A stretch of 64,000 nucleotides of DNA from Galbibacter sp. BG1. GTDB taxonomy: Bacteria; Bacteroidota; Bacteroidia; Flavobacteriales; Flavobacteriaceae. The stretch covers positions 1,054,501-1,118,500 of the forward strand of contig NZ_CP058364.1 in the NCBI RefSeq assembly GCF_013391805.1. The letters are read 5' to 3'. This document shows, in pieces, positions 1-64,000 of the stretch. How positions within the stretch are numbered: position 1 is the stretch's first letter; every line of letters starts with the position of its first letter. A program made the translations under genes and the position numbers. A model generated the notes under the pieces. It made no database searches, was not told where the DNA came from, and saw only the letters and a list, made by a program, of their open reading frames with translations.

Positions 1-1640
1 ATATAGATGCCAAAAGTTATGCTTTGCAAAAAACAATTTCCCAGCTTAATGCAGCTATCGATATACAAGCGGTACAGCATTACCAATATTTTCCAAAAAA
101 CAATATTTGGTTCCCTACCTCCAGTAATGTAGTGGTTGGAAAGGGGGAAAACGATCACGTGGTGAATTTATTCGGTGCCCTTCGCATAGCCACCAGCTCG
201 ACCATGCAAGATTCTTCCATGGTAAGCACCAATCCAGACGATCTTACCAAACATCTCTATTTAAAGTCTGAGACCAAAAACTTCGATATTAGACTCAACG
301 AACCTGTAACCATTGAACGCCAAGGAACCGCCATTAAATTAGTCAATGCAGCAACGACCAGAGACGAAAATTTTTGGAATTCCTATAGAACCAAAAGCAT
401 TACCAATAAAGAAAAGGAAACCTACAAGGTGGTAGATAGCATTGTTACCTCTGGAAACTTCGAGAATAAACTTTCCTTTATAAGGAAGGTAATGGTTGGT
501 TATGTAAGTACAAAATATGTTGATTTCGACTATAAATCGCTTCTTAAGTTTAATCGCTATGAAGGATTTCGCCTTGGTATGAGCGCTATTACCAACAATA
601 ATTTCTCTACTAAATACAAATTAAGCGCCTACGGAGCCTACGGAACGAAAGATGCCGATTTTAAATACGGATTTAGTGCAGAACGCAGGTTGGATAAATA
701 CGACGACACTAGGCTGGGGATTAGCTATAAGGACGATCTTGTGGAAACCGGAAGCCTTTCTTTTATAACAGATGGCAGGGCATTTTATTTGTTTGAACCA
801 CGACTGTTTAATTTGAGTCAGTTTCAAAAAGTAAAAGATATAAGTACATACCTTACGCATGACTTTACGCCAAAGTTAAGCTCGAAGTTTCAATTATCGC
901 ATCAAGATGTCGATCCAACCTTCGACTATACTTTTACCAACGACGGAAAAACGTACAACTCCTATCAAATTAGCTCGATCACTGCTTCTTTCCAATGGAA
1001 CCCATTTAACACTTATATGCAGACCAGCGAAGGGAAAATCGTGGTTGAAAATAAATATCCACAGTTTACCTTACAAACTTCTCAGGCACTACGGGATGTG
1101 TTCGATAGTGATTTGAGTTTTTCTAAAGTAGCTATGCGGGTTATGCACGAAATACAACCACTGAATAAGGGAAAAACAACCTTGCTTTTTGTTGGCGGGA
1201 TTGGTTTTGGAGACCTTCCCATTACAGAGCTGTATAACACTTCCCCCAACCAGCCCGACGGAGAGCAAATTTTAGATAGGTTCTCGGTAGCTGGCAGGGA
1301 TAGCTTTGAAACCATGTACTTTAATGAATTCTTTTCCGATAGATATTTGGTATTTCAAGGGAAACACTTTTTCAAGCGGTTTAATATTACACCAAAATTC
1401 CGACCCGAACTTGTACTTATTTCAAGGTTTGCCATTGGAAACATTTCTGAAAGACAACAGCATGAAGGGGTCGATTTTCAATCTTTGGAAAACGGCTACC
1501 TGGAAAGCGGTCTGGAGATCAATAAAATTATCAAAGGCTTCGGTGTCAACTTCATGTACCGCTATGGCGCTTACCATTTACCAAATTTCGACGACAACAT
1601 TTCCCTTAAGTTCACTTACTATTTTAGTTTAGGTTTTTAG
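1..1640 (+). CDS. DUF5686-type outer-membrane beta-barrel protein, 5'-truncated by window edge
   Basis: The reading frame is open to the left edge (first full codon at 3), so the start lies upstream; a TTG at 24 is not a credible start. About 540 residues of alternating aromatic/polar strands end in a Phe-terminal strand (YYFSLGF), the usual C-terminus of outer-membrane barrels. The pattern matches the C-terminal part of Bacteroidetes DUF5686 proteins, which normally carry a signal peptide and a carboxypeptidase-regulatory-like domain in the missing N-terminal region. The exact function of the family is unknown; an envelope role is inferred. It lies 45 bp upstream of the MMPL exporter on the same strand. 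Confidence 0.75.
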   Translation, partial: IDAKSYALQKTISQLNAAIDIQAVQHYQYFPKNNIWFPTSSNVVVGKGENDHVVNLFGALRIATSSTMQDSSMVSTNPDDLTKHLYLKSETKNFDIRLNEPVTIERQGTAIKLVNAATTRDENFWNSYRTKSITNKEKETYKVVDSIVTSGNFENKLSFIRKVMVGYVSTKYVDFDYKSLLKFNRYEGFRLGMSAITNNNFSTKYKLSAYGAYGTKDADFKYGFSAERRLDKYDDTRLGISYKDDLVETGSLSFITDGRAFYLFEPRLFNLSQFQKVKDISTYLTHDFTPKLSSKFQLSHQDVDPTFDYTFTNDGKTYNSYQISSITASFQWNPFNTYMQTSEGKIVVENKYPQFTLQTSQALRDVFDSDLSFSKVAMRVMHEIQPLNKGKTTLLFVGGIGFGDLPITELYNTSPNQPDGEQILDRFSVAGRDSFETMYFNEFFSDRYLVFQGKHFFKRFNITPKFRPELVLISRFAIGNISERQQHEGVDFQSLENGYLESGLEINKIIKGFGVNFMYRYGAYHLPNFDDNISLKFTYYFSLGF

Positions 1641-1660
1641 GCTCATTGCCTGATGTTGCG

Positions 1661-1668
1661 TACCTTTG
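1661..1668 (+). promoter_or_regulatory. Bacteroidetes -7 box (TACCTTTG) for the MMPL gene
   Basis: TACCTTTG matches the TAnnTTTG consensus and sits 17 nt before the ATG at 1686. It falls inside the longer reading frame that begins at 1653, which argues for the later start. No good TTG element is seen at the right spacing. Confidence 0.4.
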
Positions 1669-1685
1669 CACGGAAATTTTATCGA

Positions 1686-4076
1686 ATGCTCAACAAGATC
1701 ACAAAAGGTTTTTGGAAAAAAACGGCAAGAATCATTCTTCGAAACCGTATTCTAATATTGCTAATGCTCCTTGGCATCACTATTTTTTTAGGGATGCAAT
1801 GGAAAAATATGCGGTTTACCTTTACGGAAGCAAACCTTCTTCCAGATCATCACCCAATAAACCTGGAATACAATAAGTTTTTGGAGACATTTGGAGAGGA
1901 AGGAAACCTTATTGTCATTGCAATAAAAGACAGCAACCTTTTTACCCCTAAAAATTTCAATGCCTGGAATAAGTTGAGCAAACAATTACAAGCGAAGCCA
2001 GAAGTAGATTTGGTTATCTCTACCGATAACTTACAGAAACTGGTTAAAAACACAGACGACCAGCGCTTTGAGCTCGAGCCCCTCATAAAAAATAAAATAA
2101 AAACCAAAGCTGAAGTCGATAGCATAAAAGATGAAATCTTTTTAAAACTCCCATTTTACCAAAGTTTACTTTTCAACAAGGAGACCCACACTATTCGCTC
2201 TGCCATTTACATCGACAAGGAAATTGTAAATACGAATGTTCGAAAAGACTTTGTATTGAATGATTTTGAACCTCTCATAAAAGATTTCGAAGAGAAAACA
2301 GGTTTAGATGTGCGGGTTTCTGGAATGCCTTACATCAGAACGCTCAACTCCCAAAGTATCATCGACGAAATTAGTATGTTTATTGGTGCGGCCTTAGGGG
2401 TGACTTCACTTATATTCTTTTTCTTTTTTCGTTCTTTTAGAGCCACTTTTATCTCCATGATCGTAGTTATTATTGGAGTGATGTGGGCCTTTGGTATCTT
2501 AGGATTACTACATTATGAAATTACCGTCTTAACTGCGTTAATTCCGCCATTGATAATTGTTATTGGTATCCCCAATTGTATTTTCCTAATTAATAAATAC
2601 CAGCAAGAAGTACAAAAGCATGGAAACCAAGCCAAGTCGTTACAAAGGGTAATTTCCAACGTTGGGAATGCCACCTTAATGACCAATATTACAACGGCAG
2701 CTGGTTTTGCTACCTTTATTATTACGGAAAGTAAATTATTGAAGGAATTTGGAATCGTCGCTTCCCTTAACATTTTCGCTATTTTCGTACTCTCCCTGTT
2801 GATTATCCCCATTATTTACAGCTTTATGCCACTGCCTAAAAACAAGCATTTAAAGCATTTGAATACGAGGTGGATAAACACTTTTGTTAGCTGGATGGAA
2901 AACAGCGTGCGCAATCATAGAATAGCAGTATTCATCATTTCCTTAATAGCTCTTATTGCCAGTATTATTGGGATATATCAAATAAGAATTTCCGGAAGTT
3001 TAATTGAAGACATGCCTAAAAGTGCCGCTTTTTTTGATGACATCCGTTTTTTCGAAAAGGAATTTGATGGGATCCTTCCAGTTGAAATTATGGTAGACAC
3101 CAAAAGAAAAAATGGGGTCATGAAATTGTCTACGTTAAGGCGAATGGAAGATCTAGAAGAACTCATAAGGGAAATCCCAGAACTTTCAGATCCTGTTTCC
3201 ATTACCAATCTTGTTAAATACTCCAAGCAAGCCTATTACAATGGAAACCCAAATTACTACCAACTTCCCAACAACCAAGAAAATACCTTTATTTTATCAT
3301 ATGCCAAAAAATCTTCAGGAGAGGCCGATTTACTGAAAAGCTTTGTAGACTCTACCGGTCAAGTGGCTCGTATTACCACTTTTATGCAAGACATAGGCAC
3401 CGATAAAATGGAGGGTATTGAAGCCGATCTCTGGAAAAAAATACACAAAGTACTTCCAGAGGATCGATACGATGTAACCTTAACGGGAAAGGCTTTGGTT
3501 TTTATGAAAGGAACCAAATATTTGGTTAAAAACTTAATAATGTCGTTAGCATTGGCCATTTTCCTCATTTCTCTTTTTATGGCTTATATGTTCCGGTCTT
3601 TTAAAATGATAATCGTTTCACTAATTCCGAACATACTTCCTTTAATTATTACTGCGGGAATGATGGGCTTTTTAGGAATCCCTATTAAACCTTCTACCAT
3701 TTTGGTCTTTAGCGTTGCTTTCGGGATTTCCGTGGACGACACCATTCACTTCTTGGCAAAATATAGGCAAGAGCTTGCTAAAAACCATTGGAATATCAGA
3801 AAATCAGTTTACAACGCATTACGGGAAACAGGGGTTAGTATGTTCTACACATCTATTGTACTATTCTTTGGTTTCTCTGTGTTTATGCTTAGCAGTTTTG
3901 GTGGCACCAAAGCCCTCGGTGGTCTTGTTTCTTTTACCTTATTGGTAGCTATGCTCGCAAATTTAATTTTACTTCCCGCACTATTATTGGCTTTAGAAAG
4001 AAATATCGCAAATAAAAAAGTTCTCAAAAAGCCCAATATTGATGTGCTTCCAAAAAATGGAAAAGATGGGATTTAG
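1686..4076 (+). CDS. MMPL/RND superfamily transporter
   Basis: This is an inner-membrane RND-type permease of about 796 residues. It has two homologous halves, each with one TM helix, a large periplasmic loop and a bundle of TM helices. The second half carries GISVDDTIHFLAKYR, the GxxxDD proton-relay motif of MMPL/Dispatched-like proteins. The equivalent site in the first half is IGIPNCIFLINKY and lacks the acidic pair. Such proteins export lipids, hopanoids or other hydrophobic substrates; the substrate here cannot be told. I chose the ATG at 1686 over the in-frame ATG at 1653 because a -7 promoter box lies between them. The next gene is 400 bp away. Confidence 0.85.
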   Translation: MLNKITKGFWKKTARIILRNRILILLMLLGITIFLGMQWKNMRFTFTEANLLPDHHPINLEYNKFLETFGEEGNLIVIAIKDSNLFTPKNFNAWNKLSKQLQAKPEVDLVISTDNLQKLVKNTDDQRFELEPLIKNKIKTKAEVDSIKDEIFLKLPFYQSLLFNKETHTIRSAIYIDKEIVNTNVRKDFVLNDFEPLIKDFEEKTGLDVRVSGMPYIRTLNSQSIIDEISMFIGAALGVTSLIFFFFFRSFRATFISMIVVIIGVMWAFGILGLLHYEITVLTALIPPLIIVIGIPNCIFLINKYQQEVQKHGNQAKSLQRVISNVGNATLMTNITTAAGFATFIITESKLLKEFGIVASLNIFAIFVLSLLIIPIIYSFMPLPKNKHLKHLNTRWINTFVSWMENSVRNHRIAVFIISLIALIASIIGIYQIRISGSLIEDMPKSAAFFDDIRFFEKEFDGILPVEIMVDTKRKNGVMKLSTLRRMEDLEELIREIPELSDPVSITNLVKYSKQAYYNGNPNYYQLPNNQENTFILSYAKKSSGEADLLKSFVDSTGQVARITTFMQDIGTDKMEGIEADLWKKIHKVLPEDRYDVTLTGKALVFMKGTKYLVKNLIMSLALAIFLISLFMAYMFRSFKMIIVSLIPNILPLIITAGMMGFLGIPIKPSTILVFSVAFGISVDDTIHFLAKYRQELAKNHWNIRKSVYNALRETGVSMFYTSIVLFFGFSVFMLSSFGGTKALGGLVSFTLLVAMLANLILLPALLLALERNIANKKVLKKPNIDVLPKNGKDGI

Positions 4077-4120
4077 TATTTCATAAGTCACACCAAAAAA
4101 AGCAAATAATTAAAATTGAG

Positions 4121-4164
4121 CCCATAAAAAAAGTCTGCCGAAAACGAATTTTCGAGCAGACTTT
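4121..4164 (-). terminator. intrinsic terminator, minus orientation
   Basis: Arms AAAGTCTGC (4130-4138) and GCAGACTTT (4156-4164) enclose an inner CGAAAA/TTTTCG stem with loop CGAA and one bulged A. The T-tract is on the minus strand (plus 4126-4132 is all A), so it terminates leftward transcription. On the plus strand it is followed by AAGG and has no T-tract. Confidence 0.65.
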
Positions 4165-4340
4165 AAGGTTCCCCCAAACCTACATTCTTATATATCTTGA
4201 AATTTTTTTTATCCTCAATGCCCTAAACAAACTTAGGCAAAACATTCAAACAAAATATGGGTGTTTTTCCCCTTTTTATTTTAATAAAAAAACCTTAAAA
4301 GTTTTCCTCGTTATGTTAAATATACAAAAAAATATATATT
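4121..4340 (-). ncRNA. candidate minus-strand small RNA ending at an orphan terminator
   Basis: The 400-bp gap between the MMPL gene and asnS has no credible coding frame, but on the minus strand it ends in a strong intrinsic terminator (hairpin 4130-4164 followed by seven U). No minus-strand gene lies upstream to use it. Just before the hairpin the minus strand reads TTTGGGGG (4171-4178). The same TTTGGGG feature precedes the hairpin of the twin repeats at 41.5 kb. The 5' end is a guess; a weak TATATTTA box lies near 4320. A degenerate terminator used by plus-strand readthrough is the main alternative. Confidence 0.3.
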
Positions 4341-4440
4341 GAACATATTATCAGCAAATTAATTTTAAGTAAAAAAAACAATTTTCTGGACAAATGCGTT
4401 ATTATCCCATAATGGAAGTTTAAAACTAGGTTTAAAATTT

Positions 4441-4448
4441 TATCTTTG
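4441..4448 (+). promoter_or_regulatory. -7 box (TATCTTTG) of asnS
   Basis: TATCTTTG matches TAnnTTTG exactly and lies 27 nt before the asnS ATG at 4476, giving a leader of roughly 24 nt. An apparent TTG start at 4446 is part of this box and is therefore not used. Confidence 0.55.
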
Positions 4449-4475
4449 TGCCCTCAATTATACAAGCATCCTAGA

Positions 4476-5909
4476 ATGAAAATAGACAGTATAAAGGAAC
4501 TGCTTACGGGCGATAAGGTTCTGCAAGAAGTAAAAACAAAAGGTTGGATACGTACATTTAGAAGCAATCGTTTTATAGCACTAAATGATGGCTCCACCAT
4601 TAATAATATTCAGTGTGTGGTAGATTTTGAAAATACAGATGAAACCATACTTAAAGACTTAAACACAGGAGCAGCGATTAGTGTTACCGGTACTTTGGTG
4701 GAAAGCCAAGGAAAAGGTCAAAATGTAGAAATACAAGTAAAGGAAATTAATATTCTTGGAGGCGCAAACCCAGAAGAATACCCCATTCAACCCAAAAAAC
4801 ATTCGCTGGAGTTTTTAAGGGAAAAGGCACATTTAAGAGTTCGCACCAGTACGTTTAGTGCCGTAATGCGCGTTCGTTCTGCCTTGTCTTTTGCGGTTCA
4901 CCAGTACTTCAACAGCAATGGGTTTTATTATGTTAACACCCCCATCATTACAGGTTCCGATGCTGAGGGAGCTGGAGAAATGTTCCGTGTGTCTACATTA
5001 GACCCTAAAAATCCGCCTTTAAAAGACAATAACGAAATTAACTACAAAGAAGATTTCTTTGGTAAAGAAACAAATCTTACTGTTTCTGGACAGTTGGAAG
5101 CCGAAACCTACGCCATGGGCCTAGGAAAAGTATATACATTCGGTCCAACATTCAGAGCGGAAAACTCCAATACCTCAAGACACCTTGCAGAATTTTGGAT
5201 GATAGAACCTGAGGTTGCTTTTTTAGACCTTGACGGAAACATGGATCTTGCAGAAGACTTTATCAAATATGTGCTTCGTTATGTTTTAGATAATTGCAAA
5301 GACGATCTTGAGTTTCTCGAAAACAGGTTATTACAAGAAGAAAAGACCAAGCCGCAAGCCGAAAGAAGCGAAATGAAACTTACGGAAAAGCTTCATTTTG
5401 TTCTAGACAATAATTTTAAGAGAGTTAGTTATACCGAGGCTATCGATATTTTAAAGAACTCCAAACCCAACAAAAAGAAGAAGTTCAATTACCTTATTGA
5501 AGAATGGGGAGCCGACTTACAAAGTGAACATGAACGTTTTTTGGTAGAAAAACACTTTAAAGCTCCAGTTATATTGTTCGATTACCCTTCTAAAATAAAG
5601 GCATTTTACATGCGCCAAAACGAAGACGGTAAAACAGTTCGAGCCATGGATATTCTTTTCCCCGGCATCGGTGAAATTGTAGGGGGATCACAAAGGGAAG
5701 AACGTTACGATGTTTTATTGGAGAAAGTAAAAGCCATGGGGATCGATGAAAAAGAACTTTGGTGGTATCTCGATTTAAGAAAATTTGGTACGGCAACACA
5801 CAGTGGTTTCGGCCTAGGTTTCGAACGTTTGGTTTTATTTGCAACAGGAATGACCAACATTAGAGATGTAATACCGTTCCCAAGAACCCCTCAAAACGCC
5901 GAATTTTAG
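4476..5909 (+). CDS. asnS: asparagine--tRNA ligase
   Basis: This cytoplasmic class IIb aminoacyl-tRNA synthetase (477 aa) charges tRNA-Asn with asparagine. The N-terminal OB-fold anticodon-binding domain (roughly residues 10-110, with [11 protein letters not shown]) precedes the class II core. Motif 2 is seen as [21 protein letters not shown] and motif 3 as [15 protein letters not shown] near the C-terminus. The ending [12 protein letters not shown] is typical of AsnRS. Length is normal for the family. The upstream TTG extension (10 residues) overlaps the promoter box and was rejected. It is followed by a clear terminator and then rpoN. Confidence 0.97.
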
Positions 5910-5933
5910 AATATATTAACAATAAGTAATCAT

Positions 5934-5980
5934 AAAACTAGCACATAGACGCCGTTCATGTTGCTAGTTTTTTTATTTTT
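5934..5980 (+). terminator. intrinsic terminator of asnS
   Basis: Arms AAAACTAGCA (5934-5943) and TGCTAGTTTT (5962-5971) are followed by a T-rich tail to 5980. It sits 24 bp after the asnS stop and before rpoN. Confidence 0.8.
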
Positions 5981-6000
5981 ATAGAAAGGTAAACAACCAT

Positions 6001-7461
6001 ATGCTTAAGCAGCAACTACAATTTAAATTATCGCAGAAATTATCTCCGCAACAAATTCAATTGATGAAATTGATACAGTTGCCTACGCAAGCTTTTGAAC
6101 AACGCTTAAAACAGGAATTGGAGGAAAATCCGGCTTTAGAAAGCGGTAAAGAAGAAACGTTGGATTACGAAAATGATGATTTGGATAATTCTTCTCAAGA
6201 CGATTACGATAATGAATCCATCAATGCTGAAGATATTAATGTAGACGAATATTTAAGCGATGATGAGATCCCCGAATACAGACTTCAGGCCAATAATTAC
6301 AGTAGTGATGATGAGGAAAAAACAGTTCCTTACGCGGCAGGGACCTCATTTCATCAATACCTTTTAAATCAACTAAACACTTTTAGACTTAGTGATGAAG
6401 AAAGGGATATTGCAGAATTTTTGGTGGGCAGTGTAGACGAAAGTGGTTACATAAGAAGGGAGATTAGCGATATCGTAGACGATTTGGCTTTTACCCAAAA
6501 CATTTTTACCGAAGAAGCAGAGGTAGAGAAAGTTTTGGCAAGAGTGCAACTGCTGGATCCCGCCGGCGTTTGTGCACGCGATTTGCGGGAATGCCTTTTA
6601 ATACAGTTAGAACGCAAAGAGCCTACCCCAAGTATAGATCTTGCAATTGAGATTCTCGACAAATCCTTCGAACAGTTTACCAAAAAACATTACAACCGAC
6701 TCATTCAAAAATTTGATATAACGGAAGAAGAATTGCGTAACGCCATTCACGAAATTGAAAGACTAAACCCGAAACCGGGTGGTTCTTATTCTGGCAATAA
6801 TAGAATGGTAGAGCATGTAGTACCCGATTTCACCATTAAAATTATGGATGGCGAACTAGAACTCACCCTTAATGGGAGAAATGCGCCAGAATTGCATGTA
6901 TCCCGCGAGTATAATAATATGCTTAAAGGATATAAAGACACCAAGTCAAAGTCTAAATCGCAAAAAGATGCTGTTCAGTTCATCAAGCAAAAACTCGATG
7001 CCGCCAAATGGTTTATCGATGCGATTAAACAACGGCAAGAAACGCTGTATGTTACAATGAACTGCATTATGCATTACCAAGAGGAGTATTTTTTAACAGG
7101 TGATGAGCGTAAGTTAAAGCCAATGATTTTAAAAGATATCGCAGACACTATTGGCATGGATGTCTCTACGGTTTCTAGGGTTGCCAACAGCAAATATGTA
7201 GATACCCCTTATGGCACCAAACTGATAAAGGAATTCTTTTCTGAATCTATGAAAAATGAAGAAGGGGAAGACGTTTCTACTCGGGAAATTAAAAAGATCT
7301 TGGAAACAGTTATCCTAGAGGAAGACAAAAAGAAACCTTTAACAGATGATAAACTGGCTAATATTTTAAAGGAAAAAGGATATCCTATTGCCAGAAGAAC
7401 GGTTGCAAAATACAGGGAGCAACTTCATATTCCTGTAGCCCGTTTAAGAAAAGAAATATAA
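6001..7461 (+). CDS. rpoN: RNA polymerase sigma-54 factor
   Basis: This is the alternative sigma factor sigma-54 (486 aa), which directs RNA polymerase to -24/-12 promoters with bacterial enhancer-binding proteins. The Gln/Leu-rich activator-interacting region I is at residues 1-50 (LSPQQIQLMKLIQLP), followed by an acidic linker (about 50-105). The core-binding domain comes next, and the C-terminal DNA-binding domain contains the diagnostic RpoN box ARRTVAKYRE. All regions are present and the length is normal. The ATG lies 20 bp after the asnS terminator, and the stop overlaps the next gene's start by one base, so the two are probably co-transcribed. Confidence 0.97.
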   Translation: MLKQQLQFKLSQKLSPQQIQLMKLIQLPTQAFEQRLKQELEENPALESGKEETLDYENDDLDNSSQDDYDNESINAEDINVDEYLSDDEIPEYRLQANNYSSDDEEKTVPYAAGTSFHQYLLNQLNTFRLSDEERDIAEFLVGSVDESGYIRREISDIVDDLAFTQNIFTEEAEVEKVLARVQLLDPAGVCARDLRECLLIQLERKEPTPSIDLAIEILDKSFEQFTKKHYNRLIQKFDITEEELRNAIHEIERLNPKPGGSYSGNNRMVEHVVPDFTIKIMDGELELTLNGRNAPELHVSREYNNMLKGYKDTKSKSKSQKDAVQFIKQKLDAAKWFIDAIKQRQETLYVTMNCIMHYQEEYFLTGDERKLKPMILKDIADTIGMDVSTVSRVANSKYVDTPYGTKLIKEFFSESMKNEEGEDVSTREIKKILETVILEEDKKKPLTDDKLANILKEKGYPIARRTVAKYREQLHIPVARLRKEI

Positions 7462-8066
7462 TGCGTGCATTTTCTAAGTTAATCAGTTTTATTTTCAATC
7501 CACTTTTTATTCCCTTGGCAGGAACGGCCTTGTATTTCTTGATTTCCCCAAAATACAACCCACCAGAGGCGCGAAAACTTATTTTACTGGCCATTGCAAT
7601 TGTAACCGTGGTCATTCCTTTTATTTTCTACCTTTTATTAAAAAACCTAGGGTGGATAACAAGTAGTGAAATTACACAAACAAAAGAACGCAAGCTCCCA
7701 TTAATTATTTGTACTATTTTAATTTACATAACACTAATAAAAATTACACCCATATCATATTCCAGCGAACTCTACTTCTACTTCGTAGGGATTTTAGGGG
7801 CACTTATAAGCGCCCTAATAATGGTTTATCTTAACTTTAAGATAAGTTTGCACACTATGGGCATAAGTGGCTTGGCGACCTTTATTTTAGGATTGTCCAT
7901 TCACTATGAAATAAATATCACCATGGGATTGGCATTATTGGTTCTTTGCCTAGGTATGGTAGCCACTGCAAGGCTTCACCTTAAATCTCATAAAGGACTG
8001 GAAATAATTGCCGGAATGTTTATTGGTGTCTTAACCCAATTCATAACGTTTGGCTATTGGCTATAG
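7461..8066 (+). CDS. polytopic membrane protein, possibly PAP2-like
   Basis: A 201-aa protein with about six hydrophobic segments and no signal peptide. It starts at the ATG whose A is the last base of the rpoN stop (TAATG), so translational coupling is likely. The segments around LHTMGISGLATF and TARLHLKSHKG recall the histidine-bearing motifs of the PAP2 phosphatase fold, but the full KxxxxxxRP/PSGH/SRxxxxxH signature is not complete. It may be a degenerate or distant member; activity is unproven. Its 3' end overlaps the convergent gene at 8061 by 6 bp, with no terminator between them. Confidence 0.6.
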   Translation: MRAFSKLISFIFNPLFIPLAGTALYFLISPKYNPPEARKLILLAIAIVTVVIPFIFYLLLKNLGWITSSEITQTKERKLPLIICTILIYITLIKITPISYSSELYFYFVGILGALISALIMVYLNFKISLHTMGISGLATFILGLSIHYEINITMGLALLVLCLGMVATARLHLKSHKGLEIIAGMFIGVLTQFITFGYWL

Positions 8067-8762
8067 AATGTAGAATATGAGGCCCGCCTTAAAAATTCTA
8101 GGCTCTAGAGCTTCCCCGTCGACCGTAAATTTATCATCTTCAAAAACATTAGAAAGATCGTACTGTGCATAAAAGTTCCAAGTGTTATACCCAAAACTAA
8201 GATAAACCCCGTACTGTATGTTTCTAATATCCGGATTGTCGAAGGTAAACTTAAATGTATCTGTTACCAATTTGGACTTTCCTGAAAGTAAATAAGAAAA
8301 CTTAATTCCGCTATAAATTCTCCAAAAACGATAGTTATCCGATTGGGAATTCCGCCAACGAAATTCAATGGGAAACTCAACGAAATTCATTTTAAGCATA
8401 TTCCTGTTATAAGAAAAATCATCAGGAATTTCTTGATAAAATATGTTGCCATTCTCATCTTTATCAGCCAGCAAATCGCTATATATGGAACTAATTGAAA
8501 GTCCGGCGCCCAAACCAAACCCAATATTTCGACGTCTATTTATTGGCAAGTCTTTTATAAAGCCTACAATAAAGTTATATGAAAAGCTACTTTGCCCAAT
8601 ATCGCTTGGTGCGCGAGTAAGTAAATTGTAATTAAGCCCTATATAGAATTGATCTTCAAAATATTTCTCATCGGCTTCCACTACCACAAGTGTATCACTT
8701 TGTGCACAAATAAAATTGGTTATAAATGCCGAAATTAGAACAACAAGGGACCTTAATTTCAT
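8061..8762 (-). CDS. outer-membrane beta-barrel protein (porin/PorT-like family)
   Basis: 233 aa. An N-terminal signal peptide (cleavage probably after ICAQ, residue 21) is followed by amphipathic strands typical of the small 8-10-strand barrels of the PF13568 type, ending in an aromatic strand (GLIFYIL). It is annotated in relatives as porin family or PorT-like. I would not equate it with the type IX secretion protein PorT/SprT on sequence grounds alone. It lies downstream of the ExbB/ExbD cluster but is separated from it by a terminator, and it overlaps the convergent upstream membrane gene by 6 bp. Confidence 0.75.
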   Translation of the reverse strand: MKLRSLVVLISAFITNFICAQSDTLVVVEADEKYFEDQFYIGLNYNLLTRAPSDIGQSSFSYNFIVGFIKDLPINRRRNIGFGLGAGLSISSIYSDLLADKDENGNIFYQEIPDDFSYNRNMLKMNFVEFPIEFRWRNSQSDNYRFWRIYSGIKFSYLLSGKSKLVTDTFKFTFDNPDIRNIQYGVYLSFGYNTWNFYAQYDLSNVFEDDKFTVDGEALEPRIFKAGLIFYIL

Positions 8763-8806
8763 GTATGATGTTTTACCGGTAAAGGTACAGCAAATAAGAA
8801 GTAAAT

Positions 8807-8843
8807 AAAAAACGCTTCAATCAAAAAGAAAGAAGCGTTTTTT
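8807..8843 (-). terminator. intrinsic terminator of the exbB-exbD operon
   Basis: Twelve-base perfect arms AAAAAACGCTTC (8807-8818) and GAAGCGTTTTTT (8832-8843) surround a 13-nt loop. The minus-strand tail is T-rich (TTTTTTATTTA). The plus-strand side is also T-rich, so it may work both ways. Confidence 0.75.
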
Positions 8844-8870
8844 AAATATAAGTTTAATTGAAATGTGTAT

Positions 8871-9353
8871 TTATTTCAAATTTTGAAAAGCATCACCAGT
8901 TTTGGTGGTATAGTTAATTTTAAGTGCATTCACTTTTCTCAACTCTTGCTTAATGTCTGAAACAAGCCCCATATTGGTCTCATGATCGACTTTCAAAGCG
9001 GTGGTAAGCACATTTTGTAGCTCTTCACGCTTTGATGATCTTTCTGCCAAAACATAGTTGGCTACCTCTGAAACGTCTGCAAATTTATCATTTAATTGAA
9101 TTTTTGCAGCAGTTCCGAATTTGTCTTGGTAACGCGGACTAGGTTTTCCAGCATAAATATAAATTACCCTGTCTTTTTTATCAAGTTTTTGAACTTGATC
9201 AGCATAAGGCAATTCATTTTTTATCATAAGGGAACTATCCTTCATTGTGGTTACCGTCATGAAGAAGAATAACAACATGAAAACGATATCCGGCAATGAT
9301 GCGGTTGAAACCGCAGGTAAATCCCCTTTCTTTTTCTTTGTGAATTTTGCCAT
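8871..9353 (-). CDS. exbD: ExbD/TolR family biopolymer transport protein (second copy)
   Basis: 160 aa. It has a short basic cytoplasmic N-terminus, then one TM helix (about residues 22-40, VFMLLFFFMTVT) preceded by the conserved Asp in LPDIVFM that takes part in proton transfer, and then a periplasmic domain. ExbD works with ExbB to energise TonB-dependent uptake at the outer membrane. It lies 18 bp downstream of the first exbD and is the last gene of a four-gene operon (exbB, 4-TM protein, exbD, exbD). Paired ExbDs are common in Bacteroidetes. Confidence 0.9.
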   Translation of the reverse strand: MAKFTKKKKGDLPAVSTASLPDIVFMLLFFFMTVTTMKDSSLMIKNELPYADQVQKLDKKDRVIYIYAGKPSPRYQDKFGTAAKIQLNDKFADVSEVANYVLAERSSKREELQNVLTTALKVDHETNMGLVSDIKQELRKVNALKINYTTKTGDAFQNLK

Positions 9354-9371
9354 AATAGCTTTACTAATTAA

Positions 9372-9992
9372 TTAGTTACTTTTTGGTTCTGCCTCAGATA
9401 ATTTTTGAGGATACATTTTTTGAATACGCTCAATTTTGGGCTTCAAATCGTCCTTAACCCCATCTGGAGTTTTTGGATCGAGATATTGCTCATCCATGGC
9501 TGTAAAATCACGACCAAATAAACGTTGCGCTTCTCTGTTTCTCAAATCATTATAAGCAGCTACCAATTCGTTCTGTACTGCTATATAGGTTCCGTACTCG
9601 GTCAATCTATCATTCTGCAAAGAAATAATTGCCTTGTTCGGGTGGTCTGAAGATTCAGGATTTTTTGACCCTTGACAATAGTCACAAGGCTCTCCTTTTT
9701 CTCCGGTGCCAGCACCGTTGTCTAGGAACTCTTTAGCAGCCTTTCTCAAATCTTTAAGCTCCATAGGCTCATCTTCTACCAAAAGTTGGTTGTTCTTGTT
9801 CACAACCACGGTAAAGATGTTCTTTTGCTTAATAATCGGAGGGTTTTCTGGCGGCTCAATTGGTGGCAACTTACGGTCTAACCCTGCATCTGTTTCTATG
9901 GTAGTGGTTACCAAGAAAAAGATCAAGAGTAGGAAAGCGATATCTGCCATTGAACCTGCGTTAACCTCAGGCGGTGCTCCTCTTCTTGCCAT
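9372..9992 (-). CDS. exbD: ExbD/TolR family biopolymer transport protein with CxxC insert
   Basis: 206 aa, longer than usual for ExbD. The N-terminal TM helix with its conserved Asp (MADIAFLLLIFFLVTTT, from about residue 15) is standard. The periplasmic domain has an insertion near residues 95-120 that contains CDYC, a CxxC pair that could form a disulfide or bind a ligand. It partners ExbB and the following ExbD in TonB energisation. The gene is 21 bp downstream of the 4-TM gene in the operon. The cysteine insert is the unusual point. Confidence 0.9.
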   Translation of the reverse strand: MARRGAPPEVNAGSMADIAFLLLIFFLVTTTIETDAGLDRKLPPIEPPENPPIIKQKNIFTVVVNKNNQLLVEDEPMELKDLRKAAKEFLDNGAGTGEKGEPCDYCQGSKNPESSDHPNKAIISLQNDRLTEYGTYIAVQNELVAAYNDLRNREAQRLFGRDFTAMDEQYLDPKTPDGVKDDLKPKIERIQKMYPQKLSEAEPKSN

Positions 9993-10013
9993 CTTATTTA
10001 AGTTTTTAAATTA

Positions 10014-10430
10014 TTATTTTTTAAATGATCCTACAACCATTGCTCCTACAGCCAAAATGGCTAGAATGAAGAAGGTCCATAAACCGGCACCTACCCATCG
10101 TACGGTGTTTTCGCTTACATCGATATCCCTAGCAGCCATTTTATCAAGATCGATATCTGACCCGCTTGCAAGAACAAAGTAGCTTATTGCTATGATTAAT
10201 GCAAAAACTCCAACAGAGATCAAAGATTTCTTTAATTTATCTGGATCTGAAGCCAGACCAACCAAAGAAAATATAAAAGTGATCGCTGCAATGATAACAG
10301 TTAACCATATACCTAGATTAATCATTATGCTAATAACACCTTCGTTACTATCTTGATACACTATGGCTAACCATAGTCCAAGTCCAATAACTCCCAGTAT
10401 TATCGCTAATATTTTAGCTATTTTATACAT
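10014..10430 (-). CDS. small four-TM membrane protein in the exb operon
   Basis: 138 aa with four predicted TM helices (about residues 5-25, 32-58, 68-88 and 113-135) and a short polar loop rich in Asp between TM3 and TM4. I do not recognise a named family. It sits between exbB and the first exbD with gaps of 21-24 bp, a position that suggests an accessory or assembly partner of the ExbB/ExbD motor complex. That role is inferred from context only. Confidence 0.7.
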   Translation of the reverse strand: MYKIAKILAIILGVIGLGLWLAIVYQDSNEGVISIMINLGIWLTVIIAAITFIFSLVGLASDPDKLKKSLISVGVFALIIAISYFVLASGSDIDLDKMAARDIDVSENTVRWVGAGLWTFFILAILAVGAMVVGSFKK

Positions 10431-10454
10431 ATCTTAAATTAAATTTAGTGCTTA

Positions 10455-11267
10455 TTATTTTTTGTGATCTACCAACATGTCTACCAAGATGATTGAAGCA
10501 TCTTCCATGCTGTTTACTATACTATCAATTTTAGCGATAATGTAGTTGTAGAAAATCTGAAGTATAATAGCCACGATAAGACCAAATACTGTTGTTAATA
10601 AAGCCACCTGGATATCACCTGCAATAAGAGATGCATCTAATCCACCAGCTGCACTAATTTTTTCGAATGCCTGAATCATACCAATTACTGTACCCATGAA
10701 ACCTAACATCGGTGCAATTGCGATGAATAAAGACAACCAAGAAACGTTTTTCTCTAATTGACCCATTTGTACACCACCGTAAGCTACTACAGCTTTTTCA
10801 GCAGCATCAACACCTTCGTCAACTCTGTCTAATCCTTGATAATAAATTGATGCAATAGGACCTCTTGTATTTCTACAAACTTCTTTAGCCGCTTCAACAC
10901 CTCCAGATGCCAATGCATCTTCTACTTGTTGAGTTAGCTTTTTAGTATTTGTAGTAGCTAGGTTTAAGAATATAATTCTTTCAATAGCCACTGCAAGTCC
11001 TAAGATAAGACATAATAGTACAATCCCCATGAAACCTGCACCCCCTTGGATGAATTTTTCTTTTAGGACTTGTTGAAAACCTGGAGAAGCGTCAGCATCT
11101 GCTCCCGAAGCTTCTTCATCTTGTACTAGTGCCGTTGCAGCATCGTCGATAGCAACAATTTCTGAAATTTGATCAGATACAGCTGGAGTTAACTCCTTAG
11201 CGTTGGCAGTTGTTGCGTTAAAAGCCAATAATCCGGCAATTGCCAGAATAGAGAATAGTCTTTTCAT
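10455..11267 (-). CDS. exbB: MotA/TolQ/ExbB proton channel family protein
   Basis: 270 aa. It opens with a cleavable-looking signal (MKRLFSILAIAGLLAFNATTANA), then a low-complexity acidic linker, TM1 (GIVLLCLILGLAVAIERIIFL), a cytoplasmic domain, and the TM2-TM3 hairpin with the family motif APMLGFMGTVIGMIQAF. It forms the stator-like channel with ExbD that uses the proton gradient to drive TonB-dependent transport. An N-terminal signal and linker before TM1 is a Bacteroidetes trait. It is the first gene of the operon; a weak -7-like TATCTTTA lies near 11302-11309. Confidence 0.93.
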   Translation of the reverse strand: MKRLFSILAIAGLLAFNATTANAKELTPAVSDQISEIVAIDDAATALVQDEEASGADADASPGFQQVLKEKFIQGGAGFMGIVLLCLILGLAVAIERIIFLNLATTNTKKLTQQVEDALASGGVEAAKEVCRNTRGPIASIYYQGLDRVDEGVDAAEKAVVAYGGVQMGQLEKNVSWLSLFIAIAPMLGFMGTVIGMIQAFEKISAAGGLDASLIAGDIQVALLTTVFGLIVAIILQIFYNYIIAKIDSIVNSMEDASIILVDMLVDHKK

Positions 11268-11342
11268 TTCTTCTAAACTTAAATTTGTTCGTTAATAGGG
11301 TTAAAGATAAAAAAAAAATGTTATTAAACATTAAAACTACAG

Positions 11343-11430
11343 CAGAGAGGAAGGGATTCGAACCCTCGATACGCTTTTGGCGTATACACACTTTCCAGGC
11401 GTGCGCCTTCGACCACTCGGCCACCTCTCT
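11343..11430 (-). tRNA. tRNA-Ser (anticodon GGA)
   Basis: Acceptor arms AGAGAGG/CCTCTCT (plus 11344-11350 and 11424-11430) pair perfectly. The anticodon loop reads CTGGAAA, giving GGA. A long class II variable arm (TATACGCC..GCGTATC) is followed by a T arm with GGTTCGAATCC. It is 88 nt including the discriminator G; the 3' CCA is not encoded. It lies between the asparaginase gene and exbB on the same strand. Confidence 0.95.
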
Positions 11431-11500
11431 ATTTAACTTATAGTTTTCAGGCGCCAAATAACGAATTTTTTTTTAGTTGTTAAAATTTATGTAGTTAATT

Positions 11501-12520
11501 TTAAGGCATTTCACCTCGCAAAGAAGTTTCATAGATGGTTTTGAACACTTTACGCTGAATATTATTCCCGAGCAAATACATCAATTTAGTGACAGCAGCC
11601 TCTGTTGTTATGTCTTTTCCGTTAATTAAGCCAATTTTTTTTAGGTGCGAACTGGTTTCATACTGTCCCATAAGCACACTTCCACCTGAACACTGGGTAA
11701 CATTGACGATAACCTTTCCCGATTTTATGGCTTTTTTCAACAATTCTTCAAACCATTTTTCAGTAGGGGCATTTCCAGCGCCATACGTTTCTAGAACTAT
11801 GGCTTTTGCATTGGAACTAAGCATTAAACAGGTCAACGTACTTTCATTAATCCCCGGAAACAGTTTTACCAGGGCTATATTGGCGTCCATATTTTTATGA
11901 ACCTTCAATTTCTTTCGAGTGGGTTTTAATAGGTACTCATAATTTACCTTTAAATGCACCCCGCTCTCCGCCAGCGGTGGATAGTTTAAAGAAGTAAACG
12001 CCTGAAAATGTTCAGCATTTATTTTAGTGGTGCGGTTGGCTCGGTACAGTTTATACTCGAAATACAAACACACTTCGCGAATTACAGGTCGGTTGCTTTT
12101 TTTTAAGGAAGCAATTTCTATTGAGGTAATTAAATTTTCTTTCGCATCTGTTCTTAAATCCCCAATAGGTAATTGAGAACCTGTAAAAATTACAGGTTTC
12201 GACAAATTTTCCAACATAAAACTTAAAGCTGAAGCGGTATAGCTCATGGTATCGCTTCCATGTAACACTACAAAACCATCGTACTCCTCGTAATTCTTTT
12301 CTATGATTTCTACGATTTGCACCCAATACTTCGGATTCATATTGGATGAATCGATGGGGTCTTCAAAAGAAATAGTATCGATATTACAATCTAAGTGCGA
12401 AAGTTCTGGAATTCGCTTTAGTAATTTATCAAAATTAAAAGCACGCAAAGCCCCGGTCTCAAAATCTTTAACCATCCCAATGGTTCCGCCGGTATATATA
12501 AGTAATATATTAGTTTGCAC
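11501..12520 (-). CDS. ansA: type I L-asparaginase
   Basis: 339 aa, without a signal peptide, consistent with a cytoplasmic enzyme that hydrolyses L-asparagine to aspartate and ammonia. Both catalytic threonine motifs are present: YTGGTIG at residues 9-15 and HGSDTM near residues 88-93, with the RTDAKEN lysine region following. The C-terminal domain carries the ETYGAGNAP segment expected for the cytosolic type I form. The gene overlaps the 3' end of the upstream acyltransferase gene by 11 bp, so they are likely co-transcribed. Confidence 0.92.
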   Translation of the reverse strand: MQTNILLIYTGGTIGMVKDFETGALRAFNFDKLLKRIPELSHLDCNIDTISFEDPIDSSNMNPKYWVQIVEIIEKNYEEYDGFVVLHGSDTMSYTASALSFMLENLSKPVIFTGSQLPIGDLRTDAKENLITSIEIASLKKSNRPVIREVCLYFEYKLYRANRTTKINAEHFQAFTSLNYPPLAESGVHLKVNYEYLLKPTRKKLKVHKNMDANIALVKLFPGINESTLTCLMLSSNAKAIVLETYGAGNAPTEKWFEELLKKAIKSGKVIVNVTQCSGGSVLMGQYETSSHLKKIGLINGKDITTEAAVTKLMYLLGNNIQRKVFKTIYETSLRGEMP

Positions 12521-13649
12521 TTTCCAATTCCTTTAAGCTATTTACAACAGGGTTGGCATACATTTCCAAGAAGTTTTTAAGTTCCACTTCATTGTTTTCT
12601 GCCACCCTACGCTGTATCCTTCTTTTAAAATGCCGTTTTTCTTTATCGGTGTATTTATTTTTGAATTTCGATGTCCCGTGCAGCATATCGTAAGCCAAAT
12701 AATTGGAAGGCCACAATTTGTAATTTTTGTAAATTTCTGCATCGATAACATCGGCCAATAACTGAAACTGCTTGTTAGCAGGTTCTCTGCTACTTTTTAT
12801 AACATCCAACTCGGTATCGAGCACCTTCCCAGCGGCAATATGGATGTGTTTTTTATTTCCTGTAATTCCTTTTAAGATGCTATTAAAGTCTTCGTTGGTT
12901 GACTTTACATACTCCACATCATAATGTTTGGCGGTTAATTCCGGCATTTTTAGAATATCGGTAGGGTCGTACTCGTAAGAAATGGCCACTGGTACAATTT
13001 TTACCTTTTTAAAATAATCCATCACTTCCTTATCATCATTCGCCAGTGCCAACATTTTTAAGACCCCTTGCTGGGTTTGGTCGTTTCCATCTTTTGTTCG
13101 GCCTTCTCTTTGTGCAATCCATATCGATCTTTTTTCCTGCTGAAGGGCTGTTCGAATATACTCTGAGATCAATTTGGAGCTCTTAAGCATTTCCCTCGGG
13201 GCTAGATCCCTTTTAATGATAAAACTCCTGTTTAATCTGGAGAGTGCCATTAGAAAAGGCTTTTTTACCAAATTATCCCCGATGGCGGAAGCTGTCATTA
13301 CCAAATCGTGATCGTGCAAAGCCACATTTATAAAAGAGGTGTCCAGAATTATATCCCTATGGTTGGAAATGAATAAATAGGATTCCCCAGGAGCTAATTT
13401 CTCGAAGCCAGAAGAAGAAAGCCCTTCTGAGCTCTTTTCCAGAATCATTTGTATACTATTGTATATAATTTTGGACTGGAAGTCTTGAATGGAATTACAA
13501 CCTTTAACTATTTCAACGATCTGTTCTTTGGTACATTCTGGAAATGTAAACTGCAGCATCGCTTGAAACATAGGATGCTCCATGTATTTTATAAGTGCCT
13601 CGTTAACTTCAGAATCGTAATAAGGCCTAAGATCGTCTATAGTTATCAC
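12510..13649 (-). CDS. 1-acyl-sn-glycerol-3-phosphate acyltransferase-like protein
   Basis: About 379 aa from the chosen GTG start. It carries acyltransferase block I in the variant form NHRDIILD (canonical NHxxxxD), then SFIIKRD and block III-like REGRTKDG (canonical EGTRS). This places it in the PlsC/LPLAT superfamily, acylating a glycerolipid or similar acceptor at the inner face of the membrane. It lacks an obvious TM anchor. The frame extends to a TTG at 13682, but that extension (FFCHKNQ) looks non-coding; the GTG at 13649 follows an A/T-rich leader and is preferred, with moderate certainty. It overlaps ansA by 11 bp. Confidence 0.8.
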   Translation of the reverse strand: MITIDDLRPYYDSEVNEALIKYMEHPMFQAMLQFTFPECTKEQIVEIVKGCNSIQDFQSKIIYNSIQMILEKSSEGLSSSGFEKLAPGESYLFISNHRDIILDTSFINVALHDHDLVMTASAIGDNLVKKPFLMALSRLNRSFIIKRDLAPREMLKSSKLISEYIRTALQQEKRSIWIAQREGRTKDGNDQTQQGVLKMLALANDDKEVMDYFKKVKIVPVAISYEYDPTDILKMPELTAKHYDVEYVKSTNEDFNSILKGITGNKKHIHIAAGKVLDTELDVIKSSREPANKQFQLLADVIDAEIYKNYKLWPSNYLAYDMLHGTSKFKNKYTDKEKRHFKRRIQRRVAENNEVELKNFLEMYANPVVNSLKELESAN

Positions 13650-13754
13650 TTTAAATAGCTGATTTTTATGACAAAAAAACAAAAATTACTTTACTTTAAG
13701 TCCAATTGTGGATTAAAAGGTTGTTAAAGCATCCTTGAGGTAGATTTACTTACC

Positions 13755-14522
13755 TTAAATACCGAATACCTCTCTCGAGTTTCTGGTGGTTATTTTGGCG
13801 ATTTCTTCCAAAGGCAATCCATAAATATCAACGAGCTTTCCCGCTACCTCTGTAAGATAAGAACTTTCATTACGTTTCCCCCTGTAAGGTTTGGGAGCTA
13901 AATAAGGAGCGTCTGTTTCCAACACTATTTCGGAAAGCGGAATTTCTTGCAAGAATTTATCAATTTTACCATTCTTAAATGTTACAACGCCGCCAATACC
14001 CAATTTCATATTGTAGGACAATGCTTGCTGGGCCTGCTCCAAAGTTCCCGTAAAACAATGAAAAATACCAAACAGATCTTCTCCTTTTTCACTTTCCAAA
14101 ACTTCAAAAACCTCATCGAAAGCATCCCGACAATGAATAACAATAGGGAGTTTAAACTTCTTCGCCAATTGAATTTGTTGTTGAAACGCCTCTTGTTGTT
14201 CTTTTAAAGAAGTTTTGTCCCAATATAAATCTATCCCAATTTCGCCAATAGCATAAAACCCTCTCTTTTCCAAGAGGCTTTCCACGTGCTGCAGCTCCTC
14301 TAGATAATTTTCCTTTACATGTGTTGGATGCAAACCCGTCATTAAGAAAACATTATCCGGATAATTAGCTTCCAATTGCATCATGGATTTTGTGTAAGTG
14401 GAATCGATCGCTGGAACAAAAAAACGCTCTACTCCAGCGTCTATAGCCCTTTTCATCATCTCATCTCGATCATCATTAAAAGCTTCACTATATAAATGCG
14501 TATGTGTATCTGTTAAAATCAT
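13755..14522 (-). CDS. tatD: TatD family metal-dependent hydrolase
   Basis: 255 aa TIM-barrel protein of the amidohydrolase/TatD DNase family. Metal ligands are seen in DTHTHL at residues 5-10, GEIGIDLYW, VIHCRDAF, HCFTG and ETDAPYLAPKP, which are all the expected positions. Members are cytoplasmic 3'-5' exonucleases or deoxyribonucleases. The length is typical. It is transcribed toward the acyltransferase and ansA genes with a gap of about 100 bp; whether they share a transcript is unclear. Confidence 0.92.
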   Translation of the reverse strand: MILTDTHTHLYSEAFNDDRDEMMKRAIDAGVERFFVPAIDSTYTKSMMQLEANYPDNVFLMTGLHPTHVKENYLEELQHVESLLEKRGFYAIGEIGIDLYWDKTSLKEQQEAFQQQIQLAKKFKLPIVIHCRDAFDEVFEVLESEKGEDLFGIFHCFTGTLEQAQQALSYNMKLGIGGVVTFKNGKIDKFLQEIPLSEIVLETDAPYLAPKPYRGKRNESSYLTEVAGKLVDIYGLPLEEIAKITTRNSREVFGI

Positions 14523-14802
14523 GGCGCAAAAATAACAACCTGAATTCGATTATTATAACAAAGTCAAAATTAATAAAAGTATTTGGTTATAAGACAGGTT
14601 TTCCATGGGTTAGCAAGCTACCTCATGAAAGCCTAACGCAGGAAACAGGTACTTTTATTAAAAATTAAGCTTTACAACAACCTGCTTCGATCTTTCTTAC
14701 TGAATATCCAGAAATTGCGTTCAATAGAGCCCCGTATTTCAATATCTAAAAGTGTTTTGACAAAGTAAGAATAACCGAACTCATGTTAATGGTTTAAACG
14801 GC
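14523..14802. other. intergenic region with a large inverted repeat
   Basis: No gene is seen between the divergent tatD and protease genes. An 11-bp perfect inverted repeat, TAATAAAAGTA (14571-14581) and TACTTTTATTA (14650-14660), encloses 68 nt. Within these, GTTTTCC/GGAAAC (14598-14604 with 14641-14646) and GTTAG/CTAAC (14609-14613 with 14633-14637) nest in register. This suggests a structured RNA or a cruciform site. Confidence 0.4.
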
Positions 14803-14810
14803 TATATTTG
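14803..14810 (+). promoter_or_regulatory. -7 box (TATATTTG) of the aspartyl protease gene
   Basis: An exact TAnnTTTG match 18 nt before the ATG at 14829, predicting a leader of about 15 nt. No convincing TTG element is seen 19 nt upstream. Confidence 0.55.
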
Positions 14811-14828
14811 CATAAAAAACAATAGATA

Positions 14829-15266
14829 ATGCAGAGCCTGAAAAAATTTCTATCAGAAAAAGGATATATAGAAGCCCCCCTCACATTTACTAAAACCAAT
14901 CATTTTGAAGTTGTCGCAAAAATAAACGGGATTACGGGAAGGTTTATCCTGGACACAGGTGCTTCTAATACCTGTATTGGTTTTGACTGTGTAGAGCATT
15001 TTAAACTGAAAACCGAAGATTCTGAAATTAAAGCTGCCGGTGCTGGTGCCACAAATATGCTAACACAAGTTTCTAAAAAAAACAGCATAGAAATTGAAGG
15101 ATGGAATCGCAAAAAAATAAAAATAGTGCTTTTCGATCTTACCCATGTAAATTCTGCACTTACCATTCACGACGCACTTCCGGTTCATGGGATTATTGGG
15201 GCTGATGTACTTAAGAAGGCTAAAGCTGTAATAGACTATCAAAAAAAGAACTTATACCTAAAATAA
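14829..15266 (+). CDS. retropepsin-like aspartic protease family protein
   Basis: 145 aa, a single aspartyl protease lobe without signal peptide or TM segment. The catalytic motif LDTGAS is at residues 41-46 (Asp42), followed by a flap-like Gly/Ala-rich segment and the hydrophobic IIGADVL near residue 122, the second psi-loop feature of clan AA proteases. Like retropepsins, a single lobe would act as a dimer. Substrate unknown. It stands alone, divergent from tatD, with its own promoter. Confidence 0.85.
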   Translation: MQSLKKFLSEKGYIEAPLTFTKTNHFEVVAKINGITGRFILDTGASNTCIGFDCVEHFKLKTEDSEIKAAGAGATNMLTQVSKKNSIEIEGWNRKKIKIVLFDLTHVNSALTIHDALPVHGIIGADVLKKAKAVIDYQKKNLYLK

Positions 15267-15293
15267 AGCAACCAATTATTGGAAGTTTAACAA

Positions 15294-15314
15294 TCCCCCC
15301 TCAAAAAAGGGGGA
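15294..15314. repeat. short GC hairpin TCCCCC/GGGGGA
   Basis: TCCCCC and GGGGGA arms around an A-rich loop follow the protease gene by about 30 bp. There is no T-tract, so it is a weak terminator candidate or a remnant of a dispersed palindromic repeat. Confidence 0.3.
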
Positions 15315-15377
15315 ATTACCTCTTGAATACAAGGCTATTTTAAGGCAATTTTACATCAATCAACAAAAACAGTATAG

Positions 15378-15500
15378 ATGATGGAGGATAATAGCCACCA
15401 ATTACAAAAAGCCCCACGAGATATTTTTTTAGCTATAACAATAGTTTCATTAGCAATGATCACCTTTCTTCTTAATTTATTTTTGGTTTTATCTATTTAA
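15378..15500 (+). CDS. small membrane protein, 40 aa
   Basis: A 41-codon reading frame starts at tandem ATG codons (15378, 15381) after an A-rich leader (CAAAAACAGTATAG). A polar N-terminus (EDNSHQLQKAPRD) is followed by one clean TM helix (about residues 16-40) running to the stop. The polar/hydrophobic split and the A-rich leader favour a real gene over chance. No function can be assigned. It lies between the protease gene and the sucB terminator. Confidence 0.5.
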   Translation: MMEDNSHQLQKAPRDIFLAITIVSLAMITFLLNLFLVLSI

Positions 15501-15532
15501 CTTTCTTTACAGCGTATTAACCAACCAAAAAC

Positions 15533-15562
15533 AAAAACGCCAAGGCTTTTACCTTGGCGTTT
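15533..15562 (-). terminator. intrinsic terminator of sucAB
   Basis: Perfect 11-bp arms AAACGCCAAGG (15535-15545) and CCTTGGCGTTT (15552-15562) with a 6-nt loop. The minus-strand tail is TTTTTGTTTTTGG. It lies 25 bp past the sucB stop. Confidence 0.8.
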
Positions 15563-15586
15563 CCATTTCTATATTTAAAAACTGAA

Positions 15587-16858
15587 TTACAGCTCCAACG
15601 CTTTTTTGGCATTACCATCCATCAATAACTCTTCCGGACTTTCCAAAGCTTCTTTTACAGCTACTAAAAATCCAACGGATTCTTTTCCATCGATAATTCT
15701 GTGATCGTAAGACAAAGCGACGTACATAATAGGAGCAATTGCAATAGCACCATCTCTAGCAATTGGGCGCTCTACAATATTATGCATTCCTAAAATAGCA
15801 CTTTGTGGTGGATTGATTATTGGGGTGGACAACATAGAACCAAAAACACCACCATTGGTGATTGTAAAGGTACCTCCCGTCATCTCATCAACCGTAATTT
15901 CACCTTCACGAGCTCTAATTGCCAATCTTTTCACTTCTGCTTCCACACCTCTAAAACTTAGGTTTTCTGCATTTCTTATTACAGGAACCATTAATCCTTT
16001 TGGCCCCGAAACCGCAATACTAATATCACAAAAGTCATGACTTATCATTTCTTTTCCATCAATCATGGAGTTTACTGCGGGATACATTTCCAGCGCTCTC
16101 ACAACTGCCAAAGTAAAGAAGCTCATAAAACCAAGGCTTACCCCATGTTTCGATTTAAAGTCTTCTTTATATTGTTTGCGCAATTCGAAAATCGGGCTCA
16201 TATCTACCTCGTTAAAGGTAGTAAGCATGGCCGTTTCGTTCTTTACAGAAACCAAACGCTCTGCCACTTTGCGTCGCAACATGGATAATTTTTTGCGTTC
16301 GGTACCACGACTTCCAGATCCCGGAGTTCCCATAGAAGGATTTGCTTTTACGGCATCTTCTTTGGTTATTCTTCCGTCTTTTCCTGTTCCTTTTACATCT
16401 TTAGCATCAATCCCCTTCTCTGCCAATACCTTTTTTGCTGCCGGACTAGCAGTACCAGTGGCATAAGTTTGTTTGTCAGCCGATTCTCCAGGTTTGGTAT
16501 CGTCAGCAACCTGGTCTTCTTTTTTAGAAGATTCTTTTTTATCTGACTTTTCTTCTTTCCCTGATTTTTCCTCTTTCTTTTTGTCTTTAGACTCTTCTTT
16601 ATCGCCGCCTCCGGGCTTCTCGGCATCGGTATCAATTAAGCAAACTACCTCTCCAACCGCTACAGCATCTCCCGCTTCTGCCTTCAATGTAATTTTTCCG
16701 CTTGCCTCTGCTGGCAATTCTAAAGTAGCTTTATCAGAATCTACCTCGGCGATAGCTTGGTCTTTCTCCACATAATCTCCATCTTCTACCAACCATTCTG
16801 CTATCTCTACTTCTGTAATCGATTCCCCGGGAGAGGGAACTTTCATTTCTAAAACCAT
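15587..16858 (-). CDS. sucB: 2-oxoglutarate dehydrogenase E2, dihydrolipoyllysine succinyltransferase
   Basis: 423 aa E2 core of the 2-oxoglutarate dehydrogenase complex; it transfers succinyl groups from the lipoyl arm to CoA in the TCA cycle. The N-terminal lipoyl domain has the modified lysine in [10 protein letters not shown] (Lys43). A Lys/Glu/Ser-rich flexible linker spans about residues 85-130, followed by the peripheral subunit-binding domain ([14 protein letters not shown]...GRITKEDA) and the catalytic domain ending with [13 protein letters not shown]. It sits 62 bp downstream of sucA on the same strand and is followed by a strong terminator. Confidence 0.97.
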
Positions 16859-16920
16859 GTTCTTTATTTTAGTTTTATATTTTTTGTTGTATAATTTTCT
16901 ATTTCTAGCCTAAAGATACT

Positions 16921-19734
16921 CTATTTAGGCTGTCTTTGCATATTGTCTTTGGTTTTATCAAAAACATATTCTATTACTTGTTCGTGTCTTCGCTTAGAAC
17001 GTGTTGCACTACCAGCAGCGGGCGCAGCATAGAAACGGCGCGAGGCCACCCTAAAGCTACGGGCCTCATCAAAATGAAGCAATAAGTGGCTCCAAGCACC
17101 CATATTCCTTGGTTCTTCTTGTGCCCAAACTACTTCCTCTGCGTTGCTGTACTTTTCTATTATTTCTCTCATTTTGGTTGTTGGTAAAGGGAACAACTGT
17201 TCTATTCTTACCAAAGCAACATCATCTCGCTCCTTATCTTCTTTTGCTGCCAAAAGATCGTAGTAGAATTTCCCAGTACAGAACACCAAAGTCTTCACTT
17301 TTTTAACTTCTGCTTCGGCATCGTCTATCACTGTTTGAAAACTCCCATTTGCCATTTCTTCTACGGAAGAAACCACTTTTGGATGCCTCAATAAACTTTT
17401 TGGGGTAAAAACAATTAAAGGTTTTCTATAATCGGCCTTCATTTGTCTTCTGAACAAATGAAATAAGTTTGCTGGGGTTGTAACATCGGCCACAAACATA
17501 TTGTCTTTGGCGCAAAGCTGAAGATATCTCTCCATTCTAGCAGAAGAGTGCTCTGCCCCTTGCCCTTCGTAACCATGGGGCAACAACATGATCAATCCAT
17601 TTTGTAGCTTCCATTTATCCTCGGCTGCAGAAATATATTGGTCTATCATCACTTGGGCACCATTACTAAAGTCTCCAAACTGCGCCTCCCAAATGGTTAA
17701 CGTATTTGGGCTTGCCATGGCGTAACCATAATCGAATCCTACCACTCCGTATTCAGAGAGTAATGAATTGTAGATATCGAAATGTCCGTTTTGGTTTTCT
17801 TTTAATTCGTTCAGCAAAACAACCTCTTCTTCCGATTCTTCTACTTTGATTACTGCGTGGCGGTGAGAAAAAGTACCTCTTTCTACATCCTGTCCAGACA
17901 TACGTACATCGAAACCTTCTTCTAGCAAACTACCATAAGCCAACAGCTCTCCCATCGCCCAATCGAGTTTGTCAGTTTCAAAGAACATTTTATTACGTTC
18001 ATTTATTAGTTTCTCGATTTTACGCATGAACTTTTTATCCCCCGGAAGATTGGTGATTGTTTTAGCAATTTCCGTCAGTTTATCTTTAGAAAAAGAAGTG
18101 TCTACCTCTTCCATCATTTTATCTTCCAATGCCGGATTAAAGCCTTTCCATTCATCCTGCATAAAAGGTGTGATAATTGTTTTATCCTCCTTACGGGAAT
18201 CTTCCAGTTTCTCTTCTAAAGATTTTTTATAGTCGTCTTCCAATTTACTTACAAAAGAGTCATCTATTACCCCTTCAGACTTTAGTTTTTCCGCATAAAT
18301 ATCGCGAGGGTTTTGATGCTTGGAAATAGCCTTGTAAAGTTTTGGCTGTGTAAAACGAGGTTCATCTCCTTCGTTATGTCCGTATTTTCTATATCCTAAA
18401 AGATCGATAAATACATCCCTTCCATAGCGCATACGATAATCTAATGCAAACGTAGCTGCGTGAACTACGGCTTCTGCATCGTCTGCATTTACGTGAAGTA
18501 TTGGTGATAAGGTAACCTTACCAACATCGGTACAGTACGTAGAAGATCTTCCGTCGAGATAATTGGTGGTAAAACCAATTTGATTGTTTACCACAATGTG
18601 TATGGTACCCCCGGTTTTATAACCATCGAGCAATGCCATTTGCACAACTTCATAAGCAATCCCTTGCCCAGCAATAGCGGCATCCCCATGCACCACAATT
18701 GGTAACACCTTAGAAAAATCGTCTTTAAAATGTCTATCTTGTTTTGCTCGCGTAATACCTTCCACAACCGCACCTACGGTTTCCAAATGGGAAGGGTTGG
18801 GAGCAATATTCATATTTATTTTTTTCCCTCCATGGGTTTTTCGGTCGCTTGTCCAACCTAGGTGATATTTTACATCTCCATCAAAAATATCCTGTTCATA
18901 GTCTTTTCCGTCGAATTCACTAAAAATATCCTTTGCCGGCTTTCCAAAAATATTGGTAAGCACATTAAGCCTTCCACGGTGAGCCATTCCCATTACAAAT
19001 TGCTCTACTCCCATATCGGCTGCTTTTTCTACCATGGTATCCAGCGCGGGGATTAAAGATTCGTTTCCTTCCAAAGAAAAACGCTTCTGCCCCACATATT
19101 TGGTATGTAAAAAGTTTTCAAAGGAAATAGCTTCATTTAACTTCCTAAGAATATTCTTTTTCTCTTCTTCGGAAAATTTAGGATGGTTGTCGTTTACATT
19201 TAACCATTCCTGTATCCACTGTATGCGCTCTGGATTTCGAATATACATATACTCAATTCCAATTGCATCGCAATAAATTGCCTCTAGATGATTGATGATT
19301 TCCTGAAGCGTTGAGGGACCAATGCCCAAAATATCACCTGCATTGAAAATTGTTTTTAAATCGGCCTCTTCCAAACCAAAATTTTCAATTGCCAGTGTAG
19401 GCTCGTATTTTCTTCTTTCCCTTACAGGGTTGGTTTTTGTAAATAAATGACCGCGACTGCGGTAGCCATCAATAAGGCGTACCACTTGAAACTCTTTATA
19501 AACGTCTTGGGAGATTTCTAGTTTTTCGCCCGTAGCTGGAACTTCGAAAGTAACCGTTCCACTTTCAGAAAAAGTTTGATGATCGGAAGCATCTGCATTC
19601 TCCATCCCAAAATCGAAACCTTGAAAAAAGGCTCTCCAACTTGGCTCAACACTATCTGGGTTTATTAAATATTGATCGTATAAGTCCGCAAAAAAAGCGG
19701 TATTCGCCGCATTTAAAAAGGAATATTTATCCAT
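16921..19734 (-). CDS. sucA: 2-oxoglutarate dehydrogenase E1 component
   Basis: 937 aa thiamine-diphosphate enzyme that decarboxylates 2-oxoglutarate and succinylates the E2 lipoyl group. The N-terminal segment FFADLYDQYLINPDSVEPSWRAFF is the E2-binding motif. The ThDP/Mg site reads GDAAIAGQG...VVNNQIGFTT around residues 350-390. The transketolase-like C-terminal domains are complete. Length is standard. It forms the sucA-sucB operon; the E3 gene is not in this window. A TACTTTTG box lies about 40 bp upstream on the minus strand. Confidence 0.97.
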   Translation of the reverse strand: MDKYSFLNAANTAFFADLYDQYLINPDSVEPSWRAFFQGFDFGMENADASDHQTFSESGTVTFEVPATGEKLEISQDVYKEFQVVRLIDGYRSRGHLFTKTNPVRERRKYEPTLAIENFGLEEADLKTIFNAGDILGIGPSTLQEIINHLEAIYCDAIGIEYMYIRNPERIQWIQEWLNVNDNHPKFSEEEKKNILRKLNEAISFENFLHTKYVGQKRFSLEGNESLIPALDTMVEKAADMGVEQFVMGMAHRGRLNVLTNIFGKPAKDIFSEFDGKDYEQDIFDGDVKYHLGWTSDRKTHGGKKINMNIAPNPSHLETVGAVVEGITRAKQDRHFKDDFSKVLPIVVHGDAAIAGQGIAYEVVQMALLDGYKTGGTIHIVVNNQIGFTTNYLDGRSSTYCTDVGKVTLSPILHVNADDAEAVVHAATFALDYRMRYGRDVFIDLLGYRKYGHNEGDEPRFTQPKLYKAISKHQNPRDIYAEKLKSEGVIDDSFVSKLEDDYKKSLEEKLEDSRKEDKTIITPFMQDEWKGFNPALEDKMMEEVDTSFSKDKLTEIAKTITNLPGDKKFMRKIEKLINERNKMFFETDKLDWAMGELLAYGSLLEEGFDVRMSGQDVERGTFSHRHAVIKVEESEEEVVLLNELKENQNGHFDIYNSLLSEYGVVGFDYGYAMASPNTLTIWEAQFGDFSNGAQVMIDQYISAAEDKWKLQNGLIMLLPHGYEGQGAEHSSARMERYLQLCAKDNMFVADVTTPANLFHLFRRQMKADYRKPLIVFTPKSLLRHPKVVSSVEEMANGSFQTVIDDAEAEVKKVKTLVFCTGKFYYDLLAAKEDKERDDVALVRIEQLFPLPTTKMREIIEKYSNAEEVVWAQEEPRNMGAWSHLLLHFDEARSFRVASRRFYAAPAAGSATRSKRRHEQVIEYVFDKTKDNMQRQPK

Positions 19735-19772
19735 GTTATCTTTTCACTGTCTCTGTTTAGACAAAATTTATA

Positions 19773-19780
19773 CAAAAGTA
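19773..19780 (-). promoter_or_regulatory. -7 box (TACTTTTG) of sucA
   Basis: TACTTTTG on the minus strand, 39 nt before the sucA ATG (19734). It matches TAnnTTTG exactly; the -33 element is not clear. Confidence 0.5.
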
Positions 19781-19839
19781 CAATATTTACCAAAATTGAA
19801 ACACGGTTTTAATATATTTATAAGATAAAAATTACTGAT

Positions 19840-20382
19840 ATGCATATTTATAACAAGTGCTGTTTTAAAAAATACATCGTTTTACTTTTTGTGTTAGGAA
19901 TTACGCATTTTGCACAAGCTCAAGTAAATGCTTACAATCAAAAATCCGATTTCTGGAGTAAAGTACGTTATGGTGGTGCTTTCGGATTGAGTGTTGGAAG
20001 CGATTTTTTTAGCGCTACCGTTTCCCCAAGTGCCATTTACCAAATAAATCCGAAATTTGCCACAGGGGTAGGTATTGATTTTACTTATGCCAATGCTGAA
20101 TTTTATACGGCTACGGTTATCGGCGGAAGCGTCATGACCTTTTACAACCCTTTTAGGCAGCTGCAATTATCTGCTGAATTTGAAGAACTGAAAGTCTATC
20201 GAAGTTTGGACAGAGTAGGTGGGCCAGATCTAAAAGAAGAATATTGGTACCCTGCCCTCTTTTTAGGTATTGGTTATAGCACAGGGCCAGTTACCATAGG
20301 CATCCAGGCAGATGTGCTTTATGATGAAGACAAAAGCATTTATTCCACGCCGTTTATGCCTTTTGTAAGGTTTTATTTTTAA
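19840..20382 (+). CDS. small outer-membrane beta-barrel protein
   Basis: 180 aa. A signal peptide (cleavage about residue 28, after FAQAQ) is followed by some eight amphipathic strands and a C-terminal aromatic strand (FMPFVRFYF). In relatives this gene beside sucA is often labelled alpha-ketoglutarate decarboxylase, but nothing in the sequence resembles a ThDP enzyme; that name appears to come from the neighbour. It is divergent from sucA. The function of the barrel is unknown. Confidence 0.7.
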   Translation: MHIYNKCCFKKYIVLLFVLGITHFAQAQVNAYNQKSDFWSKVRYGGAFGLSVGSDFFSATVSPSAIYQINPKFATGVGIDFTYANAEFYTATVIGGSVMTFYNPFRQLQLSAEFEELKVYRSLDRVGGPDLKEEYWYPALFLGIGYSTGPVTIGIQADVLYDEDKSIYSTPFMPFVRFYF

Positions 20383-20476
20383 GTTTCCCAACTTTTTATT
20401 GACAACATAAAAAGGAAGCTTGGTGTAAAATTAAATCATTCTTCCATGAATCTGTGTGGGATTTGAATCCATTAAA

Positions 20477-20515
20477 AAAACCTCTTCTTTCAAACTAACT
20501 AAAAGAAGAGGTTTT
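20477..20515 (-). terminator. intrinsic terminator of the GMC dehydrogenase operon
   Basis: Fourteen-base arms AAAACCTCTTCTTT (20477-20490) and AAAGAAGAGGTTTT (20502-20515), with an 11-nt loop. The minus strand continues TTTTTTTAATGG. It lies about 35 bp past the minus-strand stop at 20548. Confidence 0.75.
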
Positions 20516-20547
20516 AAAACGCAAAATTTAAGTAAAATCTTTGAGCC

Positions 20548-21195
20548 TTATAAAGACCAAGCTTTTCCTTGGGTGGTCTCGTCTAGAGGCAAACACCCAA
20601 TATAAACTCCAGGAACCGGATCATAAGCTAAAACTTCTTCTCCAATTTGCTGGCTGTTTTTGTACGCGTTAATGGTAGACCAACGTAAATCGTTAATCAT
20701 CCCAAACGCCAATGCTTCATTATCTTGAACTTTATTTTCTGTTGTTCCTATTTCTACTTCATTTCCTTCAATACTTATTCGATCGTTTAAATCTTTTCGT
20801 TTGCTTTCATCAACCTTAAGATTTTCTGCAACGATTTCTTCGTATTGCTCTGGAGTAATATCAGAAACGTCATCCCCGTATTTAGACTTTAGTTGATTTG
20901 CCAATCCAGCCATTTTCTTACGGTATTCTTTCTGAGCTTCCTCCGTTTCAACCTCCAATACATATTGATCTAAAAACTGTGGTACATTTACTTCTGAAGC
21001 AGAAGGTGTATCTGTTTTAGGAATAATGATATCTACAATATTGGTAAGTACAACGCCTTCTTCTTCCGTAAAAAATGTCGGTGTCCAAGTTGCTTTGTCC
21101 TCCGTACAACTTTGTAACATGCTTAACAACGTGGGCGATGCTACAACAAAACCTGTAGTTAAACCAATATTTCTAAGTGCTTTTCTTCTATCCAT
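20548..21195 (-). CDS. gluconate 2-dehydrogenase subunit 3 family protein
   Basis: 215 aa small subunit of a membrane or periplasmic GMC-type sugar dehydrogenase (PF13618 family). The N-terminus MDRRKALRNIGLTTGF has the twin-arginine pattern and is followed by a hydrophobic stretch and a lipobox-like LQSC, so it is probably a Tat-exported lipoprotein. The remainder is helical with the conserved DIIIPKTDTPSA segment. It lies 13 bp downstream of the GMC large subunit, which lacks a signal, suggesting co-export as a complex. In glucoside-3-dehydrogenases this type of subunit is essential for activity and export. Confidence 0.88.
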   Translation of the reverse strand: MDRRKALRNIGLTTGFVVASPTLLSMLQSCTEDKATWTPTFFTEEEGVVLTNIVDIIIPKTDTPSASEVNVPQFLDQYVLEVETEEAQKEYRKKMAGLANQLKSKYGDDVSDITPEQYEEIVAENLKVDESKRKDLNDRISIEGNEVEIGTTENKVQDNEALAFGMINDLRWSTINAYKNSQQIGEEVLAYDPVPGVYIGCLPLDETTQGKAWSL

Positions 21196-21208
21196 TACAT
21201 ATATTCTT

Positions 21209-22924
21209 TTACAGATTCATTTTTTTAAGTTCTTCTGCAGCATGGTTTGCAGCCCTAGCAGTAAATGCCATGTAAGATAATGATGGGTTCTGACAAGCAG
21301 AAGAAGTCATAAACGCTCCATCGGTAACATACACATTAGGCACTGCATGCAATTGATTATGCTTGTTAAGCACCGATGTTTTTGGGTCTCTCCCCATTCT
21401 AGCGGTACCCATTTCATGAATTCCTAGCCCCATACCACCAATACTATCGTAGGTAGAAATATCTTTAAATCCAGCTGCCTCTAGCATTTCTGCAGCCTGA
21501 TCTTTCATATCTTTACGCATGGCCATTTCGTTTTCACCGAAATCGGCATCGAAAGTTACGGTAGGTAATCCCCACTCATCTTTCTTATCGTAATCTAAAT
21601 ACATTTTATTGTTATGGTCTGGAAGGGTCTCTCCAAAGGCAGTCATCCCCATGGTCCATCCACCAGGTTCCATAATCGCTTTTTTAAGATCTTTACCATA
21701 GGAAAGCTCTTTAATGGATTCTGACCAATCGCCTCTACTTGCTCCACCTTGATAACCGTAACCACGGATAAAATCTTTCTGATCGGTATCTCCACCTAAG
21801 TTTCTAAACCTCGGTATGTAAACCCCATTGGGTCGTCTTCCTTTGTAATATTTATCGTGGAATCCATCAAACTTTCCACTTGCACCAACTCTAAAGTGAT
21901 GATCCATTAAGTTTCTTCCCAATTCTCCACTATCGTTACCCATTCCGTCAGGGAATCTATTAGATTTAGATTGTAGTAGAATTGATGCCGATGCCACTGC
22001 AGAAGCACAAAGGAAAATTACTTTCGCTTTGTATTCAAAAGTCTCCTTAGTTTCAGCATCGATAACGCGCACACCAGTTGCTTTACCAGTATTTTCATCG
22101 TACATCACTTCGTGAACAATGGAAAATGGCCTAAGGGTCATGTTACCGGTTGCTTCTGCCGCTGGCAATGTAGAAGAGTTACTGCTAAAATAGGCGCCAA
22201 AAGGACAACCTCTAATGCAACGGTTTCTGTATTGACAAGCACTTCTCCCTGCACCTTCTTTGGTTCCTTGGGTAATGTGCGCTACACGTCCAATCGTAAT
22301 TACACGATCATTAAATTTTCCTTCAATTGAGTTTTTAAAGTGATCTTCTACACAGTTTAGATCCATTGGAGGTAAAAAATTACCATCTGGTAAATGTGGC
22401 AATCCTAAATTTACACCACTTACTCCTATATATTGTTCAACTTTATCGTACCAAGGCTTTAATTCGGCATATCTTACCGGCCAATCTACAGCTATTCCGT
22501 CCTTTAGGTTTGCTTCAAAATCCACATCACCCATTCGGTAACTTTGCCGACCCCACATTAAAGAACGACCACCTACATGGTATCCACGCATCCAATCGAA
22601 ACGGCGATCTTCATTATAAGGGTGTTTTATATCATCAACAAAGAAATGCTGACTATCACCGCGAACCGTATATCCTGTTCTCGCTTGTTTGTATTTTCTT
22701 TCTTTGACTTCCCGGGATGCAGCACCTCCATTAGGCATGTCCCAAGGATCGAGGTTCGCAGTCGGGTAGTCTTCAATGTGCTTAACCATTCGGCCTCTTT
22801 CTAAAACCAAGGTTTTTAGACCGTTTTCACACAGTTCTTTCGCTGCCCAACCTCCTGAAACACCGGTACCAACAACAATGGCATCGTATTCCTCTTCGGG
22901 GGAATTGTAGTAAAATGTACTCAT
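21209..22924 (-). CDS. GMC family oxidoreductase (FAD-dependent sugar dehydrogenase)
   Basis: 571 aa. The FAD-binding GTGVSGGWAAKEL motif is near residue 17, then LVLERG. The substrate domain follows, with Cys-rich CQYRNRCIRGCPFG near residues 230-245, and the C-terminal GMC signature includes GIHEMGTARMG and the Asn of SACQNPSLSYMAF. There is no signal peptide; the paired subunit 3 carries the Tat signal. Together they resemble the large and small subunits of glucoside 3-dehydrogenase or gluconate 2-dehydrogenase. Given the DUF1080 and Gfo/Idh neighbours, oxidation of a sugar at C3 is the favoured inference. No cytochrome subunit is adjacent. Confidence 0.9.
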   Translation of the reverse strand: MSTFYYNSPEEEYDAIVVGTGVSGGWAAKELCENGLKTLVLERGRMVKHIEDYPTANLDPWDMPNGGAASREVKERKYKQARTGYTVRGDSQHFFVDDIKHPYNEDRRFDWMRGYHVGGRSLMWGRQSYRMGDVDFEANLKDGIAVDWPVRYAELKPWYDKVEQYIGVSGVNLGLPHLPDGNFLPPMDLNCVEDHFKNSIEGKFNDRVITIGRVAHITQGTKEGAGRSACQYRNRCIRGCPFGAYFSSNSSTLPAAEATGNMTLRPFSIVHEVMYDENTGKATGVRVIDAETKETFEYKAKVIFLCASAVASASILLQSKSNRFPDGMGNDSGELGRNLMDHHFRVGASGKFDGFHDKYYKGRRPNGVYIPRFRNLGGDTDQKDFIRGYGYQGGASRGDWSESIKELSYGKDLKKAIMEPGGWTMGMTAFGETLPDHNNKMYLDYDKKDEWGLPTVTFDADFGENEMAMRKDMKDQAAEMLEAAGFKDISTYDSIGGMGLGIHEMGTARMGRDPKTSVLNKHNQLHAVPNVYVTDGAFMTSSACQNPSLSYMAFTARAANHAAEELKKMNL

Positions 22925-22955
22925 TATTTATAGCTTGTTTACAATAGTAGTTTTT

Positions 22956-22963
22956 CAAATATA
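22956..22963 (-). promoter_or_regulatory. -7 box (TATATTTG) of the GMC operon
   Basis: Exact TAnnTTTG match on the minus strand, 32 nt before the GMC ATG at 22924, in the divergent region shared with the isomerase gene at 23068. No TTG at ideal spacing. Confidence 0.5.
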
Positions 22964-23067
22964 AAAATTAATTTTTTACATTAGACGAATAATTTAATTA
23001 TCAATACCCTATTTTAACAACATTAACATTACTGATTTACTAATTTTCAATATCAATTTATGAGAAT

Positions 23068-24084
23068 ATGAAGAGAAGAATCTTTCTGAAAAATACCGGA
23101 CAAGCGGGTTTAGCCCTTTCTTTTCTAGGTATGTATGCCTGCAAGAATAACCATTCTAAAAAAAACAATTCCCCCACTGAAGAAGTTTCTTTCGAGCCAT
23201 TTTTTAAATTTTCGCTTGCCCAATGGTCTATGCACAAAATGATCTTGGAGCAAGGGGAAAACCCAATGAATTTTGCGGAAAAGGCGAAATCTTGGGGATT
23301 TACAGGCCTAGAATACGTGAGTCAACTATATAACAAGGAAATAGAAAAACGTGGTAATGATAACAATGCCATTATTTCTTTGGCCGAAGACTTGAAAAAG
23401 AAAAGTGACGAACACCAAATGCATAACCAAATTATGATGGTAGATCTTCCTGGGGAAGATAATCTTTTAGCCACCCCAAACGAAGAAATGCGTACAAAAG
23501 CTATAGAAAACCATAAGATTTGGGTAGACGCTACTTCGGTGCTCGGTTGCCACTCCATGAGAATTAATCTTTTTGGAAGCATGGAGAAAGAAGAGTGGAA
23601 AGAAGCTAGTATTGCTTCCCTTACTGTTTTAACGGCATACGCCGAGGAGAAAAGAGTGAATATTATTGTTGAAAACCACGGATACCTATCTTCGAATGCT
23701 GCGCTGTTAGCAGAAGTAATAGAAACTGTGAACAAGTCTAATTGTGGAACGCTACCAGACTTTGGTAATTTTTGCTTGCGACGGGAAGGCGATGCACTTT
23801 GGGACGCACCCTGCATAGAAGAATACGATATGTATAAAGGTGTAAAAGAATTAATGCCTTATGCCAAAGGAGTAAGCGCAAAATCCTATAATTTTAATAA
23901 AGAAGGCAAAGAAACCAAAATAGACTACTATAAAATGATGCAGATTGTAAAAGACGCCGGCTTCACCGGTTACGTAGGCGTTGAATACGAAGGAGAGGCC
24001 ATTTCTGAAGAAAAAGGGATTTTGGCAACCAAAGCACTTCTGCTTGATGTTGCTAAAAAACTAGATAATCCTTCGGCTACATAA
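23068..24084 (+). CDS. sugar phosphate isomerase/epimerase (TIM barrel) with Tat-type lipoprotein signal
   Basis: 338 aa. The N-terminus MKRRIFLKNTGQAGLAL fits the Tat RRxFLK consensus and ends at a lipobox (GMYAC, Cys25), so it is probably exported and anchored. The rest is an AP-endonuclease-2/xylose-isomerase-like TIM barrel: metal ligands are suggested by IVENHG, LPDFGNF, VSAKSYNF and VGVEYEG. Related proteins are called hydroxypyruvate isomerase or TIM-barrel proteins. It begins the plus-strand half of the sugar cluster, divergent from the GMC operon. A periplasmic isomerase or epimerase of keto-sugars is inferred. Confidence 0.83.
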   Translation: MKRRIFLKNTGQAGLALSFLGMYACKNNHSKKNNSPTEEVSFEPFFKFSLAQWSMHKMILEQGENPMNFAEKAKSWGFTGLEYVSQLYNKEIEKRGNDNNAIISLAEDLKKKSDEHQMHNQIMMVDLPGEDNLLATPNEEMRTKAIENHKIWVDATSVLGCHSMRINLFGSMEKEEWKEASIASLTVLTAYAEEKRVNIIVENHGYLSSNAALLAEVIETVNKSNCGTLPDFGNFCLRREGDALWDAPCIEEYDMYKGVKELMPYAKGVSAKSYNFNKEGKETKIDYYKMMQIVKDAGFTGYVGVEYEGEAISEEKGILATKALLLDVAKKLDNPSAT

Positions 24085-24177
24085 GCTATATAGTATAATA
24101 TTGTATTTAAAACAAAACAACAACGTTTCTTAACAGGAACACAATTACAAACTCTAACTATTTAAACGCAAGTTCAT

Positions 24178-25407
24178 ATGAACAAAAAAATTCAATTTCA
24201 ACTTTCCTTAATGATGTTCTTGGAATTCTTCATTTGGGGCGGTTGGTTTGTTACGCTGGGCACATTTTTAAGCAACAACTTAGGGGCTTCGGGCTCTCAA
24301 TCTGCCATGGCATTTTCTACACAATCTTGGGGGGCTATCGTAGCTCCTTTTATAATAGGTCTCATCGCCGATCGTTATTTTAATGCGGAAAGAATTCTTG
24401 GTGTACTCCATTTAATAGGGGCCGTTTTAATGTACTTTATGTACCAAAGTGCCGATTTTGGTACTTTTTATCCATTTGTTTTGGGGTATATGATTGCTTA
24501 TATGCCAACTTTGGCTTTGGTAAATTCTATCTCCTTTAACCAAATGACGGATCCTGGAAAACAATTTTCCTTTGTTCGTGTTTTTGGAACTATAGGATGG
24601 ATTGTAGCTGGCGGGGTAATAAGCTTCTTAGCTTGGGATTCTACCCAGAATATTGCTCAAGGAATGCTTAAAAATACATTCTTAATGGTTTCTGTGGCTT
24701 CAGCAGTATTAGGATTATTTAGTTTCACACTTCCCAAGACACCACCAAAAGTGGATAAAAATGAAAAAGCAAGTATTTCCGAAATTTTAGGCTTGGATGC
24801 TCTAAACCTTTTAAAGAACAAGAACTTCCTGTTATTCTTTATTGCATCTGTATTAATTTGTATTCCATTGGCATTCTATTACCAAAATGCAAGTCCTTTT
24901 TTAACAGAAATTGGAGTCGAGAATTCTACTTTTAAGATGTCTTTTGGGCAAATGTCTGAGGTTCTCTTTATGCTTCTGCTACCCTTTTTCTTTAAGAAAT
25001 TTGGATTTAAAAAAACCATTTTAGCAGGGATGCTTGCATGGACTATCCGTTATTTGCTTTTTGCTTACGGAAACGCCGGGGAATTAGTGTTTATGCTTAT
25101 TATTGGTATTGCTTTACACGGTATTTGCTACGACTTCTTCTTTGTCTCCGGACAGATTTATACCGATTCTAAAGCGGGACCAAAATATAAGAGTGCAGCT
25201 CAAGGTTTAATTACTTTAGCCACGTACGGGGTAGGAATGCTCATAGGTTTTGAAATAGCCGGAATGATTTCTGATAAATTTTTAATTGCTGAAGGAAGTC
25301 ACGATTGGTATAGCATTTGGATCTATCCAGCTGGATTTGCCCTAGCAGTAGCCGTATTATTCGCTATTTTCTTTAAAGATGAAAAAGTAGCTTACAAAGA
25401 ACAATAA
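24178..25407 (+). CDS. MFS transporter, nucleoside:H+ symporter (NupG-like) family
   Basis: 409 aa with twelve predicted TM helices and no signal peptide. The opening MMFLEFFIWGGWFVTLGTFL and the GLIADRYFNAERIL loop after TM2 fit the NupG/XapB branch of the major facilitator superfamily. Such genes recur in Bacteroidetes clusters with Gfo/Idh and sugar isomerase genes, so a sugar or keto-sugar substrate is more likely here than a nucleoside. It lies 93 bp after the isomerase and 26 bp before the first Gfo/Idh gene, probably one transcript. Confidence 0.87.
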   Translation: MNKKIQFQLSLMMFLEFFIWGGWFVTLGTFLSNNLGASGSQSAMAFSTQSWGAIVAPFIIGLIADRYFNAERILGVLHLIGAVLMYFMYQSADFGTFYPFVLGYMIAYMPTLALVNSISFNQMTDPGKQFSFVRVFGTIGWIVAGGVISFLAWDSTQNIAQGMLKNTFLMVSVASAVLGLFSFTLPKTPPKVDKNEKASISEILGLDALNLLKNKNFLLFFIASVLICIPLAFYYQNASPFLTEIGVENSTFKMSFGQMSEVLFMLLLPFFFKKFGFKKTILAGMLAWTIRYLLFAYGNAGELVFMLIIGIALHGICYDFFFVSGQIYTDSKAGPKYKSAAQGLITLATYGVGMLIGFEIAGMISDKFLIAEGSHDWYSIWIYPAGFALAVAVLFAIFFKDEKVAYKEQ

Positions 25408-25433
25408 GTACACAACCAACAAACCATATAAAA

Positions 25434-26567
25434 ATGAGTAAAAAAATAAGATTAGGAATTTTAGGTGGGGGCGGAGACTCTCTTATAGGGGTTTTACACC
25501 GTATCGCCTCTTCCATGTACGACAGTTATCAACTCGTAGGTGGGGTATTCAATCCAAATTACGATGAAAACATCGGCTTCGCTGAGCAAATTGGCATTCC
25601 AATCGATCGCATCTACAAGGATTTTGATGCTATGATTGAAGGAGAGTTAAAGCTTCCAGAAGAAGAACGTATGCAAGTGGTTTCCATACTTACCCCTAAC
25701 TTTCTTCATTTTCCAATGGCCAAAAAATTATTGGAATCTGGTTTCAATGTCATCTGCGAAAAACCGATGACAACCACTTTGGAAGAAGCAGAAATCCTTC
25801 AGCAAACATTAGAAAAAGCCAATAAGGTATTTGCGGTTACCTACACGTATACCGGCTATCCTATGGTGCGACAAATGAAAGAGATGATCGCTTCGGGAGT
25901 CATTGGTAAAATCCAAAAAATAGACGTTCAATATTATCAGGGGTGGATTAACCCAATTATTCACGATAAGCAAAAAAGAAATACCATTTGGCGTTTAGAT
26001 CCAGAGAAATCGGGCATTAGTTGTTGTGTTGGGGATATTGGCACCCATGGTTTCGATATGATTGAATATGTTACAGGGATGGAAGTTAAGACGATCTTGG
26101 CCGACCTAAATTACCTGTACAGTGATAATAAAATGGATATCGATGGCACCATTCTTCTTCGCCTTGCTGAAAACGTAAAAGGTGTGTTACGCACCAGCCA
26201 GATTGCCACAGGCGAAGAAAATAACTTTGCCGTTAATATTTATGGTGACAAAGGCGGATTGAAATGGGAGCAGGAAAACCCAAATTACCTCTACCACCTC
26301 ACGGATGAAGAACCAATGCGCGTTTTAAAATCTGGACACGGTTATAATAGCGAATTCTCTTTAGACGGCACTAAATTGCCTCCTGGACACCCCGAAGGCA
26401 TTTTCGATTCTATGGGAAATATCTATAAAGGTGTTGCCAAAGCGATTCGTAAAGAGAAATACCACCCCGGGGAATTCCCTACTATGAGAGACGGGGTTCG
26501 CGGCATGAATTTTATAGAGCGAGCGGTAGAATCGCATCAAAAAGGAAATGTTTGGATCGATGTTTAA
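25434..26567 (+). CDS. Gfo/Idh/MocA family NAD(P)-dependent oxidoreductase
   Basis: 377 aa. The N-terminal Rossmann motif is LGILGGGGDSLIG (residues 7-19); the catalytic EKPMTT motif follows, and the C-terminal alpha/beta domain has DIGTHGFDMIEYVTG, with the His near the active site. No signal, so cytoplasmic. Members interconvert sugar hydroxyls and ketones; in 3-keto sugar pathways they reduce 3-keto-glucose or act as oxidants of the intact sugar. It is closely related to the following gene at 26743 (same start pattern and similar ends), probably a diverged duplication. Confidence 0.9.
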   Translation: MSKKIRLGILGGGGDSLIGVLHRIASSMYDSYQLVGGVFNPNYDENIGFAEQIGIPIDRIYKDFDAMIEGELKLPEEERMQVVSILTPNFLHFPMAKKLLESGFNVICEKPMTTTLEEAEILQQTLEKANKVFAVTYTYTGYPMVRQMKEMIASGVIGKIQKIDVQYYQGWINPIIHDKQKRNTIWRLDPEKSGISCCVGDIGTHGFDMIEYVTGMEVKTILADLNYLYSDNKMDIDGTILLRLAENVKGVLRTSQIATGEENNFAVNIYGDKGGLKWEQENPNYLYHLTDEEPMRVLKSGHGYNSEFSLDGTKLPPGHPEGIFDSMGNIYKGVAKAIRKEKYHPGEFPTMRDGVRGMNFIERAVESHQKGNVWIDV

Positions 26568-26600
26568 AAAAGATTTCCTTTAGAATATACATCGTAAGAG

Positions 26601-26635
26601 GCTGTGGGTTTGCCAACCCGCAGCTTTATTTTTTC
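26601..26635 (+). terminator. intrinsic terminator after the first Gfo/Idh gene
   Basis: GCTGTGGGTT (26601-26610) pairs with AACCCGCAGC (26615-26624), one G-T wobble, with loop TGCC and a T-rich tail. It would end the isomerase-MFS-Gfo/Idh transcript and separate it from the next block. Confidence 0.7.
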
Positions 26636-26701
26636 ATAAAATTAAAAGCATTCTTTCTAGAAAAATTTAAATTGAGTAACTTAAAATCCTTTTTAAAAAT
26701 C

Positions 26702-26717
26702 GTGTAAGAACTTACAC
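26702..26717. promoter_or_regulatory. candidate operator, palindrome GTGTAAG-AA-CTTACAC
   Basis: Seven-base perfect arms with a 2-nt spacer, 26 bp before the ATG of the second Gfo/Idh gene and downstream of the terminator, so it lies where a promoter or repressor site is expected. The regulator is unknown; no regulator gene is present in the cluster. Confidence 0.4.
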
Positions 26718-26742
26718 AAAATCACTTTAAAAGTATACAGAA

Positions 26743-27894
26743 ATGAGAAAATTAAGAATGGGCATGGTTGGCGGCGGTCTCGATTCGTTCATGGGAGATG
26801 TACACAGAAAAGCATCTGGACTGGATGGAATGATCGAGCTAGTTTGTGGCGCTTTCAACAGCACGGTTGAAAAAACCAAACAAACGGGAAAAGCTCTTTT
26901 CCTCCCAGAAGATAGATGCTATGGAAGTTTTCAAGAAATGATTTTGAAAGAGAAAGAGCTTCCGGAAGGGGATCGAATGGATTTCGTTACCATCGTTACC
27001 CCAAACCATTTACATTTCGAACCTGCAAAAATGGCGCTTGAAAACGGATTTCATGTGGTTTGCGACAAACCGATGACCCTTACGGTAAACGAAGCAAAAA
27101 TTTTAGAAAAATTGGTTAATGAAACTGGGCTTCTCTTCGCGCTCACCCATAACTACACTGGTAATGCTATGGTGAAACAGGCGCAGGCCATGGTAGCCAA
27201 GGGAGCATTAGGAGAAATTCTAAAAGTACAAGTACAATACCTCCAAGGCTGGATGGCCGAAGAAGAGGAAGAGAAAGAAGCTAAAATAAAGCCCTGGCGT
27301 GCCGACCCCAAAAAATCTGGTATCGGTGGATCATTAGCAGATATTGGCACCCATGCAGAAAATTTAGTCTCTTACATAACCGGTGCCGAGATTACAGAAC
27401 TCGCCGCCGACCTTGGTAGAATAGGAAAAAATAGGGTGCTTGATAACGACGGTAATTTATTGCTTAGAATGAGTAATGGAGCAAAGGGCACTATGTCTAT
27501 CTCGCAAATGGCCGTTGGGGAAGAAAATGCGCTCATTGTTAAAGTTTATGGAAGCAAAGGCAGTTTGGAATGGAACCAAGAGGATTCTACAAAATTGATT
27601 ACCAAATGGATCGATAAACCACAACAAACTTTTACTCCAGATGGAAACGATATTTATGAAGAAGTAAGAGCAATTTCAAGAATCCCAAAAGGGCATCCGG
27701 AAGGATATTTGGAGGCTTTTGCAAATATTTACAGAGGCTTTGCCAAACATTTAATGAGCGTGATAAATAATGACCCAATAGAAAAACCAGATTATCCATC
27801 GGTTGCCGAAGGGGTTCGAGGAGTTCAGTTTATTTATGCAGCTGTAGAAAGCGACAAGCAAAATGCAAGCTGGGTGAAATTGGATTCATTTTAG
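26743..27894 (+). CDS. Gfo/Idh/MocA family NAD(P)-dependent oxidoreductase (second copy)
   Basis: 383 aa with the Rossmann motif MGMVGGGLDSFMG (residues 7-19), CDKPMTLT (Lys in the catalytic position) and DIGTHAENLVSYITG. It keeps the same frame and domain order as the preceding paralogue at 25434. An E/K-rich insert (AEEEEEKEAK, about residue 175) is specific to this copy. Cytoplasmic. In related pathways two such enzymes can act at different redox steps on keto-sugars. It has its own upstream palindrome and is separated from the previous gene by a terminator. Confidence 0.9.
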   Translation: MRKLRMGMVGGGLDSFMGDVHRKASGLDGMIELVCGAFNSTVEKTKQTGKALFLPEDRCYGSFQEMILKEKELPEGDRMDFVTIVTPNHLHFEPAKMALENGFHVVCDKPMTLTVNEAKILEKLVNETGLLFALTHNYTGNAMVKQAQAMVAKGALGEILKVQVQYLQGWMAEEEEEKEAKIKPWRADPKKSGIGGSLADIGTHAENLVSYITGAEITELAADLGRIGKNRVLDNDGNLLLRMSNGAKGTMSISQMAVGEENALIVKVYGSKGSLEWNQEDSTKLITKWIDKPQQTFTPDGNDIYEEVRAISRIPKGHPEGYLEAFANIYRGFAKHLMSVINNDPIEKPDYPSVAEGVRGVQFIYAAVESDKQNASWVKLDSF

Positions 27895-27905
27895 AGTTTA
27901 GCATT

Positions 27906-27971
27906 GGTGAGCTTCAAAAAACTCTTCTACAAGTAATTTTTGATACTAAAGCTTTGAGTTTTAAGATCACC
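27906..27971 (+). terminator. long imperfect hairpin, possible terminator
   Basis: GGTGAGCTT...AAAACTC pairs with GAGTTTTAAGATCACC (27956-27971) with one mismatch and a small bulge, 12 bp after the Gfo/Idh stop. There is no T-tract, so transcription may continue into the isomerase gene. The rest of the 197-bp gap shows nothing clear. Confidence 0.35.
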
Positions 27972-28091
27972 ATTAAAAATATGGGCTTTCAAATAAAATA
28001 TTAAATACTAATAATGAAACAACCTTTTCTTGTGATTTTACTAAAAATCATATCAAAAAAATGTTTCCTTTAAATAAATACATAGCAACAA

Positions 28092-29144
28092 ATGAAAACG
28101 ATAAAAGGACCAGCCGTATTCTTAGCACAATTCGTAGATAATAAAGCCCCTTTTAACACCTTAGATGGGATGTGTAAATGGGCAGCCGATCTAGGGTATA
28201 AAGGAATACAAATACCAACTTGGGAAAGTTTTTTAATAGACCTGGACAAAGCGGCAGAAAGCAAAACCTATTGCGACGAACTAAAGGGAAAAGTCAATAG
28301 CTACGGATTGGAAATAACGGAATTGTCCACGCACTTGCAGGGACAGTTGGTAGCCGTTCATCCAGCGTACGATATTATGTTCGATAATTTTGCGCCAGAA
28401 AATCTAAAAAACAATCCGAAGGGCAGAACCGAATGGGCGGTAGACCAAGTTAAAAAAGCAGCCAAAGCAAGCAGACATTTAGGCATTAATGCACATGCTA
28501 CTTTTTCTGGGGCTCTTCTATGGCATACGTTTCACCCATGGCCTCAAAGACCAGCCGGACTAGTGGAAATGGGATTTGAAGAATTAGCGAACCGTTGGCT
28601 CCCTATTTTAAATGAATTCGACGAACAAGGCGTAGATGTTTGTTACGAAGTACATCCTGGGGAAGACATTCACGATGGCGACACTTTCGAGCGTTTTTTA
28701 GAAGCTACCGGCAATCATAAACGAGTAAACATCCTTTACGACCCTTCCCACTTTGTACTACAACAATTAGATTATATAGAATACATCGATCATTATCATG
28801 AATTCATTAAATCTTTTCATGTGAAAGATTCAGAGTTTAATCCAACCGGTAAAAAAGGTGCTTTTGGAGGGTATAACAATTGGGGCGATCGCGCAGGAAG
28901 ATACCGTTCTCTTGGCGATGGACAAATAGATTTCAAAAAAATATTCTCCAAACTTACCCAATACGGTTGCGATGTTTGGGCGGTAATGGAATGGGAGTGC
29001 TGCATTAAAAGTCCTGAGCAAGGAGCCCGGGAAGGTGCCCCATTTATACAAAAGCATATTATTGAAGCTACCGAACGTGCTTTCGATGATTTTGCAGGTT
29101 CAGATATTGATGAAAATAAATTGAAAAGAATTTTAAATCTTTAA
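28092..29144 (+). CDS. sugar phosphate isomerase/epimerase (IolE-like TIM barrel)
   Basis: 350 aa, cytoplasmic (no signal). Xylose-isomerase-like TIM barrel with metal ligands visible in CYEVHPGED, LYDPSHF, SFHVKDSE and VMEWECC. These Glu/Asp/His/Glu positions match the divalent-metal site of the IolE/hydroxypyruvate isomerase superfamily. It is followed after 10 bp by the first DUF1080 gene. In Bacteroidetes 3-keto-sugar loci such isomerases accompany Gfo/Idh and DUF1080 genes; the exact reaction is not determined. Confidence 0.88.
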   Translation: MKTIKGPAVFLAQFVDNKAPFNTLDGMCKWAADLGYKGIQIPTWESFLIDLDKAAESKTYCDELKGKVNSYGLEITELSTHLQGQLVAVHPAYDIMFDNFAPENLKNNPKGRTEWAVDQVKKAAKASRHLGINAHATFSGALLWHTFHPWPQRPAGLVEMGFEELANRWLPILNEFDEQGVDVCYEVHPGEDIHDGDTFERFLEATGNHKRVNILYDPSHFVLQQLDYIEYIDHYHEFIKSFHVKDSEFNPTGKKGAFGGYNNWGDRAGRYRSLGDGQIDFKKIFSKLTQYGCDVWAVMEWECCIKSPEQGAREGAPFIQKHIIEATERAFDDFAGSDIDENKLKRILNL

Positions 29145-29154
29145 AAATTAAGTC

Positions 29155-29901
29155 ATGAAAAAAACATTCACCGTTTTAACTATATTTTCTTTGGTTTTTA
29201 TCTCTTGTAAGGAAGGTAAAAAAACTGAAACTAAAGAAGATGCTACGGCAAAAGTGGAAACAACTGAAGAACCTAAGAAAGAAGCCGATTGGCAAGTGCT
29301 TTTTGACGGAAAGAACTTTGATTCTTGGCATATGTATAACGGTGGGGAAGTCTCCGAGGCTTGGTCTATTGAAGGTGATGCTATGGTTTTAACACCCGGG
29401 GATAAAGCGGGAAACATTGTCTCTAATGATGAATACAAAAATTTTATGCTTTCGTTGGAATGGAAAATTTCTGAAGGAGGTAACAGCGGTATTTTCTGGG
29501 GAGTTCAAGAAGACAAAAAGTTTAAGGAGCCTTACCAAACCGGGCCCGAAATTCAGGTTTTAGACAACGAAAGGCATCCAGATGCCAAAGCCGGTACTAC
29601 CCATCAAGCAGGTGCACTATACGATATGATCGCACCAAGTGAAGATGTTACCAAACCTGCTGGGGAATGGAATACCTGTATCCTTAAAATTGATCATGCA
29701 TCCAATCATGGAGAAGTAACTTTAAACGGAACCAAGATTGTTGAATTCCCTGTTCATGGCGATAAGTGGAAAGAAATGATTGCTAATTCCAAATTTAAGG
29801 ATTGGGAAGGATTTGGAACTTTTGAAAAAGGAAAGATCGGACTCCAATACCACGGCGACAAGGTAGCATTCAGAAATATAAAAATTAAAGAACTTAATTA
29901 A
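29155..29901 (+). CDS. DUF1080 / 3-keto-disaccharide hydrolase family lipoprotein
   Basis: 248 aa. Signal peptide with lipobox FISC (Cys18), then a Lys/Glu/Thr linker (about 19-45) and a single PF06439 jelly-roll domain with the family hallmarks WQVLFDGKNFDSW, NSGIFWGVQ, EIQVLDNERHPD, GEWNTCIL and IGLQYHGDKVAFRNIKIKEL. The family (formerly DUF1080) includes enzymes that cleave 3-keto-glycosides by an elimination/hydration route. Anchored in the periplasm or on the surface. The stop overlaps the start of the next DUF1080 gene by one base. Confidence 0.92.
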   Translation: MKKTFTVLTIFSLVFISCKEGKKTETKEDATAKVETTEEPKKEADWQVLFDGKNFDSWHMYNGGEVSEAWSIEGDAMVLTPGDKAGNIVSNDEYKNFMLSLEWKISEGGNSGIFWGVQEDKKFKEPYQTGPEIQVLDNERHPDAKAGTTHQAGALYDMIAPSEDVTKPAGEWNTCILKIDHASNHGEVTLNGTKIVEFPVHGDKWKEMIANSKFKDWEGFGTFEKGKIGLQYHGDKVAFRNIKIKELN

Positions 29902-30734
29902 TGATAAACAAAACTTTTACAGGGATTTTATTGGCAGTAGCCTTAATGGCCTGCAACACTACTCCAAAAGAAGAACCTCAAGAAGAAGTGGCTAAAGATT
30001 CCATCGCATCGCCCGAGGTTATAACATATCCAGAATACAGCGGAAAAGAACCTACAAAGCCAGAAGAAACCGAATTCTATAAACCAGTGCCTCCCACGGT
30101 AGATCCAAATGGTAAAAACGGAGCTCCCAGCGATGCAATTGTGCTATTCGACGGAAGCAACCTCGATCATTGGATAAGCAGTATAGATAGCACAGAAGCA
30201 CAATGGACGCTAAACAAAGACGGAAGCATGACGGTTAAAAATAAAGCAGGGGACATACAAACCAAACAGAATTTTGGTAGTGTGCAGTTGCACGTGGAGT
30301 GGAAATCTCCGGCTGAAATTCAAGGCGAAGGCCAAAGCCGAGCCAACAGTGGTGTTTTTCTTCAAAATAGGTATGAAGTTCAAGTGCTGGACAACAACGA
30401 TAATGACACTTACACCAATGGGCAAGTGGGTTCTATCTATAAACAAGGTGCTCCGTTGGCAAAAGCATCAGCTCCAACGGGAGAATGGAACACCTACGAC
30501 ATTATTTACCACGCGCCAGAATTTAACGACGAAGGCGGTAAGATAAAATCTGCTACGGTTACTGTTCTTCACAATGGAGTGCTTATTCAAGACCACACCG
30601 AAATAAAGGGAACAACGCCTTATATTGGTTGGCCTAAAAACGAACCTCATGGAAAAGGTCCTATTAAACTACAAGATCACGGAGATAATAGCCGTGTAAG
30701 CTATAGAAATATTTGGGTGAGGGAACTCGAATAA
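29901..30734 (+). CDS. DUF1080 / 3-keto-disaccharide hydrolase family lipoprotein (second copy)
   Basis: 277 aa lipoprotein (lipobox LMAC, Cys18) with a long Pro/Glu-rich linker (about 20-70) and one PF06439 domain: AIVLFDGSNLDHW, NSGVFLQNRYEVQVLDN, PTGEWNTYDI and IKLQDHGDNSRVSYRNIWVREL. It differs enough from the 29155 copy to suggest a different substrate or step (cleavage versus hydration). The genes are translationally coupled (TAATG-type overlap). It is the last gene of the plus-strand block and is closed by a strong terminator. Confidence 0.92.
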   Translation: MINKTFTGILLAVALMACNTTPKEEPQEEVAKDSIASPEVITYPEYSGKEPTKPEETEFYKPVPPTVDPNGKNGAPSDAIVLFDGSNLDHWISSIDSTEAQWTLNKDGSMTVKNKAGDIQTKQNFGSVQLHVEWKSPAEIQGEGQSRANSGVFLQNRYEVQVLDNNDNDTYTNGQVGSIYKQGAPLAKASAPTGEWNTYDIIYHAPEFNDEGGKIKSATVTVLHNGVLIQDHTEIKGTTPYIGWPKNEPHGKGPIKLQDHGDNSRVSYRNIWVRELE

Positions 30735-30756
30735 AAGTATTTTGTAAGCCAATTTT

Positions 30757-30798
30757 AAAAGGTCTAAAAACCATTACAGTGTTTTTAGACCTTTTTTT
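30757..30798 (+). terminator. intrinsic terminator ending the sugar cluster
   Basis: Fifteen-base perfect arms AAAAGGTCTAAAAAC (30757-30771) and GTTTTTAGACCTTTT (30781-30795) with a 9-nt loop and a T-tract. The tract runs into the stop codon of the convergent sulfatase gene. Confidence 0.85.
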
Positions 30799-32218
30799 AT
30801 TTACCGCTCCTATCTTTGAGTTGATCTTTTCCAGGTACCATCGTGGCTTTATGTTCTTCAATTTCTTCTTGTATTTTTTCAATGATAGTTGGCTGTTCAG
30901 CCGCAATATTATATTTTTCTGAAGGGTCTTCATTTAAATTGAATAATAATGGCGGGTTGTGAACTTCCTTACCTCCAAACTGGCCATAGGCCCCTTCGGT
31001 TACAAAATGAACCTTGTAATCCCCCTTACGCACGGCATACAAATCGGTTCCCCGATAATAATAAACGATTTCCCTTGGGGATGACTCTTTCTTAAATAGA
31101 GTATTGGAGAGGTCTACACCATCCATTTCCCGGTCGTTAGGTATCGAAATACCAGCAATGGTACTAAATGTTGGAAACAAATCCATAGTAGTCCCTAAAT
31201 CGTGTATAACACCTGGCTTAATATTCGTGGGTGACCAAAAAATACAAGGTTCCCTCATCCCGCCTTCCCAAGTAGTTCCTTTTCCAGCCCTTAGCAAACC
31301 GGCACTACCTCCTTTTTCATCGTATGAAAGCCAAGGTCCGTTATCTGAAGTAAAAACAACAATTGTATTTTCTGCGATGCCCTGTTTTTTAAGTAGGTTT
31401 AAAATTTCATCCACTCCATGATCAATTTCTTCTACCACATCGCCATATAAACCACGGTCGCTTTTCCCTAAAAAGTCTTCGGAAGCAAAAAGGGGCACAT
31501 GAGGCAAATTATGAGCCAGATATAAAAAGAACGGTTTTGAGCTATTTTTTTTGATGAACGAAAGGGCTTCCTCTGTGTATCGTTTGGTAATTGTTGTTTG
31601 ATCTGCCGGGAACTCTATAATCTCTTCATTCCGCATCAATGGGACATTAAATAATTCGGGTTTAGTTTTTTGACCACCTCCTTTAATATTATACCTTTCT
31701 TCTTCCGAAGCAATATTCCCTACAAAATTCATATCGTTGGAATACGGAATCCCAAAATAATAATCGAATCCATTACTCGTGGGCAAGTATTCTTTATGAT
31801 GCCCTAGGTGCCATTTCCCTATACAAGCAGTGGCATAATCTGCCTTTTTAAGTTGTTCGGCAATGGTAATTTCTTCGGAAGGCAGTCCGTGATCGGAATC
31901 TGGAAAGAGAACCCGTTCTTTATTACTGGCCATACCACTTCTAATGGGCAATCGCCCCGTCAACAAAGCCGCCCGACTTGGCGTGCAAACACTGGCTCCC
32001 ACGTAAAAGTTGGTCCATTTTTGACCTTCGACGGCCATTTGATCTAGATGCGTAGTCCTAATGGAAGGATGCCCATATGTGCTAAGATCTCCATAGCCCA
32101 AATCATCAGCAAAGATTACTATAAAATTCATTTTTTTAGGCCCGGATTGCCCTTGAACAAATACAGGAAAACTGATGATAAAAGAAAATAATAACAGTAT
32201 TTTATTCTTTAATTTCAT
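30797..32218 (-). CDS. secreted sulfatase (arylsulfatase family, Cys-type)
   Basis: 473 aa. Signal peptide (cleavage near VQGQ, residue 24), then the alkaline-phosphatase-like sulfatase fold. FADDLGYGD gives the metal-binding Asp pair and CTPSR at residues 78-82 is the C-x-P-S-R motif whose Cys is converted to formylglycine. IGKWHLGHH and FTSDNGPW supply further active-site residues. It removes sulfate esters from carbohydrates in the periplasm. It is convergent with the DUF1080 genes, and its presence suggests the cluster acts on a sulfated (perhaps algal) glycan. No maturase is recognised in the window. Confidence 0.92.
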   Translation of the reverse strand: MKLKNKILLLFSFIISFPVFVQGQSGPKKMNFIVIFADDLGYGDLSTYGHPSIRTTHLDQMAVEGQKWTNFYVGASVCTPSRAALLTGRLPIRSGMASNKERVLFPDSDHGLPSEEITIAEQLKKADYATACIGKWHLGHHKEYLPTSNGFDYYFGIPYSNDMNFVGNIASEEERYNIKGGGQKTKPELFNVPLMRNEEIIEFPADQTTITKRYTEEALSFIKKNSSKPFFLYLAHNLPHVPLFASEDFLGKSDRGLYGDVVEEIDHGVDEILNLLKKQGIAENTIVVFTSDNGPWLSYDEKGGSAGLLRAGKGTTWEGGMREPCIFWSPTNIKPGVIHDLGTTMDLFPTFSTIAGISIPNDREMDGVDLSNTLFKKESSPREIVYYYRGTDLYAVRKGDYKVHFVTEGAYGQFGGKEVHNPPLLFNLNEDPSEKYNIAAEQPTIIEKIQEEIEEHKATMVPGKDQLKDRSGK

Positions 32219-32318
32219 AATAAAAAAGGATTGGAATTGGTTTTAAATACTATATAGTACAAGAGACTATAAGTAAATATAAGAAAAGTTTAATTCACTA
32301 AAGAAGAACTTATTAAAT

Positions 32319-32348
32319 AAAAAACGCCCACACTATAAAGTGCAGGCG
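32319..32348 (-). terminator. intrinsic terminator of the acpP-pyk region
   Basis: CGCC(CA)CACT pairs with AGTG(CA)GGCG through an internal 2x2 loop; the minus-strand tail is TTTTTTATTT. It lies 28 bp past the pyk stop. Confidence 0.6.
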
Positions 32349-32375
32349 CCAATATTAAAACGATAGACGTTAAAT

Positions 32376-33803
32376 TTAAATTTCGGTAACCCTTAAGGTG
32401 TTAACCATTCCTTTTTCTTTAATCGGCATAGCGGCAAGACTAATCATCATGTCCCCTTTTTCTAAAAATCCTTTATCGCAGGCGATTTGGTTTACGTCTT
32501 CGATAGTTTGGTCTGTGCTCACAAACTTGTCGTAATAAAAAGCCTTTACTCCCCATAATAAACTCAACTGGGTCAATATGCGTTTGTTTGAAGTAAATAC
32601 CAAAATGTGTGCCTTAGGGCGCCACGCTGATATTTGAAACGCTGTATAACCACTATTTGTTAAGGTAGAAATTACTTTGGCATTAATTTCGTTTGCCATA
32701 CTTGCTGCATGGAAACAAACCGATTTGGTAATGTATCTTTTGGTTTTTATGTGTGGTGGCTCCTGAGGCACTTTTATTAAATGCGAATGCTCTACGCTAT
32801 TGATTATGCTGGACATTCTTTCGATAACTTGTACTGGATAAGCTCCTACAGAAGTTTCTCCCGACAACATTACAGCATCGGCTCCATCCATTACGGAGTT
32901 TGCCACATCGTTTACTTCTGCTCTTGTGGGAGTAAGACTGGAAATCATTGTTTCCATCATTTGGGTAGCTATAATAACCGGAATTCTTGCTTTCTTAGCC
33001 CGAAGTACCAACTGTTTTTGTACCAATGGCACTTCCTGTGCAGGAATTTCTACTCCAAGATCCCCTCTTGCAACCATTAAACCATCGCAATGCGCAACGA
33101 TTTTATCGATATTTTCAACCGCTTCTGGCTTTTCTATCTTCGCAACAATTGGAATTTTTTGATCGGTATGCTCTGCAATCAATTTCTGCAAATCCATTAA
33201 ATCTTCACTGTGGCGCACAAAAGATAAAGCAATCCAATCTACCTCCTGCTGAACTGCAAAAATAGCATCCTTTATATCCTTCTTGGTAAGTGCCGGTAGG
33301 GAAATATTCGTATTTGGAAGGTTCACCCCTTTTTTGGAACGTAAAGGACCTCCTTGAATAACTTTAGCCCTTACTTCTGCTTTTTTATCTGTTGCGACCA
33401 CTTCAAACATCAGTTTTCCATCATCCAGTAAAATACGCTCACCTGGCTGTACGTCACGGGGAAACTCTTTATAGTTCATATAAACCCGTTCTGCGTTCCC
33501 CTCAAAAGGTTCTCCCGTAACAAAAGTAATTTCATCTCCTTTGCTTACAATAACATCTTCCTTCATGACTCCAACTCGAAGCTTCGGACCTTGTAAATCT
33601 CCTAATATGGCGGTGTTGTAGTTGTACTCTTTGTTGAGGGAGCGAATCATCTCGATACGCTCTTTAACATCTTCGTAATCTGCGTGTGAAAAATTAATCC
33701 TAAATACATTCACACCCGCTTCAATCATGTCTTTTAAGACTTCTTTACTGCTTGTGGCGGGACCAAGCGTAGCTACAATTTTTGTCTTTTTTCTATTAGG
33801 CAT
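32376..33803 (-). CDS. pyk: pyruvate kinase
   Basis: 475 aa cytoplasmic glycolytic enzyme converting phosphoenolpyruvate and ADP to pyruvate and ATP. The start KKTKIVATLGPA and NVFRINFSHAD, the LGDLQGPKLRVG segment, the catalytic MVARGDLGVEIP and the signature IPVIIATQMMETM are all present. The C-terminal domain is complete. It overlaps the upstream IPExxxVDY gene by 8 bp and is the distal gene of the acpP-fabF-rnc region. Confidence 0.97.
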   Translation of the reverse strand: MPNRKKTKIVATLGPATSSKEVLKDMIEAGVNVFRINFSHADYEDVKERIEMIRSLNKEYNYNTAILGDLQGPKLRVGVMKEDVIVSKGDEITFVTGEPFEGNAERVYMNYKEFPRDVQPGERILLDDGKLMFEVVATDKKAEVRAKVIQGGPLRSKKGVNLPNTNISLPALTKKDIKDAIFAVQQEVDWIALSFVRHSEDLMDLQKLIAEHTDQKIPIVAKIEKPEAVENIDKIVAHCDGLMVARGDLGVEIPAQEVPLVQKQLVLRAKKARIPVIIATQMMETMISSLTPTRAEVNDVANSVMDGADAVMLSGETSVGAYPVQVIERMSSIINSVEHSHLIKVPQEPPHIKTKRYITKSVCFHAASMANEINAKVISTLTNSGYTAFQISAWRPKAHILVFTSNKRILTQLSLLWGVKAFYYDKFVSTDQTIEDVNQIACDKGFLEKGDMMISLAAMPIKEKGMVNTLRVTEI

Positions 33804-34272
33804 TCGTTAGAAAAATTAAATTATTTTTAGATTTTAGTTGTTGTGCTTCAATTTTATATGCGGTAATAATACCGGGTATTTTTTTTAGCGCCATTAAAAC
33901 TTGAACTTCATTTTTATAGGCACCTTCTTCGTCTATTTTCAAAAAGTAATCTACTTTGCTGTACTCTGGTATAAAATAAGCGTTTTGGACGGCCTTGTTT
34001 ACCCCAAAAAGCCCAATTGCCGAGCCTACCAATTCAATGCTAGTTTTATTTTTTACCAGACTCCATGACACTTCCTTCTCATTATCAAACCACTTAAAGG
34101 TTGGCATACTAATGTTTTCAGCTATGTTAACATCAACATCCAACCGCTGCAATTTTATATTTAACTCTAAATTTAATAAATAAGCTAACTTATAATCGTC
34201 TAAAGATCCGTGAATAGCGATTAAGGTATAAGAGTGTTCATAAAATTCATCTAATAGTTTATAGATAGCCAT
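33796..34272 (-). CDS. IPExxxVDY family protein
   Basis: 158 aa, cytoplasmic. The naming motif appears as IPEYSKVDY near residue 102. This is a Bacteroidetes family of unknown function found between rnc and pyk. It overlaps the pyk start by 8 bp, implying translational coupling; 103 bp separate it from rnc. Confidence 0.88.
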   Translation of the reverse strand: MAIYKLLDEFYEHSYTLIAIHGSLDDYKLAYLLNLELNIKLQRLDVDVNIAENISMPTFKWFDNEKEVSWSLVKNKTSIELVGSAIGLFGVNKAVQNAYFIPEYSKVDYFLKIDEEGAYKNEVQVLMALKKIPGIITAYKIEAQQLKSKNNLIFLTNA

Positions 34273-34375
34273 ATACGAGTTTACACGGAAATGTAAATAT
34301 ATAATTATAACTGTGACTTAGCAACTTTTCAAGGACTGATTCCAAGGATTTTAACGCGAAAACGTTGTAGTTGGG

Positions 34376-35116
34376 CTATAGGAAATCTTCAATTTTATCC
34401 TGAAGTGCGTAGTAGGCTCTTTTGGCGGCACTTTCCTCGGCTTTCTTTTTGGAAGTGGCACGCGCTTTGGCAATTACCTTTTGATTTATAAAAAGTTTAA
34501 CTGCAAAATGCTTTATGTCGTCGTTGCCATTATCTTCATACGTATCGAAAAGAAATTCCTTTTTTTCCTTTTGGCACCATTCAATAATCAAGCTTTTATA
34601 GCTTATAATTTTACCTTCCAAACTTTCTATATCCACGTAAGGTTTTATAACCCTTTTTTGAATAAACTGCTCGCAATAGCTAAAGCCCCTATCTAAAAAA
34701 ATGGCTCCAACCAAAGCTTCGAATACATTGCCATGGATATTATCCCCAAAATGTTCGCTTGGAATTTTACTCTTCACGAATTTAATGAGGTTTAAGTCTT
34801 TGCCTAATTCGTTTAAATGCTCCCTACTTACAATCTTGGAGCGCATTTTAGTGAGGTAACCTTCATCTCCCGTTGGAACTTCGTTATAAAGGTAATTGGA
34901 AATAATAGAGCCCAACATGGTATCCCCTAAAAACTCAAGCCGCTCGTAGTTTATAGGAAGTCCCTTCTCGTCTTTTATGTTGACGGAACGGTGCGTAAAC
35001 GCCTTTTTATACAGCTCAATATTTTTGGGTTTGAAACCTAGAATATCGTAGATTTCTAAAAAAAAATCCCCGCCATCTTGTGACCGGGAATTTAATATTT
35101 TACGAATGATTTTCAT
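34376..35116 (-). CDS. rnc: ribonuclease III
   Basis: 246 aa double-strand-specific endoribonuclease for rRNA and mRNA processing. The RNase III signature YERLEFLGDTMLGSI (about residues 57-71) contains the catalytic acidic residues, and EALVGAIFLDRG holds the second acidic cluster. The C-terminal dsRNA-binding domain ends in ATSKKKAEESAAKRAYYAL. The N-terminus is slightly longer than in E. coli, as usual in this phylum. It lies 14 bp after fabF in the same operon. Confidence 0.96.
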   Translation of the reverse strand: MKIIRKILNSRSQDGGDFFLEIYDILGFKPKNIELYKKAFTHRSVNIKDEKGLPINYERLEFLGDTMLGSIISNYLYNEVPTGDEGYLTKMRSKIVSREHLNELGKDLNLIKFVKSKIPSEHFGDNIHGNVFEALVGAIFLDRGFSYCEQFIQKRVIKPYVDIESLEGKIISYKSLIIEWCQKEKKEFLFDTYEDNGNDDIKHFAVKLFINQKVIAKARATSKKKAEESAAKRAYYALQDKIEDFL

Positions 35117-35130
35117 TCAGTTTGATGTAT

Positions 35131-36381
35131 CTAATCCAGCTTCTTAAAAACCACACAGGCATTGTGCCCACCAAATCCAAAAGTATTACTCATGGCCACC
35201 TTAACATCTCTCTTTTGCGGCTCATTTAAAGTTAAATTTAACTTCGGATCGATGTTTTCGTCTTTGGTTGTATGGTTAATGGTTGGCGGTACCACACCAT
35301 GCTCTATAGCCAAAATAGAAGCAATTGCTTCTACAGCTCCGGCGGCACCAAGTAGGTGACCCGTCATCGACTTTGTAGAGTTGATATTGATGTTGTAAGC
35401 ATTTTCACCAAAAACCTTGGTGATTGCTTTAAGCTCTGCAACGTCTCCCAATGGTGTAGAAGTACCATGTGTATTAATGGCATCTACATCTTCTGGCTTA
35501 AGACCCGCATTGTTTAAGCAGTTTTCCATAACGGCTACCACGCCTATTCCTTCCGGATGTGGTGCTGTCATATGGTAAGCATCGGAAGAGAGCCCCCCTC
35601 CAACAACTTCTGCGTAAATTTTAGCTCCGCGTGCTAAGGCATGCTCATATTCTTCCAGTACCAATGCTCCAGATCCTTCACCGAGTACAAAACCATCCCG
35701 ATTGGCATCGAAAGGCCTAGAGGCTGTTTTAGGATCATCGTTTCTGGTACTCATGGCATGCATGGCATTAAATCCACCCATCCCTGCTGCAGTAACGGCA
35801 GCTTCTGAACCTCCAGTAACAACCACATCGGTTGTTCCCAAACGAATGGAATTTAAGGCGTCTATAATAGCATTTGCCGAAGAGGCACACGCAGATACAG
35901 TAGTATAATTTGGCCCCATGAAACCATTTTTAATGGAAATCAATCCAGGAGCAATATCGGCAATCATTTTTGGGATAAAGAAAGGATTGAACCTTGGACT
36001 TCCATCGCCCAGGGCAAAATTGGTTACTTCTTCTTGAAAAGTTTCCAACCCTCCAATTCCAGCTCCCCAAATAACACCGACTCTATATTTGTTCATTTTA
36101 TCCATATCCAAGCCTGAGTCTTTCAGGGCCTCGTCTGCCGTAACCATGGCATACTGGGCGAAACGGTCCATACGGCGCGCTTCCTTTCGATCGATAAAGT
36201 TGGTAGGATCAAAGTTTTTAACTTCACAGGCGAATTGCGTTTTAAATTTTTCAGCATCAAAATGGGTTACTGGAGCAGCTCCACTAACGCCATTCAAAAG
36301 ACTGTTCCAATATTCGTCTACAGTATTCCCTATGGGGGTTAATGCTCCTAATCCTGTTACTACAACTCGCTTTAATTTCAT
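35131..36381 (-). CDS. fabF: beta-ketoacyl-ACP synthase II
   Basis: 416 aa condensing enzyme for fatty-acid elongation. The catalytic Cys is in VSACASSANA (about residue 164), with the two His in NTHGTSTPLGD and STKSMTGHLLGAAGA, giving the KAS II C-H-H triad. Length is typical. It is 100 bp downstream of acpP, with a strong hairpin in the gap, and 14 bp upstream of rnc. Confidence 0.97.
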   Translation of the reverse strand: MKLKRVVVTGLGALTPIGNTVDEYWNSLLNGVSGAAPVTHFDAEKFKTQFACEVKNFDPTNFIDRKEARRMDRFAQYAMVTADEALKDSGLDMDKMNKYRVGVIWGAGIGGLETFQEEVTNFALGDGSPRFNPFFIPKMIADIAPGLISIKNGFMGPNYTTVSACASSANAIIDALNSIRLGTTDVVVTGGSEAAVTAAGMGGFNAMHAMSTRNDDPKTASRPFDANRDGFVLGEGSGALVLEEYEHALARGAKIYAEVVGGGLSSDAYHMTAPHPEGIGVVAVMENCLNNAGLKPEDVDAINTHGTSTPLGDVAELKAITKVFGENAYNININSTKSMTGHLLGAAGAVEAIASILAIEHGVVPPTINHTTKDENIDPKLNLTLNEPQKRDVKVAMSNTFGFGGHNACVVFKKLD

Positions 36382-36415
36382 CTGAATATTTTTTATTCTG
36401 ATAAATAATAATCTA

Positions 36416-36460
36416 CCAAAAAAATTTATTCACGCAATATAGCATGAATAAATTTTTTGG
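36416..36460 (-). terminator. intercistronic hairpin between acpP and fabF
   Basis: Arms CCAAAAAAATTTATTCA (36416-36432) and TGAATAAATTTTTTGG (36445-36460) form a stem of about 16 bp with one extra A and a 12-nt loop. The T-rich arm supplies its own U-run. It may partly terminate or stabilise the acpP message, letting ACP be made in excess of FabF. Confidence 0.55.
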
Positions 36461-36481
36461 TCTATTTCTTTATAAAAACGT

Positions 36482-36715
36482 TTACTTGGCTTCTTCGATA
36501 TACTTAACTGCTTGACCAACAGTAGCAATGTTTTCAGCTTGATCGTCTGGAATTTGGATATCGAATTCCTTTTCGAATTCCATAATCAATTCCACAGTGT
36601 CTAATGAGTCTGCGCCTAGATCGTTTGTGAAGCTAGCTTCTGGCACAACCTCGTTTTCATCTACACCTAATTTGTCTACGATAATCGCTTTTACTCTTGA
36701 TGCAATGTCTGACAT
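36482..36715 (-). CDS. acpP: acyl carrier protein
   Basis: 77 aa acidic helical protein that carries growing acyl chains. The phosphopantetheine attachment Ser is in [10 protein letters not shown] (about residue 37). The length and the C-terminal AVKYIEEA helix are standard. First gene of the acpP-fabF-rnc block. Confidence 0.97.
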
Positions 36716-36894
36716 AATTTTTTTGTTTTAAAATTTAATTGTTGGCAAAAATAAAAAACTTTGCTTTAAAAAAACGTTTTGAGGCTAAAATGTGCTTTTA
36801 AAGTTAATAATTTTTATTTCAACTATTTAATTTTTGCCTTCTGTTTCTTAATTATTATTCCTTTTTTTGCCTAGAAACAAATTCGTTACATTGT

Positions 36895-37458
36895 ATGAAA
36901 AGCATCGTTATATTTGCCTCTGGCTCGGGAACCAATGCAGAGAATATTATAAAATATTTCGAAGGTTCCACTACCGCATCTGTCACTTTAATTATGTCGA
37001 ATAAAAAAGAGGCAAAAGTGCTCGACCGAGCAAATAATTATGGTAAAAGTGCTATTTCGTTCAATAAAACCGCTTTTACAAATGGCCATATCCTTCAACT
37101 TTTAACCTCTTTACAACCAGATTTAATTGTTTTGGCAGGTTTTCTTTGGAAAGTCCCGTCGAATCTTATTGAAGCATTCCCCAATAAAATAATAAACATT
37201 CATCCAGCATTGCTACCTAAATATGGAGGAAAGGGAATGTATGGCATGCGCGTACATGAAGCTGTGGTGGCAAACAAAGAAACCATTTCGGGGATTACCA
37301 TTCACTACGTAAACGAAAATTACGACGAAGGAAATATTATATTCCAAGCGGAAACCGCCATAACACCCACAGACACCCCAGAAGACGTTGCCCATAAAAT
37401 TCATCAACTGGAATACCTGCATTTCCCGAAAATTATAGAAAAAGTATTGAATGGATAA
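36895..37458 (+). CDS. purN: phosphoribosylglycinamide formyltransferase
   Basis: 187 aa; transfers a formyl group from 10-formyl-THF to GAR in purine synthesis. Seen are FASGSGTNAENI (residues 7-18, phosphate binding), the catalytic Asn-His in INIHPALLPKYGGKGMYG and the Asp in NENYDEGNIIFQ. It overlaps rnhA by 8 bp and lies upstream of purF on the same strand, with other genes between them. Confidence 0.95.
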   Translation: MKSIVIFASGSGTNAENIIKYFEGSTTASVTLIMSNKKEAKVLDRANNYGKSAISFNKTAFTNGHILQLLTSLQPDLIVLAGFLWKVPSNLIEAFPNKIINIHPALLPKYGGKGMYGMRVHEAVVANKETISGITIHYVNENYDEGNIIFQAETAITPTDTPEDVAHKIHQLEYLHFPKIIEKVLNG

Positions 37459-37915
37459 AAGCGAAGTACATATTTATACCGATGGGTCGTCCCGTGGAAA
37501 CCCTGGCCCTGGAGGCTATGGAATTGTAATGGAATGGGTGGGGAAACCTTATAGAAAAGAATTTTCTGAAGGATTTAAAAAAACCACCAATAACCGTATG
37601 GAATTATTGGCGGTAATTGAAGCTCTTAAGAAATTAAAAAAACCTAATATCTTTGCAAAAGTTTTTTCAGATTCTAAATATGTAGTGGACGCTGTAGAAA
37701 AAGGATGGGTTTTTGGTTGGGAAAAGAAAAACTTTAAAGACAAGAAGAATCCTGATCTTTGGATTGAATTTTTAAAACAATACCGAAAACACTATGTAAG
37801 TTTTCAATGGGTTAAAGGGCACAACAACCACCCACAAAACGAACGCTGTGATTTTTTGGCTGTGGAAGCTTCTAAAAAACCAGTTCTTAAAACAGATATC
37901 GGATTTGAAGGCTAA
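37451..37915 (+). CDS. rnhA: ribonuclease HI
   Basis: 154 aa; degrades RNA in RNA:DNA hybrids. The catalytic carboxylates are visible in IYTDGSSRGNPGPGG (Asp11), NNRMELLAV (Glu), FSDSKYVV (Asp) and a late Asp in NERCDFLA. Length is that of a single-domain RNase H1. The ATG lies inside the 3' end of purN (8-bp overlap). Confidence 0.95.
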   Translation: MDKSEVHIYTDGSSRGNPGPGGYGIVMEWVGKPYRKEFSEGFKKTTNNRMELLAVIEALKKLKKPNIFAKVFSDSKYVVDAVEKGWVFGWEKKNFKDKKNPDLWIEFLKQYRKHYVSFQWVKGHNNHPQNERCDFLAVEASKKPVLKTDIGFEG

Positions 37916-37942
37916 AAACCATAAAAACTAAAATATTCCCCC

Positions 37943-38539
37943 ATGAAAATTGTGTTTCTCTTTTGCCTATATCTTTCCGGTTTTTTGGGATTTTCTCAAG
38001 AATGGGAACTCAAAAGGAGTGCCAATAACATTCAGGTATATACCCGCGAACTCGATTCCACAAACATTAACGAATACAAAGCAGTGTTACGCGCCAATAC
38101 TTCCGCAGAAAAGGCACTGAAAATACTTACCAATGGCGACAACCTAAAAAGCTGGAACCATAAAACTCCGGAAAGTGAAATACTTCAAAAAATTTCCGAG
38201 AATGAATACATTTTCTATATGAAAAGCGATTTACCTTGGCCATTGAGCGATCGCGATCATATCTGCCGGGTAACTGTGAATGAACTTGGGTTTAACACTT
38301 ACAAGCTCAATATTTCCCCTGCAGACCCTTCATTTACAACTGCTGAAAAAAACGCCATCCGTATCGATAATTTTAGCGGATTTTGGTTAATAAACACCAT
38401 AGACGATAATACTGTGGAAATAACCCAACAAATGTATGGCGACCCAAAAGGTGTAATCCCAGCATGGCTTGTTAATTCCCTTATCACCTCTTTCCCTTTT
38501 CATTCTTTTGAAAATCTGAAAGAAATACTGGAAAACTAA
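37943..38539 (+). CDS. secreted START/SRPBCC-domain protein
   Basis: 198 aa. A short signal peptide (cleavage near GFSQ, residue 19) precedes a START-like lipid-binding domain. LPWPLSDRDHICRV and the GFWLINTIDDNTVEITQQ strands are characteristic. A hydrophobic-ligand carrier in the envelope is suggested; the ligand is unknown. It lies 27 bp after rnhA. Confidence 0.78.
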   Translation: MKIVFLFCLYLSGFLGFSQEWELKRSANNIQVYTRELDSTNINEYKAVLRANTSAEKALKILTNGDNLKSWNHKTPESEILQKISENEYIFYMKSDLPWPLSDRDHICRVTVNELGFNTYKLNISPADPSFTTAEKNAIRIDNFSGFWLINTIDDNTVEITQQMYGDPKGVIPAWLVNSLITSFPFHSFENLKEILEN

Positions 38540-38542
38540 ACT

Positions 38543-38550
38543 TATATTTG
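38543..38550 (+). promoter_or_regulatory. -7 box (TATATTTG) of the PfkB kinase gene
   Basis: Exact TAnnTTTG match 15 nt before the ATG at 38566. An apparent TTG start at 38548 is the last part of this box and is not used. Confidence 0.55.
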
Positions 38551-38565
38551 CAAAAAATTTATTTC

Positions 38566-39492
38566 ATGGGTAAATTACTAATTGTAGGAAGTGTGGCTTT
38601 TGACGCTATTGAAACTCCTTTTGGTAAAACAGACAAAATACTGGGCGGTGCAGCTCCTTTCATAGGTTTGGCAGCGTCTAAATTTAATGTGGAAAGCGCA
38701 ATAGTATCAGTAGTAGGAGACGATTTCCCTCAAAAATACTTAGATCTTTTAGCTGAAAACAATATAGATATTAGTGCTATTGAAGTTGTTGAAGGTGGAA
38801 AAACCTTCTTTTGGAGTGGAAAATACCACAACGACCTCAACTCTCGGGACACCTTAGAAACACAATTAAATGTTTTGGCAGACTTTAACCCGAAAGTGCC
38901 AGAAAATTTTAAGGATGCCGAAATTGTAATGTTAGGAAACCTGAATCCTTCCGTCCAATTGAGTGTTATTGAACAAATGGAGGTTAAGCCTAAATTAATT
39001 GTTCTAGACACTATGAATTTCTGGATGGATAGTTTTTTAGAAGACTTAATGGAAGTTATAGCAAAGGTAGACGTAATTACCATTAACGATGAAGAAGCTA
39101 GACAACTATCTGGAGAGTATTCATTGGTTAAAGCCGCAGCAAAGATCCACACTATGGGACCTAAATACGTAGTAATTAAAAAAGGAGAGCATGGCGCATT
39201 ACTTTTCCATAACGGAAATGTATTTTTCGCACCAGCATTACCTTTGGAAGAAGTGTTCGACCCCACCGGAGCTGGAGATACTTTTGCAGGCGGATTTTCA
39301 GGCTATTTGGCCAAAACAGACGATTATAGTTTTGAAAATATGAAAAACGCTGTAATCCACGGTTCGAACCTGGCCTCCTTTAACGTAGAGAAATTTGGAA
39401 CCAAGCGATTGCAAAATCTTTCGCATGACGAAGTATTTAAAAGGCTCAAACAGTTTAAGAGTCTTACACAATTTGATATAAAACTTACATAA
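38566..39492 (+). CDS. PfkB family carbohydrate/nucleoside kinase
   Basis: 308 aa ribokinase-fold kinase. GGAAPFIGLAASKF near the N-terminus is the PfkB signature 1 region; DPTGAGDTFAGGFSGYL near residue 235 is signature 2 with the catalytic Asp. Substrate (sugar or nucleoside) is not evident; adenosine or sugar kinases are both possible. The ATG at 38566 was chosen because the longer frame from 38548 overlaps the promoter box. A terminator separates it from purF. Confidence 0.88.
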   Translation: MGKLLIVGSVAFDAIETPFGKTDKILGGAAPFIGLAASKFNVESAIVSVVGDDFPQKYLDLLAENNIDISAIEVVEGGKTFFWSGKYHNDLNSRDTLETQLNVLADFNPKVPENFKDAEIVMLGNLNPSVQLSVIEQMEVKPKLIVLDTMNFWMDSFLEDLMEVIAKVDVITINDEEARQLSGEYSLVKAAAKIHTMGPKYVVIKKGEHGALLFHNGNVFFAPALPLEEVFDPTGAGDTFAGGFSGYLAKTDDYSFENMKNAVIHGSNLASFNVEKFGTKRLQNLSHDEVFKRLKQFKSLTQFDIKLT

Positions 39493-39503
39493 ATAACCCA
39501 CTG

Positions 39504-39529
39504 CCCTAAATTTTTAGGGTTTTTTTTAT
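39504..39529 (+). terminator. intrinsic terminator of the PfkB kinase gene
   Basis: CCCTAAA (39504-39510) pairs with TTTAGGG (39513-39519), followed by eight T and ATT. It lies 10 bp before the purF start. Confidence 0.65.
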
Positions 39530-39538
39530 TCGAAAATA

Positions 39539-41437
39539 ATGAGTGACGCTATTAAACACGAATGTGGAATTGCCTTAGTTAGATTGTTAAAGCCACTGGA
39601 GTATTACAAAGAAAAATACGGAACTGCTTTTTACGGTATCAATAAAATGTACCTAATGATGGAAAAGCAGCACAACAGGGGTCAAGATGGGGCAGGATTT
39701 GCGAGCATTAAACTTAACATGCAGCCCGGGGAACGTTATATGAGTCGCGTTCGCTCGAACCAATCGCAACCAATACAGGATATTTTTAACCAGATAAACT
39801 CTCGCATTAATGATGAACTTAAAGAGCATCCCGAATACAACGAGAGTATAGATATGCAAAAGCGTGAAATCCCTTACCTTGGGGAATTAATGCTAGGACA
39901 TGTTCGCTACGGTACTTTTGGAAAGAACAGCATTGAGAGCGTTCATCCATTTTTACGGCAAAATAATTGGATGCACCGCAACCTAATAGTAGCTGGAAAC
40001 TTTAATATGACGAATGTGAATGAGCTTTTTTCAAACCTTATTCGCTTAGGTCAGCATCCAAAGGAAAAAGCAGATACCATTACGGTAATGGAAAAAATCG
40101 GACATTTTTTAGATGATGCCGTTGCCAAATTGTACAAACAGATTAAAAAAGAAGGCTTTTCCAAAATGGAGGCCTCTCCGCTCATTGCAGAGCGACTTAA
40201 CGTGGCCAAAATCCTTAGAAAAGCTGCGAAGAATTTTGATGGAGGTTATGCCATGGCTGGACTTATTGGCCATGGGGATGCTTTTGTTTTAAGAGACCCA
40301 GCAGGCATTAGGCCCACTTACTATTACCAAGATGACGAAGTTGTCGTGGTAGCTTCAGAAAGGCCGGTAATTCAAACCGTTTTCAATGTAAATTTTGAAG
40401 ACGTTAAGGAGTTGGATCCGGGAAGAGCGATTATCATCAAGAAAGACGGAAGCACTTCCACCAAAAAAATATTGGAACCCCTAGAGCGTAAAGCGTGTTC
40501 TTTTGAGCGTATTTATTTTTCAAGGGGAAGCGATGCAGAAATTTATCAAGAGCGTAAAAACCTTGGTCGTTTCTTGCTTCCGAAGATATTAAAAGCGATC
40601 GATGAAGATATTGAAAACACCGTATTCTCTTACATACCAAATACGGCGGAAACCTCGTTTTATGGGATGGTAAAACAAGCTCAAGATTTTCTAAATGAAA
40701 AGAAAGAGCAGCAAATATTAAAAGAAGGTGCCAATTTAACGAGCGAACGCCTGCACGAAATTTTATCCAAAAGGCCTCGGATCGAAAAAGTAGCTATTAA
40801 AGATGCCAAATTAAGAACGTTTATTACGGAAGATAGCAGCCGGGACGATTTGGTTACGCATGTGTACGACGTTACTTATGGATCTGTAAAACCCACCGAT
40901 AATTTGGTAATTATAGACGACAGTATTGTAAGAGGAACCACGTTAAAGAAAAGTATCTTGAGAATCTTAGATAGGCTACATCCAAAAGCGATAGTGGTAG
41001 TTTCTTCTGCACCTCAAATACGTTATCCCGATTGCTACGGAATTGATATGGCACGTATGGAAGACCTTATTGCCTTTAAAGCTGCTTTAGCGCTACACGA
41101 GGAAAGGGGAAGTATTGAAATTGTAGAGGAAATTTACAAAAACTGTAAAGATCAAGTCGAATTGCCAGATGCTGAAGTTAAAAACGCTGTGCAAGCATTT
41201 TACGAACCTTTTACAGACGAAGAAATTTCTGAAAAAATATCGGAATTATTATGTCCGGAAGGAATGAAAGCTGAAGTTAAAATAATTTACCAAACCGTGG
41301 AGAGCCTTCACAAAGCGTGTCCTAAAAACTTAGGGGACTGGTATTTCACAGGTAATTATCCTACCGCAGGAGGTAACAGGGTAGTAAATAGATCCTTCAT
41401 GAATTTTTATGAAGGGGTACAAGGAAGGGCTTATTAA
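39539..41437 (+). CDS. purF: amidophosphoribosyltransferase
   Basis: 632 aa; first committed step of purine synthesis, PRPP + Gln to phosphoribosylamine. The class II glutaminase nucleophile is Cys9 (HECGIALV) behind a short propeptide, with QHNRGQDGAGF and LGHVRYGTFG completing the glutaminase site. The PRPP motif is VIIDDSIVRGTT. The protein is about 130 residues longer than E. coli PurF, with extra sequence at about 50-95 and at the C-terminus, a form typical of Bacteroidetes. Confidence 0.93.
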   Translation: MSDAIKHECGIALVRLLKPLEYYKEKYGTAFYGINKMYLMMEKQHNRGQDGAGFASIKLNMQPGERYMSRVRSNQSQPIQDIFNQINSRINDELKEHPEYNESIDMQKREIPYLGELMLGHVRYGTFGKNSIESVHPFLRQNNWMHRNLIVAGNFNMTNVNELFSNLIRLGQHPKEKADTITVMEKIGHFLDDAVAKLYKQIKKEGFSKMEASPLIAERLNVAKILRKAAKNFDGGYAMAGLIGHGDAFVLRDPAGIRPTYYYQDDEVVVVASERPVIQTVFNVNFEDVKELDPGRAIIIKKDGSTSTKKILEPLERKACSFERIYFSRGSDAEIYQERKNLGRFLLPKILKAIDEDIENTVFSYIPNTAETSFYGMVKQAQDFLNEKKEQQILKEGANLTSERLHEILSKRPRIEKVAIKDAKLRTFITEDSSRDDLVTHVYDVTYGSVKPTDNLVIIDDSIVRGTTLKKSILRILDRLHPKAIVVVSSAPQIRYPDCYGIDMARMEDLIAFKAALALHEERGSIEIVEEIYKNCKDQVELPDAEVKNAVQAFYEPFTDEEISEKISELLCPEGMKAEVKIIYQTVESLHKACPKNLGDWYFTGNYPTAGGNRVVNRSFMNFYEGVQGRAY

Positions 41438-41504
41438 AGGATGTATTTTATCGTTAATATAGGTAATTTAACTGATTCTTAACTAATAAATAATAATGTG
41501 TTCT

Positions 41505-41512
41505 TATCTTTG
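41505..41512 (+). promoter_or_regulatory. -7 box (TATCTTTG) before the first 86-bp repeat
   Basis: Exact TAnnTTTG match ending 3 nt before the first base of the conserved repeat, exactly where a transcript start would coincide with the repeat boundary. The second copy has the weaker TATTTTAG (41726-41733) at the equivalent place. Confidence 0.45.
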
Positions 41513-41514
41513 CT

Positions 41515-41600
41515 AATACCATAGCATAAGTAGGTTAAGTTCATGGTAAGATTTGGGGCAAAAAGGACGGATTAACTTCCGTCCTTTTTATTTTTACAAT
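41515..41600 (+). ncRNA. candidate small RNA, copy 1 of an identical 86-bp pair
   Basis: Identical over 86 bp to 41736-41821. It ends in an intrinsic terminator with arms AAAAAGGACGG (41560-41570) and CCGTCCTTTTT (41579-41589) and a T-rich tail. A promoter box lies just upstream. It also contains a short frame, ATG at 41543 to TAA at 41575, encoding MVRFGAKRTD. No family is recognised. Alternatives are a leader-peptide unit or a mobile palindromic repeat. Confidence 0.5.
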
Positions 41601-41735
41601 CTTTCCTCTTTTCTAATTTTAATTAAAATTTTCTTAAAAAAATCCTCCAATTTATATAGAAAATACACTTTATCTAAAAAACGTGTATTACAACCAATAA
41701 TTTTCATCAAAAATAATCTTCAGCCTATTTTAGCC

Positions 41736-41821
41736 AATACCATAGCATAAGTAGGTTAAGTTCATGGTAAGATTTGGGGCAAAAAGGACGGATTAACTTC
41801 CGTCCTTTTTATTTTTACAAT
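41736..41821 (+). ncRNA. candidate small RNA, copy 2 of an identical 86-bp pair
   Basis: Perfect copy of 41515-41600, offset by 221 bp, with the same terminator (41781-41791 and 41800-41810) and the same 10-codon frame (41764-41796). The 135-bp spacer between the copies and the upstream flanks are unrelated, so only the transcribed part is duplicated. The TATTTTAG box is one base off consensus. Confidence 0.5.
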
Positions 41822-41851
41822 ATTCCAGACTCGCATTCTTTCCAAAGGACA

Positions 41852-41882
41852 TAAAAAAAACGCCCACAAAAGCGAGCGTTTT
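41852..41882 (-). terminator. intrinsic terminator of the Gfo/Idh gene at 41904
   Basis: AAAACGC (41857-41863) and GCGTTTT (41876-41882) form the stem; the minus-strand tail is a run of T. It lies about 20 bp past the minus-strand stop. Confidence 0.6.
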
Positions 41883-41903
41883 ACTTACCAAAAAAATAAA
41901 ATT

Positions 41904-43328
41904 TTAACCGAGTTTCCAGCCTTCCCTGTAGGAGCCTTTCACCCATTCATTTGCAATATCAAAATTGGTAACCTTCATTTTATCCCCATCCCACTTTATC
42001 TTTTTTCTTCCGGGGTAGAAGTATGGATCCCAATCGCCTACTTTCTTTTCAGGTTTTAAAACTTTATACTGATACGCTTTTATCGCCAAATTTCCCATTA
42101 AAACAGCTTCCGTTAACTTACCAGCTTTCTCAAAATCTGAAGAGGTTGGCAATCCTTTTAAACATCCTTCTACAAAGTTATTATAATGTCCTGCTGTATC
42201 GCCTTCTACTCTTTTTAACGATGGAGCAGGCAATGGCCCCACTTTATCCTTAAAATAATTTAAGATACGTGGGTTTCTAGAATAGGTATCTACGACCATA
42301 ATCCCTTTTTCCCCATAAAAAATAGAGCCTCCACCAGAATCACCAATGGTCTCCCCTTCCTGTAATTCTTCTGGAATATCTGGCATAATCCCACCATCAT
42401 ACCAATTAAGCGCAATATCACCATGCTTTTTGGTTTCAAATCTCAATCGTATTACCGAGGATGGCGGACAGGCTTCGCTATTATCGGCTTCCACAAAATC
42501 GCCTTCCCAAACGGTGGTGCAACTTGCCTCTGCTTCCGTAGGATACCCTAGTTCCAAGACCCTAAATGGAGTTTCCATAATATGGCAGCCCATATCTCCC
42601 AAAGCACCCGTACCATAATCCCACCAACCTCTCCATTTAAATGGATGAAAAGCCGGATTGTAGGGCCTGTATTGAGCAGGACCTATCCATTGATCCCAAT
42701 CTAAAGTAGGGGGAACGGGAACGCCAGGCGGTTCCTTCTGAGATCCTTGTGGCCATACGGGCCTATTGGTCCAACAATCTACCTTTTTAATCTTACCAAT
42801 AACGCCGGCTTCTACCCATTCTTTTGCCGTTTGCCCTCCATGGGAAGAACTCCCTTGATTTCCCATCTGGGTTACAATACGCTTCTTTTTAGCAGTTTCG
42901 GCCAATAACCGGGCTTCATAGATATTATGGGTCAGCGGCTTTTCTACATATGCATGCTTTTTCTCCTGCATAAAAGGGAGCGCTACGGTGGCATGGTTAT
43001 GGTCTGGGGTAGCTACCATAATCGCATCTATATCTTTTATATGATTGTCGTATACTTTTCTAAAATCTCTATAGGTTTTTGCTGTTGGATGGAGAGCATA
43101 GGTGTTTTTAGCCCTTATATCGTCTACATCGCACAAGGCTACAAATTTCACTTTTGTGGTATTGAAAAGCTCCGATACTACCTGAGCACCTCTTCCGCCT
43201 ACACCTATTCCTGCCATATACAAAGTGTCACTGGGCGGAATGTGAACGCCTCCCATAACATGCGACGGTACAATATAAAGGGCACTACCGGCAGCAGATA
43301 CATTTTTGATAAAATTTCTTCGTTTCAT
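41904..43328 (-). CDS. exported Gfo/Idh/MocA family oxidoreductase
   Basis: 474 aa. The N-terminus MKRRNFIKNVSAAGSALYIV has a twin-arginine pattern with FIK and a hydrophobic segment, so it is likely Tat-exported with its NAD(P) cofactor. AGIGVGGRGAQV gives the Rossmann loop, VEKPLTHN the catalytic Lys motif, and DMGCHIMETPFRVLELG the substrate domain. The C-terminal region is about 90 residues longer than in the cytoplasmic paralogues at 25-28 kb, a form common in Bacteroidetes carbohydrate loci. It stands alone; substrate unknown. Confidence 0.87.
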   Translation of the reverse strand: MKRRNFIKNVSAAGSALYIVPSHVMGGVHIPPSDTLYMAGIGVGGRGAQVVSELFNTTKVKFVALCDVDDIRAKNTYALHPTAKTYRDFRKVYDNHIKDIDAIMVATPDHNHATVALPFMQEKKHAYVEKPLTHNIYEARLLAETAKKKRIVTQMGNQGSSSHGGQTAKEWVEAGVIGKIKKVDCWTNRPVWPQGSQKEPPGVPVPPTLDWDQWIGPAQYRPYNPAFHPFKWRGWWDYGTGALGDMGCHIMETPFRVLELGYPTEAEASCTTVWEGDFVEADNSEACPPSSVIRLRFETKKHGDIALNWYDGGIMPDIPEELQEGETIGDSGGGSIFYGEKGIMVVDTYSRNPRILNYFKDKVGPLPAPSLKRVEGDTAGHYNNFVEGCLKGLPTSSDFEKAGKLTEAVLMGNLAIKAYQYKVLKPEKKVGDWDPYFYPGRKKIKWDGDKMKVTNFDIANEWVKGSYREGWKLG

Positions 43329-43404
43329 TATGTAATCATTAAATATTTAGTGGTTAATTAAAAATCTAGCAAAAGTTACATAAAATATTTCAAGTAAAAC
43401 CGAA

Positions 43405-43434
43405 TTGACTTTATGGAATTATTCCTTATTTTTG
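43405..43434 (+). promoter_or_regulatory. full Bacteroidetes promoter, TTG-N19-TATTTTTG
   Basis: TTG at 43405-43407, 19-nt spacer, TATTTTTG at 43427-43434: both elements match at ideal spacing. The start of transcription is predicted at about 43438, one base from the ATG at 43439. Confidence 0.7.
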
Positions 43435-43438
43435 GAAT

Positions 43439-44536
43439 ATGTCCGCTAATGATAATTTTATAAAAGGAAGAGGAGCACAAATTAACTCCAAAAACAAGTT
43501 TCTGTCGAATTCCCACGAAATGCGCAGCGAATTTCTAGAGTATTGCCGTTTGGAAGGAGAAGAAGCCAACAAAAATAAAACCCAATATCTGGAGGTTTTC
43601 CCAAAGACCATCGTAAATAAAGTAACGAGTCCAGATGTAGGGATGGCATATTCCATGAACCCTTATCAAGGTTGTGAGCACGGTTGCATTTATTGCTACG
43701 CCCGGAACTCTCATGAATATTGGGGATACAGTGCGGGCTTGGATTTTGAACGTAAAATTCTAATCAAGAAAAATGCGCCACAATTATTGGAACAAAAGCT
43801 ATTAAGCAGAAATTGGAAAGCAAAAACAATTGTCATGGCAGGTAACACCGATTGCTACCAGCCTGCGGAACAGCAATACCGTATTACCCGTAGCTGCCTA
43901 AAGGTTTTTTTAAAATATAAACATCCGGTAGGGATCATTACAAAAAATGCCTTTATACGCAGGGATTTAGATCTCTTAAAAAAGCTGGCCTCAGAAGGAT
44001 TGGTTGCCGTAAATATCTCGATAACTTCTTTAAGCGAAGAAACAAGACGCATTTTGGAACCCCGTACCGCAAGCATAAAAAAGAGACTGGAAACGGTACA
44101 ACTGTTAAGCGAAAATGGTATTCCTGTAAGGGTTATGATAGCTCCCATAATTCCAGGAATAAACAGCCATGAAATATTATCCCTTGCTGAAACGGTAAGG
44201 CAACACGGGGCACAATCCATTTCCTTTACCATGGTACGCCTCAACGGAGCCATTGGAGAATTATTTACCGACTGGATACAAAAAACACTGCCCGATAAGG
44301 CCGAAAAAGTACTTCACCAAATAGCGGCGTGCCACGGTGGCTCTTTAAACGATAGCAGGTATGGTGTAAGAAAAACTGGAGAAGGCAAAATAGCCGAACA
44401 AATACATTCTCTTATGCGAATCGCCAAGCAGCGATACTTTAAAGACATGGAAATACCAAAACTTAACGATTCCCTATTCGACATGCAACGGCATAAATTA
44501 AGGCAATCTCAACACGGGCAAACTAGTCTATTTTAA
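43439..44536 (+). CDS. PA0069 family radical SAM protein
   Basis: 365 aa. The radical SAM cluster motif is C79xxxC83xxC86 in YQGCEHGCIYCYAR, the CxxxCxxC that binds a 4Fe-4S cluster and SAM. The GRGAQINSKNKF segment (10-21) and CYARNSHEY are hallmarks of the PA0069/Rv2578c group, distantly related to spore photoproduct lyase. The function is unproven; DNA repair has been suggested from fold similarity. The start is fixed by the conserved N-terminus even though the promoter predicts almost no leader. It is convergent with the RND operon. Confidence 0.92.
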   Translation: MSANDNFIKGRGAQINSKNKFLSNSHEMRSEFLEYCRLEGEEANKNKTQYLEVFPKTIVNKVTSPDVGMAYSMNPYQGCEHGCIYCYARNSHEYWGYSAGLDFERKILIKKNAPQLLEQKLLSRNWKAKTIVMAGNTDCYQPAEQQYRITRSCLKVFLKYKHPVGIITKNAFIRRDLDLLKKLASEGLVAVNISITSLSEETRRILEPRTASIKKRLETVQLLSENGIPVRVMIAPIIPGINSHEILSLAETVRQHGAQSISFTMVRLNGAIGELFTDWIQKTLPDKAEKVLHQIAACHGGSLNDSRYGVRKTGEGKIAEQIHSLMRIAKQRYFKDMEIPKLNDSLFDMQRHKLRQSQHGQTSLF

Positions 44537-44540
44537 ATAC

Positions 44541-44572
44541 AAAGGCTTTCAAGAATGTTCTTGAAAGCCTTT
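44541..44572. terminator. bidirectional intrinsic terminator
   Basis: Perfect 15-bp arms AAAGGCTTTCAAGAA (44541-44555) and TTCTTGAAAGCCTTT (44558-44572) with only TG between them. It lies between the convergent radical SAM gene and the RND permease gene. Confidence 0.75.
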
Positions 44573-44601
44573 GTTAAAAAATTTAAACTTTTTAAAAAAA
44601 T

Positions 44602-47600
44602 CTATACCGGCGAAGCCTCTTCCAGTTTTTCAACAACTTCATCCTTTTTTCTTCTGAATTTCAACTTAGTCATATGCACTAAATAAAACAGTAAAGGAAC
44701 GATCACCAGAGTTAGGAATGTTGCTATAAATAAACCGAAAATAACCGTCCATGCCAATGGTCCCCAGAAAATTACGTTATCTCCACCCATATAAATCTTT
44801 GGATCGAATTCGGTAAACAAAGAAAAGAAATCTATGTTTAAACCTATTGCCAAAGGAATAAGTCCTAAAATAGTGGTAATAGCCGTTAACAATACAGGTC
44901 TTAAACGTGCGCGACCTCCCAATATCAATATCTCTTTTATGTCTTGCTTCTCTAATAATTCCCCTTCATCCATATTCAGTTTAAGCATTCTTCTATCTAT
45001 AAGGATTTGGGTATAATCGAGCAATACTACCCCATTGTTAACCACAATACCGGCTAATGAAATTATCCCCATCATGGTCATCATAATTACAAATGGCCAT
45101 CCGGTAAGCATCAACCCTCCGAAGACACCAATGAAGCTTAAGAAAATAGCGATCATGATAATCGTCGGTTTTGAAATGGAGCTAAATTGGAAAATCAAAA
45201 TCAGCATAATTAAACCGAGCCCAGAGAAAAAGGCACCTATCAAGAACTGCATTTGTTTGTTTTGTTCTTCAATCTGCCCAGTAAAATCGATTTTTATACC
45301 TTCTGGAACATCAAAATTATTCATTTCCTTCTGAATCTTTCCAACAACCGCACCTGCATCGGTAAATCCTGGTGAAAGTCCGCTATATACTGTAACCACT
45401 CTTTTGGTATCCCGGTGTTTTATAGCACTAAAGGAAGAAGTATTCTTTTGTTTTGCCACTGCAGAAACCGGAATCTCTTTCACTTGTCCGGTTGCGGGAT
45501 CCCTAAAAATAATATCTTGATTAAAAAGGGCGCTTTTATTATAGCGAAGGTCTTCATTAAATCTTACATATACATCGTAATCTTCTCCATCTTTTTTATA
45601 AATACCTGCTTTCTCTCCAAAAATAGAACGGCGCAATTGGTTTCCTACCTGCCCCGTAGAAACTCCCAATTCCCCAGCTTTTTCCCGATCTACATCTACA
45701 ATCATCGCAGGTTTCCCCTTGTTTACATCAATCTTAAGTTCTTCTATACCAGGAATGTTTCGGGTAGCGATAAAATCACGCATCTTTTCGGCATAATTTA
45801 TCAAACTATCGTAGTCATCTCCTTCCAACTCAATATTAATAGGATATCCGGCCGGTGGCCCTACTGCATCTTTTTCAACAGAAATAGCCACTCCAGGATA
45901 AATTCCCTGTACTGCTTGCTGTACTTTCTTTCTAAGCACTTCACTGTCTTTCCCATTTCGGTATTTGTATTCGCGCATGGTAGCCGTGATTTTGGCTTTG
46001 TGCGGCATTTCTGCTGCAGAACCTCCATCCGTTTGTGGGTTTCCAGCACCTTCACCGACTTGAGAAACTGCAGATTCTACCATAAAGTTCCGGCCGTTTT
46101 CCATGTACTCATCGGCATTTAAAACCTGGTAAACCTGCTTCTCTATTTCTTTGGTAATCTCATTCGTTTTTTTAATATCGGTACCCTGCGGATATTCGAT
46201 GTATACGATGATCTGGTTTGGTTTGTTGTCTGGGAAAAATTCAATCTTTGTTCTTCCGCTACCGATGGATGCCCCAAAAAGCATGAATACAACAATTAGC
46301 AAAGCAAAGGTTCCCCCAACGAAATAGCCAGGTCTCCAACCTTCCAAGGCGTACTTCACAAAGTTCTGATACTTAGTCTCCAACCATGTTAAAGTGTTTC
46401 TTTGGAAATATTCCGCAGCACCTTTAAGGGAGTATCTATAAATCCAGAACATAATGGCGGTAAAAATCATAAGTGTTCCCAAACCTCTAACGGCACCACC
46501 AAAAATCATTATTAAAATACCCGGAACACCAAGTATAATACTAAGTCTTATTAATTGTTTTCTACTCAATCTTTTCTCTCCAGTTTCCATGAATTCTGAA
46601 ACCAACATGGAGTTCATAAAAATCGCCACAAAAAGGGAAGAGCCCAACACTACAGATAATGTAATTGGGAAATAGATCATAAACTGACCGAACAGTCCTG
46701 GCCACAACCCAAGAGGAACAAACGCTGCAACCGTTGTTGCTGTAGAAATGATAATGGGGAATGCAATTTCGCCAATACCTTTTTTGGCAGCTTCTGTACG
46801 CGACATTCCTTCTTCATCCATTAAACGATAAACGTTCTCTACCACCACAATTCCGTTATCTACCATCATCCCCAGCCCCATAATCAATCCAAAGAGGATC
46901 ATGGTATTTAAGGTATACCCAAGCCATTGAAGGATCATAAACGACATGAACATGGACATTGGAATAGCAAAACCAACAAATAATGCATTTCTAAATCCTA
47001 AGAAAAACATTAAAACCCCCACCACCAAGATGATACCAAAAATGATATTGTTAACCAAGTCGTTTACCTGGTTGAGGGTTTTGGAGGATTGATCGTTGGA
47101 AATGGTAATATTTAGATCTGGCGGGAAGTAATTCGCTACAGAATCTTTTACAATCTCCTGTATTTTTTCAGAAGCTTCAATCATGTTTTTCCCCGCCCGT
47201 TTCTTAACATCGAGCATAACAACACTTTTACCAAACTCACGGGCATAGGTTGTTTTATCTTCTTCCTTAAACGTAACCTTTGCAATATCCCTGAGGTAAA
47301 CGGGACCTCCTTGGGATTTCACCACAAAATTATCAAGCTGCTGAGGACTCTCTATTTCCCCGATAATTCTAATGGTTCTACGCTGTCCACTGGTAATCAT
47401 ATTCCCTGCAGACATGGTAACGTTTCCGTTTCGAATGGTATTTATTACATCGTCGAAGCTTACTTGGGCTGCCATCATTTTATAAACATCCACGGCTACC
47501 TCTACTTCTTTCTCCTGGGCTCCACGAATATCTACCTGTTTGATTTCCTGTAATTCTTCAATGCGATCTTCCAAATATTCCCCAAATTCCTTCAGCTTAT

Positions 47601-48099
47601 CCACTGGATAATCCCCCTGGATATTAATATTCATGATGGGAACCTCTTCCGAAAGATTTAAATCGAACACATTTGGTTCTACCTTTGCATTGTTAAAAAG
47701 TGGCCAATCTTCCCCCGCTTTTTCACCATCTACCTCATCTTTTACCTTTTGCTTGGCTGCTTCCACCGTTATCTCCTCATCAAACTCGACAGTAATGATA
47801 GAATAATCTTCTTGGGAAGTGGAAGTGATTTCTACCACATTGCTCAGGTTTTTCAACTCATCTTCGAGCGGGTCGGTAATTAATCTTTCAATATCCTCTG
47901 CGGTATTCCCCGGATAGGGTGTGCTGATGTAAATTTTTGTTTCTTTTATCTCTGGAAAATCCTCGCGGGGCATCCCGAAATATGCAGACAACCCTAGGAC
48001 CAAGAATATCCCAATCATCACATAGATGACGGTTTTATTTTCTATAGCCCACGTGGATAATGCAAATTCTTTTTCTGCGTTTTTATTAATCTTACTCAT
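44602..48099 (-). CDS. efflux RND transporter permease subunit (HAE1/AcrB type)
   Basis: 1165 aa inner-membrane proton-driven pump. TM1 (VIYVMIGIFLVLGLSAYFG) is followed by the pore/porter domain opening with YPGNTAEDIERLITDPLE, then repeated TM bundles including FGLIMGLGMMVDNGIVVVENVYR with the proton-relay Asp pair region, and a second bundle with GIISLAGIVVNNGVVLLDY. It is longer than AcrB (about 1050 aa), mostly in TM-flanking loops. It forms a tripartite pump with the adaptor (3-bp gap) and TolC proteins encoded upstream. The substrate is unknown. Confidence 0.95.
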   Translation of the reverse strand: MSKINKNAEKEFALSTWAIENKTVIYVMIGIFLVLGLSAYFGMPREDFPEIKETKIYISTPYPGNTAEDIERLITDPLEDELKNLSNVVEITSTSQEDYSIITVEFDEEITVEAAKQKVKDEVDGEKAGEDWPLFNNAKVEPNVFDLNLSEEVPIMNINIQGDYPVDKLKEFGEYLEDRIEELQEIKQVDIRGAQEKEVEVAVDVYKMMAAQVSFDDVINTIRNGNVTMSAGNMITSGQRRTIRIIGEIESPQQLDNFVVKSQGGPVYLRDIAKVTFKEEDKTTYAREFGKSVVMLDVKKRAGKNMIEASEKIQEIVKDSVANYFPPDLNITISNDQSSKTLNQVNDLVNNIIFGIILVVGVLMFFLGFRNALFVGFAIPMSMFMSFMILQWLGYTLNTMILFGLIMGLGMMVDNGIVVVENVYRLMDEEGMSRTEAAKKGIGEIAFPIIISTATTVAAFVPLGLWPGLFGQFMIYFPITLSVVLGSSLFVAIFMNSMLVSEFMETGEKRLSRKQLIRLSIILGVPGILIMIFGGAVRGLGTLMIFTAIMFWIYRYSLKGAAEYFQRNTLTWLETKYQNFVKYALEGWRPGYFVGGTFALLIVVFMLFGASIGSGRTKIEFFPDNKPNQIIVYIEYPQGTDIKKTNEITKEIEKQVYQVLNADEYMENGRNFMVESAVSQVGEGAGNPQTDGGSAAEMPHKAKITATMREYKYRNGKDSEVLRKKVQQAVQGIYPGVAISVEKDAVGPPAGYPINIELEGDDYDSLINYAEKMRDFIATRNIPGIEELKIDVNKGKPAMIVDVDREKAGELGVSTGQVGNQLRRSIFGEKAGIYKKDGEDYDVYVRFNEDLRYNKSALFNQDIIFRDPATGQVKEIPVSAVAKQKNTSSFSAIKHRDTKRVVTVYSGLSPGFTDAGAVVGKIQKEMNNFDVPEGIKIDFTGQIEEQNKQMQFLIGAFFSGLGLIMLILIFQFSSISKPTIIMIAIFLSFIGVFGGLMLTGWPFVIMMTMMGIISLAGIVVNNGVVLLDYTQILIDRRMLKLNMDEGELLEKQDIKEILILGGRARLRPVLLTAITTILGLIPLAIGLNIDFFSLFTEFDPKIYMGGDNVIFWGPLAWTVIFGLFIATFLTLVIVPLLFYLVHMTKLKFRRKKDEVVEKLEEASPV

Positions 48100-48102
48100 G
48101 GA

Positions 48103-49269
48103 CTATTGGTTTAATATTTTAACTTTCTGCCCTTCCTGAACACTTCTAGCACCTTCTTTTATAATCTCTTCCCCAGGCTCAATCCCTTTAAGCACCTCTA
48201 CATAGTCGCCTTGGGTTTCGCCAGTTTCTATGATTCTTTGGTGCACTTTAGCTTCCATATTGCCATTCTTTTCCGTTGCCACATATACATATTGCTTTCC
48301 TTCGGAATTTTCAGAAATAACACTTTGAGGAATTAGAATTGCATTCTCATTGGTGTAATCGTTAATATTAACCTTTGCGGTTAGGTTGGGCTTTATTCTT
48401 CCATTTTTATTGGGCACTGCAATTTCTACCCTAAAAGATCTGTTAGTCGGACTTATGTAATTGCTTACTTGACGGATTTCGGTTTCCACTGTTTCATCGA
48501 TCACAGGAAAATCTGCTTTTACTTTGGTTCCTTTCTCTATGCTTGGCAAATATTTCTCAGGCACTTTGGTCTCGATATACATATTGTTAAGGCTCACAAT
48601 TCTCATTATCGGTGTACCCATAGCTACCGTAGATCCCTGTTCAGACATTATTTCTTCTACCGTTCCATTAAAAGGAGCTACAATTTTGGTTTTAGCCAAT
48701 TGACTTTCTAATTGGGCTACCGAGTTTTTAGTAGATTCGTATTGTGTTTTTGTTTGCAAGTATTGAATTTCGGAACCTATATTTTGTTCCCATAGCCTTT
48801 TTTGACGCTCGTAAGTAGTTTCGGCCAAACTTGCTTGCGCTTTTAATTGTGCCAGTTGCGCTCCAAGACCGCCTTCATCTATTTTGGCAAGCACCTGCCC
48901 TTTGCTCACTTTTTGGCCTTCGGTAACCATAACGTTTTCTAAAGTACCGTTATACTCTGCGTTGATAACAATATTTTCTTTGGTATCTACGCTCCCCTGT
49001 AATTCTATATAATGGTTAAACAAGCTGTCCTTTGCCTTTAAAACGGTAACCAAAGGTAATTTTTGAAGGGTATCCTTTTTTGCAATAGCGGTATTAATCT
49101 TCTTCAGCTCAGCCCCCAAAGCATCGTACTGCGTAGTTATTTCTTCCCTTTTGGCCTTAAGGGCTTCCAAGTTTCCGCTTTCAATAACATCGTCCACAGA
49201 AGTTTCGTTGCCCCCACCGCAGGATGCCATAAATACCGCCGCTAATAAAATTAAATATGTATTTTTCAT
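48103..49269 (-). CDS. efflux RND transporter periplasmic adaptor subunit
   Basis: 388 aa lipoprotein of the HlyD/AcrA family; lipobox MASC (Cys17). An N-terminal coiled coil (about 30-65), a barrel-sandwich lipoyl half (VMVTEGQKVSKGQVLAKID), a hairpin (about 135-185), the second lipoyl half (IVAPFNGTVEEI) and beta-barrel and membrane-proximal domains follow in order. It links the RND permease to TolC. Spacing to the permease gene is 3 bp. Confidence 0.94.
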   Translation of the reverse strand: MKNTYLILLAAVFMASCGGGNETSVDDVIESGNLEALKAKREEITTQYDALGAELKKINTAIAKKDTLQKLPLVTVLKAKDSLFNHYIELQGSVDTKENIVINAEYNGTLENVMVTEGQKVSKGQVLAKIDEGGLGAQLAQLKAQASLAETTYERQKRLWEQNIGSEIQYLQTKTQYESTKNSVAQLESQLAKTKIVAPFNGTVEEIMSEQGSTVAMGTPIMRIVSLNNMYIETKVPEKYLPSIEKGTKVKADFPVIDETVETEIRQVSNYISPTNRSFRVEIAVPNKNGRIKPNLTAKVNINDYTNENAILIPQSVISENSEGKQYVYVATEKNGNMEAKVHQRIIETGETQGDYVEVLKGIEPGEEIIKEGARSVQEGQKVKILNQ

Positions 49270-49296
49270 TTTCTTGATGATTTATTTTTTTCTGGA

Positions 49297-50670
49297 TTAG
49301 TTTCTATTGGTTACGTTAGGTGTATTTAAAACCGTCTCTAGCGTAGCCTTGGTTTCAATAACGTCTAGCATGGAATTTATATACTCCCGCTGGGCAGTGT
49401 ACAACTGTGTTTGTGCCTGTCTCAAGTCGAAACTTGTAGTTATCCCTTCCCTATATTTTATGATATTTTTGTTTTCGATTCTTTCGGCCAGTTTTAAGTT
49501 TTCTTCGGAAGTGTAATAGTTCTCTATGGCAAATTCAAAATTTGCCCGGGCCCTGTCCAGTTCTAAATTAATTTCTTGGGTTCTTTTTACAAATTCTGTT
49601 CTAGACTGCTCCAATGCAATCTTTGCCTGTTGGGTACGGGCACTTCTTTGCAAAGAACTAAAGATGGGAATATTCATACTAACCCCTAGAATGGAAGATT
49701 GGAACCACGAAGTCTGACTATCTAAAAAGACAAATTCGTTATCGAAGGCAGAAGTCCCATAGTTCACAAAACCGTTTAAGGAAGGTAGGGCTTTACTTTT
49801 CTCCAGCTTCACTTCCAATTCGCGTTGCTCGATAAGGTTTCTGGCAATTCTGTAATCTACATTTTTCTCAAAGCTAAACTCAGTTTCGGTAAGTGCCATC
49901 CCAATACTTTCTTGTGTTAAGCTCTCCAAATTATCCTCTAAATAAACATTGGCATCTACGGGGATCCCTAAAGCCAAGTTTAACATCTCCTTAGCGATAA
50001 GCTCCAGCCTTTTGGAGTTTTTTAAGTCGTTTTCTACTTGAGAAGTGGTTATTTGCAACTGTTCTACATCTTCTTCTTCTGCAAAACCATTTTCAAAAAG
50101 GGCCCTGGTTTCTTTTAAATTATCCTTCAAAGTAGTTAAGTTGTTTTCTAAAATGGTAACACCTTCTTGGGTAAGCAGTACACTTCCGTAAGCATTAATA
50201 ACTCCCTTACGCACTTCCAAAAGCGTCTTCTCATTGGCATTTTCGTTATACTCCACAAAAACCTCTGCTGCTTGCAAACCAACCAAGTAGGAGCCATCGA
50301 AAATAAGCTGGGTCAAGGTAGCGGTTAACGACATGTTTTGTTTGGTTCCAAAAACAACCGGAACAAAAGTCCCCGGCTCACCTCCTGCAATTTCCCCAGG
50401 AATTAAAGTTACAGGCTGCTTAAGCTGGTTTTGATAATCTACCGCACCATCAATTTGTGGCAAACCGGCAGCTGTTGTTTCCCATTTCTGCTTTATAGAC
50501 TTCGCAATCTCCCTTCTGGAATTTATAGCCGTATAGCTGCTATCTAATGCAAAGTTAATTGCCTCTTCCAAAGAAAAACTATAACTTTTCTCTTGTGAAA
50601 AACCAATAGTGGTTATAAACAATATGGTTAAGATGGAAAGTGCTCTCATCTGATTAGTTGTTGTTTTCAT
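49297..50670 (-). CDS. TolC family outer-membrane efflux protein
   Basis: About 457 aa. A signal peptide (cleavage after GFSQ) is followed by two repeats of the long helical-barrel/beta pattern of outer-membrane efflux proteins, rich in heptads such as LEKSKALPSLNGFVNYG. It forms the outer-membrane duct of the RND pump. Several in-frame ATGs exist (50682, 50670, 50649); 50670 gives MKTTTNQMRALSIL, a good signal peptide, and overlaps the tetR stop. Uncertainty in the start is at most seven codons either way. Confidence 0.9.
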   Translation of the reverse strand: MKTTTNQMRALSILTILFITTIGFSQEKSYSFSLEEAINFALDSSYTAINSRREIAKSIKQKWETTAAGLPQIDGAVDYQNQLKQPVTLIPGEIAGGEPGTFVPVVFGTKQNMSLTATLTQLIFDGSYLVGLQAAEVFVEYNENANEKTLLEVRKGVINAYGSVLLTQEGVTILENNLTTLKDNLKETRALFENGFAEEEDVEQLQITTSQVENDLKNSKRLELIAKEMLNLALGIPVDANVYLEDNLESLTQESIGMALTETEFSFEKNVDYRIARNLIEQRELEVKLEKSKALPSLNGFVNYGTSAFDNEFVFLDSQTSWFQSSILGVSMNIPIFSSLQRSARTQQAKIALEQSRTEFVKRTQEINLELDRARANFEFAIENYYTSEENLKLAERIENKNIIKYREGITTSFDLRQAQTQLYTAQREYINSMLDVIETKATLETVLNTPNVTNRN

Positions 50671-51259
50671 TAATAAATTCATTTAAAATTTTAAGTCCGT
50701 CTTCAGTTGCTATGGCCCTAATATGGTATTCTAAAAACTTCTCTGCTATATCGGAAGGTTTATAGATGTCAGAAGGAAACAGTTCGGTATCCTTAATACT
50801 TACCATTCCACTAAAATAGATTCTCGAGGTAAAATCTACATCCACCTCTGGCCTAAAAATACCAGTATCCACACCTTTTTTTATATTTTCCTTTACGCTG
50901 TCGTACATTACCTCAAATTGTTTCCAGATAATACGTTCGTAAATTTTAGGATAGTATTTTTTTAGCTGAAATTGAGGAGACGATTTATCGTCTTTTAAGT
51001 ATTCACTCGCAAATTTTTTGATATGAAATAGCTCTTCTATTGGATTGTGGGAGGCTTCGCATATAAAATCAATACCATTGCAAATAGAATCGAACAAGTA
51101 GAAAACAGACGCCTCTACCAGTGCTGTTTTCGTTTTAAAATGCTGATATATAGTCTTTTTGGAGATCCCCAAAGACTCTGCTATATCGTCCATGGTAACG
51201 CTCTTAAACCCGAGGGTTAAAAACATTTCCGTTGCCTTGTCTAAAATTTTTTCTTTCAT
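50654..51259 (-). CDS. TetR/AcrR family transcriptional regulator of the RND operon
   Basis: 201 aa. The N-terminal HTH is clear: VTMDDIAESLGISKKTIYQHFKTK at about residues 21-44; the C-terminal ligand-binding domain is helical and variable. It heads the operon tetR-tolC-adaptor-permease. The ATG at 51259 was chosen because a TATATTTG box with TTG at N19 ends 10 nt upstream; the 13-residue longer frame would read through the promoter. A 9-bp palindrome overlapping the promoter is the likely operator, suggesting autorepression relieved by a pump substrate. Confidence 0.93.
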   Translation of the reverse strand: MKEKILDKATEMFLTLGFKSVTMDDIAESLGISKKTIYQHFKTKTALVEASVFYLFDSICNGIDFICEASHNPIEELFHIKKFASEYLKDDKSSPQFQLKKYYPKIYERIIWKQFEVMYDSVKENIKKGVDTGIFRPEVDVDFTSRIYFSGMVSIKDTELFPSDIYKPSDIAEKFLEYHIRAIATEDGLKILNEFINENNN

Positions 51260-51268
51260 AATAGATTG

Positions 51269-51298
51269 CAAATATAGCATAGGAAACTTTAAAAACAA
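51269..51298 (-). promoter_or_regulatory. promoter of the RND efflux operon, TTG-N19-TATATTTG
   Basis: On the minus strand, TTG is at plus 51296-51298 and TATATTTG at plus 51269-51276, with exactly 19 nt between. The leader to the ATG at 51259 is about 7 nt. Confidence 0.75.
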
Positions 51299-51309
51299 TA
51301 AAAGTTTCC
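51282..51309. promoter_or_regulatory. probable TetR operator, GGAAACTTT-N10-AAAGTTTCC
   Basis: Perfect 9-bp inverted repeat (51282-51290 and 51301-51309). The -33 TTG sits in its 10-nt centre and the right-hand arm lies in the promoter spacer, so bound repressor would block polymerase. Confidence 0.65.
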
Positions 51310-51388
51310 AAAGTATTACAATTATTTAACATTGCAATTAAAGGGGGAGAAATACTAATTATGGTATTTTAGCAAAAAAATTGACCTT

Positions 51389-52363
51389 ATGTTGAGCATT
51401 AGCGCATACCGAGACGCATTTATTAGTCACTTAAACCAAACCATTGTTACAAAAGAGCCTATTAATCTTTATCAACCCATTGAATACATTTTAAACCTCG
51501 GTGGGAAACGATTGCGCCCGGTATTAACCTTAATGACCGCCGATATCTTTGGCAACAACCATAAGGAAGCCATGCACGCAGCAATGGCAATAGAAATATT
51601 TCACAATTTCTCTTTGGTGCACGACGATATTATGGACGATGCCCCTTTGCGACGGGGAAAAGAGACGGTACACGAAAAATGGGACCTAAATACTGGAATT
51701 TTATCTGGTGACGCCATGCTTATCGTAGCCTATCGATTTTTTGAAAACTACGATGCAAAAACCTTTAAAAGTCTCGCCCAGTTATTTAGCAAAACTGCCA
51801 TAGAAGTATGCGAAGGCCAACAATATGATGTGGATTTTGAAACCCGTGACGACGTTACCATTCCCGAATATATAAAAATGATTACCTACAAAACCGCAGT
51901 TCTTGTGGCCGCTGCCATGAAAATGGGTGCCATCATTGGGAAAGCCGATGAAAAGGAATGTCAGGCGATTTACGATTTCGGACTCAACTTAGGAATAGCC
52001 TTTCAATTAAAAGATGATTACCTAGATGCTTTTGGAGACCCTAAAACCTTCGGAAAACAGGTAGGTGGCGATATAATTGAAAACAAAAAGACATATTTAT
52101 ATTTGAAAACCTTGGAAAATCTCTCTGCTGAAGAATCTGAACAACTTAAGCATCTTTTCGAAATCACTCCAAACGACACCTTCGACAAAATAGAATCGGT
52201 TAAAGGTTTGATGCATTCCAGCGGTGGAGCCGATGAAACCCTTAGAGCCATCGAGCTGTATACAGAAAAAGCATTAGCTATACTACAAAGTCTATCTATT
52301 AACAAGGAGAAAAAAGACATTCTAGAAAATTTTGCAAATATGTTAATGGGGCGCGAAGTTTAA
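51389..52363 (+). CDS. polyprenyl synthetase (isoprenyl diphosphate synthase)
   Basis: 324 aa trans-isoprenyl diphosphate synthase. The first Asp-rich motif is LVHDDIMDDAPLRRG (about residues 78-92) and the second is FQLKDDYLDAFGD (about 206-218), with GGKRLRPVL at 36-44 for IPP binding. It elongates allylic diphosphates; the chain length cannot be read reliably. Divergent from the TetR operon. Confidence 0.94.
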   Translation: MLSISAYRDAFISHLNQTIVTKEPINLYQPIEYILNLGGKRLRPVLTLMTADIFGNNHKEAMHAAMAIEIFHNFSLVHDDIMDDAPLRRGKETVHEKWDLNTGILSGDAMLIVAYRFFENYDAKTFKSLAQLFSKTAIEVCEGQQYDVDFETRDDVTIPEYIKMITYKTAVLVAAAMKMGAIIGKADEKECQAIYDFGLNLGIAFQLKDDYLDAFGDPKTFGKQVGGDIIENKKTYLYLKTLENLSAEESEQLKHLFEITPNDTFDKIESVKGLMHSSGGADETLRAIELYTEKALAILQSLSINKEKKDILENFANMLMGREV

Positions 52364-52656
52364 ATCTATTGGCATTCTGTTTAGATTTGCGTTGATAAAT
52401 ATTGTATTTTTCAATTTATAAATTATTCTTTCATTTCTTTTGTTCGCCCAAAAGAAACGAAACAAAGAAAAAGGCGCCTTATCCAAGGAATTTTTTCGAC
52501 CAAAGAGTCGAAAAACCGCAATCAAAACTCTGCGTCGCTTCGTGCCTACGCTCCTGGCCTCAGAGCTTTTGATTGCTATTCTCAGGATACGGAGTTTTTG
52601 ATGGCGGGTAATCTCAAAGCTATTCTATACAAGAGCATTCTCTTTCTTCACAACTT
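52364..52656. repeat. intergenic stretch resembling a dispersed non-coding repeat
   Basis: No gene is supported. The segment 52440-52600 is richer in GC than its flanks, contains a hairpin TTTTTCGAC/GTCGAAAAA (52492-52500 and 52507-52515) and a CTCTGCGTCGCTTCGTGCC stretch, and reads like the dispersed repeats seen between genes in flavobacterial genomes. This window holds only one copy. Confidence 0.3.
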
Positions 52657-53652
52657 CTACTTAACAAACGGAACTTTTCTTTTGTGTATTTCCGGTGTAC
52701 GCTTAAACTTCACTATAGTTTCTTCTTGCTTTATCACCGCAACTACCTCTATACCAACATGGATTCCATATAAATTATCGGGGTTTTTAATTCCTAAAAA
52801 TAATTTTTCGGTTGGCATTTCTTTTACTTGAACGATTCCAGATTTGTAGTTTTCCCTTGTTCCGTCCATATAAAAAGTGAAATTCTCCCGCTCCCGGAAA
52901 AGGTTGGCCTGCTCCTCCTTTAATAAATAAACATCGCAAATATGGGCCCCAGGGGGCGCATTTAAATTGGTTACGGCATTGGAAACCGTACTTACTTTAG
53001 TGTCCAGGTACTTGGAGAGCTCGGATGCCAAACTGAATGTTTTTGCTGTATTTCTTACGGCATCCTCATCCCTATTGGCAGTGAGCACATAAAACCATTC
53101 TTGGGTATTCTCTGGCAAATAAACCGGGAAAACAGCACGATCTTTCCCTCCCTTTACTAAGGCATTCGATTTACTGTTCAAATAAAAATTCTCCTTTTGA
53201 ATCGTTTTAGTTTTAAAACTTTCAACAGTTTCCATGACCTTTTGCTCTGGCCCATAAATAGTGTCGTAAAGGGTTTTATACCCCAACTCGGCAAATGGTT
53301 TGCCGTGGGTTTCTATACCTACTTTCACGGTAAAAGCCACAGGCTTAGTGGTTTTGTTCTCAAAGTGCAATTGGTACACGCTTCTTTCTAAAGAAGTAAT
53401 ACCGGCCTTGAATTTTTTAAAATTCCGTTCCGTAAAAACATTGTTACTACTGTTTAAGGCCTTCAACGAAAATTCGGATATTTTTTTCCCATCCGTTCTC
53501 TTCACTTCCAATATAATTTGGTCGCCCTCATTGGCAGCGATGTAAAAATCTTGTTCCCTATTGCTTTCCAACAAAACGGTTTCATCAATATTGGTTTGGG
53601 CCGCAGCGAAGTTCAGCATAAGAGAAAGTAATAATAAGGACAAAAACTTCAT
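52657..53652 (-). CDS. secreted protein of unknown function
   Basis: 331 aa from the ATG at 53652 (a TTG five codons upstream is less likely). A signal peptide (cleavage after AAAQ, residue 19) is followed by mixed alpha/beta sequence with many charged residues and no TM segment. I do not recognise a family. The segment AAAQTNIDETVLLESNREQD suggests a periplasmic start; no catalytic motif is apparent. It is divergent from the mntR-like gene, sharing a 138-bp region with the metal-regulator operator, so metal control is possible but unproven. Confidence 0.7.
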   Translation of the reverse strand: MKFLSLLLLSLMLNFAAAQTNIDETVLLESNREQDFYIAANEGDQIILEVKRTDGKKISEFSLKALNSSNNVFTERNFKKFKAGITSLERSVYQLHFENKTTKPVAFTVKVGIETHGKPFAELGYKTLYDTIYGPEQKVMETVESFKTKTIQKENFYLNSKSNALVKGGKDRAVFPVYLPENTQEWFYVLTANRDEDAVRNTAKTFSLASELSKYLDTKVSTVSNAVTNLNAPPGAHICDVYLLKEEQANLFRERENFTFYMDGTRENYKSGIVQVKEMPTEKLFLGIKNPDNLYGIHVGIEVVAVIKQEETIVKFKRTPEIHKRKVPFVK

Positions 53653-53719
53653 AAGTAATATTTTCAACTAAAATAATTATTTTCCTATACTTTGAACTGA
53701 AAAACACAACATTAAATAA

Positions 53720-53741
53720 ATTTTTAGACATTTCTAAAAAT
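53720..53741. promoter_or_regulatory. probable DtxR/MntR operator, ATTTTTAGA-N4-TCTAAAAAT
   Basis: Perfect 9-bp arms (53720-53728 and 53733-53741), spacer CATT. It ends 2 bp before the -33 TTG of the regulator gene. Size and A/T-rich form resemble known MntR/SirR-type boxes. Confidence 0.6.
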
Positions 53742-53742
53742 C

Positions 53743-53772
53743 TTGTTTTTTAAAACTAAAACTGTATTTTTG
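53743..53772 (+). promoter_or_regulatory. promoter of the MntR-ZIP operon, TTG-N19-TATTTTTG
   Basis: TTG at 53743-53745, 19-nt spacer, TATTTTTG at 53765-53772. Transcription should begin near 53776, 15 nt before the ATG at 53791. A longer reading frame starting at the TTG is therefore excluded. Confidence 0.75.
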
Positions 53773-53790
53773 TTAACGAAAAATGATATT

Positions 53791-54444
53791 ATGACTCTTT
53801 CTGAAGAAGATTACATAAAAGCTATTTATCACTTGTCTAAAGACGATAAGGGTAATGTTTCCACCAATGCTATTGCAGCGCAAATGGACAGCAAGGCGTC
53901 TTCTGTAACCGATATGATGAAGAAACTGGCCGAAAAGGATGTTATTCATTATAAAAAATATCAAGGTGCGCGGCTAACCGAAAAAGGAAAATCGTACGCT
54001 GCTAAGATTATTAGAAAGCACCGTCTTTGGGAATACTTCCTCGTAGAAAAGCTACATTTTTCCTGGGATGAAGTGCACGAAATTGCAGAAGAGCTCGAGC
54101 ACATAAAAAGTGAAAAACTTATAGAAAAACTGGATGCTTTTTTAGATTTCCCAAGAATGGACCCCCACGGTGACCCAATTCCAGATAAAGATGGAAATAT
54201 CACTAAGGTGGAAAAAGTAATGCTCTCGTCTGCCAAAAGTAAAGAAACAGGGATAGTCATTGGGGTAAAAGATTCTTCATCCGATTTTTTAAGATATTTA
54301 GATAAGCTTGGGATTTCGCTTGGTAAGGAGATAGAAATTCTCCACAAAGAACCCTTCGACAATTCGGTAATGATCTCCTTAGAAGGAGAAAACATTAATA
54401 TTTCAGCCTTAACTGCCAATAATATTTACTTAAAAATAAAATAG
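53791..54444 (+). CDS. DtxR/MntR family metal-dependent transcriptional repressor
   Basis: 217 aa. N-terminal winged helix (STNAIAAQMDSKASSVTDMMKKL, about 26-48), a dimerisation/metal-binding domain with HEIAEELEHIKSEKL and the DPHGDPIP motif typical of DtxR-family proteins, and a C-terminal SH3/FeoA-like domain (about 145-217), the long IdeR/DtxR-type architecture. It senses Fe2+ or Mn2+ and represses uptake genes. It is co-transcribed with the ZIP gene 3 bp downstream, and has its own operator, implying autoregulation. Confidence 0.93.
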   Translation: MTLSEEDYIKAIYHLSKDDKGNVSTNAIAAQMDSKASSVTDMMKKLAEKDVIHYKKYQGARLTEKGKSYAAKIIRKHRLWEYFLVEKLHFSWDEVHEIAEELEHIKSEKLIEKLDAFLDFPRMDPHGDPIPDKDGNITKVEKVMLSSAKSKETGIVIGVKDSSSDFLRYLDKLGISLGKEIEILHKEPFDNSVMISLEGENINISALTANNIYLKIK

Positions 54445-54447
54445 TCT

Positions 54448-55272
54448 ATGTTTAACGATATTGTAAACTATTTAAAAGAAATAGACCCAACACTTGCCGC
54501 ATTTTACGCTACCTTATTTACATGGGGATTAACAGCGCTTGGAGCTTCCTTAGTGTTTTTCTTTAAAAAAATGAACCGAAGGCTTTTCGATGGAATGTTA
54601 GGTTTTACCGGAGGCGTTATGGTGGCAGCCAGTTTTTGGAGTTTATTGGCTCCCGGCATTGAAATGAGCAGTGGGGAAGGTTTTGTAAAAACCATTCCTG
54701 CGGTAACGGGATTTGCTTTAGGAGCACTCTTTATTTTTGCTTTGGATAAAATATTACCGCATGTACACGTGAATTTTAAAATGAGCGAAAGTGAAGGTAT
54801 AAAAACACCTTGGCACAAATCGGTTTTGCTTACCCTAGCCATTACCATGCACAACATACCAGAAGGCCTTGCTATTGGCGTATTGTTCGGTGGAGTGGCT
54901 GCTGGAATTCCAGAGGCATCTATTGAAGGGGCCGTTATTCTGGCACTTGGTATTGGGATACAGAATTTTCCTGAAGGCTTTGCAGTGGCTATGCCCTTGC
55001 GTGGTCTCGGGTTGAGCAGATGGAAAAGTTTTAATTACGGACAGTTATCTGCCATTGTAGAACCCATGGCGGCCGTTCTTGGCGCTTGGGCCGTACTTAC
55101 TTTTGAACCTATTTTACCATATGCACTTTGTTTTGCAGCAGGCGCCATGATTTTTGTTGTGGTAGAAGAAGTGGTCCCAGAATCTCAACAAGCCAACAAT
55201 ACAGATATTTCTACCTTAGGTTTTATTGGCGGCTTTATTGTGATGATGACGTTGGATGTTGCCCTAGGGTAA
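54448..55272 (+). CDS. ZIP family metal transporter
   Basis: 274 aa, about eight TM helices, GufA/ZupT-like branch. The metal-path motifs are HNIPEGLAIG in TM4 and QNFPEGFAVA in TM5, with the usual His-to-Gln change in the second. The loop HVHVNFKMSESEG after TM3 is His-containing. It imports divalent metals (Zn, Fe or Mn). The coupling to an MntR-like regulator 3 bp upstream favours Mn or Fe. Confidence 0.93.
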   Translation: MFNDIVNYLKEIDPTLAAFYATLFTWGLTALGASLVFFFKKMNRRLFDGMLGFTGGVMVAASFWSLLAPGIEMSSGEGFVKTIPAVTGFALGALFIFALDKILPHVHVNFKMSESEGIKTPWHKSVLLTLAITMHNIPEGLAIGVLFGGVAAGIPEASIEGAVILALGIGIQNFPEGFAVAMPLRGLGLSRWKSFNYGQLSAIVEPMAAVLGAWAVLTFEPILPYALCFAAGAMIFVVVEEVVPESQQANNTDISTLGFIGGFIVMMTLDVALG

Positions 55273-55297
55273 TTTCGCTCCATATTTAATTACTACG

Positions 55298-55728
55298 GAA
55301 GTATTCCTATAAAATACAACCCACTGATATTTACTTTCATTTCCAAACCTAGAATGGTTTTTACCTATGCTTTGGGGTATTTTAATGGTATTTATACGTT
55401 GGCAGGGGTGTCCACTTCCCCTTTTTAACCATCCTAATAGGTTACGGCACGTGTCCATTGGGGATTTTAACGTGTTCGTATACGTTGTTCAACCTATCCG
55501 ACGGAGCTTTTTTCGTGTCCCGATACGTTGGTAGACGTATCTGCTGGGATTTATCACGTATTCAGATACGTTATTGAACGTATCGGTTGGGTTGTCGAAC
55601 GTGTCAAGATACATTAATGCACGTATTGATCGGGGGTTTGAGCGTATCCAGATACGTCTGTGGACGTATCCGTCGGGGTTATTGAACGTATCTGGACACG
55701 TCTAGGGACGTATCGGAATGAGATTAAT
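55298..55728. repeat. array of 43-bp dyad-containing tandem repeats
   Basis: At least nine units are in phase, starting at 55341, 55384, 55427, 55470, 55513, 55556, 55599, 55642 and 55686; spacing is 43 bp throughout except the last (44). A tenth, decayed unit may start near 55298. The consensus is ACGTATCnnGATACGT, six bases, ACGTATC, then a G-rich yGGGgTT tail. GATACGT forms an inverted repeat both with the ACGTATC to its left and with the one to its right. The units decay toward the ZIP gene. A 43-bp period changes frame each unit, so it is not coding. It fills the gap between two convergent genes. Confidence 0.85.
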
Positions 55729-55819
55729 GCTTAGGAAAAGCATGGATATATTATTGAAGTTGAAAAATCTTCTTTAGTAGAACACTAATTTGTTTATGAT
55801 CATTATTCTTTAATCTATT

Positions 55820-56269
55820 TTAACGATCCGCGGCTGAAGTATGATCGCTTATAATAAGCCATTGACCATCGAATTTTCGCCAGTTGAGTGTAAAATAACC
55901 ACTCAAATCCCCTATCCTACGCTTTAAATGAAATGACCCGATAAGTTGTGCCACCCCTTCTTTTACCTGCTGAATTTTAATAACTTCAAAACTTAGCTTT
56001 CCCATAGCTGTTGTATCGGGATAACTTTTTAGATACCTATTTTTAGTAGCTTCCCAACCAAAAACAGCACCACTAGAACCCACAAAAGCCAAATCTTTAG
56101 ATTTCCAGTAACCCTCCATAAAGGTTGGGATATCACCCCGATTCCATGCATTTTCCTGCTCCTTTAAAACTTCCAAAATTTCCGTTTTATTAATTGCTGA
56201 AATTTTTTCTTGAGCCGACATACCAAATGTTAGAAAACAGGCCGCAAATAAGATTACTATATTTTTCAT
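55820..56269 (-). CDS. secreted NTF2-like / DUF4440 family protein
   Basis: 149 aa with a signal peptide (cleavage near MSAQ, residue 20) and a single NTF2/SnoaL-like cone fold: WNRGDIPTFMEGYWKSKDLAFVGS and GYFTLNWRKFDGQWLIISDHTS are typical. Such domains bind or transform small molecules; the role here is unknown. It is convergent with the ZIP gene across the 43-bp repeat array. Confidence 0.8.
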   Translation of the reverse strand: MKNIVILFAACFLTFGMSAQEKISAINKTEILEVLKEQENAWNRGDIPTFMEGYWKSKDLAFVGSSGAVFGWEATKNRYLKSYPDTTAMGKLSFEVIKIQQVKEGVAQLIGSFHLKRRIGDLSGYFTLNWRKFDGQWLIISDHTSAADR

Positions 56270-56317
56270 GGACTAAAAAATTAGAGATTTAAGCTTTCAC
56301 TGAATTTAAAAACCAAT

Positions 56318-56830
56318 TTAATCAATTAAATCGAGGGTGCGCTCCATAGAAGAAAGATAGGGCCAGTTTTTTTCCGCCGCTTCTTGGTATACGGCCAATA
56401 ACCGCTCTTTAAATTCATTTATAAGTTGATTATGCAGGGTGTACTTTACGGCTTCATCAAAAGATCTCGCCATACTTTTATAAAAGGAGTCCTTTTTAAT
56501 ACGTCTTTCCCTATCGAAAGTCTGTGCTATTTCTAGATTGTACCACATAACATCAGCAATTAAAGGTGGATTTACCCCTAAATCCTTAAAATGCTTAATG
56601 TATTTGTGCGCTACAGAACGCCTTGCTTTTGCTCTTTTACGTGATACCGGAAAATATTCATTGGAAATTTTAGCCTTTGCTTCCTCAACTAACTTGTCTT
56701 CTTTCGGGTTAAAAACAAAATCGTAGTAAACTTTCACTTCCTTAAACCGATTGTAAAGATCGAGAACTTGCTCCTCTAACTCCTTTTTTTTAAGTTCTTG
56801 CAGGTATTTTTTAAGATCGCGTTTAGACAT
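56318..56830 (-). CDS. cytoplasmic helical protein, likely DUF6155 family
   Basis: 170 aa, highly charged and helical, with no TM or signal. The opening MSKRDLKKYLQELKKKELEEQVLDLY and VYYDFVFNPKED fit a Bacteroidetes family I know as DUF6155; the function is unknown. It lies 4 bp downstream of the FeoB-associated small protein gene. Confidence 0.65.
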   Translation of the reverse strand: MSKRDLKKYLQELKKKELEEQVLDLYNRFKEVKVYYDFVFNPKEDKLVEEAKAKISNEYFPVSRKRAKARRSVAHKYIKHFKDLGVNPPLIADVMWYNLEIAQTFDRERRIKKDSFYKSMARSFDEAVKYTLHNQLINEFKERLLAVYQEAAEKNWPYLSSMERTLDLID

Positions 56831-56834
56831 CTAT

Positions 56835-56984
56835 TTAATGACAGTTACAATTTCCATCGCCACAATCTGCAGCATTATTCTTGCCAAGAAGGGAATTTAA
56901 GGTTTTTGGAAAAATAAACTTCAGAGCCAGATAGGCTACTGCTAAAAATAAAATTAGGTATACAAGTATATTTTGAATGTCCAT
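56835..56984 (-). CDS. FeoB-associated Cys-rich membrane protein
   Basis: 49 aa, ATG at 56984. One N-terminal TM helix (VYLILFLAVAYLALKFIF) is followed by a tail ending CGDGNCNCH, the Cys-rich cluster of the FeoB-associated family. It lies 107 bp downstream of feoB. These proteins are thought to aid Fe2+ transport by FeoB, possibly in the place of FeoC. Confidence 0.82.
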   Translation of the reverse strand: MDIQNILVYLILFLAVAYLALKFIFPKTLNSLLGKNNAADCGDGNCNCH

Positions 56985-57091
56985 TTTTAATTTGTTTTGA
57001 GATTGAACGGCTATCGCAATTTCTATTTATCCATTCATCCAGCTACCTCTAATGGTCTGTATTTACTTTTGATCAGGGCAATTATTTCCAA

Positions 57092-59191
57092 TTATTTAAT
57101 GAGCTGATAAGCCACTAAAGCAACAAGATAAGCAAAAGCACTCATAAAAACCAATTGAGCCACAGGCCATTTCCATGTATTGGTTTCCCGCTTTACAATT
57201 GCCAACGTACTCATACATTGCATGGCAAAGGCATAGAATAACAAAAGGGAAATTCCAGATGCTAAATTAAACAAAGGCTCTCCCGTAACCGGATTGGTTT
57301 CTGATGCCATTCTATTTTTTATGGTTTCTTCTTCATCACTACCTACACTGTAAATAGTTGCCAGAGTTCCAACAAATACCTCACGGGCAGCAAACGAACT
57401 TATAACAGCGATACCAATTTTCCAATCGTAGCCCAATGGTAGAATAGCAGGCTCTATGGCCTTTCCGGCAATTCCTATGTACGAGTTCTGTAGTTTATAA
57501 GAGGCTATTTTGGTTTCCAATTCCTGTTGGGGTAGATCCTGCGACTCAGCCTGAGAGGTTATAATTTCTTCCGCATTATCAAATTTTTCCGATGGCCCGT
57601 TAGACGCCAAAAACCATAAGACAATGGAAATAGCCAAGATAATTTTCCCAGCACCAAATACAAAGCTTTTTGTTTTTTCTATAACCGTTATTGCTACATT
57701 TTTAGGTAATGGCATTTTATAGCTGGGCATCTCTACTACAAAGAAAGTCCTGCTTTTAATTTTTAAAATTTTATTAAGCAACCAAGCCGAAAATACAGCC
57801 ATTCCAAAACCGAGTAAATACAAGAGCATTAAAGTTATGCCCTGCAAATTCATCCCTAAAAACCTTGAATTGGGTATTACTAGGGATATAATAATGAGAT
57901 AAACTGGAAGTCGTGCCGAGCATGTGGTAAAAGGAGTTACCAATATGGTTATTAAACGCTCTTTCCAGTTCTCTATATTTCGGGTTGCCATTACTGCAGG
58001 AATGGCACAGGCAGTCCCAGAGATAAGTGGCACCACACTTTTACCGCTAAGACCAAATTTTCGCATGACCCTATCCATTAAAAAAACCACCCTACTCATG
58101 TAACCAGTTTCTTCCAGAATGGATATAAAAAGAAATAGAAACGCAATCTGTGGAATAAAAATAACAATTCCACCGAGGCCAGGAATAATCCCTTCGGCAA
58201 TTAAATTGGTTAAAGCTCCGGCAGGCATGGTCTCTTTTGTCCATTCGCTCAAGGAGGCAAAGGCGGCATCTATAAAATCCATAGGATAGCTGCTCCAATC
58301 GTAGATCGCCTGAAAAATAGTGAGTAGAATTAAAAAGAAAATAAGGTATCCCCAGACCCTATGGGTAAGAATTCGGTCTAAGGAAGCTCGAAAACCTTTT
58401 GCAGCATTCGCATCAACCGTATAACCTTCTTTTAGCACCCCATTGATAAATTGATAGCGCAACACGGTTTCTTTATGTTGCAACCGCTTTAATTCGGATT
58501 TAGATTTGGTAGAAAAAGCAGAAGTATCTTTTACCAACTTCCGGTCTAAATTCACAAAATTGGCATCTTGGGTAATAACCAGCCAAAGTTTATAAATATC
58601 TTGGTTGGGAAACGCCGCTTTGAGTCCGCTAAAATACTCGGGCTGAATTACGGTGGTGTCTACACAAGGTTCTGTAGAGATGTTCTTATAATTGGTAATA
58701 AGTTCTTTTACCTTATCGATCCCAAGTTTTTTTCTGGTACTTACTACAGCAATTTTAGTGTTTAATTTTTGCTCCAGTAAATCTACATCTATTGTAATTC
58801 CACGACGCTCCATTCTATCGGCCATGTTAACCACCAGAATTGTCGGGATTTTCAAATCTTTAATCTGTGTAAAAAGGAGAAGGTTCCGTTTTAAGTTTTC
58901 CACATCGGTAACCACCACGGCCACATCGGGAAAATCTTTATCGTTTTTGTTAAGCAGTAGCTCTATAACTACATTTTCGTCCAGTGAGTTCGCATTTAAA
59001 CTATAAGTTCCAGGAAGGTCGATAATATGGGCTTTAACTCCACGCGGAAGTTTACATACCCCCTCTTTTTTCTCTACCGTGATCCCGGGATAGTTCCCTA
59101 CTTTTTGATTTAATCCTGTAAGCTGATTGAATACTGAAGTTTTTCCCGTATTGGGATTCCCGATGAGGGCTACGTTAATCTGCTTGCTCAT
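57092..59191 (-). CDS. feoB: ferrous iron transport protein B
   Basis: 699 aa. N-terminal G domain: GNPNTGKTS (P-loop, about 11-19), DLPG (G3) and NMAD (G4). Then a GDI-like helical region and a membrane domain of about 8-10 TM helices with the Cys-bearing GTACAIPAVMATR and the second Cys motif TTCSARLPVYL, the Nramp-unrelated FeoB iron pore. It imports Fe2+. Its ATG overlaps the feoA stop by 4 bp. Confidence 0.96.
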   Translation of the reverse strand: MSKQINVALIGNPNTGKTSVFNQLTGLNQKVGNYPGITVEKKEGVCKLPRGVKAHIIDLPGTYSLNANSLDENVVIELLLNKNDKDFPDVAVVVTDVENLKRNLLLFTQIKDLKIPTILVVNMADRMERRGITIDVDLLEQKLNTKIAVVSTRKKLGIDKVKELITNYKNISTEPCVDTTVIQPEYFSGLKAAFPNQDIYKLWLVITQDANFVNLDRKLVKDTSAFSTKSKSELKRLQHKETVLRYQFINGVLKEGYTVDANAAKGFRASLDRILTHRVWGYLIFFLILLTIFQAIYDWSSYPMDFIDAAFASLSEWTKETMPAGALTNLIAEGIIPGLGGIVIFIPQIAFLFLFISILEETGYMSRVVFLMDRVMRKFGLSGKSVVPLISGTACAIPAVMATRNIENWKERLITILVTPFTTCSARLPVYLIIISLVIPNSRFLGMNLQGITLMLLYLLGFGMAVFSAWLLNKILKIKSRTFFVVEMPSYKMPLPKNVAITVIEKTKSFVFGAGKIILAISIVLWFLASNGPSEKFDNAEEIITSQAESQDLPQQELETKIASYKLQNSYIGIAGKAIEPAILPLGYDWKIGIAVISSFAAREVFVGTLATIYSVGSDEEETIKNRMASETNPVTGEPLFNLASGISLLLFYAFAMQCMSTLAIVKRETNTWKWPVAQLVFMSAFAYLVALVAYQLIK

Positions 59192-59430
59192 ACGGTCTTG
59201 CTTTCTAAAATATCTATCTCTATTTGAAGTGCGGTTTCTCGGCGAATTGCCAAAAAAGAACCGTTAATATTTAAGTAAAGGGGGTCTTTAAAAGGGGCTA
59301 TCTGCAACAATTCTACCTCATTACCTGGTAAACAACCCATTTCCAAGAGTTTAATAGGAATAATATCCGTAGAAAACTCTTTTATAATAGCCCTTTCGCC
59401 TCTTTTTAAATGTGCAATTGTAAACTTCAA
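59188..59430 (-). CDS. feoA: ferrous iron transport protein A
   Basis: 80 aa SH3-like domain protein; LKRGERAIIKEF opens the fold and LGCLPGNEVELLQIAPFKDPLYLNI is typical. It is required for FeoB function, probably by contacting its membrane or G domain. It is the first gene of feoAB with a 4-bp overlap; a TACTTTTG box lies about 30 bp upstream. Confidence 0.94.
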   Translation of the reverse strand: MKFTIAHLKRGERAIIKEFSTDIIPIKLLEMGCLPGNEVELLQIAPFKDPLYLNINGSFLAIRRETALQIEIDILESKTV

Positions 59431-59457
59431 ATCTTATTTAGATTGATTTTAAGTAAG

Positions 59458-59465
59458 CAAAAGTA
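59458..59465 (-). promoter_or_regulatory. -7 box (TACTTTTG) of feoAB
   Basis: Minus-strand exact TAnnTTTG match, 28 nt before the feoA ATG (59430). No clear Fur or DtxR box was found beside it. Apart from the palindrome at 59636, the gap 59466-59692 shows nothing else. Confidence 0.5.
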
Positions 59466-59635
59466 ATATAAAAATTAGGTTTGATGAAATTATTTAGTAG
59501 ATGTTTATGATGTGATGACCAGCAACTTCAAAAGCTTTACAAACATAACTTGATAACAAGTGCCCTTTTGTGAAAAATTTTGGAAGATTTTAATTTTCAT
59601 TTTAGATAATAACAGCAGCTATTAACTACTTTTAA

Positions 59636-59657
59636 AATAACCTACTTTTAGGTTATT
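59636..59657. promoter_or_regulatory. palindrome AATAACCTA-CTTT-TAGGTTATT
   Basis: Perfect 9-bp arms with a 4-nt spacer, about 36 bp before the lipocalin ATG and just ahead of a TATTATTG -7-like box. The size and spacing equal the MntR-type operator at 53720, but the arm sequence differs. Confidence 0.45.
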
Positions 59658-59692
59658 ATTGAAGAAACTATCATAAAATTCCATCAACAAAA

Positions 59693-59729
59693 ATGAAAAA
59701 GACTTTATTAATTACTATCGGCAATTTTC
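59693..59729 (+). other. displaced start of the lipocalin gene (frameshift in signal peptide)
   Basis: The ATG at 59693 begins a good lipoprotein-type signal (MKKTLLI), but its frame then leaves the lipocalin frame. The lipocalin frame read backward gives LLSAIFLAFLFSC, the rest of the same signal peptide, and hits a stop at 59709-59711. A single-base surplus near 59709-59717 would explain the break. Confidence 0.55.
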
Positions 59730-60224
59730 TTGGCCTTTTTATTTTCCTGCCAAACCATTCCAAAAGAAGCAACTGCAGTACAACCTTTTGATAAAGAGGC
59801 CTATCTCGGCAAATGGTATGAAATTGCACGATTGGATTTTAAGTTTGAAGAAAATTTAAATAACACCACGGCGGAGTACTCCTTAAAAGACAATGGAAAC
59901 ATTAAAGTGGTAAACAGGGGGTACAATTACAAAAAGAACGAATGGGAAGAATCTACGGGAAAAGCCAAATTTGTAGAAAGTTCTGATGTAGGAAAATTAA
60001 AAGTTTCCTTTTTCGGGCCGTTTTACGCTGGATATAATGTTATTGAAGTAGACCAAGACTACAAATACGCGTTGGTGGCGGGTAAGAATTTAGAATATCT
60101 ATGGATTCTCTCCAGGGAACCAAACATTCCAGAAGGTGTTAAGCAAAAATATTTAGAAAGAGCTGAAGAAATCGGTTACAATACTTCAGATTTGATTTGG
60201 GTAGAACACGATAAAGCAAAATAA
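59730..60224 (+). CDS. lipocalin family lipoprotein (Blc-like), N-terminus frameshifted
   Basis: 164 aa in the open frame. Lipobox LFSC is followed by QTIPKEA and the lipocalin fold: GKWYEIARLDFKFEENLNN (GxW motif, SCR1), NRGYNYKKNEWEESTGKAKF and ALVAGKNLEYLWILSREP. Blc proteins are outer-membrane lipocalins that bind lipids or lysophospholipids. The natural ATG at 59693 is in another frame, so as sequenced only a TTG at 59730 could start it, with a truncated signal. Sequencing error, a real mutation or phase variation are all possible. Confidence 0.82.
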   Translation: MAFLFSCQTIPKEATAVQPFDKEAYLGKWYEIARLDFKFEENLNNTTAEYSLKDNGNIKVVNRGYNYKKNEWEESTGKAKFVESSDVGKLKVSFFGPFYAGYNVIEVDQDYKYALVAGKNLEYLWILSREPNIPEGVKQKYLERAEEIGYNTSDLIWVEHDKAK

Positions 60225-60239
60225 ACTATTTCAGGAATT

Positions 60240-60914
60240 TTACTTTTTGTATTCGTTTTTCAAAATTTCAATATCGTTTAAAAGCTTTTCAATATCCTCC
60301 TCTTTTGTACCGTCGTAAAAGCCGCGTATTTGTTTCTTTTTATCTACCAATACAAAATTTTCAGTATGGATCATATCAAATGGGCCGCCGTCTCCCACAG
60401 TTTTTACGGCCAGATAACTTTTACGCGCCAAGTTGTAAATTTGTTTCTTGTCTCCCGTAACCATGTTCCACTTAGCGTCGATCACGCCCTTTTCTTCCGC
60501 ATAAGCCTTTAATCTCGGCACCGAATCTATTTCTGGGGTTACAGAATGTGAAAGTAGCATTACCTCTGGATCGTTTTTTATATGCTGTTGTATTTCCACC
60601 ATGTTATCCGTCATCTTTGGGCAAATGGTCAAGCAGGTGGTAAAGAAAAAATCTGCCACATAAATTTTATCCTTATAATTGGCTTCTGTAACCGTATCTC
60701 CATTTTGATTGATAAGCTTGAAAGGAGCAATGGTATGGTATTTTCTAATATACTGAATACTGGTGTCCACCAACTCGGCATTTACCATAGAAGGCTCGTA
60801 AACCTTAAGCCTTTCTTTAGGTTTTAACGCTTGGTATATTAAACTGATGATGATTACCGAAAGAACAAAAAGCGTAATAAAAAGGTATTTAAACTTGCTA
60901 AAAAACTGAAGCAT
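60240..60914 (-). CDS. SCO family protein (thioredoxin-like copper chaperone)
   Basis: 224 aa. An N-terminal TM anchor (about 10-30) is followed by a periplasmic thioredoxin-like domain. CLTICPK supplies the CxxxC copper-binding pair and HTENFVLVD the conserved His. SCO proteins deliver copper to the CuA site of cytochrome oxidase. It is convergent with the lipocalin gene. Confidence 0.93.
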   Translation of the reverse strand: MLQFFSKFKYLFITLFVLSVIIISLIYQALKPKERLKVYEPSMVNAELVDTSIQYIRKYHTIAPFKLINQNGDTVTEANYKDKIYVADFFFTTCLTICPKMTDNMVEIQQHIKNDPEVMLLSHSVTPEIDSVPRLKAYAEEKGVIDAKWNMVTGDKKQIYNLARKSYLAVKTVGDGGPFDMIHTENFVLVDKKKQIRGFYDGTKEEDIEKLLNDIEILKNEYKK

Positions 60915-61016
60915 CTTCCCACTTATTTTTGTGACTGCAAAAATACAATATTCCTTAGCAATTGGACTCTTTTTGTCATAAATCCGTCATAAAAACAACG
61001 CCTTAGTTTATTTTGA

Positions 61017-61048
61017 TTGTGGTAAATAGATGGAAAACCTTACTTTTG
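61017..61048 (+). promoter_or_regulatory. promoter of rseP, TTG-N21-TACTTTTG
   Basis: TTG at 61017-61019 and TACTTTTG at 61041-61048, spacing 21 nt. The box lies inside the longest reading frame (ATG 61030), which favours the ATG at 61075 as the real start. Confidence 0.5.
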
Positions 61049-61074
61049 TGCGATTTGAAAATGAAACCTATTTT

Positions 61075-62400
61075 ATGAGTCCGATTTTAGTTAAGGCAAT
61101 ACAACTTTTTTTAAGTTTATCTATACTTATTATTTTACACGAACTGGGGCATTTTATCCCAGCAAAACTCTTTAAAACCCGTGTTGAAAAATTCTTCTTG
61201 TTTTTCGATGTCAAGTTCGCGCTTTTCAAAAAGAAAATTGGGGAAACTGTTTATGGAATTGGTTGGCTTCCGTTGGGGGGATATGTAAAAATATCTGGGA
61301 TGATCGACGAAAGCATGGATAAGGAACAGATGGCACAACCACCTCAACCTTGGGAGTTTCGCTCTAAGCCAGCTTGGCAACGTTTAATTATAATGATTGG
61401 TGGAGTTACCGTAAACCTATTGCTCGGCTTTATAATTTACGCCATGGTATTACTTGTATGGGGAAAAGAAGAAATCTCGCAAGATGCCTTTCCAAATGGA
61501 TTTGCGGTGGCAGAACAGTTAAAACAATACGGTTTTCAAGATGGGGATAAAATATTAAAACTGGATAATGAAAAACCCGATAATATTTTAAACGTAAGTC
61601 GCCAACTGGTAGTAAGGGGTGCAAATACGGTAGAAGTTAAGCATGCCAATGGCAAAAAGGAAGTATTGAGTTTGCCCGATTCTTTAGGCACATATCTATA
61701 TACACAAGGTGCCCTCTACCCATTAACACCAAGAATTGCTCCGGTATTAGATAGTATTATTCCAGATGGCCCAGCCGACAGAGCAGGTTTACGTGCCGAA
61801 GATAGAATTGTATCTGTAAACGGCAAGGCAATTACTTTTTGGGACGAATTGACACACAAAATCAAAAACAGTAATGGCGAACCGCTACGCTTAGTTGTGG
61901 AACGCAACAAACTTACAGATACCATTTCTGTAAAACCCAGTGAAGATAACACCATTGGGATCGCACCAAAATCGCCAATTAAAAGAGAGGATATTACTAA
62001 AAAATCATATTCCCTAGCGGAAGCTATTCCAGCTGGTGTTAAATTTGGTTACTGGCAGTTGAGAGACTATGTAAGCTCTATGAAATTTCTTTTTACCAAA
62101 AAAGGAGCAACAGAAGTAGGCGGATTTGGAACCATTGCAAAGCTATTTCCCGATACTTGGGACTGGCAAGGTTTCTGGATGTCTACGGCCTTTATATCTA
62201 TTATTCTGGCATTTATGAATATTTTGCCCATTCCTGCTTTGGATGGCGGACACGTAATGTTTCTTTTATATGAAATGATCACCGGAAGGAAGCCAAGTGA
62301 AAAATTCTTAGAATATGCACAAATGGTTGGGTTCTTTCTATTAATTGCCTTACTTTTGTACGCCAACGGGAACGATCTTTACAAAGCGATTTTCAAGTAA
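61075..62400 (+). CDS. rseP: RIP metalloprotease RseP (site-2 protease)
   Basis: 441 aa integral-membrane zinc protease. HELGH at residues 22-26 gives the zinc ligands in TM1. A PDZ domain lies in the middle (IIPDGPADRAGLRAEDRIVSVNGKAI), and the LDG motif NILPIPALDGGHV supplies the third ligand in the C-terminal TM region. It cleaves membrane-embedded anti-sigma factors and signal-peptide remnants. An alternative ATG at 61030 would add 15 residues but overlaps the promoter. Confidence 0.94.
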   Translation: MSPILVKAIQLFLSLSILIILHELGHFIPAKLFKTRVEKFFLFFDVKFALFKKKIGETVYGIGWLPLGGYVKISGMIDESMDKEQMAQPPQPWEFRSKPAWQRLIIMIGGVTVNLLLGFIIYAMVLLVWGKEEISQDAFPNGFAVAEQLKQYGFQDGDKILKLDNEKPDNILNVSRQLVVRGANTVEVKHANGKKEVLSLPDSLGTYLYTQGALYPLTPRIAPVLDSIIPDGPADRAGLRAEDRIVSVNGKAITFWDELTHKIKNSNGEPLRLVVERNKLTDTISVKPSEDNTIGIAPKSPIKREDITKKSYSLAEAIPAGVKFGYWQLRDYVSSMKFLFTKKGATEVGGFGTIAKLFPDTWDWQGFWMSTAFISIILAFMNILPIPALDGGHVMFLLYEMITGRKPSEKFLEYAQMVGFFLLIALLLYANGNDLYKAIFK

Positions 62401-62511
62401 ATTAACTAGTGTGAGCGTTTTACATGAGTTAAAAAACCCGATTTCAGCTTGAACGAATAAGCGCATTTAAAATCGCTTTCAACAGGTAAAACAAAAAAAA
62501 TAATTTTTTGT

Positions 62512-62541
62512 TTGGAGTAAAGAAAAAAACATATATATTTG
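62512..62541 (+). promoter_or_regulatory. promoter of tRNA-Asn, TTG-N19-TATATTTG
   Basis: TTG at 62512-62514, 19-nt spacer, TATATTTG at 62534-62541, an ideal match, 76 nt upstream of the mature tRNA 5' end. The rest of the 62401-62617 gap shows nothing else clear. Confidence 0.75.
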
Positions 62542-62617
62542 CATCCGCAAAAAAGGAATAAAACACTTCAGAAAAGGCCAAAAATAAGGTAACGAAGAAG
62601 TTTAGATAAAAGTAAAT

Positions 62618-62691
62618 TCCTCCTTAGCTCAGTTGGTTAGAGCATCTGACTGTTAATCAGAGGGTCCTTGGTTCGAGCCCAAGAGGGGGAG
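62618..62691 (+). tRNA. tRNA-Asn (anticodon GTT)
   Basis: Acceptor TCCTCCT (62618-62624) pairs with AGGGGGA (62684-62690) with one G-T. The D arm is AGCTCAGTTGGTTAGAGC, the anticodon loop CTGTTAA, and the T arm contains GGTTCGAGCC. It is 74 nt including discriminator G; CCA is not encoded. Confidence 0.97.
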
Positions 62692-62702
62692 CTTAATAAC
62701 AG

Positions 62703-62733
62703 AAAGCCATTCAAGAAATTGAGTGGCTTTTTT
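62703..62733 (+). terminator. intrinsic terminator after tRNA-Asn
   Basis: AAAGCCATTC (62703-62712) pairs with GAGTGGCTTT (62721-62730), one G-T, followed by more T. It closes the tRNA transcript. Confidence 0.7.
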
Positions 62734-62741
62734 GGTTTTCA

Positions 62742-62762
62742 TGGGTACAACATAGGTACAAC
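62742..62762. repeat. GGTACAAC direct repeat beside the tRNA (possible integrase-arm site)
   Basis: GGTACAAC occurs twice 11 bp apart (GGTACAACATAGGTACAAC), about 55 bp past the tRNA 3' end, where an attachment site or arm-type integrase site would be expected. The other junction is outside the window. Confidence 0.35.
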
Positions 62763-62814
62763 AATAAGTGCTTTTCTATTTATTTCTTATCTTGATGCAT
62801 GCATAACCACCCAA

Positions 62815-63489
62815 ATGGATAGAACAATCAAAAAATTAGCCGTATTATGGTGTAAGTTGGATGACGCCATCGATCACTTTTTTAAGCGTAGCACTTTAAG
62901 CAGTAATAGCGCGCGCCTTTATTTTCTAATAATTATCATCGCAGTTTATGGTTTGGTCATCACGCTGTTCAGCTCCTACAGTTCCTTTGAGCAAAAACTT
63001 CTATTCTTCTTTGGATATCTTTTGACCGGGATTTTATTGATTATACTATTTGCGGCCTATTATGAAAAAAAGAGGATCAAAAACAGTAGGCTTTATCCAT
63101 TTTATTACGTCCCTTTCAAATGGGAAACGGTCAATTACGAACTTCTTAAATTCAACGAGGATGAACGTATCGATTTTAATTTGCTGTTGAACCGCCGCCA
63201 TGTACAGAACAAAATCAATTTCCGCGAAAACAACAAAAGCAAGGAAGGTGCCAACCACCGCATGTTGTTCTCAATGTTCCATGTACTTATCCAGGATGGT
63301 ATAGAACACTTTACGGATGTACAGAAGAAAATTTTTTTTGAAATGCTCAGGGACTCCTTTCTAATGAACCGCAAACCCATCAATTACGATACCCTGAAAT
63401 CCAGTTTTTCCAATTGGAAGTATGATCTCGACACCGAAAAGGGCGTGGCTTACCACCAATATTGGAAAAATGTCTTCTCCCTTCCATAA
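62815..63489 (+). CDS. membrane protein of an integrated element, unknown function
   Basis: 224 aa from the ATG at 62815. The upstream in-frame part overlaps the tRNA and is not coding. Two TM helices (about residues 35-58 and 65-88) are followed by a charged cytoplasmic domain of about 130 aa ending in HVLIQDGIEHFTDVQKKIF and LMNRKPINYDTLKSSFSNWKY. The C-terminal part vaguely recalls RteC-like regulators of Bacteroidetes conjugative elements, but I cannot assign a family. Its position between a tRNA and an excisionase-like gene suggests island cargo. Confidence 0.6.
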   Translation: MDRTIKKLAVLWCKLDDAIDHFFKRSTLSSNSARLYFLIIIIAVYGLVITLFSSYSSFEQKLLFFFGYLLTGILLIILFAAYYEKKRIKNSRLYPFYYVPFKWETVNYELLKFNEDERIDFNLLLNRRHVQNKINFRENNKSKEGANHRMLFSMFHVLIQDGIEHFTDVQKKIFFEMLRDSFLMNRKPINYDTLKSSFSNWKYDLDTEKGVAYHQYWKNVFSLP

Positions 63490-63525
63490 TTATTGGATAA
63501 TTAAAGCATAACCGCGTTTATGCTA

Positions 63526-63557
63526 TTGATTTGACCGTATCTGCTTTCATATATTTG
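63526..63557 (+). promoter_or_regulatory. promoter of the excisionase-like gene, TTG-N21-TATATTTG
   Basis: TATATTTG at 63550-63557 with TTG at 63526-63528; a second TTG at 63531 has 16-nt spacing. It shows the island uses host-type promoters. Confidence 0.55.
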
Positions 63558-63615
63558 CCCTGTCCACTAAACGTAGAAGGCCTTTTACTCATCATTAACC
63601 AAAAACTTTAAAACA

Positions 63616-63909
63616 ATGAATGAGCAAGAGAACGTTGTGGGCTTATTGGAGGATATTAAAGCATTGCTGTCCCAGAACAAAAAGGTTTTAAATGTAGAAG
63701 ACCTTGCCCAATACACAGGGCTTTCCAAAAGCAAAATCTATAAACTGACCCATTTGCGATTGATCCCTATGGGCAACAACAAACACATCCGCCAAAAATT
63801 CTTCGATAAGGATGCCATTGATGCTTGGCTTTTAGGAGAACCCAAACTGTCAGATGCCTACCTGGAACATGAATTCAATAGGAAGCTCCTGAAAAACGGA
63901 AAATCCTAA
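63616..63909 (+). CDS. helix-turn-helix, excisionase-family DNA-binding protein
   Basis: 97 aa. A MerR/excisionase-type HTH is clear: LNVEDLAQYTGLSKSKIYKLTHLRLIPMG at about residues 25-53, then IRQKFFDKDAIDAWLL. In Bacteroidetes such proteins commonly lie near the ends of integrative conjugative elements and take part in excision or early regulation. It is 126 bp from the previous gene and has its own promoter. Confidence 0.85.
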   Translation: MNEQENVVGLLEDIKALLSQNKKVLNVEDLAQYTGLSKSKIYKLTHLRLIPMGNNKHIRQKFFDKDAIDAWLLGEPKLSDAYLEHEFNRKLLKNGKS

Positions 63910-63935
63910 ACACCATCCACTTTAAATATTATTAT

Positions 63936-64000
63936 ATGAAAAAGATACCGTACAGACGCATCGGTACCACGTATTGGAAAGATATCGAGAGACCCCTTAT
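63936..64000 (+). CDS. 5' end of a gene, truncated by window edge
   Basis: ATG at 63936 opens a frame to the edge beginning MKKIPYRRIGTTYWKDIERP, 26 bp after the excisionase-like gene. In similar elements the next gene is often a primase/helicase or DUF3987-type protein, but too little is visible to say. Confidence 0.5.
   Translation, partial: MKKIPYRRIGTTYWKDIERPL

Follow-up and report, generated by a model that had tools for sequence, protein, structure and literature searches.

The element described here lies in the 64-kb stretch of DNA that was analysed (the window), in the gap between two convergent genes. A ZIP-family transporter gene on the forward strand ends at 55272 and a DUF4440 protein gene on the reverse strand ends at 55820. 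The intervening array of short palindromes was first pointed out in an earlier note made from the DNA letters, which correctly placed it in a convergent intergenic gap. The features of the locus are as follows.

54448 to 55272, + strand: flanking ZIP-family transporter gene (Pfam PF02535), outside the element; it has relatives in 7 of 7 genus genomes and serves as the marker of the empty site.
55341 to 55728, + strand by the genus consensus: phased palindrome array; its nine units of 43-44 bp each contain a strong and a weak 16-bp two-fold site.
55341 to 55512, + strand: degenerate 5' portion, comprising units 55341, 55384, 55427 and 55470, with half-sites in phase; model match at 55433-55476, E=5e-5.
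55513 to 55555, + strand: unit with TCGTGTCCCGATACGT and GACGTATC; model match at 55514-55563, E=1e-10.
55556 to 55598, + strand: unit with ACGTATTCAGATACGT and AACGTATC; model match at 55559-55605, E=7.1e-9.
55599 to 55641, + strand: unit with ACGTGTCAAGATACAT and CACGTATT, from the palindrome scan and the unit listing.
55642 to 55685, + strand: 44-bp unit with GCGTATCCAGATACGT and GACGTATC; model match at 55646-55685, E=6.5e-8.
55686 to 55728, + strand: last unit with ACGTATCTGGACACGT and GACGTATC, followed by a weak half-site; model match at 55686-55725, E=5.3e-4.
55820 to 56269, - strand: flanking DUF4440 protein gene (Pfam PF14534), outside the element; it adjoins the ZIP gene without an array in G006, G002 and G004.

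The half-sites ACGTATC and GATACGT are held on a 43-bp step across 55341-55728. The unit starts (55341, 55384, 55427, 55470, 55513, 55556, 55599, 55642 and 55686) are separated by steps of 43 bp with a final step of 44 bp, and all nine lie where the earlier note had put them. Its observation that phase is kept even where the 5' units have lost identity was confirmed by the reverse half-sites, which fall on the step (two mismatches or fewer) at 55393, 55436, 55479, 55522, 55565, 55608, 55651 and 55695, the degenerate 5' part included. The 16-bp palindrome ACGTATCnnGATACGT has five matches with at most two mismatches in the 64-kb window, every one of them within the array, while 100 shuffles gave a mean of 0.06 and a maximum of 2. 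The array can be described as a lattice in which ACGTATCnnGATACGT recurs each 21-22 bp, or two helical turns, with strong and weak copies alternating; the proposed helical phasing holds at this finer spacing of the 16-bp sites. Tandem Repeats Finder returned periods of 43 and 44 and detected the 3' part of the array only. Elsewhere in the window, a weak 21/42-type periodicity at 7801-8870 (score 10-11) barely reaches the lattice threshold given below.

The array belongs to a dispersed family. Allowing one mismatch, GATACGTnnnnnnACGTATC has 14 matches in the 3.71-Mb genome as against one for the reversed pattern, and this chromosome (G000) carries at least five arrays, near 0.387, 1.110, 2.402, 3.290 and 3.667 Mb, besides one isolated palindrome at 3.06 Mb. 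A check for like arrays in relatives, as the earlier note had proposed, found them, among the matches listed, in five of the seven genus genomes: this one, Galbibacter sp. EGI 63066 (G002), Joostella atrarenae (G003), G. pacificus (G004) and Galbibacter mesophilus (G006), the last four having 4-6 arrays each. Among the same matches G001 had no unit-model match and G005 two marginal ones. The suggestion of an undescribed repeat family agrees with this occurrence of dispersed arrays in the chromosome and its relatives. The consensus of 108 oriented units from 24 arrays, ACgTaTC-ca-GATACGT-Tgnnng-ACGTATC-cn-ttGggGT-tnnaa, is biased, as is its logo, towards the two boxes used to pick units, and from it the element is read as a 16-bp two-fold site each 21-22 bp, strong and weak in turn. 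Inter-box bases are similar inside one array and dissimilar from array to array. Based on open reading frames, the gaps holding 22 genus arrays are convergent in 6 cases, tandem in 13 and divergent in 3; location at the 3' ends of both neighbouring genes is therefore true of the window and fails as a rule. At two loci (L043 and L044) no array was seen by eye. Two oppositely oriented arrays in G006 (L038 and L039) share a flank beside the start of a gene that looks by eye like cpsB, as if one array had been duplicated together with its flank.

The copy in the window is a local gain, because three relatives (G006, G002 and G004) have the ZIP and DUF4440 genes almost touching, with a gap of at most about 45 bp and no array. 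In G003 and G001 the DUF4440 gene was not found within 1.5 kb of the ZIP gene. In G005 a 394-residue open reading frame that looks by eye like a transposase (L195:2453-3637) occupies the same gap as the window array, and this gap may be a permissive insertion site. Some other copies probably predate the split of G000 and G004, since both genomes have an array 3' of a gene read by eye as rimO, the two proteins being 93.5% identical.

Beyond the genus, an exact scan of 84,980 species, one genome each, for ACSTATCnnGATASGTnnnnnnACGTATM recovered 23 stretches, only in Bacteroidota. They come from Galbibacter/Joostella species, a Bacteroidales MAG, Phocaeicola abscessus, Epilithonimonas mollis, two Chryseobacterium and a Flavobacteriaceae MAG, and the lattice is visible in 9 of 9 stretches outside the genus. 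The exact array pattern was absent from viral contigs. The unit model, applied with strict filters to 397 family genomes, matched nothing beyond the genus at E 1e-4; as the exact scan did find other genera, the unit-model search misses arrays. Just past the arrays of L113, L120 and L122 (Epilithonimonas and two Chryseobacterium) there is a similar stretch of about 80 bp, as if it were a common end or recombination site.

Among the proteins encoded beside arrays one family recurs, with 154-162 residues and 39-90% identity, and the array starts approximately 76-113 bp past the stop codon of this partner gene (array borders are approximate). Five species have the linked gene: J. atrarenae and G. 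mesophilus, which count as one genus in genus-level tallies, the Bacteroidales MAG, E. mollis and Chryseobacterium sp. BGARF1. AlphaFold2, using a 15-row alignment, predicts an all-helical protein with a 55-residue helix (mean pLDDT 89, pTM 0.72), and the predicted fold had no PDB fold match below E 1. Invariant residues include Y43, G44, I46, N50, K51, L52, D73, D80, R84, K105, D109 and D111. Searches of Pfam, NCBIfam, PHROGs, PADLOC and the PDB (by sequence) returned no credible relative, and in the library scans (10 members against Pfam, 5 against NCBIfam and 4 against PHROGs) nothing exceeded a curated cut-off. Matches of L134 to phosphopentomutase (NCBIfam, E 8e-5, 21.5 bits against a cut-off of 256) and to phrog_473, a virion protein (E 0.008), and of L113 to phrog_2196, function not assigned (E 0.0025, 33 residues), were taken as chance. 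The partner was not found in plasmid records (query L113), phage records (query L032) or viral contigs. Its profile matched 25 of 395 genomes and 17 of 171 genera in a sample across Bacteroidota, and 5 of 236 genera in the family sample. No partner gene turned up in this genome, a single contig, or in G001 or G004; this genome and G004 carry ACGTATC arrays. In L141, L142 and L145 (the latter two from the same genome) an open reading frame that looks HTH-like by eye lies past the array, some 290-360 bp 3' of the partner gene, and could be a second component.

To the linkage of gene and array, 44 partner-gene copies contributed. They were retained from 52 loci (L125-L176) after L137, L170, L171 and L174 were dropped as fragments or partial and L139, L143, L169 and L176 as too close to a contig end; 10 more partner-profile matches lie outside the 52 loci. 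In the 600-bp stretches past the stop codons, repeated 6-mers are concentrated at lags of 21 (391 pairs), 22 (81), 42 (369), 43 (322), 63 (266), 64 (66) and 65 (55); no other lag between 10 and 70 exceeds 24 pairs. Over the 600 bp upstream of the gene the large values come from multiples of a 5-bp microsatellite, and 21/22-type peaks are missing. In L138 and L146, two loci of one genome, a 5-bp microsatellite lies a short way upstream of the partner gene and is possibly a variable promoter. When a lattice was defined by a score of at least 10 and at least three times background, it was present downstream of 25 of the 44 copies, upstream of 2 and on neither side of 17, the upstream arrays of L140 and L153 having been assigned after upstream scores were inspected. 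As a control, 4 of 58 segments behind open reading frames in the window pass, two of which are the array itself (2 of 56 for the others). In 23 named loci, which were chosen for their arrays, 18 of 137 segments pass, and one passing segment, in L109 (score 10), sits away from the L109 array. Within 1.5 kb of the partner gene, neighbour families are each confined to at most 3 of the 48 loci. The linkage of gene and array is general, not universal. A coding reading of the repeats was set aside: 43 is not a multiple of 3 and, although reading frames do stay open through arrays with a 21-bp step (L154/L173 has an antisense example), the partner gene family also has arrays with a 43-bp step.

The symmetry of the sites was evaluated by spacing and by covariation. 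Among 210 dyad matches at chosen loci, inter-dyad distances up to 70 bp are 21 (40 cases), 22 (45), 43 (32), 42 (1), 44 (1) and 63-65 (10), with no others; L177 and L189 contributed only to this distance and 16-mer pattern count. Among 133 distinct 16-mers, the bases on either side of the 2-bp centre are Watson-Crick complementary at a frequency of 0.70 versus 0.40 in shuffles (shuffle maximum 0.50); of 1000 within-array shuffles not one was as high, and the main types are CG (55) and AT (34). For pairs 3-14 and 5-12 the values are lower than in within-array shuffles (equalled or exceeded by 999 and 956 of 1000), and pairs 6-11 and 8-9 lie within the shuffled range; two-fold symmetry covaries at the innermost pair only. 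Signs of the selection on a symmetric protein site that the earlier note had raised are present in the form of this covariation across the 2-bp centre. The covarying pair on which that note had relied, the innermost one of the right-hand dyad with its 6-bp spacing, did not hold up: columns 17 and 22 are unpaired in 20 of 59 units from the genus and show a both-sided change once. These 59 were aligned out of 77 listed units, chosen by box pattern with at most four per array. Over the dyad with the 6-base spacer, both-sided changes occupy 2 of 472 cells versus 1.7 in shuffles, and for the 8-pair helix no measure rises clearly above shuffled units (90 to 270 of 500 shuffles reach the observed values). 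Covariation in the weak dyad exceeded all 500 shuffles and was not relied on, because a +2 slide scored higher; the 16-mer count, which takes in more dialects, put two of five pairs below shuffles. The covarying pair could not form in a hairpin whose loop is 2 bases long, and in the spacer dyad both-sided changes stay at shuffle level; this favours a symmetric protein site on DNA.

Half-sites can differ between arrays of paralogues in one genome, with ACGTATC, ACCTAAA, ACGTAAA and others represented. These dialects partly follow protein relatedness. Across 27 loci, proteins of higher identity tend to have arrays with more similar 5-mer profiles (Mantel r 0.54; 0 of 5000 permutations as high), and as linked gene and array are co-inherited this result is no proof of recognition. 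The G003 paralogues L125 and L130 have unlike arrays (cosine -0.03), and relatives across genomes have similar ones (0.68 for L125/L126, 0.59 for L130/L132). Exceptions were found. The L127 protein groups with L125 and L126 (69 and 64% identity) and its linked array is mixed, with a cosine of 0.07 to both and a nearer resemblance to that of its genome-mate L132 (cosine 0.42; 47% protein identity). Arrays of L126 and L135 in one genome have a cosine of 0.44, and L129 and L133 share one dialect.

Evidence for action in trans is mixed. The ACCTAAA-dialect pattern ACCTAAAnnTTTAGGT is in excess in two of the four genomes carrying a gene of that kind, with 52 matches versus 8 for the control in G006 and 12 versus 3 in G002. 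The other two are G003 (gene L130; 12 versus 13, several clustering at the gene and two arrays) and G005 (3 versus 7), whose gene L131 is a close relative with a weak CCCTAAA array. There was no excess in the genomes without the partner gene (matches/control 4/7 in G000, 6/8 in G001 and 0/4 in G004). Away from its gene, G006 has at least 12 clusters of two or more ACCTAAAnnTTTAGGT matches, and the 11 clusters inspected all show 21-bp steps.

The lattice, its dispersal, the dialects, the gene linkage and the local gain in the window are observed. We give an even chance to the explanation that the members of this dispersed family serve as phased docking arrays on which a symmetric protein, probably that of the partner gene, would sit. 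Sites each 21-22 bp would be presented on one face of the DNA, and a symmetric dimer of the partner protein would dock side by side along the array in cis and also on dispersed arrays of matching dialect. Docked dimers would form a nucleoprotein patch, array and partner protein would change together, and array copies would spread. As the pI lies below 7 in 38 of 43 partner proteins (the table holds 43 of the 44 copies, L159 missing), binding by the partner, the natural candidate, is something we infer. Because G000 has arrays and no partner gene, its copies may be orphans or may be read by another protein. Docking for chromosome organisation and a self-spreading element both fit. A more far-reaching account, to which we give somewhat less than an even chance, is of a new chromosomal system in which a small helical protein without known relatives is paired with cognate scattered phased arrays, several dialects per cell. 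The arrays might serve as docking platforms, for example in chromosome folding or anchoring, or constitute a self-spreading element with a non-transposase partner.

It is possible, with rather lower confidence, that the arrays are non-autonomous MITE- or REPIN-like selfish repeats whose copying preserves the dyads, the partner mobilising them or travelling as a passenger. Dispersal of the copies and the local gain in the window agree with this reading, as do nine G006 copies that fall into two alignment groups and whose differences are whole lattice steps (internal gaps of 21 or 42) and, so far as the consulted part of its description goes, the resemblance of gene plus adjacent repeat flavour to RAYT/REPIN. 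Inspection by eye of the aligned copies and the empty site revealed no terminal inverted repeats or target duplication, however, and the partner has no credible transposase or nuclease family match. Moreover, mere copying needs neither helical phase nor covariation at the centre.

An ordinary host regulator or nucleoid protein that binds the arrays, with gene linkage reflecting autoregulation or history, is unlikely. Such a protein would suit G000 and G004, which have arrays and no partner gene found, the acidity of the partner proteins and the HTH-like open reading frames past the arrays of L141 and L142/L145. It is at variance with the G003 paralogues, whose arrays are unlike each other and like those across genomes (L127/L132 and L126/L135 being exceptions), with the lack of any neighbour family shared by more than three of the 48 loci and with the presence of arrays in tandem, convergent and divergent gaps alike.

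A multi-hairpin RNA or a transcription terminator at gene 3' ends, among the readings of the earlier note, is very improbable. The inverted repeats with their 6-base spacer and the convergent gap in the window would accommodate it. Structure counts on three dyads, Rfam and a terminator scan gave it no support: the covarying pair flanks the 2-base centre while the 6-base-spacer dyad stays at shuffle level, the window array has no terminator-like site, and Rfam had no match over it, the two below-gathering matches in the window both lying outside the array. A terminator-like hairpin of their own lies within 150 bp past the stop in 16 of the 44 partner genes (controls: 0 of 44 in the interval 250-400 bp past the stop, 5 of 44 for antisense stretches upstream), and 11 of the 25 genes with a downstream array first end in such a hairpin. 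The orientation of arrays relative to genes also varies. Least probable of all is a neutral minisatellite born of slippage, which would explain the homogenisation of units per array and the gain or loss of whole lattice steps, but not that boxes and spacing are common to arrays and genera while inter-box bases differ (the choice of units favoured the boxes), nor that arrays unlike in sequence show a period of 21-22 behind members of one gene family.

Through these arrays an unannotated protein family (25 of 395 sampled Bacteroidota genomes) gains a candidate DNA target that is often readable beside its gene. A single cell harbours several protein-array pairs that differ in dialect, so that their specificity, their spreading and any part they play in organising the chromosome can be put to a direct test.

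Among known systems, iterons and plasmid centromere arrays are phased sites for a small protein encoded beside the array. In the present case a gene for the candidate binding protein adjoins the array in relatives (it was not found in this genome), and the arrays differ in being chromosomal and in many copies. With regard to a ParA-type NTPase or Rep neighbour, the commonest family within 1.5 kb is found at no more than 3 of 48 loci, families having been tallied overall rather than one by one. In the consulted portions of the open-access literature, including PMC5771137, PMC6749651 and PMC5524665, no account of this array system was recognised. In related bacteria many arrays lie behind the gene for an uncharacterised protein, and judged on that literature and the family libraries this looks like an undescribed system of protein and landing sites. 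The available part of a survey of prokaryote satellites (PMC6749651) describes intergenic, dispersed tandem repeats to which the present arrays are similar; its sole Flavobacteriia family is a 69-nt repeat of Flavobacterium psychrophilum, for which that part mentions no partner gene. BrickBuilt of Porphyromonas gingivalis is, in the accessible text, a MITE of 23-nt direct repeats with terminal repeats like those of IS5-family elements, and BLASTn matches outside the species are reported absent there (PMC4596501). As far as that text describes it, BrickBuilt shares with the present arrays the phylum Bacteroidota and dispersed, intergenic tandem repeats of about two helical turns. Unlike its 23-nt unit, the lags here are 21, 22, 42 and 43, with lag 23 at background (7 pairs). 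Identity with BrickBuilt was rejected, the nearest match to its terminal repeat GAGACCTTTGCA (at most two mismatches) lying 8 kb from the array. In REPIN-RAYT systems, according to the part consulted, dispersed extragenic palindromes are accompanied by single-copy genes, each beside a cluster of its own repeat flavour, and co-evolution is suggested (PMC3116915). Measured against that partial description, the present system is unlike REPIN-RAYT in that the partner matches no Y1 (HUH) tyrosine transposase family in Pfam, NCBIfam or PHROGs and in that the 16-bp palindromes form a continuous 21-22-bp lattice of about 300-500 bp instead of REP doublets. It is like REPIN-RAYT, on the same footing, in that the arrays are extragenic, palindromic and dispersed, with at least five in G000 and at least 12 second-dialect clusters in G006, and in that each partner paralogue has its own flavour, L127 and L129/L133 excepted. 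On the portions of these accounts that were available, REPIN-RAYT appears to be the known system, among those compared, that the arrays and their partner would most resemble in the way they work.
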